In this document: in pieces, positions 1-36,629 of the stretch | Layout of the letters: each line of letters starts with the position of its first letter | How positions within the stretch are numbered: position 1 is the stretch's first letter | Translations under genes and position numbers: made by a program | The notes under the pieces: generated by a model | Told to the model about the DNA's origin: nothing | Database searches by the model: none | The model's input: the letters and a program-made list of their open reading frames with translations, nothing else | Origin: Paracoccaceae bacterium | Lineage (GTDB): Bacteria; Pseudomonadota; Alphaproteobacteria; Rhodobacterales; Rhodobacteraceae | DNA length: 36,629 bases | Assembly (NCBI GenBank): GCA_007131685.1 | Contig: SLQD01000203.1 | Coordinates: 1 to 36,629 of the forward strand | Reading direction: 5' to 3'

Positions 1-182
1 CTCCAGCGCGCGTGATCGACGGTGGCCGGCAGCGAGATCGGCGCGGCGCGCTGCTCGGCCTGCTCGGGGACCGTCGGATCGAAGGGGGCGCGCGGGTCGA
101 ACCGCTCGCCCTCGAGTATCACGTCTTCCTCGCAGGCCGCCAATACGACGAGCGCCGCCAGCGCCATGGCAGTTCGGGTCAA
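1..182 (-). CDS. N-terminus of a lipoprotein, probably BamB-like PQQ/beta-propeller outer membrane assembly protein (partial, runs off left edge)
   Basis: Minus-strand translation (L/M)TRTAMALAALVVLAACEEDVILEGERFDPRAPFDPTVPEQAEQRAAPISLPATVDHARW has a lipobox (LAAC). It lies directly downstream of a YfgM-like gene, the usual yfgM-bamB order. Start may be TTG at 182 or ATG at 167. Confidence 0.55.
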   Translation of the reverse strand, partial: MTRTAMALAALVVLAACEEDVILEGERFDPRAPFDPTVPEQAEQRAAPISLPATVDHARW

Positions 183-258
183 TCTCACCGCTCTCGTCCC
201 TTCTTGCCTTCTTTCGCGCGCCGCCTCGTCGTGTGCGGCATTGCGGCGGCCCGCCGCC

Positions 259-915
259 TCAGCTCTGCGGCTCGGGATCGGCCCCGAGCGCCACCATCAA
301 CTGTGTCGCGCGCCGACGCAACCCCGCCGTCGCATCCGCACTGGCGACGAGGGCGCGCAGGGTCTCGATCGCGGCCTCCTCGTCGCCCTGCTCGAGTTGC
401 ACGAGCGCGAGCTGTTCGCGCGCGAGCGGCCTGAAGGGCTGCCCGGATTCGGCCAGCCCACCCAGCAGCGACTCGCGCTCCTCTGCGGGCATGTCGGAGC
501 CCAGGATCATCACGCGCTTGAGCGTGGCGAGCTGGCGGTAGCGCTGCCCGGCATCAGCGGATTGCTCCACGGTGTCGAGCGCCGCGAGCGCGGCTTCGGT
601 GTCGCCGGCCTCGGCGGCCTCGCCGGCCTGCAGCAACCCCAGTACCGCGGCGCGCCCGCCATCGGCCTCGATGGCGGCGAGCGCGTCCAGGCGCGCCTCG
701 ACATCATCGGCCTCGAGCGCGGCGAGCACCGCATCGCCGAAGGCCTCCGCCGCGGCGCGGTCCTGCGCCTTGCGCCATTCGTGCCACGCCGCCGTGCCGA
801 GCGCCACCACCAGCACCAGACCGACGATCCAGCCATATCTGCGCACCCAGCCGAAGAACCGATCGCGGCGCAGCTCTTCGCTGACCTCGTTGATGAAACT
901 GTCCGGGTTGCTCAA
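259..915 (-). CDS. YfgM-like tetratricopeptide-repeat / ancillary translocon-type membrane protein
   Basis: 218 aa; MSNPDSFINEVSEELRRDRFFGWVRRYGWIVGLVLVVALGTAAWHEWR..., an N-terminal TM helix followed by Ala-rich TPR-like helices. Confidence 0.75.
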   Translation of the reverse strand: MSNPDSFINEVSEELRRDRFFGWVRRYGWIVGLVLVVALGTAAWHEWRKAQDRAAAEAFGDAVLAALEADDVEARLDALAAIEADGGRAAVLGLLQAGEAAEAGDTEAALAALDTVEQSADAGQRYRQLATLKRVMILGSDMPAEERESLLGGLAESGQPFRPLAREQLALVQLEQGDEEAAIETLRALVASADATAGLRRRATQLMVALGADPEPQS

Positions 916-1021
916 AGGGGCCTCCGATCGCTCGCCCCTCTCTTAGCGTGCAACCGCGCCGCTTGCCAAGCCCCCGCCCGCGTCGCCGCGGCCATTGCGG
1001 CGCTGCACCGCGCGGTTTAAT

Positions 1022-1039
1022 CTGAACCGGAGCGTTCAG
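1022..1039. promoter_or_regulatory. Inverted repeat CTGAAC-n6-GTTCAG upstream of the RND efflux operon (candidate TetR/AcrR-type operator)
   Basis: Exact 6-bp arms read in the sequence; about 85 bp upstream of the adaptor ATG and just before a TATAC motif. Confidence 0.4.
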
Positions 1040-1124
1040 CGTATACAGAGCACAACCCTGGCCGGGGTCGCGGCGACGCGCCGCTGCGTGTATACCCGCA
1101 AGACGACATCGCGAAGAGGATCAG

Positions 1125-2339
1125 ATGCGCCTGTCCCAGCTGCTTGCTTCCGCCGCGGTCGTGGCGGCGCTCTACGTGCTGATCCTGGAGCGCGAAGCGC
1201 TGATGGCCTTCGCCACCGGAGGCGAGGTCGCCGAGGAACGGGAACCCGAGCCCGACACCCCGGAGCCCGAAGCGCGCAGCGTCAGCGTGGTGGCGCGGGA
1301 CTTCCCGCGCCGGCCGGTCGAGCAGGTCGTGCTGATGCGCGGGCGCACCGAGGCCAATCGGCAGGTCAGCCTGCGCGCCGAAACCGGCGGGCGGGTAAGC
1401 GGCGAGCCGCTGCGCCGGGGCGCCGAAGTCGCGGCGGGCGACGTGCTGTGCCGGATCGAGACGGGCACGCGGGCCGCGCGGCTCGAGGAGGCCGAGGCGC
1501 GGCTCGCCGAGGCCCAGCAGGAGCTGCGCGCCGCAGAGGGGCTCTCGCAGGGCGGATTCGCGGCCGAGACCCGGCTGATCGGGGCGCGCGCGGCGCAGAG
1601 TTCGGCGCAGGCGGCCGTCGCCGCCGCCGAGCTCGAAATCGACCGGCTGAGCATCCGGGCGCCCTTCGACGGGCGGCTCGAGACCGACACGGCCGAGCTC
1701 GGAGAGTTGCTGCAACCCGGCGAGCCCTGCGCGACGCTGATCCAGCTCGACCCGATGCGCATCACCGGCTTCGTGCCGGAGGCGCGCATCGACCGCATCG
1801 CGCGCGGCGCGCGGGCGGGGGCGCGGCTGGCGGACGGGCGCACCGTCACCGGCGCGGTCAGCTTCGTCGCCCGCAGCGCCGATCCCGAGACCCGCACCTT
1901 CCGCGTCGAGATCACGGTGGACAACCCCGACGGCGCGCTGCGCGACGGCCAGTCCGCCGATGCGCTGATCGAGGGAGCGGCGGCCGAGGGGCACCTGATC
2001 CCCGGCTCCGCGCTCACCCTCGACGATGACGGCCGCGTCGGGGTGCGCCTCGTCGATGCCGACACGCGCGCCGCCTTCGCCCCCGTCGAGATCATGCGCG
2101 ACACCGCCGAGGGCGTCTGGGTGAGCGGGCTCGGCGAGCGCGCGCGGGTGATCGTCGTCGGACACGAATATGTCAGCGAGGGCACCCGGCTCGATGTGAC
2201 GCTGCGCGAGGACGGGACACAGGCCGAGCACACCGATCCGATCCTCGATTTCGACGCGGTGGAGGACCGGCTCGACGCCCTGCCCGAGCCAGAGACCGAA
2301 CCCGGCACCGAGCCGGGCCCCGGCGAGCCCGAGCAATGA
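1125..2339 (+). CDS. Efflux RND transporter periplasmic adaptor subunit (membrane fusion protein)
   Basis: 404 aa; N-terminal TM, lipoyl/hairpin/beta-barrel pattern (VLMRGRTEANRQVSLRAETGGRVSGEPLRRGAEVAAGDVLCRIE...); AAGAGGA SD; overlaps the downstream permease by ATGA. Confidence 0.9.
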   Translation: MRLSQLLASAAVVAALYVLILEREALMAFATGGEVAEEREPEPDTPEPEARSVSVVARDFPRRPVEQVVLMRGRTEANRQVSLRAETGGRVSGEPLRRGAEVAAGDVLCRIETGTRAARLEEAEARLAEAQQELRAAEGLSQGGFAAETRLIGARAAQSSAQAAVAAAELEIDRLSIRAPFDGRLETDTAELGELLQPGEPCATLIQLDPMRITGFVPEARIDRIARGARAGARLADGRTVTGAVSFVARSADPETRTFRVEITVDNPDGALRDGQSADALIEGAAAEGHLIPGSALTLDDDGRVGVRLVDADTRAAFAPVEIMRDTAEGVWVSGLGERARVIVVGHEYVSEGTRLDVTLREDGTQAEHTDPILDFDAVEDRLDALPEPETEPGTEPGPGEPEQ

Positions 2340-5300
2340 CCGGCATCGTCGACTGGGCGGCGAGCCATGCGCGCACCGTGCTGGCCTTCATCGCGGCCAC
2401 GCTGGTCGCGGGCGGGCTGGCCTATACCCAGCTGCCCAAGGAGGGCGAGCCCGATATCGACGTGCCGGCGCTGTTCATCTCGGTGCCGTTTCCCGGAATC
2501 TCGGCGGAGGATGCCGAGAGCCTGCTGATCGAGCCGATGGAGGACGAACTCGCCGACCTCGACGGGCTCGAGACCATGACGGCGACCGCGTCGGAGAACT
2601 TCGCCGGGATCGTGCTCGAATTCGAGTTCGGCTGGGACGCGACGGCGACGATGGCCGAGGTGCGCGACCGGATGGACCGGGCCGCGGCGGATTTTCCCGA
2701 CGGCTACGAGCGCTACCAGATCGACGAGTTCAACTTCTCCGAATTCCCGATCCAGATCGTGTCGCTGTCCGGCGATGTGCCCGAGCGCACGCTCCTGCGC
2801 GCCGCGCGCGAGATGCAGCGCGCCGTCGAGGGCATAGACGCGGTGCTCGAGGCCGAGATCGCCGGGCAGCGCGACGAGATGCTCGAGGTGATCGTCGATC
2901 CGCTCAAGCTCGAGGCCTACAACCTCACCGCGGGCGAGCTCATCAATGTCGTCTCGCGCAACAACCAGCTCGTCGCCGCGGGCGAGCTCGAGACCGAGGC
3001 GGGCGCGTTCTCCGTCTCCGTTCCGAGTTCCTACACCAGCGCCGAGGATGTCTATTCGCTGCCGGTGCGCGTGCGCGGCGACAGCGTCGTGACGATGGGC
3101 GACATCGCCGATATCCGGCTGACCTTCGAGGACCGCGAGGGCACCGCGCGCTTCAACGGCGAACCCGCGCTCGCGCTGCAGGTGGTGATGCGCAAGGGCT
3201 TCAACCAGATCGACACCGCCTCGGCGGTGCGCGAGACCGTCGCCGCGCTGCAGGACGACTGGCCGGAGGAGATGCGCGAGGCGATCACCGTGCGGATCTC
3301 CTTCGACCGCTCGCGCGACGTGGAGGCGATGGTCAGCCAGCTCGAGGGCTCCGTGCTCACGGCCGTGGCCCTGGTGATGATCGTGGTGCTGGGGGCGCTG
3401 GGCGTGCGCCCGGCAATGCTCGTGGGCTTCGCGATCCCGACCTCCTTCTTCCTTTGCTTCCTGCTTCTCGGGGCGATGGGGGTGGCGATCTCGAACATCG
3501 TGATGTTCGGGCTGATCCTCGCGGTGGGCATCCTCGTCGACAGCGCCGTGGTGGTGGTCGAATACGCCGACAAGCGCATCAACGAGGGGTATTCACCGAC
3601 GAAAGCCTATGTGCTGGCGGCCAAGCGCATGTTCTGGCCCATCATCGCCTCCACCGCGACGACGCTGAGCGCGTTCCTTCCGATGCTGTTCTGGCCCGGC
3701 GTGGCCGGCGAGTTCATGGGGATGCTGCCGGTGACGCTGATCTTCGTGCTCTGTGCGTCGCTGGTGGTGGCACTGCTTTACCTGCCGGTGATCGGCGGCG
3801 TGACGGGGCGGCTGGCGCAGCTCTTCGCGCAGGCGAGCGACGCCCTGCGCGCCCTGCCCTGGCTGATGCGGGCGCTGTGCGCGCTCGGGGCGCTCTGGCT
3901 GATGTTCGCGGGCGCGATGCAGACGCTCAACCCCGCCTGGCTGACGGGAACGGCGCCCGCGATCGGCTGGCCCTGGCTGCCCGGGGTGGTGCTGTTCGGG
4001 CTCGCGATATCGGCGACGGCGATCACGCTCGGCGCACTGCAGCGCCCGCCGGCGGCGGCGCCGGTGCAGGTCGGGCATCGGCGCACGCTGTTCGGCCGCT
4101 TCATCGGGGCGATCGTGCGCAATCCGCTGGTCCCGGTCCTGGTGATCCTGGCGGTGGCGGGCTTCGTCGTCGCCACGTTCAATTATTACGGCGCGAACAA
4201 TCGCGGGGTGGAGTTCTTCGTCGATACCGAGGCCGAGGACGGCATCGTCTATGTGCGCGCGCGCGGCAATCTGTCGCTGTCGGAAAAGGACGCGCTGGTG
4301 CGCGAGGCCGAGCGGGTGACGATGCAGACCGAGGGGGTCGCGGCGGTCTTCGCCTTCGCCGGCGAGGGCGGGCTGAGCTCCAACACCGGAGGTGCGAGCG
4401 CGCCGCTCGACACGATCGGGCAGGTCCAGTTCGAGTTCACCCGCTGGCAGACCCGCGCCGGCGAACCGGGCATGGACGGCAACAGCCTCGTCGAGCGCCT
4501 CGAGGAGCGCCTCGCCGCCATTCCCGGCATCGAGACCGAAATCCTGATCCAGACCGGCGGCCCCGGTGACGCCAAGCCCGTGCATCTGCGGCTGCGCGGC
4601 CAGGATCTCGACCGGCTCGCCGAGGGGATCGAAACCGTGCGCGCGCGCTTCGAGCAGACCGAGGCGCTGTTCGACATCGACGACACGCGCCGCCTGCCCG
4701 GCATCGAGTGGCGCATCGAGGTGGACCGCGAGCGCGCCGGGCGCTTCGGCACCGATGTCGGCACCGTCGGCGGAATGGTGCAGATGCTCACCCGCGGCAT
4801 CCTGCTCGACACGATGCGCCCGCAGAGCGCCGACGACGAGATCGATATCCGCGCGCGCTTTCCCGCGCAGGACCGGCTGCTCGACAGCCTCGACACGCTG
4901 CGGCTGCAGACCGAGGCGGGGCTGGTGCCGCTGTCGAACGTCATCACGCGCACCCCGGTGGCCGAGCTCGGCCAGATCGAGCGCGTCAACGGGCAGCGTT
5001 ACCTCGATGTGCGCGCCGATGTGCGCCCGGGGCTGCAGACCGGGGACGGCCGCCCGATCAACGCCAATGAGCGCATCGAAACGCTCAGCGAATGGCTGGA
5101 GAGCGAACAGCCCCTGCCCGCCGGCATCGAATGGAGCTGGGAGGGCGATCAGCAGGACCAGCAGGAGAGCACCGATTTCCTGATCACCGCCTTCGCCGGC
5201 GCCCTCGCGCTCATGTTCATCATCCTGCTGGCGCAGTTCAACAGCTTCTACAACTCGGTGCTGGTGCTCGTGGCGGTGGTGCTCTCGACGACAGGGGTGC

Positions 5301-5896
5301 TGATCGGGATGCTGGTGATGGATCAGACCTTCTCGATCATCATGACGGGCACGGGCATCGTCTCGCTCGCCGGGATCGTCGTGAACAACAATATCGTTCT
5401 CATCGACACCTATCAGCAGTATGCGCGCTACATGCCCCGGCTCGAGGCGATCGTGCGCACCGCGGAGGCGCGCATCCGCCCGGTCCTGCTCACCTCGATC
5501 ACCACGATCGCCGCACTCACGCCGATGATGCTCGGCATCTCGGTGGATTTCGCCAATGGCGGCTACAGCGTGGACAGCCCCACGGCACTGTGGTGGAAGC
5601 AGCTCGCCACGGCCGTGGTGTTCGGGCTGGGGATCGCGACGCTGCTCACGCTGGTCTTCACGCCGTCGCTGCTGGCGGTGCGGGTCTGGGCGGGGCTCGG
5701 GGCGTATGGCTCGCTGGCGCGGCTGCGGGCGCTGTCGCTCGGGCCGCACAGCGCGGCGGCGCGCGATCTGGCGCTGCAGCGCGAGCTGCGCGCGCAGGGC
5801 GTGCCGCTGATCCTCTGGGAGCCGCAGGAAACGGACGAGCCGCCGCTCGAGGCGCTCAGGCCCCTGCCGCCGGCGCCGCTGCGTGCGGCCGAGTGA
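2336..5896 (+). CDS. Efflux RND transporter permease subunit (AcrB/MexF superfamily)
   Basis: 1186 aa; RND signatures in TM4 (GLILAVGILVDSAVVVVEYADKR) and TM10 (GIVSLAGIVVNNNIVLIDTYQQ). Confidence 0.93.
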   Translation: MTGIVDWAASHARTVLAFIAATLVAGGLAYTQLPKEGEPDIDVPALFISVPFPGISAEDAESLLIEPMEDELADLDGLETMTATASENFAGIVLEFEFGWDATATMAEVRDRMDRAAADFPDGYERYQIDEFNFSEFPIQIVSLSGDVPERTLLRAAREMQRAVEGIDAVLEAEIAGQRDEMLEVIVDPLKLEAYNLTAGELINVVSRNNQLVAAGELETEAGAFSVSVPSSYTSAEDVYSLPVRVRGDSVVTMGDIADIRLTFEDREGTARFNGEPALALQVVMRKGFNQIDTASAVRETVAALQDDWPEEMREAITVRISFDRSRDVEAMVSQLEGSVLTAVALVMIVVLGALGVRPAMLVGFAIPTSFFLCFLLLGAMGVAISNIVMFGLILAVGILVDSAVVVVEYADKRINEGYSPTKAYVLAAKRMFWPIIASTATTLSAFLPMLFWPGVAGEFMGMLPVTLIFVLCASLVVALLYLPVIGGVTGRLAQLFAQASDALRALPWLMRALCALGALWLMFAGAMQTLNPAWLTGTAPAIGWPWLPGVVLFGLAISATAITLGALQRPPAAAPVQVGHRRTLFGRFIGAIVRNPLVPVLVILAVAGFVVATFNYYGANNRGVEFFVDTEAEDGIVYVRARGNLSLSEKDALVREAERVTMQTEGVAAVFAFAGEGGLSSNTGGASAPLDTIGQVQFEFTRWQTRAGEPGMDGNSLVERLEERLAAIPGIETEILIQTGGPGDAKPVHLRLRGQDLDRLAEGIETVRARFEQTEALFDIDDTRRLPGIEWRIEVDRERAGRFGTDVGTVGGMVQMLTRGILLDTMRPQSADDEIDIRARFPAQDRLLDSLDTLRLQTEAGLVPLSNVITRTPVAELGQIERVNGQRYLDVRADVRPGLQTGDGRPINANERIETLSEWLESEQPLPAGIEWSWEGDQQDQQESTDFLITAFAGALALMFIILLAQFNSFYNSVLVLVAVVLSTTGVLIGMLVMDQTFSIIMTGTGIVSLAGIVVNNNIVLIDTYQQYARYMPRLEAIVRTAEARIRPVLLTSITTIAALTPMMLGISVDFANGGYSVDSPTALWWKQLATAVVFGLGIATLLTLVFTPSLLAVRVWAGLGAYGSLARLRALSLGPHSAAARDLALQRELRAQGVPLILWEPQETDEPPLEALRPLPPAPLRAAE

Positions 5897-5915
5897 ATCT
5901 GCAGGAAGGGGGAAG

Positions 5916-5992
5916 TGGCGCGGTTGACGGGGCTCGAACCCGCGACCTCCGGCGTGACAGGCCGGCACTCTAACCAACTGAGCTACAACCGC
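5916..5992 (-). tRNA. tRNA-Asp (anticodon GTC)
   Basis: Minus-strand GCGGTTGTAGCTCAGTTGGTTAGAGTGCCGGCCTGTCACGCCGGAGGTCGCGGGTTCGAACCCCGTCAACCGCGCCA; full cloverleaf with encoded CCA, 77 nt. Confidence 0.97.
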
Positions 5993-6107
5993 GCGTGTGC
6001 CGGTGTCTAGGCCAAGCGCGCCGGGGCGTCAACGGGAAAATGGCACGCCGCGCGATCGCCGCACGGCGCACGCCGGAGCTGTCAATTCACTGATCTGCGG
6101 GGATAAA

Positions 6108-6184
6108 TGGCGCGGTTGACGGGGCTCGAACCCGCGACCTCCGGCGTGACAGGCCGGCACTCTAACCAACTGAGCTACAACCGC
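6108..6184 (-). tRNA. tRNA-Asp (anticodon GTC), second identical copy
   Basis: Same 77-nt sequence as 5916-5992, 115 bp away. Confidence 0.97.
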
Positions 6185-6285
6185 GCATTACCACCCGGGC
6201 CACTGCCGAGCGTCGCCTGGGGGATAGGCATCCGGGGGCGCGAGGTCAAGCGCCCGCGCGCGAAAAACGCGCGCGGGCGGGCATG

Positions 6286-6870
6286 TCACGCATAGGGATT
6301 GCGGGGCGTGCGATCCTCGGACAGCGACGGGCACGCGCGCTCGACAAGCGCCGTGATCGCATCCGCGAGATGCTCGGGATCGATGGCGTAATCGCCGCGC
6401 TTCAGACGGATCTTGTGCGCCTCCATGAGGACGTCGCTGTGAGTGTGACCCTGCGGCGGCTCGAAGCGGTAGGAGGCGATCTCGATGAGCAGGCCGAGCG
6501 GGTCGGGGAAATAGATCGAGTCCATGAAGCCGCGATCCTTGGGCCCGCTATTTGGGATTCCGCGCTCCTCGAGCCGGGCGGCGACCTGGCGAAAGCTCAC
6601 TTGCGAGACGGCAAAGGCGAGATGATGCACCGCCCCCGGCGGCGTCGCCTGGCGCCTTCCCTCCGGGCGGCGCCGCTCGTTGGTGAAGATGGTGATGAGC
6701 CGCCCGTCGCCGGGATCGAAATAGAGGTGATTCTCGTCAGGCACGTCGAGATTGGGCTGCTCGAAGATGAAAGGCATGCCGAGCACCCCCTCCCAGAAAT
6801 CGATCGAGGTCTGGCGGTCGGCACCGGTAAGGGTGATGTGATGCACCCCCTGGGTCTGTATCTTGCGCAT
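6286..6870 (-). CDS. VOC family (glyoxalase/extradiol dioxygenase fold) protein
   Basis: 194 aa; GVHHITLTGADRQTSIDFWEGVLGMPF...NHLYFDPGDGRLITIFTNE...VHHLAFAVS...GFMDSIYFPDPLGLLIEIA. Confidence 0.85.
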   Translation of the reverse strand: MRKIQTQGVHHITLTGADRQTSIDFWEGVLGMPFIFEQPNLDVPDENHLYFDPGDGRLITIFTNERRRPEGRRQATPPGAVHHLAFAVSQVSFRQVAARLEERGIPNSGPKDRGFMDSIYFPDPLGLLIEIASYRFEPPQGHTHSDVLMEAHKIRLKRGDYAIDPEHLADAITALVERACPSLSEDRTPRNPYA

Positions 6871-6954
6871 GGCGTTTTCCTCCGATGTGGCTCGTCTGCA
6901 GATGGGGTGTTCATCCGTGCAGTTCCACGGGCAGACCCGCGCAGCGAATCTGCG

Positions 6955-7794
6955 TCAGCGCACAGATTCGCGCGCGGCGAGCCGTTCCGCGACACCGGCG
7001 CGCACATCCGCTTCGCAGCGGGCCGCGAGCGGCTTGCGCCCGCCGAAATCCGCCACGGCGACGGGCGCGTGAAAGACGATCTCGCTGCGCCCCTGCCGCG
7101 GCGCGGCGAGCACCTGCAGCAGATGCGGGGCGAAATCCATGTCGCCCCACCAGCCATAGAAGCGCGGATCCGCCCCCTCCGGCGCGTGATGGATCACCGA
7201 GACGGGCTGCACCCAAAGCGCGAGATCATCGTGAAACAGCGCTTCGAAGAGCGCCGTCTTGAACGCCAGCACCCGCTGGCCGTCCGTGCTGGTGCCCTCG
7301 GGAAACAGCACGAGCCGGTGCCCGGCACGCAGCCGCTCCTTGAGCAGCGCCGTCTGGTCGCGCGCCTCGCGCCCGGCGCGATTGATGAAGACCGTCCCCG
7401 TCGCGCGCGCGAGCCAGCCGATCCCGGCCCATCCCGCGACCTCGGATTTGGCCACGAAATACACCCGCGCGCAGGCATTGATCGCGAAAATGTCGAGCCA
7501 GGAGGCATGATTTGCCACGATCGGCCCGCGCGCCGTCATCGGCTGCCCCTCGGCGCGCAGCGGCAGGCCGATGATCCGGAAGGTGCCGCAGCAGACGAGG
7601 CGCGTGATCCACGGCGTCACCGGCCGGTTCACACCGCACAGCGGACGCTCGAACAGCCGCACCGCGAGCAGGATCACGAGCCCGCCATAGATCAGCACCG
7701 AAAGCGCCGTCAGCCGCAGCCCGACACGCAGCCAGCCGCCTGCGCCGATGCGCGCGCGCGGTGGCGGCTCATCGGAGCGCCAGGTCGCGTTCAT
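6955..7794 (-). CDS. olsA: 1-acyl-sn-glycerol-3-phosphate acyltransferase family protein (PlsC/OlsA-like)
   Basis: 279 aa; NHASWLDIF (NHxxxxD block) and FPEGTSTDG motifs; ATGA-coupled to the OlsB-like gene. Confidence 0.8.
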   Translation of the reverse strand: MNATWRSDEPPPRARIGAGGWLRVGLRLTALSVLIYGGLVILLAVRLFERPLCGVNRPVTPWITRLVCCGTFRIIGLPLRAEGQPMTARGPIVANHASWLDIFAINACARVYFVAKSEVAGWAGIGWLARATGTVFINRAGREARDQTALLKERLRAGHRLVLFPEGTSTDGQRVLAFKTALFEALFHDDLALWVQPVSVIHHAPEGADPRFYGWWGDMDFAPHLLQVLAAPRQGRSEIVFHAPVAVADFGGRKPLAARCEADVRAGVAERLAARESVR

Positions 7795-8573
7795 GCACCG
7801 CGCCCGCGCCGGGTATAGTAGCCGCGGTGCCGGCTCGACATGCGCGCGGTGTCCATCAGCAGAAAGACATCCACGGTGTTGAAGGCGTGATCGACATAGG
7901 CCCCCTCGCCCACGAAGCCGCCGAGGCGCAGATACGCCTTGATGAGCGCCGGGGTCGCCAGCATCGCTGCACGGCGGTCGAGCTCGTCAGGTGGCATCAG
8001 GTCCATGCTCTGGAAATGCTCCTCGCGCACCCGCACCCGCAGCGGCTCGGGGGCGAGGTGGTGATGATGCAGCCAGGCCAGCGGCATGCGCAAGGCCGCG
8101 ATATCGGTGCCGTGAAAGCTCGCCACGCCGAACATCACCTCGATGCCGCGCTCGAGCACGTAGTCGGCCAGCCCGTTCCAGAGATGAAACATCGCTGTGC
8201 CGCCGCGATAGTCGCGATGCACGCAGGAGCGCCCGAGCTCGAGCAGCCTGCGCCCGCTCCTGCGCAGCGGCGTGATGTCGTATTCGTCCTCGGTGTAGAA
8301 CTGCCCCGCCGCGGCGGCGCGTTCATCCGTGAGCAGCCGGTACACCCCGACCACATGGTCGAGCGCCTGCGCATCGCGCCGCCTATCGACCAGCACGAGC
8401 TGATCGACATGCGCATCGAAAGCGTCCCGCTCGAAGCGGCCTTCATGGTCGATCAGGGGCCCGTCGCCGCCGAGCTCGGCCACGAAGACCTCGTAGCGCA
8501 GCCGCTGCGCCGCGAGGCGGTCGATCTCCTCGGTTGCAAGGCGCAGCTCGAAATGGGGCTCGTTCGCCAGCAT
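7791..8573 (-). CDS. olsB: Ornithine-ACP N-acyltransferase-like GNAT protein (OlsB-like)
   Basis: MLANEPHFELRLATEEIDRLAAQRLRYEVFVAELGGDGPLIDHEGRFERDAFDAHVDQLVLVD...LLELGRSCVHRDYRGG; typical OlsB family; internal ATG at 8573 chosen as start. Confidence 0.8.
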   Translation of the reverse strand: MLANEPHFELRLATEEIDRLAAQRLRYEVFVAELGGDGPLIDHEGRFERDAFDAHVDQLVLVDRRRDAQALDHVVGVYRLLTDERAAAAGQFYTEDEYDITPLRRSGRRLLELGRSCVHRDYRGGTAMFHLWNGLADYVLERGIEVMFGVASFHGTDIAALRMPLAWLHHHHLAPEPLRVRVREEHFQSMDLMPPDELDRRAAMLATPALIKAYLRLGGFVGEGAYVDHAFNTVDVFLLMDTARMSSRHRGYYTRRGRGA

Positions 8574-8695
8574 TGGCACAGGCTCCGCATGCGTGGCCCC
8601 GCCCCGTAGGCGAGCCGGTTTGCGGTTGCAAGCCGCAGCACCGTGCGGCGCGCCTTTTTTAGCCGCCGCCCCCGTGCTAGACGGCAATGATCCGC

Positions 8696-8878
8696 CTAAT
8701 CAAGCGGGATCGGAACAAGAACGACACGGGCACCATCAATGACGAGCTTGCCGACTTCCTCGAAATTCACGGTAATCCGGGTGCCGATGATGGACTGGAT
8801 CTGCCCCGTGCCCCAGTCCGGTGCGCCGGGATGGCGCACGATCATGCCCGGCTCGAGGATCGCGTTCTCGTCAAGCAT
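8696..8878 (-). CDS. DUF3553 domain-containing small protein
   Basis: 60 aa MLDENAILEPGMIVRHPGAPDWGTGQIQSIIGTRITVNFEEVGKLVIDGARVVLVPIPLD; SD-like GGAGGCGGGAG before the ATG. Confidence 0.8.
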   Translation of the reverse strand: MLDENAILEPGMIVRHPGAPDWGTGQIQSIIGTRITVNFEEVGKLVIDGARVVLVPIPLD

Positions 8879-8907
8879 CTCCCGCCTCCGTCACGAAGGG
8901 TGCCGCC

Positions 8908-9501
8908 ATGGCTGACAGGCCCGACCTCGCCGCGCTCATCGGCTCGCGCATCTGCCATGACCTCGTGAGCCCGCTCGGCGCGGTGGGCAACGGCATCGAG
9001 CTGCTCACCGTCGGGGGCGCCGAGGGCCCCGAGACCGAGCTCATCGCCGAGAGCCTCGCCGCGGCGCAGGGACGCATCGCGGTGTTCCGGGTCGCCTTCG
9101 GCCCGGCCCGCGACGAACAGGTGATCGAGGCTCGCGCGCGCACCGATATCGCCGAGGGGGTGCAGGGCAGCGGGCGGCTGACGCTGGACTGGGCGCCGGA
9201 GGGGCCGCTGGCGCGCCCGGCGGCCAAGCTCGCCGCGCTGCTGATGCTGTGCGCCGAGAGCGCGCTGCCGCGCGGCGGGCACCTCGCCGTGACCCATTCG
9301 CGGGACGGGCTGCAACTTGCGGCCGAGGGCCGGCGCGTGAGCCTCGACGAGGCGCTCTGGCCACTGCTCGACGGTGCCGCGCCGACGCCCGAGCTGCGCG
9401 CCGCGCATGTGCAGTTCCCGCTCGCCGCGCAGGAACTCGCCCGGCAGGGTCGGCGCGCGGCGGTCGATGCCACGGAGACGACGCTGACCATCACCTGCTG
9501 A
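8908..9501 (+). CDS. chpT: Histidine phosphotransferase, ChpT-like
   Basis: MADRPDLAALIGSRICHDLVSPLGAVGNGIELL..., with the H-box HDLVSPLGAVGNGIELL typical of alphaproteobacterial ChpT; SD GAAGGG. Confidence 0.8.
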   Translation: MADRPDLAALIGSRICHDLVSPLGAVGNGIELLTVGGAEGPETELIAESLAAAQGRIAVFRVAFGPARDEQVIEARARTDIAEGVQGSGRLTLDWAPEGPLARPAAKLAALLMLCAESALPRGGHLAVTHSRDGLQLAAEGRRVSLDEALWPLLDGAAPTPELRAAHVQFPLAAQELARQGRRAAVDATETTLTITC

Positions 9502-9502
9502 C

Positions 9503-10764
9503 TCAGCCGCGCACGGTGCCGTCGCCGGTGACGAGATACTTGAAGCTCGTCAGCTGCTCGGCGCCCACCGGCCCGCGCGCATGCATGCGCCCCGTGGCGA
9601 TGCCGATCTCGGCGCCCATGCCGAACTCGCCGCCATCGGCGAACTGCGTCGAGGCGTTGTGCATCAGGATCGCGCTGTCGAGCCCGGCGAAGAAACGCGC
9701 GGCGGTAGCGCCGTCCTCGGTCAGGATCGACTCGGTGTGCTCGCTGCCATGGGTGCGGATATGGACGATCGCGCCCTCGACATCCTCGACGACCTTCGCG
9801 GCGATGATCATGTCCAGGAATTCGCGGCCGAAATCGTTGGGTTTGGCCGGAACCGTTCCGGGCAGGTGCGAAAGCCCGTCGCCCGCGCGCACCTCGACCC
9901 CGGCGGCGACGAGATCGGCCACGATCCGCGCGCCAAGCGTGTCGGCCACGTCGCGATGGATGAGCAGGCATTCCGCCGCCCCGCAGATCCCGGTGCGCCG
10001 CGTCTTGGCGTCGAGCACCACGCGCCGCGCCTTGTCCGGGTCGGCGGCGGCATCGACATAGACGTGGCAGATGCCCTCGAGATGGGCGAAGACGGGCACC
10101 CGCGCCTCGGCTTGCACGAGCCCAACGAGCCCCTTGCCGCCGCGCGGCACGATCACGTCGATCGCTCCGGTCATGCGCAGCATCTCGCTCACGGCGGCGC
10201 GGTCGCGCGTGGGCACGAGCTGGATCGCGTCCTCGGGCAGCGCGGCGGCGCGCAGCCCTTCGATCATGCAGGCATGGATCGCGCGCGAGGAATGAAAGCT
10301 CTCCGAGCCGCCGCGCAGGATCACCGCATTGCCCGATTTCAGACACAGCCCGCCGGCATCCGCCGTCACGTTGGGCCGCGATTCGTAGATCACCCCGACC
10401 ACGCCGAGCGGCGTGCGCACCCGCTCGATATGCAGCCCCGAGGGCCGGTCCCAGGCCGCCATCACCTGCCCGACGGGATCATCCTGCGCGGCGATGGCGC
10501 GCAGCCCGGCGGCGATCGCATCGACGCGCGGCGCATCGAGGGCGAGCCGGTCGATCATCGCCGCCGAGAGGTCCTTCGCGCGCGCCGCGGCGAGGTCGGT
10601 TTCGTTCGCGGCGAGGATGTCTTCGCGCGCCGCGATCACGGCCTCGGCGGCGGCATTGAGCGCGCGCGCGCGGTCGGCGCCAGCGGCGGTGGCGAGCGCG
10701 GCGCTCGCGGAACGGGCGCGCGCGCCGATGGAGTGCATGAGCGCGGGAATGTCGGCAGCGTCGG

Positions 10765-10768
<4 letters not shown>
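9503..10768 (-). CDS. proA: Glutamate-5-semialdehyde dehydrogenase (gamma-glutamyl phosphate reductase)
   Basis: 421 aa; [51 protein letters not shown]; adjacent to proB. Confidence 0.96.
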
Positions 10769-12914
<2,146 letters not shown>

Positions 12915-12946
12915 CTAGGGCGAAACCGCGCCCGGCTCAAGCGCCC

Positions 12947-13486
12947 TCAGCCCATGCGGCGCAGATAGGTCCAGGTCGGCACCCGCGCGCCGCGCGCGAC
13001 GGAGAATGTCTCCGCGTCGCCGAGATATTCGAAGCCGCAATTGGTCAGCACCCGCGCCGAGACCGGGTTGTCCTGGAACACCTCGGCAAACAGCGTGCGC
13101 GCCTCGTGCGGGTTGGCCTCGACGAGCGCGCCCACCGCCTCCGTTGCAAAGCCCGTGTTCCAGAAGCCCGGCGCGACCCAGTAGCTGATCTCGGACTGGT
13201 TGCGGCCCATGCGCTTGAGGGTGATGGTTCCGAGCACCTCGTCGAGATTGTTGGCGCTGCCGTCGAGGACCCAGACATCCTCCTCGCTGTCGCTCGCCGA
13301 GACGCGCTCGATGAAGGCCTGCACCGTGCCCGGCGGCAGGGGATGGGGCACGGTGCGCGTGGCCTCGGCCACGCGCCGGTCGCCGGTATACATCTCGATG
13401 AGCCCGGCATCCGATGCGCGCACCGGACGCAGGACGAACCGCCCGGCGGAGATCACCGCCTCGGGCGGCGACGACTGCAGATTCAT
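12947..13486 (-). CDS. GNAT family N-acetyltransferase (RimJ-like)
   Basis: 179 aa; RFVLRPVRASDAGLIEMYTGDRRVAEATRTVPHPLPPG...ISYWVAPGFWNTGFATEAVGALVE...NPVSARVLTNCGFEYLG. Confidence 0.87.
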   Translation of the reverse strand: MNLQSSPPEAVISAGRFVLRPVRASDAGLIEMYTGDRRVAEATRTVPHPLPPGTVQAFIERVSASDSEEDVWVLDGSANNLDEVLGTITLKRMGRNQSEISYWVAPGFWNTGFATEAVGALVEANPHEARTLFAEVFQDNPVSARVLTNCGFEYLGDAETFSVARGARVPTWTYLRRMG

Positions 13487-13566
13487 GACTCCCCCCTACT
13501 CGAACTGCGCACCGCCCGCACCGGGCGCCCCGTGCGCTTTCACCAGACAAAGGTGAACGAATTGCA

Positions 13567-13597
13567 ACGGGGGGCCGGCAGATGGCCGACCCCCCGT
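13567..13597 (-). terminator. Strong GC hairpin downstream of rpmA, candidate transcription terminator
   Basis: Plus strand ACGGGGGG-C-CGGC-AGATG-GCCG-A-CCCCCCGT. In minus-strand RNA the one mismatch becomes a U-G wobble, giving a 13-bp stem; the 3' tail is only weakly U-rich. Confidence 0.6.
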
Positions 13598-13623
13598 CGC
13601 GATACCGTATCAGGGCTCCGACG

Positions 13624-13893
13624 TTACTCGGCCGCCTGGCGCGCGGGTCGCACCGATACGAAGGTGCGCCCCTTGAGGCCCTTGTGGAAGGTCACCTCGC
13701 CCTCGGCGGTGGCGAAGATGGTGTGATCCTTGCCGATCCCGACCCCGTGCCCCGGCCACCAGCGCGTGCCGCGCTGACGCACGATGATATTGCCGGGAAT
13801 CACGGTCTGGCCGCCGAACATCTTGACGCCGAGCCGGCGTCCGGCCGAGTCGCGCCCGTTGCGGGAGGACCCGCCTGCCTTCTTGTGTGCCAT
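13624..13893 (-). CDS. rpmA: 50S ribosomal protein L27
   Basis: [69 protein letters not shown]. Confidence 0.98.
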
Positions 13894-13898
13894 GCGCC

Positions 13899-14612
13899 TT
13901 ACTCCTTGTCTTCGGCCTGCGCCGCGGCCTGCGCGACCCAGCCATCGCGTGCGGCGCGGCCGCGCAGCGACAGCGCCTCATCCATATATGCCAGCTCCGC
14001 GTCGCTCCAGGCCGCGATCTGGTCGAAATGGAAGACGCCCTCGGCATTGAGCGCGGATTCCATCTTGGGGCCGAGGCCGGTGATCTTCTTGAGATCGTCC
14101 GCCTGGCCGTCGCGCGGCGCATCCAGCAGGTTCGCGGGCTTGCGCCCCGCTTCGGCCGCCTCGGGCGCGGGGGCGGGCTTTTCGCCCTTCGCCGTCCCTG
14201 CGGGCTTGGCGGCCGGTTTCGCCGCGGCCGGCGCTTTCGCGGCCGGGGTCGCCGTGCCCGCGCCGCCGATCGCGGCCTTCACGCCGCTGTCCTGCGCGCC
14301 GGAGGCGAGGATCTCGGTGACGCGCAGCACGGTCAGGTGCTGGCGATGGCCGCGGGTGCGCTGCGAGCTGTGCTTGCGGCGGCGCTTGACGTAGTGGATG
14401 AGCTTCTCGCCGCGGCCCTGTTCGAGGACCTCTGCCTGGACCCCGGCGCCGTCCACGCGCGGCGTGCCGATCACGGGCGCGTCGCCCCCCAGCATCAGCA
14501 CCTCGTTGAACTGCACCGTCTCGCCGGCATCGGCGGCGAGCCTTTCCACCTTGACCACGTCGCCGGGTTCGACGCGGTATTGCTTACCCCCGGTCTTTAT
14601 GACCGCAAACAT
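13899..14612 (-). CDS. rplU: 50S ribosomal protein L21 with long Ala/Pro-rich linker and C-terminal helix-hairpin-helix-like domain
   Basis: N-terminal [25 protein letters not shown]...[29 protein letters not shown] is L21; the tail [58 protein letters not shown] is HhH-like. Confidence 0.96.
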
Positions 14613-14721
14613 CGGCCTCTACCTTCTCTTTCGTCGCGTCCTTCGGCCCCCGGTGCCAGTGCGGCAGCGAGCGTTCCTGCAATGCGCCCTCGGACAGCGC
14701 GCCCGTTGCGGGCGGTATGGG

Positions 14722-14742
14722 CGATCCGGCAGAACCGGATCG
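14722..14742. repeat. Perfect 8-bp inverted repeat CGATCCGG-cagaa-CCGGATCG, with a further CCGGATCG at 14754-14761
   Basis: Read directly; lies in the rplU 5' region. Confidence 0.6.
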
Positions 14743-14827
14743 GGAAGAGCCGCCCGGATCGGACGGCCTGCTGGCGCGCTATCTCGCTCAGGCGCGCGGC
14801 GAAGTCAACCCTGCGCGCGGCGCGCGA

Positions 14828-15658
14828 TCACAGTTCGCTGCCGCCCACGGCCTGCCCCGCCGCGCGCCCCACCTCGCCCGAAAGGGTCGTGAAAAGCGTG
14901 TCATAGGCCGCGAACAGCGCGGCGTTGAGATCCCGGCCCGCCGGGCTGCGCGCGAAGGCGATCAGTTCCTCGAGTTCGGCGTCCGACAGCGGGCCGTAGG
15001 CCAGTGTCAGGAAGGTCAGCACCCAGTCCTCGGAGTTCTCGCGGATCGCCGGCTCGCGCGCCCGGGCGAAGCCGCGCACATCCGCCTCGTCGAGATCGAG
15101 CGCATCCCCCGCCCCCGCGATCATCGCGCGGTGAAACGCCATCGTCGAATTGAGCGCGGCGGCGACATTGCCGTCGATCAGGTTGCTGGCCTCGACGAAG
15201 GTCTCGATACGGTCGAGGCGGGGATCATCGTCGTCGCGCTTCCCGGCGAGCACGGCGCGCGCGCCCTCCTCGACGGCCTCGTCGAGCAGCGCCGCGCGCG
15301 CCGATGTCTCCAGCGCGACCGCGTCCGCGCCGACGCCGTCCTCGAAGAAATCGAGGATATCCGCGACCCGCCCGGGTTCGAGCGCATCGATCGAGGCATC
15401 GAAGGGGTCAGCGAATATGTCGCGCATGCGGTCCATCGCGTAGATTTCCGCCACGCGCCGCTCCCAGCCGCGGCCCAGCCCCTCGCCGAAGGGGCCGTCC
15501 ACGAGCCCTTCCGCGTCGCGGATCCCCTCGCTGCGGACGATCTCGAGCGTCTCGTCGAGACGCAGGGCATCGCGCACCGCCTCGCCCGAGGCCAGCACCG
15601 GCGCCGGTAGCGCGAGCGCGATCATCCCGACGAAGCTGCGAAGACTCCAGTTCCCCAT
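14828..15658 (-). CDS. DUF2059 domain-containing (secreted) protein
   Basis: MGNWSLRSFVGMIALALPAPVLASGEAVRDALRLDETLEIVRSEG... signal peptide plus DUF2059-like C-terminus (PLSDAELEELIAFARSPAGRDLNAALFAAYD); ATG at 15658 chosen. Confidence 0.75.
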   Translation of the reverse strand: MGNWSLRSFVGMIALALPAPVLASGEAVRDALRLDETLEIVRSEGIRDAEGLVDGPFGEGLGRGWERRVAEIYAMDRMRDIFADPFDASIDALEPGRVADILDFFEDGVGADAVALETSARAALLDEAVEEGARAVLAGKRDDDDPRLDRIETFVEASNLIDGNVAAALNSTMAFHRAMIAGAGDALDLDEADVRGFARAREPAIRENSEDWVLTFLTLAYGPLSDAELEELIAFARSPAGRDLNAALFAAYDTLFTTLSGEVGRAAGQAVGGSEL

Positions 15659-15974
15659 GACATCCCCCGCATCCCTGCCGCGGCATGCCGTGCAAGGTAG
15701 CACACCGCGTCGCATGATCCAGACAGGGGCGCGGGGCGCGCGCATGCGGCGGCTCGCGGTGCCTCGGCGAAACATGGCCGAGGGCGGCGGCATCACGCGA
15801 CGGTGTAGCCTGCCCGCGGCCCTTGCGGTGGTAGAACGATACGTTCCGACTCACAGGCGTGATCGCCCGCGGGCCGGTTCCATTTCGACATTACTGACAA
15901 TGTCGCGGCCGCGCCGTCCGATGTGCGCGGCGGCCCGGCCGATTTGACAGCGCACCATGAGTGAGGAGTTTACC

Positions 15975-16340
15975 ATGCGCTTTCTCTTGCTGACCGCCGC
16001 GCTCGCGCTCGGGGCCACGGGGGTCCTGGCGCAAACCGCGCCCGCACCGGATGGTGTCGGGACAGTGTATTGTTCCTGGATGAAGTCCGAAAACCGGAGC
16101 ATCGGCCATGCCGGGCCCCGCCACTTCGAGCGGTTCGGAAGCGACAACGGCGGCATCGCGGCCCGTCGCTACGTCGATCACGGCCATACCGTCGCGCGGG
16201 ACTCGGCCATCATGCGGATGACCGCGACCGACGAGGACGGCGCACAGCACGCGGCGACGTCCGCATTCGGCCACACTGTCGGCGCAGCCACCGCCCTCAA
16301 CCGCGGCCTTGACTGCACCATCGGCGGCTCGGGCCACTGA
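15975..16340 (+). CDS. Hypothetical secreted protein (signal peptide, two Cys in the mature part)
   Basis: MRFLLLTAALALGATGVLAQTAPAPDGVGTVYCSWMKSENRS...; SD GAGGAG 7 nt upstream of the ATG. Confidence 0.65.
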   Translation: MRFLLLTAALALGATGVLAQTAPAPDGVGTVYCSWMKSENRSIGHAGPRHFERFGSDNGGIAARRYVDHGHTVARDSAIMRMTATDEDGAQHAATSAFGHTVGAATALNRGLDCTIGGSGH

Positions 16341-16408
16341 CACGGGACCGTTCCGGCGGTCGCGCCGGAACGGCACACACGGCACCGCCATCACCGGCCG
16401 GCGCCGCG

Positions 16409-18016
16409 CTAACCGCGCAGCCGAAGCACCCGCGACAGGAGGCGCCGGGTCGAGGGGCTCACCCCCTCCGGGGCCGGACCGCCCTCGACGGCGCGGAGCA
16501 TCCGATCGGCCAGTTCCTTGCCGAGCTCAACGCCCCATTGATCGAAGCTGTTGATGCCGAGGATCACCCCTTCGACGAAGACGCGGTGCTCGTAGAGCGC
16601 GATGATGCGGCCGAGCGTCTCCGGCGTGAGCGCCGGATAGAGCAGCGTGGTGGAGGGGCGGTTGCCGGGAAAGACGCGGTGGCGCGCCTGGCGCTCGAGC
16701 TCCGCGCCCTCCAGCCCGGCCTCGGTCATAAGCGCGCGCGCCTGATCGAGCGAACGCCCGCGCATCAGCGCCTCGGACTGCGCGAGGCAATTGGCGAGCA
16801 GGAGCTGGTGGTGATGCTCCAGCGCCGGCTCGTGCCCCTGCGCGGCGACGAGGAACTCGCATGGCACGATCTGCGTGCCCTGGTGCAGGAGCTGGTAGAA
16901 GGCATGCTGGCCGTTGGTGCCGGGCGCACCCCAGACAACGGGGCCGGAGGGGCGGTCGAGATCCGTGCCGTCCATCGCCACGCGCTTGCCGTTGCTCTCC
17001 ATCTCGAGCTGCTGAAGATAGGCGGGCAGCAGGGCGAGACGCTGATCGTAGGGCAGCACCGCGCGGGTCGGATGGCCCGCGATCTGGTTGTGCCAGATCC
17101 CGACGAGCGCGAGCATCACGGGCATGTTCGCCCGCAGCGGCGCGGTGCGGAAATGCGTGTCCATCGCCGCGCCGCCGGCGAGGAATTCCCGAAACCGCTG
17201 CGGCCCGATCGCGATCATCAGCGCGAGCCCCACCGGCCCCCAGACCGAGTAGCGCCCTCCGACCCAATCGGCAAAGCCGAAGACCCGCTCGGGCGCGATG
17301 CCGAAGGCGCCGGTACGCTCCACCGCCGAGGAGACGGCGGCGAATTGCGCCTCGGGCTCGCGCACGCCGCCCGTCATCCAGGCGCGCGCACTGCGCGCAT
17401 TGGTCATCGTCTCGATGGTGGTGAAGGTCTTGGAGCAGACGATCACCAGTGTCGTCGCCGGATCGAGCCCGGCGACAACGTCATGCAGATGCGCGCCGTC
17501 CACATTGGAGACGAAATGCACGCGCGGGCCGCCATGAAAGGGCGCAAGCGCCGCCACCGCCATCGCCGGGCCGAGATCGGAGCCGCCGATGCCGATATTG
17601 ACGACATCGGTGACCCGCCCGCCCGCGCCCTTGAAGCGCCCGGCGCGGACATCGCCGGCGAACCGCTCCATCCGCGCGAGGGTGTCGCGCACCGGCGCCA
17701 TCACATCCGCGCCGTCGAGTTCGAGCGCCCCGTCCGGGTTGCGCAGCGCGGTGTGCAGCACGGCGCGGTCCTCGGTCTCGTTGATGCGCGCACCGGCGAA
17801 CATGGCGTCGCGCCGCGCGGCAACGCCCGACGCCTCGGCCAGATCCAGCAGAAGCTCCCGCGCCGTCCGGTCGATCGCGGTCTTGGAATAGTCGAACAGC
17901 ATGTCGCCCTCGGCGACGGTGAAATCCGCCGCGCGCTCGGCATCGTCGAAAAGCGCGGCGATGTCGCGGGCGCCCTGTCGGGCGTGATGCGCGGCGAGCC
18001 GGTCCCAGTTATCCAT
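16409..18016 (-). CDS. pgi: Glucose-6-phosphate isomerase
   Basis: 535 aa; NIGIGGSDLGPAM; GGRYSVWGPVGL; EHHHQLLLANCLAQSEALM; FDQWGVELGKELA. Confidence 0.97.
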   Translation of the reverse strand: MDNWDRLAAHHARQGARDIAALFDDAERAADFTVAEGDMLFDYSKTAIDRTARELLLDLAEASGVAARRDAMFAGARINETEDRAVLHTALRNPDGALELDGADVMAPVRDTLARMERFAGDVRAGRFKGAGGRVTDVVNIGIGGSDLGPAMAVAALAPFHGGPRVHFVSNVDGAHLHDVVAGLDPATTLVIVCSKTFTTIETMTNARSARAWMTGGVREPEAQFAAVSSAVERTGAFGIAPERVFGFADWVGGRYSVWGPVGLALMIAIGPQRFREFLAGGAAMDTHFRTAPLRANMPVMLALVGIWHNQIAGHPTRAVLPYDQRLALLPAYLQQLEMESNGKRVAMDGTDLDRPSGPVVWGAPGTNGQHAFYQLLHQGTQIVPCEFLVAAQGHEPALEHHHQLLLANCLAQSEALMRGRSLDQARALMTEAGLEGAELERQARHRVFPGNRPSTTLLYPALTPETLGRIIALYEHRVFVEGVILGINSFDQWGVELGKELADRMLRAVEGGPAPEGVSPSTRRLLSRVLRLRG

Positions 18017-18019
18017 ACC

Positions 18020-18691
18020 CTACTCCGCCCAGTGGATCGTGGCCGCGTCAAGCACCACGCGCACCGGCGCCTCGAGCGGATCGAGCCGGCGCGCGCGTTC
18101 GAGTGCGGCACGCTTCTCCGGCCCGGTGATCAGGATATGCAGGTTCATCGCCGCCGTCAGCACCGGCGCGGTCAGGGTGACGCGCGGCTCCTCGACACCC
18201 GGCGCGCGCAGCGCCATGAGCGGCGGCGCCTGCGGCGACAGCGCTTCGGCGAGCCGGTCGGCGCCCGCGAACAGCGACGCGACATGCAGATCGCCCCCCA
18301 TCCCGAGAAGAACGACGGACAGGGGCAGGATCGGCTCGAGGCTCCGGGTGAGCTCGGGGATGGCCTCCTCGGGGGTGTCGGTGTCGGCGTGCAGGGGCAC
18401 GAAGCGCGCCGCCGCCGCGCGCCCCTGCAGGAGCCGCTTGCGCACGAGCCGCGTGTTGGAGCGCGGCGCGGTCTCGGGCAGCCAGCGCTCGTCGGTGAGG
18501 GTGACATCGACGCGCGACCAGTCGAGCTCGATGCTGGAGAGGGTGTCGAAGACCGGCCCCGGGGTGGTTCCGCCGGGCACCGCGAAGCTGACGCGGTCAT
18601 GTCCGCGCAGGAAGCTGCCGAGCTCGCCCGTGAGCCGGTCGGCGAGCGAGAGCATCATCATCTCGCGATCGGGGTATTCCTTGAGGTTCAT
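18020..18691 (-). CDS. pgl: 6-phosphogluconolactonase
   Basis: MNLKEYPDREMMMLSLADRLTGELGSFLRGHDRVSFAVPGGTTPGPVFDTLS...VDVTLTDERWLP; sits between zwf and pgi. Confidence 0.94.
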   Translation of the reverse strand: MNLKEYPDREMMMLSLADRLTGELGSFLRGHDRVSFAVPGGTTPGPVFDTLSSIELDWSRVDVTLTDERWLPETAPRSNTRLVRKRLLQGRAAAARFVPLHADTDTPEEAIPELTRSLEPILPLSVVLLGMGGDLHVASLFAGADRLAEALSPQAPPLMALRAPGVEEPRVTLTAPVLTAAMNLHILITGPEKRAALERARRLDPLEAPVRVVLDAATIHWAE

Positions 18692-20142
18692 GCGCTTATC
18701 TCCCGCCACCTGCGACCGTCGCGATGCACGAGCATCAGTGCATCCTCGGGTCCGGCCGACCCCGGCTCATAGGATTGCGGGCGGTCCTCGCGTGCCTGCC
18801 AGGCCGCGATGATCGGGTCGGTCCAGGCCCAGGCGGCCTCGACCTCGTCGCCGCGCATGAAGAGTGTCTGATTGCCGCGGATCACGTCCATGATCAACCG
18901 CTCATAGGCGTCGGGAATATCGCGTCCGCCCGCGCCCAGCGCCTCGGCGAAGGTCATGTCGAGCGGTACATCTACGAGCCGCATTCCCCCCGGCCCCGGC
19001 TCCTTGATCATCACGCTCAGCGTGATCCCCTCATTGGGCTGCACGCGGATGACGAGGGTGTTCTCCTTCCAGCGCTCGCCCTCGCCGAAGATCGAGTGCG
19101 GCGGTTCCTTGAAGGTGACCGCGATCTCGGAGCTGCGCGCGCGCAGCCGCTTGCCGGTGCGCAGATAGAACGGCGTGCCCTTCCAGCGCCAGTTGGAGAT
19201 GTTGAGCTTCATGGCGATGTAGCTCTCGGTGAGGCTTTCGGGATCGCCGCATTCCTCGAGATAGCCGGGCTGGCCGCTGGCCGCGCGATACTGGCCGCGC
19301 ACGATATCTGCGGAGGCGACCGGGTCGAGGGCATGGATGACCTTGAGCTTCTCGTCGCGCACCGCCTCCGGTTCAAAACGGTAGGGCGGCTCCATCGCGA
19401 TCAGGCACAAAAGCTGCATGAGGTGATTCTGCACCATGTCGCGCATGGCGCCGGCGGCGTCGTAGTATTCGCCGCGCCCCTCGATGCCGACGGTCTCGGC
19501 CACGGTGATCTGGACGTGATCGACGAACTGCGCGTTCCACAGCGGCTCGAACAGGATATTGGCAAAGCGCACCGCCATCAGGTTCTGGACGGTTTCCTTG
19601 CCGAGATAGTGATCGATCCGGTAGATCTGGCTCTCGTCGAAATGGGCGGCGAGCGTCGCGTTGAGGGCGCGCGCGGAGTCGAGATCGTGGCCGAAGGGCT
19701 TCTCGACGACGATGCGGCAGTCGGGGGTGGCGATATCGTGGCGGTGGAGCCCCTCGGCGATGGGGCCGAAGAGCGCGGGCGCGACGGAGAAATACACCGC
19801 GCGCACGACGTCCGGGCGGAGCGCCGCGGCAAGATCGCGCCAGCCCGTCTCGCCGGTGGCATCGACCATCACGTATTCGATGCGTGCGAGAAAGGCGCGC
19901 TCGGCCTCGGCGTCGCGGTGGCTGTCGGGGACGGTCTCGGCGATGGCGCGGGCGACGCGGGCGCGGAAGGCGGTGCTGTCCATGTCGCCGCGCGCGACGG
20001 CGATCACCCGGCTGTCGGTCGGCATCTGCCCGTCGGTGAAGCGGCGCAACAGCCCCGGCAGGATCTTGCGCTGCGCGAGGTCGCCGGTGCCGCCGAAGAT
20101 GACGAGGTCGAAGGGGTCGACCGGAATGACCCGAGATACCAT
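18688..20142 (-). CDS. zwf: Glucose-6-phosphate 1-dehydrogenase
   Basis: MVSRVIPVDPFDLVIFGGTGDLAQRKILPGLL...RIDHYLGKETVQNLMAVRFAN; ATGA overlap with pgl; an alternative ATG lies at 20193. Confidence 0.96.
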   Translation of the reverse strand: MVSRVIPVDPFDLVIFGGTGDLAQRKILPGLLRRFTDGQMPTDSRVIAVARGDMDSTAFRARVARAIAETVPDSHRDAEAERAFLARIEYVMVDATGETGWRDLAAALRPDVVRAVYFSVAPALFGPIAEGLHRHDIATPDCRIVVEKPFGHDLDSARALNATLAAHFDESQIYRIDHYLGKETVQNLMAVRFANILFEPLWNAQFVDHVQITVAETVGIEGRGEYYDAAGAMRDMVQNHLMQLLCLIAMEPPYRFEPEAVRDEKLKVIHALDPVASADIVRGQYRAASGQPGYLEECGDPESLTESYIAMKLNISNWRWKGTPFYLRTGKRLRARSSEIAVTFKEPPHSIFGEGERWKENTLVIRVQPNEGITLSVMIKEPGPGGMRLVDVPLDMTFAEALGAGGRDIPDAYERLIMDVIRGNQTLFMRGDEVEAAWAWTDPIIAAWQAREDRPQSYEPGSAGPEDALMLVHRDGRRWREISA

Positions 20143-20202
20143 GGCAATCCCTTCGCCCTCAGCGGGCGCTGTTTGCGCAACCATCGCCGCCATGTCTACG
20201 CT

Positions 20203-20240
20203 CCGCGGCGCCCCGCGTCCAGTCCGGCGGGGCGCCGCGG
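20203..20240. repeat. 14-bp perfect GC inverted repeat between mgtE and zwf
   Basis: CCGCGGCGCCCCGC-gtccagtccg-GCGGGGCGCCGCGG read directly; no poly-U tail on either side. Confidence 0.7.
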
Positions 20241-20246
20241 CCGTGA

Positions 20247-21629
20247 TCACAGCGGCGCCGGAATGCTCAGCATCCAGGCCGCCATGCCGAAATAGATCAG
20301 CACCCCGCAGATATCGGCAAGCGACGTGACCAGCGGCGCGGAGGCCGTCGCCGGGTCGAACTCGAGCCGCGAAAGCACGAACGGCAACGACATGCCGATC
20401 AGGCTGCCCACGATCACGACGATCACCATCGTCAGGGAGACGACCGTCGCGATATCGGCGCCGCCGCGCCACAGCCCGATCCCGGCGATCGCCACCGCCA
20501 TGGTCAGGCCGAGGGCCGTCGCCACGAGGATCTCGCGCCCGAGCATCCGGCCCCAGTCGCCGATATGCACATCCCCCGTCGCGAGCGAGCGGATCATCAG
20601 CGTCGCCGCCTGCGCGCCGGCGTTCCCGCTCGAGGCGATCAGCAGCGGCAGGAAGAACAGCAGCGGCAGATGCGCGGAGATGACCTCCTCGAAATGGGCG
20701 ATGCCGGCGCCCGAGAAGAGGTTGCCGAACACCAGCAGAACCAGCCACATCACCCGCTTCTGATAGAGCAGCCTTAGCGGCGCGTCGCGGATCGACATGG
20801 TGATGTCCTGAACGCCGCCGGTCTTCTGGAAGGCGAGGTTGGTCTCCTCCTCGGCAACGTCCATGGCGTCGTCATAGGTCACGATCCCGGCGAGCTTCTC
20901 GCCGCCATTGATCACCGGCAGCGCCAGAAGGTCGTATTTGGCGATCATGCCCACCGCCTCCTCGCGCGGGGCGTCGGCGGTGATGAAGGGCGGATCGCGG
21001 CGCATCACCTTCTCGACGCGCGTGCCCGGCGGGGCGACGATCATGTCGCGCAGGCTGACCGTGCCGACGAGCTTGCGATCCGCGTCGATGACATAGGAGT
21101 GATAGATCGTCTCCGAATCCGGCGCGATGTCGCGCAGGTGCTCGAGCGCCTGGCTGACCGTCAGATGCGGCGGGATCGTCGCGTAGTCCGAGGTCATCAC
21201 CGCGCCGACGGTGTCCTCCTCGTAAGCGGCGAGACGGCGCAGATCCTCGCGCTCGGCCTGGGCGAGGCCAGGCAGCAGGACATGCTGCTGCGCCTCGGAG
21301 AGTTCCGAGAAAAGGTCCGCGCGCTCGTCATGGGGCATCGCCTCGAAGATGCGCGCCATGTCGCGGCGGCTGAGCGCGGTTTCGGCCATTTCGACCTGGG
21401 TCTCATGGTCGAAATAGCCGAAAAGCGTGCCCTGGCGGTCATGCGGCAGCAAGAGCAGGACCTTCGCGATCCGCTCGGGCGGCATGTCGGCGAGCAGCGC
21501 CGCGATATCGGCGGAATGCTCGTCGGCGAGGGCGCGGCGGATGCCGTCGCTATCGCCGGCCTCGAGCATGTCGAGCAGCTCCCGGGCGGTGAGCTCGCGG
21601 GTTTCGTCGCGGGTTTCGATGTCGGTCAT
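20247..21629 (-). CDS. mgtE: Magnesium transporter MgtE
   Basis: 460 aa; N domain, CBS pair (VGAVMTSDYATIPPHLTVSQALEHLR) and TM domain (SSGNAGAQAATLMIRSLATGDV). Confidence 0.95.
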   Translation of the reverse strand: MTDIETRDETRELTARELLDMLEAGDSDGIRRALADEHSADIAALLADMPPERIAKVLLLLPHDRQGTLFGYFDHETQVEMAETALSRRDMARIFEAMPHDERADLFSELSEAQQHVLLPGLAQAEREDLRRLAAYEEDTVGAVMTSDYATIPPHLTVSQALEHLRDIAPDSETIYHSYVIDADRKLVGTVSLRDMIVAPPGTRVEKVMRRDPPFITADAPREEAVGMIAKYDLLALPVINGGEKLAGIVTYDDAMDVAEEETNLAFQKTGGVQDITMSIRDAPLRLLYQKRVMWLVLLVFGNLFSGAGIAHFEEVISAHLPLLFFLPLLIASSGNAGAQAATLMIRSLATGDVHIGDWGRMLGREILVATALGLTMAVAIAGIGLWRGGADIATVVSLTMVIVVIVGSLIGMSLPFVLSRLEFDPATASAPLVTSLADICGVLIYFGMAAWMLSIPAPL

Positions 21630-21639
21630 GGCCGTTGCT

Positions 21640-21668
21640 CCGGCTGATGGGGCACACCCATCGGCCGG
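21640..21668 (-). promoter_or_regulatory. Hairpin in the mgtE 5' leader overlapping the putative SD
   Basis: CCGGC-T-GATGGG-gcaca-CCCATC-G-GCCGG (plus strand) is 10 nt upstream of the mgtE ATG; on the minus strand its 3' arm (GCCGG) runs into GGAG. Confidence 0.45.
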
Positions 21669-21934
21669 CGCGGGCGATCAGCGTCGGCTGGGGTGGACCC
21701 TGTCTTCGATTGCTCCGGCGCGGGTCGCGTCCTGCGCGGCGGCGGGGGCGACCCTGCACCTACTATCGTCGTCCACCTTGTCCTCCGATGATGACAGGGC
21801 CGCGCCGATCGCGGCGCCTGCAGACTGCAGGGCAGGTATCGGCGCGCCCCCGGCCTGTCAAGCGCGCACAAGCCGCTTTCGGTCGCCCGCGCAAGCGCCT
21901 AGTCTGGCGCGGCTTTCAGGTGACACATGGCGCC

Positions 21935-23110
21935 ATGACCGAACCATCCACTCCCGCCCCCGCCGAGGCGCGCGCCAAGGGCCGCGCCACATGGGCGGGA
22001 TTCGCGGTCAACCTGCCGCTCGCGCTCGTCAAGATCGTGACGGGGGCGCTTGCGGGCAGCTCGGCGCTGGTGGCTGACGGGGTGCATTCGCTGGCCGACA
22101 CGGCGTCCGATGTCACCGTGCTGTGGGCGCTGGGGCATTCGGCGCGCGGGCCGGATGCCGAGCATCCCTACGGGCACGGCCGATTCGAGACGCTCGCCAC
22201 GCTCGCGGTGGCGGCCGCACTGCTGCTCACGGCGGCCGGGATTGCCTGGGACGCGGCGCTGCGGCTGATGGCACCGGGGGCGATCGCGGCGCCGGGGGCG
22301 CTGGCGCTCGTGGTGGCGGGGGTGTCGATCGCGCTCAAGGAGGGGCTCTATCACTACACGGTGCGGGTGGGCCGGCGCACCGGCTCGGCGCTGATCGTGG
22401 CCAATGCGTGGCATCACCGCTCGGATGCGCTGTCCTCGGTGGTTGCTCTGATCGGGATCGCGGCGGCGATGGCGGGGCTGGCGGCGGCGGATGCGCTCGC
22501 CGCGGCGGTGATCGCGGCGATGCTGCTGCGCGTGGCCTGGGCGCATGGCCGCCCGGCAGTCGACGAACTCGTCGACAGCCAGCATGACGCGCAGACGCGG
22601 CGCGAACTCGCGCGCCGGCTGCTGGAATGCCCCGGCGTCGAGGGAGTGCGCGAGCTGCGGCTGCGCCAGCACGGCGCCGAGGCGGTGGCCGATGGCAGCA
22701 TCCTCGTCGATCCGGAGATCACCATCACCGAGGGCCACCGCATTGCCGAGGCCGCCCGCGCGCACGCCATCGCCGCGCTGCCCGCGCTCTCGCAGCTGGT
22801 GCTGCATGTCGAGCCGGCGGGCCATCACGACGGCTACGGCGCCACCCGCGCACCGCTGCGCGACCAGATCGAGGGCGAGCTGCGCGCCCATCTCGCACGG
22901 ATGCCCGCGATCACCGAGATCGACGCGATCCGGCTCGGCTATTTCGACGCCGGTATCGATGTCGAGATCATTGCCCGGCTCGCGGACCCGGCCGCGCAGG
23001 ACCGGATTGAGGCCGAGCTCGAGTCCGGGCTGCGCCGCGCGCTGCCGGGACTGGGCCGACTGCGGCTGCACCTGGCCTCGGCTCAGGCGTCGAGCTCGGT
23101 GTCCCAGTAG
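21935..23110 (+). CDS. Cation diffusion facilitator family transporter
   Basis: 391 aa; NLPLALVKIVTGALAGSSALVADGVHSLADTASDVTVLWAL; HPYGHGRFETLATL; NAWHHRSDALSSVVALIG. Confidence 0.93.
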   Translation: MTEPSTPAPAEARAKGRATWAGFAVNLPLALVKIVTGALAGSSALVADGVHSLADTASDVTVLWALGHSARGPDAEHPYGHGRFETLATLAVAAALLLTAAGIAWDAALRLMAPGAIAAPGALALVVAGVSIALKEGLYHYTVRVGRRTGSALIVANAWHHRSDALSSVVALIGIAAAMAGLAAADALAAAVIAAMLLRVAWAHGRPAVDELVDSQHDAQTRRELARRLLECPGVEGVRELRLRQHGAEAVADGSILVDPEITITEGHRIAEAARAHAIAALPALSQLVLHVEPAGHHDGYGATRAPLRDQIEGELRAHLARMPAITEIDAIRLGYFDAGIDVEIIARLADPAAQDRIEAELESGLRRALPGLGRLRLHLASAQASSSVSQ

Positions 23111-23667
23111 AGGAAATCGAGCCAGCTTTCGTGCAGATAGTTGGGCGGGAACTTGCGCCCGAGATTGCGCAGCTCCTCCGGATCGGGCCGGCGCGGCGGG
23201 CGGCGCAAACTGAGGCCGGACTGGCGCAGCGTCTTCGAGCCCTTGCGAAGATTGCACGGCGCGCAGGCGGCCACGACATTGGACCAGCTCGTGCGCCCGC
23301 CCCGCGCGCGGGGGAGCACATGATCGAAGGTCAGATCGCGCACCGCGCCGCAATACTGGCATGCGAACTCGTCGCGCAGGAACAGGTTGAACCGGGTGAA
23401 GGCGGCACGCCTGAGCGGCCTGACATAGTCGCGCAGCACCACGACCGAGGGAATGCGGATATGCAGGCGCGGACTGCGCACCACCTCGTCATACTCGGCG
23501 AGGATATCGACCCGGTCCAGCCAGGCCGCCTTCACGGCCTCCTGCCAGGGCCACAGCGAGAGCGGATAGTAGGACAGCGGCCGGTAATCGGCGTTGAGCA
23601 CCAGCGCCGGGAAATGCCGGGTCCCGGCCGGATCCCGCACGAAGCTGGTTCGAAAATCCGTCTGCAT
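23083..23667 (-). CDS. HNH endonuclease family protein
   Basis: FACQYCGAVRDLTFDHVLPRARGGRTSWSNVVAACAPCNLRKGSKT, a classic HNH with CxxC pairs; ATG at 23667 chosen. Confidence 0.92.
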   Translation of the reverse strand: MQTDFRTSFVRDPAGTRHFPALVLNADYRPLSYYPLSLWPWQEAVKAAWLDRVDILAEYDEVVRSPRLHIRIPSVVVLRDYVRPLRRAAFTRFNLFLRDEFACQYCGAVRDLTFDHVLPRARGGRTSWSNVVAACAPCNLRKGSKTLRQSGLSLRRPPRRPDPEELRNLGRKFPPNYLHESWLDFLYWDTELDA

Positions 23668-23745
23668 CGACGCGCAACCCCTTTCCGTGCCACTTTCGCG
23701 GCCGGTTGCGCAGCTGCGAGCCGCACGCGTCCGGCCCTCTCGGAA

Positions 23746-23787
23746 ACTATATCTCGGCTTTGCAGCCTGGCAAGCTCTCAATATAGT
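23746..23787. promoter_or_regulatory. Overlapping divergent promoters (hnh minus / VOC plus)
   Basis: Plus: TTTGCA (23759-64)-17 bp-TATAGT (23782-87). Minus: TTGCCA (23773-68)-16 bp-TATAGT (23751-46). Confidence 0.45.
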
Positions 23788-23841
23788 GATCCGTGCAGCC
23801 TCTGCGGCACCTCTGGCATCGCAACGCGACAGGATGATGAC

Positions 23842-24261
23842 ATGACGCCCCCGCCCCTGTCCCATATCCTCGAGGCGGCGGTCTATGCCGAGGATCTCGA
23901 CGCCGCCGAGGCGTTCTATGGCGGCGTTCTCGGGCTCGAACGCATCAGCCGGGTCAGCGACCGGCATGTCTTCTTCCGGCTGGGCAGCGGCGTGGTGCTT
24001 GTCTTCAACCCCGCGCTCACCGCCGAGCCGCCCGCCAACCCGAAGCTGCCGGTGCCGCCGCACGGCGCGCACGGGCCCGGGCATCTGTGCCTCGCCGCCG
24101 AGCGGGCCGAGATCGATGGCTGGCGCGCGCATCTGGAGGCGGCGGGTGTCGCCATCGAGGCCGATTTCGAATGGCCGCACGGCGCGCGCTCGATCTATTT
24201 TCGCGATCCGGCGGGCAACTCGCTCGAGATCGCCGAGCCGGCGCTGTGGTCTCCCGGATAA
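23842..24261 (+). CDS. VOC family protein (glyoxalase-like)
   Basis: MTPPPLSHILEAAVYAEDLDAAEAFYGGVLGLERISRVSDRHVFFRLGSGVVLVFNP...SIYFRDPAGNSLEIAEPALW. Confidence 0.9.
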   Translation: MTPPPLSHILEAAVYAEDLDAAEAFYGGVLGLERISRVSDRHVFFRLGSGVVLVFNPALTAEPPANPKLPVPPHGAHGPGHLCLAAERAEIDGWRAHLEAAGVAIEADFEWPHGARSIYFRDPAGNSLEIAEPALWSPG

Positions 24262-24318
24262 CTTGCGGCCCGGCGCATGGCGCACTAACAGGCGGCCATC
24301 CAAGGAAAGGGCCCGCCG

Positions 24319-25626
<1,308 letters not shown>

Positions 25627-25682
25627 CTCGGCCTTAACCCGGGCGCCGCCATGCTGCGCGCAAACGGGGTGCGAGGACAGGC

Positions 25683-26717
25683 ATGACGAGGGCGCAGGCG
25701 GCCGCGGCCCGGCTCAGCGGGCAGGAAAAGGCCGCGATCATCGTGCGGCTGCTGATCGAGCAGGATGTGCGCGTGCCGCTCGCGCAGATGCCCGAGCATC
25801 TGCAGGCCGCGCTGACCGAGCAGTTCGGCAGCATGCGCATGGTCGACCGTGACACGCTCGCCGCGGTGATCGAGGAATTCGCCGGCCGGCTCGACGCGGT
25901 CGGACTCGCCTTTCCCGGCGAGCTCGACGGCGCGCTGTCGATGCTCGACGGTCATATCAGCCCCACCGCCGCCGATCGCCTGCGCCGGCTCGCCGGGGTG
26001 AGCGGCAAGGCCGATCCCTGGGAGCGGATCTGCGCGCTCGAGGCCGGGCGGCTCCTGCCGATCCTTGAGGGCGAGAGCGCCGAGGTCTGCGCGGTGGTGC
26101 TCTCCAAGCTGCCGGTGTCGCGCGCCGCCGAACTCCTGCGCGAGCTCGCCGGGGGCAAGGCGCGGCGTGTCGCGCAGGCCGTCTCGCGCACCGGCGACAT
26201 CGACCCCGAGACCGTGCGCCGCATCGGAATGGCAATCCTCGGCCAGATCGACGCGCAAAAGCCGCGCGCCTTTGCCCCGCCCGCGGCCGAGCGCATCGGC
26301 GCAATCCTCAATGTCACCCCGAGCGAGACCCGCGACGATCTGCTCGCGCAGCTCGATGCCGATGACGCACCCTTCGCGCAGGCGGTGCGCAAGTCGATCT
26401 TCACCTTCGAGCATATCCCCGGGCGCATCCGGCCCGGCGACATCGCGCAGATCGTCCGCGCCGTCGATCAGCGCGAGCTCGTCACCGCCCTGGCCGCGGC
26501 CCGGACGGCGGGCGGGGCCCGCGCCGAAGCGGCCGAGATGCTGCTCGACGGCGTCTCGGCGCGCATGGCCGACGCGCTGCGCGACGAGGTGGAAACCCGC
26601 GGCCCCGTCCGCGCCGCCGATGGCGAGGCGGCGATGAACGCCGTCGCCGACGCGATTCGCGAGCTCGCAGATGCGGGCGAGCTGACCTTCCGCGATCCCG
26701 AGGCCGAGCCGGAATAG
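25683..26717 (+). CDS. FliG-family protein (divergent flagellar motor switch paralog)
   Basis: 344 aa; FliG middle/C-domain pattern (VVLSKLPVSRAAELLREL; FTFEHIPGRIRPGDIAQIVRAVDQRELVTALAAA; GVSARMADALRDEVETRGPVRAADGEAAMNAVADAIRELADAGEL). Confidence 0.72.
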   Translation: MTRAQAAAARLSGQEKAAIIVRLLIEQDVRVPLAQMPEHLQAALTEQFGSMRMVDRDTLAAVIEEFAGRLDAVGLAFPGELDGALSMLDGHISPTAADRLRRLAGVSGKADPWERICALEAGRLLPILEGESAEVCAVVLSKLPVSRAAELLRELAGGKARRVAQAVSRTGDIDPETVRRIGMAILGQIDAQKPRAFAPPAAERIGAILNVTPSETRDDLLAQLDADDAPFAQAVRKSIFTFEHIPGRIRPGDIAQIVRAVDQRELVTALAAARTAGGARAEAAEMLLDGVSARMADALRDEVETRGPVRAADGEAAMNAVADAIRELADAGELTFRDPEAEPE

Positions 26718-26979
26718 ATGCCGCCCAAGCCGGCGCGCCCGGGCGCATCTTGTGAAGGCTCGGCGATGGCACGGGCCGGAGCCGAACGCGCCGGCGCGCG
26801 GCGCACCGGCTGCGCGAAGCGCCGCGTGTCGCGGGGGCCGCGATGGCCGGGCGAGAGGGCGCCGGAGGTTTCGCGCGCGCCCCGCCCGCCCGGCGCATGG
26901 CTGGACGGCGCCCGAACCGCCCGTTATGGCGATACTGGCGGGCGCGCCACGTCCGGCGCCGGCTGGGAGCGACACGCAG

Positions 26980-27873
26980 ATGAGAGTGCCGAGGGACGAT
27001 TACGGCCACGGGCTGCGCGACCGGATCGAGGACGGGTTGCTCGCCGCGGCGATCTGTGCGGCGCAACGGCTGCCCTATGAGCGCCGCGTGCCCTTTATGG
27101 GCGCGCTCACCGCCCGCGTGATCGCCCCGGCCGCCGGCTACCGCAAGCGCATCCGCGAGAATCTGGCGCTTGTCTGCCCCGACCTGCCCGCGCGCGAGGT
27201 CGCGCGGCTGTGCCGGGCGGTGCCGGACAATCTGGGCCGCAGCCTGATCGAGATCTTCTCGCCCGGCGAGCTGGCCGAGCGCGCGCGCCGCACGCCGGTC
27301 GGCGGCCCCGGTCTGGAGGTGCTCGACGCCGCGACCGTGGCGGGGCGGCCGGCGGTGCTGGTGACGGGCCATATCGGAAATTACGATGTCGCGCGGGCAG
27401 CGCTGAGCGCGCGCGGTCACCGCGTGGGCGCGCTCTACAAGCCGATGCGCAACCGGTATTTCAACGCCCGCTACCTGCGCGCCATCTCCCAGATCGACAC
27501 CCCGCTCTTCGCCCGCAGCCGCGAAGGTCTGGCGCGGATGATGCGCTTCCTGCGCGATGGCGGCATGCCCTGCATCGTGCTCGACCAGCGCATCGCGCGC
27601 GGGGCGAAGCTGCGGTTTTTCGGGCATGAAGCGCGCACGGCGCTCTCGGCGGCGGAACTCGCGCTGCGCTTCGACGCGCCGCTGGTGCCGGGCTACGCGA
27701 TCCGGCGCCCCGACGGGCTGGAATTCGACATCATCATCGAGGCCCCGATCCCGCACGGCGATCCGCAATCCATGACGCAGGCGCTCAATGACAGCCTCGA
27801 GGCGCAGGTGCGCCGGCACATGGATCAGTGGCTGTGGACGCATCGGCGCTGGAAGCGCGCCGGGCCTCACTGA
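26980..27873 (+). CDS. Lysophospholipid/lauroyl acyltransferase family protein (LpxL/HtrB-like)
   Basis: MRVPRDDYGHGLRDRIEDGLLAAAICAAQRLPYERRVPFMGALTARVIAPAAGYRKRIRENLALVCPDLP...VTGHIGNYDVARAAL (HxxxxD variant)...VLDQRIARGAKLRFFG. Confidence 0.87.
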   Translation: MRVPRDDYGHGLRDRIEDGLLAAAICAAQRLPYERRVPFMGALTARVIAPAAGYRKRIRENLALVCPDLPAREVARLCRAVPDNLGRSLIEIFSPGELAERARRTPVGGPGLEVLDAATVAGRPAVLVTGHIGNYDVARAALSARGHRVGALYKPMRNRYFNARYLRAISQIDTPLFARSREGLARMMRFLRDGGMPCIVLDQRIARGAKLRFFGHEARTALSAAELALRFDAPLVPGYAIRRPDGLEFDIIIEAPIPHGDPQSMTQALNDSLEAQVRRHMDQWLWTHRRWKRAGPH

Positions 27874-28583
27874 ACCGGGCGGGCCGATCCCAGGATGCGC
27901 CCCTGCCCGGCACGCTGCACGAAGACGGCGGCCTGCGCGTCGCGCGCGACATCCAGCGCGAGGTCGAGGTTCGAGCGCCCGTCCCAGCGCTCGACGATCT
28001 CGAGGCGGGTGACGACATTGGCATAGGTGACATCGCGGCCCTCGTTCTCGCCCGCCTCGATGGTCACGTGTCGCCGCGGGATATACTCCACGAGCTTGAC
28101 GTCGAGCGGCTCCGGAATCGCCAGCAGGGACTCGGCGGCGAGGTGCAGCGTCGTCGGGTCACGGCGCTCGAGCGAGACGCGCACCGCCGGCGCCTGCGCG
28201 CGTACCCGCCGGATCGCATCCACGACCCGCATCACGCGATTGCCCTTCACCCGCTCGATCCCGCCGATGACCATCTCCGGGGTGTAGACCTTGCTCGATG
28301 CCGCGGCGAGCGCGTAGCGACGCTGCCGGTCGGTGAATTCGGGCTTGGCGAAGCTGTCGGTCCAGCCGATGTAATCCCAGTAATCGACATGCAGCCCGAG
28401 GGCGATCACGTCATCCCGCGCGGCGAGTTCCTCGAGGAAGCGGTCGGCGGGCGGACACGCGGCGCAGCCCTGCGAGGTGAACAGTTCGACCACCACGGGG
28501 GCGGTCTCGGCCCGGGCCTGGGGCGCGCAGAGCCAGCCGACCAGCCCCGACATCACCACCGCCGCGATCATCACCCGGTTCAT
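27867..28583 (-). CDS. DUF1223 domain-containing thioredoxin-like secreted protein
   Basis: MNRVMIAAVVMSGLVGWLCAPQARAETAPVVVELFTSQGCAACPPADRFLEELAARDDVIALGLHVDYWDYIGWTDSFA. Confidence 0.9.
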   Translation of the reverse strand: MNRVMIAAVVMSGLVGWLCAPQARAETAPVVVELFTSQGCAACPPADRFLEELAARDDVIALGLHVDYWDYIGWTDSFAKPEFTDRQRRYALAAASSKVYTPEMVIGGIERVKGNRVMRVVDAIRRVRAQAPAVRVSLERRDPTTLHLAAESLLAIPEPLDVKLVEYIPRRHVTIEAGENEGRDVTYANVVTRLEIVERWDGRSNLDLALDVARDAQAAVFVQRAGQGRILGSARPVQ

Positions 28584-28710
28584 CCGCAAGACGCCTCGCT
28601 TTCGTTGCCAGCACCGCTTAGCCTTAGCGGCTGGATTCGGCCAATCAAGGTTTAGCGAGATCGCGCAGGACGATCGCCCAGGAGGCGTTGCCATGCGGCA
28701 CTCCGGCAAA

Positions 28711-28738
28711 TTTGTGCACAACGGTATACTGTTTGTGC
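28711..28738. promoter_or_regulatory. acnA upstream element: 10-bp palindrome TTGTGCACAA, TATACT, and a second TTTGTGC
   Basis: tTTGTGCACAAcggTATACTgTTTGTGC read directly, about 80-105 bp upstream of the acnA ATG. Confidence 0.4.
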
Positions 28739-28817
28739 CGTTTCCCCTTGATCGCCGCGCCCGGATACGCCATGTCACCGGCAACCCCACCCATGACACC
28801 GTGAGGGAGGCGACTTC

Positions 28818-31565
<2,748 letters not shown>

Positions 31566-31588
31566 GGGCATCGGCACCGTGACGACGG

Positions 31589-31616
31589 CGCCCGCGGCTT
31601 CGGCCGCGGGCGTTTT
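31589..31616 (+). terminator. Rho-independent terminator after acnA
   Basis: CGCCCGCGGC-TTCG-GCCGCGGGCG-TTTT: perfect 10-bp stem, UUCG tetraloop, U tail. Confidence 0.92.
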
Positions 31617-31661
31617 CGTGCGGGGGTTTTCACCACGGCGCCGCGAGGCTATTTCCCGCCC

Positions 31662-33014
31662 ATGAGCGAGACACTGCACATCATCGGCGGCGGCATGGCC
31701 GGCAGCGAGGCCGCCTGGCAGGCGGCCGAGGCGGGCGTGCCCGTCATCATCCACGAGATGCGCCCCGAGACGGGCACCTTCGCGCATCACACCGGCAACC
31801 TCGCCGAGATGGTGTGCTCCAATTCCTTCCGCTCCGACGATGACGAGCATAACGCCGTGGGCCTGCTGCACTGGGAGATGCGGGCGGCGAACGGACTCGT
31901 GATGGCGATGGCGGACGCGCATGCCCTGCCCGCCGGCGGCGCGCTGGCCGTCGATCGCGAGCCCTTCGCCGAAGCCGTCACCTCGCGGCTGCGCGACCAT
32001 CCCAATGTCTCCGTCGAGACCGGCGAGATCACCGCCCTGCCCGATGACGGCCAGTGGATCATCGCGACCGGCCCGCTGACCTCGGGCGCGCTCGCCGAGG
32101 CGATCCGGGCCGAGACCGGCGCCGAGGCGCTGGCCTTCTTCGATGCCATCGCGCCGATCGTGTATTTCGACAGCATCGACATGTCGCAGGCGTGGTTTCA
32201 GTCGCGCTACGACAAGGGCGAGACGGAGGAACAGCGCACCGCCTATCTCAACTGCCCGATGGACCGCGAGCAATACGAGGCCTTCATCGACGCGCTGCTC
32301 GCCGCCGAGAAGACGGCCTTCAAGCCTGGCGAGACGGCGCAGTATTTCGATGGCTGCCTGCCCATCGAGGTGATGGCCGAGCGCGGGCGCGAGACGTTGC
32401 GCCACGGCCCTATGAAGCCCGTGGGCCTGACGAACCCGCACGCACCGGAGACTAAGCCGCACGCCGTGGTGCAGCTGCGCCGCGACAACGCGCTGGGCAC
32501 GCTGTTCAACATCGTCGGCTTTCAGACCAAGATGAAATACGGCGCCCAGACCGAGGTGCTGCGGCTGATCCCGGGGCTCGAGAATGCGCGCTTCGCCCGG
32601 CTCGGCGGCATTCACCGCAACACCTTCCTGAATGCGCCCACCCTGCTCGACGGCGGGATGCGGCTGCGCTCGCGCCCGCATATCCGCTTTGCCGGGCAGA
32701 TCACCGGCGTCGAGGGCTATGTCGAGAGCGCGGCGATGGGACTCGTCGCGGGGCGGCTCGCCGCCGCAGAGATGCTGGGCCGTCCGGCGGCCACGCCGCC
32801 GCCCGAGACGGCGATGGGCGCGCTCATCAATCACATCACCGGCGGCGCCGACGCCAAGACCTTCCAGCCCATGAACGTCAATTTCGGGCTCTTCCCGCCC
32901 ATCGAGGCGCGCGGCGGGCGCAAGCGGCGGCAGGAGCGCTACAAGGCCTACACCGATCGCGCGAAAGCGGCTTTCAATCAGTGGCTTGCCGCGCAAAGTC
33001 GCGATGCCGCCTGA
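31662..33014 (+). CDS. trmFO: Methylenetetrahydrofolate--tRNA-(uracil-5-)-methyltransferase
   Basis: 450 aa; [55 protein letters not shown]. Confidence 0.97.
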
Positions 33015-33855
33015 AGCTTGCCGCACCCGCTTCGCGCCCTCGCCCACGGGCCTGCTTCATCTCGGCCATGCCTTCTCGGCGCTCACCGCGCAGGCCCGCG
33101 CGGCGGCGGCCGGCGGCGTGATGCTGCTGCGCATCGAGGATATCGACACGCCCCGCTGCAAGCCCGAATTCGAGGCGGCAATCTTTGAGGATCTGCGCTG
33201 GCTCGGGCTTGAGTGGCCGGAGCCGGTGCTGCGCCAGTCGGAAAGGCTGCAACACTACCGCGCCGCTCTCGACAGGCTGATCGCGCAGGAGCTGTGCTAT
33301 CCGTGCCGCTGCACGCGCCGCGACATCCGTGCCGCGCAAGCGGCGCCGCACGGCCCCGCCCCGGCCTATCCGGGCACCTGCCGCGGCCGTTCGATGGCCG
33401 AGGCAGGCCCGCAGGACGCGATCCGGCTCGACATGGCGCGCGCCATCGAGGTTGCCGGTCCGGGGCTCGGCTTCGTGGAGACCGGGCCGGAGCGCGCGGG
33501 GTGGCACGCGCTCGACGCGGCGGCGCTGTGCGGCGGACTCGGCGACGTGGTGCTCGCGCGGCGCGATATCGGCACCTCCTATCACGTCGCTGTGGTCGCG
33601 GACGACGCCGCGCAGGGGATCACCGAGGTGGTGCGCGGCATGGACCTGTTCGATCAGACGCCGCTGCACCGGCTCTTGCAAGCCCTGCTCGGGCTGCCGG
33701 CGCCGGTCTGGCATCATCACCGGCTGATCCGCGACGCGGATGGGCGCCGGCTCGCCAAGCGCGACGATGCCCGCGCGATCCGCCGCTACCGCGCCGAGGG
33801 ATGGACGCCCGAGCGCCTGCGCGCGCGGCTCGGCCTCATGTCACCGGCGCCATGA
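33004..33855 (+). CDS. gluQRS: Glutamyl-Q tRNA(Asp) synthetase
   Basis: [23 protein letters not shown]...[34 protein letters not shown]...[11 protein letters not shown]; short class I GluRS-like without anticodon-binding domain. Confidence 0.93.
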
Positions 33856-34195
33856 TCTCAACCTCGCCACCGTCGCGGATCGCGGTGTAGAAGCAGCTCC
33901 GGCGGCCGGTGTGACAGGCCGGGCCGGTCTGTTCGATACGCGCGAGCAGGCAGTCGCGGTCGCAGTCGATGCGCATCTCGTGCAGCTTCTGGACATGGCC
34001 GCTCGTCTCGCCCTTGACCCAGAAGGCCTGCCGCGAGCGCGACCAGTAGGTCATCCGCCCGCTCTCCAGCGTGCGCGCCACCGCCTCGGCATTCATCCAC
34101 GCCATCATCAGCACCTCGCCGGAGGCGTGATCCTGCGCGATCACGGGAACGAGTCCGTCCGCGTCGTATTGCAGGGTTGCCGGATCGAATATCAT
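33836..34195 (-). CDS. hisI: Phosphoribosyl-AMP cyclohydrolase
   Basis: 119 aa; [67 protein letters not shown]. Confidence 0.96.
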
Positions 34196-34260
34196 GCCGC
34201 TATCCTTTTCACAGCCGCGCCACCGCCCTAGGTAACGGCAGGCAGCGATGGGGGAAAGAC

Positions 34261-34713
34261 GTGAGCGCCGAAACCGACATGATCCAGCTCTATTCGGGGC
34301 GCATCCTCGCTCTGGCGGCCGACATGCCGCAAGCCGAGCGGCTCGAGGCGCCCGCCGCGAGCGCCCGTCGGCGCTCGCCGCTATGCGGCTCGACGGTGAC
34401 GGTCGATGTCACGCTGCGCGACGGGCGGGTTGCGGAGTTCGGCCAGGAGGTGAAGGCATGTGCGCTCGGCCAGGCTGCGGCGGCCGTGCTTGGCGCGGTC
34501 GTCATCGGGCGCAGCCGCGCGGAGATCGCGCGCGGGCGTGACGAATTGCAGGCGATGCTCAAGCAGGGCGGCGATCCGCCCGGGGCGCCCTTCGATGCGC
34601 TCGAGGTGCTCCTGCCCGCGCGGGACTACAAGAACCGCCACGCTTCGATCATGCTCGCCTTCGACGCCACGCTCGAGGCCATCGACGAGGCCGCGAAGGC
34701 CGATTGCGCCTGA
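34261..34713 (+). CDS. Iron-sulfur cluster assembly scaffold (NifU/IscU N-terminal-like) protein
   Basis: [81 protein letters not shown] start. Confidence 0.85.
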
Positions 34714-34809
34714 ACCGCGGCCGGCCCCGCCGCACGGGCTGCCGCGCGATGATCTGCCGGCCGGAAGACCGCTCCACGGCGGGGTCGGGCGCGCGATCGC
34801 GGCGCCAGC

Positions 34810-35697
34810 CTAGATCAGCATGCGCCGCGGCTCCTCCATCAGCGCAGCGTAGTGCGTGAGAAAGCGCGCCGCGTCCGCACCGTTGATGACGCGGTGATCA
34901 TAGCTCAGATCGAGCGGGCAGATCGGCCGCGGCTGAAACGCCGCCCCGTCCCAGACCGGCTCGGTGCTGGTGCGGGTGAGGCCGAGAATGGCGAGCTCGG
35001 GCGGATTCACGATCGGCGTGAAGGCGCGGCCACCGAGGCCACCGAGATTCGAAATCGTCATCGAGGCGCCGCCCATCTCCGTGCCGCGCAGCTTTCGCGC
35101 CTGCGCGCGCCCGGCGAGATCGCCGATTTCGGCAGCGATGGCCCAGAGCCCCTTGCGGCCGGCATCGCGGATAACGGGCACCATGAGCCCCGCCGGCGTG
35201 TCCACGGCGATGCCGACATGGATGTAGTGCTTGAGCGTAAGCGTCTCGCCATCGGCGCTGAGCGAGGCGTTGAAGCGCGGGAAGGCCTGCAGGCAGCGCG
35301 TCAGCGCCTTGACATGAAACGCGAGCGCCGTGAGGCGCACGCCCCGCCCGACGGCCTCCTCGCGCAGGCGCGCGCGCAACGCCTCGACCGCGCCCATGTC
35401 GGCGCGGTCGTGATGGGTGACCTGCGGGATCACCGCACTCGCGGCCTGCAGGTTGTCGGCCGCGAGGCGCGCGATGCGGTCGGTGGCCTCCTGCGTGACG
35501 GGGCCGTGGACAGCGTGATCGACGTCCCAGTAGCGCGTCGAAGCGCCGGCGGCCGGCGCCGCGGCGCCGCCGGACAGGTGGCGATCGACATCCTCGCGCG
35601 CGAGCGTCTCGCGCCCGGTGCTGGCGGCGACGGCGGCGAGATCGACCCCCCTGTCGCCGGCATACTTGCGCACCGACGGACTTGCGACATAGCTCAT
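34810..35697 (-). CDS. 2-oxoacid dehydrogenase E2 acyltransferase lacking a lipoyl domain (peripheral-subunit-binding domain + catalytic domain)
   Basis: 295 aa; begins MSYVASPSVRKYAGDRGVDLAAVAASTGRETLAREDVDRHL (PSBD) and ends LDLSYDHRVINGADAARFLTHYAALMEEPRRMLI; SD GAGGGG. Confidence 0.9.
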   Translation of the reverse strand: MSYVASPSVRKYAGDRGVDLAAVAASTGRETLAREDVDRHLSGGAAAPAAGASTRYWDVDHAVHGPVTQEATDRIARLAADNLQAASAVIPQVTHHDRADMGAVEALRARLREEAVGRGVRLTALAFHVKALTRCLQAFPRFNASLSADGETLTLKHYIHVGIAVDTPAGLMVPVIRDAGRKGLWAIAAEIGDLAGRAQARKLRGTEMGGASMTISNLGGLGGRAFTPIVNPPELAILGLTRTSTEPVWDGAAFQPRPICPLDLSYDHRVINGADAARFLTHYAALMEEPRRMLI

Positions 35698-35894
35698 GGC
35701 GTTCCCCTCACCGGATGGTCGAGATGTGTTGCGTCTGCCGGAATGCGGGCCGGATCTCCCCTGCGCGGCGGGGCGCCGCCCGCGGTGGCGGCAGCGGGCC
35801 GCCCCGGCGCCGCCTGCGCGGCCGCTCCGGCACGGATGATCGATACGTTCAGGGCGGGCGCGCAAGCTCCGCAATGCAACGCGACGTGATGCAT
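35694..35894 (-). CDS. Small ORF (66 aa) in the E2 operon, unknown function
   Basis: MHHVALHCGACAPALNVSIIRAGAAAQAAPGRPAAATAGGAPPRRGDPARIPADATHLDHPVRGTP*; AAGGG SD 6 nt upstream; starts 12 nt after the upstream stop; stop overlaps the E2 start as ATGA. Confidence 0.5.
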   Translation of the reverse strand: MHHVALHCGACAPALNVSIIRAGAAAQAAPGRPAAATAGGAPPRRGDPARIPADATHLDHPVRGTP

Positions 35895-35905
35895 CGGGCA
35901 CCCTT

Positions 35906-36629
35906 TCACAGGAGCTGGCGCAGCGGATCGGCGAGGCGGCGCGCCACCCCGTCGAGGAGCGCGAGCGCCGCACCGTCGGACAGCGCGGCCGGCTCGCAGC
36001 TCAACTGCAGCGCCAGCATGTCCTCGCCACCGGCGGTGACGCTGAGCTCGATGCGCGCCGCTTGTGCGAGGCGCGCGCCGGTCAGCGGCGTGGCGGCGAG
36101 ATCGCGCACGCTGAGCGTGGCGGCGGCCTCCCCGTCGTCGTCGCCGGTCTGCGCGTCCGTGAGCGCACCGAACCCGGCGAGATCCGGATCGGTATAGAGC
36201 GCGGTGCCGTGCAGATCGCCCGAGCGGATGACCAGCGGCGCACCCGTGTCCTGCGCCGCGCGCAACGCCGCGGCGGCGAAGGCTGCGAGCACACCGGCGC
36301 GCGGCGGCGCAGCGCCCGTGTCGCCGCGCGCCCATTCGATCAGGTCGGACAACGGCGCGGCAGGGGCCGTGGCGGTGATTTCGCAGCGTGCCGCGGCCGG
36401 AGCCGCGGCCACGGCCTCGGTCTCGGTCTCGGGCGGGGCGTTGGCGAGGGTTTCGAGATCGGCCACATGGAAGGGCTGCGCCACGCCCATGCGCACCAGC
36501 CGCGACAGGTCGAGCCCGCGCTCGCGCGCCAGTCGCCGCGCCTTGGGCGAGGCCAGGATGCGGCCATCCGGCGCGGATGCGGGCGGGGTGGTGGCGGCGG
36601 GCCCGGGGAGGGGCGCGCCCGCCGCCTGC
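35906..36629 (-). CDS. E2-like protein with peripheral-subunit-binding domain and degenerate, shortened acyltransferase domain (N-terminus outside window)
   Basis: ...PASAPDGRILASPKARRLARERGLDLSRLVRMGVAQPFHVADLETL (PSBD) ... LALQLSCEPAALSDGAALALLDGVARRLADPLRQLL; Ala/Pro linker continues to the window edge. Confidence 0.7.
   Translation of the reverse strand, partial: QAAGAPLPGPAATTPPASAPDGRILASPKARRLARERGLDLSRLVRMGVAQPFHVADLETLANAPPETETEAVAAAPAAARCEITATAPAAPLSDLIEWARGDTGAAPPRAGVLAAFAAAALRAAQDTGAPLVIRSGDLHGTALYTDPDLAGFGALTDAQTGDDDGEAAATLSVRDLAATPLTGARLAQAARIELSVTAGGEDMLALQLSCEPAALSDGAALALLDGVARRLADPLRQLL

Follow-up and report, generated by a model that had tools for sequence, protein, structure and literature searches.

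A degenerate E2 with lipoyl domains in its orthologues and a lipoyl-less, active-type E2 point to a functionally split 2-oxoacid dehydrogenase E2 in bacteria

Introduction

In the textbook E2 of a 2-oxoacid dehydrogenase complex, the lipoyl swinging arm, the anchor for the peripheral subunits and the acyltransferase active site reside on a single chain. To our knowledge, E3-binding proteins (E3BP) and other dead E2 partners have so far been described as eukaryotic genes. A locus at the right end of a 36,629-nucleotide stretch of DNA from a Paracoccaceae bacterium (contig SLQD01000203.1; hereafter, the window) raises the question of whether these functions can be divided between two bacterial proteins. 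Two neighbouring genes encode E2-related chains, each with a peripheral-subunit-binding domain (PSBD); one of them, here called E2cat, retains the active-site motif of an acyltransferase, and the other, here called dE2, carries a degenerate segment at that place. A preliminary description of the window, made from its letters, had proposed that swinging arm and catalysis are located on two proteins and that the degenerate chain serves as a partner in the core. We examined these claims by comparing the domains, predicted folds, neighbourhood and distribution of the two genes.

Results

Two E2-related genes at the end of the window

The following features were assigned.

34810–35697, minus strand: E2cat, PSBD and active-type acyltransferase, lipoyl-less (Pfam matches; orthologous frames without lipoyl motif)
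34879–34899, minus strand: E2cat active-site motif DHRVING (identical to the Azotobacter vinelandii E2p motif)
35572–35685, minus strand: PSBD of E2cat (PF02817 match and alignment to Escherichia coli AceF)
35698–35905, minus strand: scar of a deleted aldehyde dehydrogenase (ALDH) gene (both ends align with the ALDH gene of the relative G001, interior gone)
35906–36628, minus strand: dE2, N-terminus missing at the contig end; PSBD and truncated, predicted inactive E2 domain (lipoyl part beyond the assembly, seen in orthologues)
35909–35932, minus strand: C-terminal tail ADPLRQLL of dE2, proposed docking knob (conservation; Arg follows the presence of E2cat)
35909–36385, minus strand: predicted relict E2 (CAT-fold) domain of dE2 (AlphaFold and Foldseek; missed by Pfam)
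35972–36001, minus strand: degenerate active-site segment SCEPAALSDG of dE2 (sequence; His-less catalytic-His column across the family)
36440–36559, minus strand: PSBD of dE2 (PF02817 match; three helices in the AlphaFold model)

The E2cat gene is complete in the window. Its product matched PF02817 at residues 5–28 and PF00198 across residues 68–294 (E = 5.8e-72), with DHRVINGAD intact, and aligned to E. coli AceF from the PSBD through the C-terminus. The Ser, His and Asn of its active site correspond in the alignment to Ser558, His610 and Asn614 of A. vinelandii E2p, a numbering that was counted along the alignment. No PF00364 match was observed in E2cat of the window or in its orthologue at locus L053, and the lipoyl motif was missing from 100 of 100 orthologous E2cat frames. 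In a quick tree, E2cat formed a single clade, sister to the AceF-type E2s; plasmid records annotate it as '2-oxo acid dehydrogenase subunit E2'. The preliminary description of this protein, namely a lipoyl-less chain that starts with its PSBD and keeps an Asn variant of the motif as found in active E2p, agrees with these matches in every part.

The gene for dE2 is cut by the contig end, which is also the right end of the window, so that its start is missing and its N-terminus is unreadable here. The remaining protein matched PF02817 at residues 24–44 (24.6 bits; cut-off, 23.7), and a Pfam search gave no PF00198 match, leaving approximately 160 residues after the PSBD unrecognised. The AlphaFold model of this protein (mean pLDDT of 89, from an alignment of 45 sequences) was compared with the PDB using Foldseek, which returned the E2 catalytic domains of PDH and OGDH (E approximately 1e-7) with TM-scores near 0.5; we read the modest TM-scores as a consequence of the query including the PSBD and linkers and of the loss of part of the domain. 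A second model, of dE2 from a genome without E2cat, led to the same E2-fold outcome. Sequence profiles, on the other hand, miss this domain: PF00198 matched 0 of 48 members of the dE2 family, a profile comparison of dE2 with E2cat aligned the PSBD alone and did not detect the relict domain, and a PDB profile search with dE2 yielded a very weak C-terminal match and nothing more. The identification of a relict E2 domain therefore rests on structure prediction and Foldseek, and the models show a predicted E2 fold that is hidden from Pfam.

At the position of DHRxx[DN]G, dE2 of the window has SCEPAALSDG, and a His was found in the catalytic-His column in approximately 1% of 110 dE2 relatives. Judged from these residues, the E2-like domain is presumably catalytically dead, in line with the degenerate C-terminus without catalytic His that had been noted after the PSBD. 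In relatives, both the lipoyl and the PSBD parts of dE2 are recognised by Pfam. Two lipoyl domains precede the PSBD in six close relatives (G001, G002, G004, G019, G024 and G029), and dE2 of other lineages has one; the N-terminal lipoyl domain that was to be looked for in the upstream protein is thus present in relatives, the window itself being cut. Since the lipoyl domains lie on dE2 of the relatives and none lies on E2cat, the proposed split of arm and catalysis between two proteins is well supported. In plasmid records and RefSeq, dE2 is listed merely as a 'biotin/lipoyl-containing protein'.

Frames of approximately 585–603 residues adjoining AceF-type E2s (L058:4714-6525, L060:5397-7166 and L061:4791-6548 (-)), which served as the dihydrolipoyl dehydrogenase reference, show an N-terminal match to the lipoyl part of dE2; they seem to be E3s with a lipoyl domain of their own.

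Operon layout and the scar of an ALDH gene

In relatives, the conserved gene order is M24-family protein, E1-alpha, E1-beta, dE2, ALDH and E2cat, with an SDR, a solute-binding-type protein and a ribose-type ABC importer on the far side of the operon. An E3 gene follows E2cat in some genomes and also adjoins the cluster on plasmid pGal_E78. A check for an AceE-like E1 and lpd in the same operon had been proposed: the E1 is of the alpha/beta type and not AceE, whereas an E3 gene does adjoin in several genomes, but only sometimes. The two E2 genes, described as adjacent, are so in the window, but the ALDH gene normally separates them. Within the 208-base gap of the window, the first bases and approximately the last 60 bases of the ALDH gene are kept (76% identical to G001), and approximately 1.3 kb of its middle is gone, which could be a true deletion or an assembly error; no close ALDH was found elsewhere in the source assembly (best, 48%). 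The ALDH gene is dispensable to the dE2–E2cat pair, because dE2 stands directly before E2cat without it in G344 and in Marinobacter loci.

The window is an entire contig (C42) of a fragmented source genome (269 contigs, 2.62 Mb), whose closest relatives among the search matches include Alkalilacustris brevis and Rhodobacteraceae assemblies. Contig ends or loss account for the absence of the E1 genes, the ALDH gene and the lipoyl part of dE2 from the window, and a search of the source assembly did not find the E1 genes of this operon (best matches, 24%). A lipoyl-type match on contig C198 was considered as the missing N-terminus of dE2 and rejected, as it resembles a biotin carboxyl carrier and lies next to a biotin-carboxylase-like frame. 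The other E2s found in the source genome are of the PDH and OGDH types only; a complete lipoyl-E2 elsewhere in the genome serving this complex, which would have spoken against a split, was accordingly not encountered.

The E1-alpha is closest to PDH E1-alpha models and structures, under all equivalog cut-offs, the N-terminus of dE2 scored highest to an AcoC-type model, and one SDR of the operon is similar to acetoin reductases. The neighbours (ribose-type ABC importer, SDRs, M24/DddP-like protein and SSADH-like ALDH) gave no clear answer as to the substrate. The operon is an accessory catabolic cluster, sometimes plasmid-borne, and distinct from the housekeeping PDH.

Two further proteins of the cluster were noted. 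The M24-family protein upstream of E1-alpha (L053:10887-12233(-) and orthologues) has the DMSP lyase DddP as its best NCBIfam model, with a score of 119 bits where the cut-off is 600, and its reaction may point to the pathway substrate. A protein of approximately 620 residues (L053:13070-14944(-) and orthologues) combines an N-terminal region of no known family with an SBP_bac_1 domain and gave no NCBIfam match; as it heads the operon, it may act in regulation, with a solute-binding part as sensor.

Distribution and one-way dependence

Using a family profile, we found full or near-full dE2 in approximately 45 of the 348 genomes sampled in the family. When GTDB contigs were scanned, 213 relatives were returned, a part of them perhaps through their PSBD only; among the best 80 of these 213 are Rhizobiales, Marinobacter, Salinisphaera and a bin that bears the label Acidobacteria. 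The split-E2 operon is present in Rhodobacteraceae, Rhizobiales, Marinobacter and Salinisphaera, and also on Phaeobacter plasmids, and the degenerate dE2 architecture is intact in more than 100 loci. For the pair compared between the window and G001, dN/dS was 0.20 for E2cat and approximately 0.39 for the relict domain of dE2, which indicates that both genes are under purifying selection. The degenerate chain thus appears as the conserved partner that had been suggested, and not as a decaying pseudogene.

E2cat was set apart by a profile search in which its members scored at least 366 bits (except for the contig-cut copies of G361), the next group consisting of E2s in longer frames at no more than 321 bits. 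It was detected in 38 of the 348 genomes, all 38 of which also gave a dE2 match; the E2cat copies of G131 and G361 are partial, and the dE2 match in G131 is a short stretch only. At the level of gene content, a one-way dependence of E2cat on dE2 is shown. However, dE2 is not strictly tied to E2cat, because five genomes (G018, G213, G187, G299 and G229) keep dE2 and E1 with no close E2cat anywhere in the genome. The E2s that remain in these five are PDH-type and OGDH-type, and there either dE2 works on a housekeeping core or the acyl transfer takes another route.

The full catabolic cluster is plasmid-borne in marine Rhodobacterales at L216 (pGal_E78), L217 (pDY25-A) and L218 (pSC52_2), one of these three plasmids being typed as conjugative, and plasmid location may lie behind the patchy spread of the cluster. 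The dE2 and ALDH genes are broken at L054 (G017), where they adjoin transposase-like and integrase-like frames, and at L131 (G351); the cluster is under loss in some lineages. In G361 (Tranquillimonas rosea), the same cluster was observed with identical scores at two contig ends (L119 and L120), which are probably one duplicated region split by assembly.

The C-terminal tail of dE2 follows the presence of E2cat

In E2 cores, the C-terminal helix is a knob that enters a socket of the facing trimer (PMC10415282). Both dE2 models, that of the window and that from the E2cat-less genome, are predicted to finish in a short C-terminal helix, and the tail has the family consensus EQPLRHLL (ADPLRQLL in the window). 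The mean frequency of the top residue in dE2 was 0.80 for the last eight residues, 0.77 for the PSBD and 0.47 for the domain between them. Among loci with E2cat, 88 of 92 have the Arg of the tail and four lack it; among those without E2cat, it occurs in 2 of 11, all with enough downstream sequence to judge the absence (Fisher's exact test, P = 1.4e-8, for a position picked after the tails were viewed). This P value overstates the evidence because the losses of the Arg amount, by our count, to approximately five independent events on the tree; the direction nevertheless repeats. Read from these alignments, the tail seems to fit E2cat and to be freed upon its loss, and we infer a physical docking of dE2 on E2cat. 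A hetero-oligomeric dE2–E2cat core is supported indirectly by the fold, the C-terminal tail and the co-occurrence of the two genes.

Discussion

We consider it probable that the two genes encode a functionally split E2, in which dE2 gives the lipoyl arms and docks on a core of E2cat, within an accessory alpha/beta-type 2-oxoacid (or acetoin-like) dehydrogenase. In this scheme, dE2 would supply the swinging arms together with a PSBD and a shortened E2 domain devoid of activity, and E2cat, with a second PSBD, would form the core by its live acyltransferase. The lipoyl arm of dE2 would be acylated by E1; the relict E2 domain, chiefly its PLRHLL knob, would hold dE2 at the E2cat core, where the acyl group, offered in trans, would be transferred to CoA; the arm would then be re-oxidised by an E3, operon-encoded or borrowed from PDH or OGDH, with E1 and E3 held by the two PSBDs. 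The core geometry, the division of E1 and E3 binding and the substrate are what we infer.

A competing explanation is that dE2 is mainly an E3BP-like adaptor that tethers E3 and lipoyl domains to any E2 core, with E2cat as an optional dedicated core and the PDH or OGDH core used where E2cat is missing. The persistence of dE2 and E1 beside PDH-type and OGDH-type E2s in the five genomes above is consistent with it, as are the altered tails of those lineages, from which the Arg is usually gone. However, dE2 has the only lipoyl domains of the operon in most genomes, which is more than the role of an E3 adaptor, no genome has E2cat without dE2, and the altered tails are no clear copy of the PDH or OGDH E2 tails. 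We regard this explanation as a serious contender that probably does not hold. Somewhat more doubtful, in our judgement, is a reading in which dE2 arose independently in bacteria as a counterpart of E3BP and serves as a docking module that can be retargeted: it would form a dedicated hetero-oligomeric core with E2cat, and in lineages where E2cat was repeatedly lost, a changed knob would let the accessory E1 use the housekeeping PDH or OGDH core.

Lipoate-binding carrier proteins are used by other pathways, and dE2 could in principle be a freely diffusing lipoyl carrier for E1, E2cat and E3, its relict domain being a vestige without a docking role. The E2 domain of OdhA can use lipoyl groups in trans (PMC10415282), and conservation is lower in the relict domain than in the PSBD, both of which such a carrier would accommodate; a mere vestige, however, should not retain its fold and a conserved tail over more than 100 loci, nor should its tail follow the presence of E2cat, and we hold this to be improbable. 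Decay of the upstream gene into a pseudogene, or a normal E2 altered by frameshift or misassembly, is rejected as highly improbable on conservation and dN/dS, since the frame is open, dN/dS is below 1 and the same architecture is intact in more than 100 other loci, despite the deleted ALDH gene next to it and the broken copies in G017 and G351.

A split E2 of this type has consequences beyond the window. It corrects annotation, as dE2, labelled in RefSeq by its lipoyl part, has an E2 domain unseen by Pfam; it places an arm-bearing, apparently dead chain and an armless, apparently live chain in many marine bacteria; and its operon offers a small genetic system for asking why there is an E3BP, how mixed cores form and whether a C-terminal knob governs the choice of partner. 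A search of the open-access literature, outside which most subscription journals lie, found eukaryotic E3BP and OdhA and no description of a split-E2 system; as far as that literature shows, this is a widespread and undescribed variant of the 2-oxoacid dehydrogenase E2.

Among known systems, eukaryotic E3BP (mammalian PDHX and fungal protein X) is a paralogue of E2 with a lipoyl domain, a PSBD and an inactive E2 domain that works beside an active E2, and fungal protein X has a truncated relict domain in which part of the E2 fold remains and the hydrophobic C-terminus is conserved (PMC10156792). By sequence and model, dE2 shares the order of lipoyl domain, PSBD and E2-homologous domain, the last presumably inactive, and its relict domain resembles that of fungal protein X in truncation, E2 fold and conserved C-terminus; in fungal protein X, an M2 helix, not found in dE2, binds E2. 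Divergence of the relict domain precludes its comparison by sequence with eukaryotic E3BP, and the best reading by analogy is that dE2 is a bacterial analogue of E3BP, with no membership of that family claimed. In contrast to E3BP systems, the active partner E2cat has no lipoyl domain at all, so that the split is complete, and the genes lie in a bacterial operon. Bacterial PSBDs are described as unselective for E1 or E3 (PMC10156792).

The AceF-type E2p of E. coli and of A. vinelandii, with its cubic core, is matched by E2cat in the alignment from PSBD to C-terminus, in Ser, His and Asn and in its sister position on the tree, whereas E2cat has lost the lipoyl domains and neighbours an alpha/beta E1 instead of AceE. 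The acetoin dehydrogenase complex (AcoABC) is similar in its accessory alpha/beta E1 and dedicated E2, the AcoC-type N-terminus of dE2, the acetoin-reductase-like SDR and the ALDH, and differs in that here E1-alpha is PDH-like and E2 is split. Actinobacterial OdhA/KGD, working with AceF, likewise has a lipoyl-less E2 acyltransferase domain that takes lipoyl groups in trans (PMC10415282); however, OdhA is an E1–E2 fusion whose donor AceF is an active E2, whereas here the donor would be a dead E2 and the alpha/beta E1 is separate. The dE2/E2cat pair combines traits of E3BP and OdhA: the live E2 is armless, and the dead E2 has all the arms.
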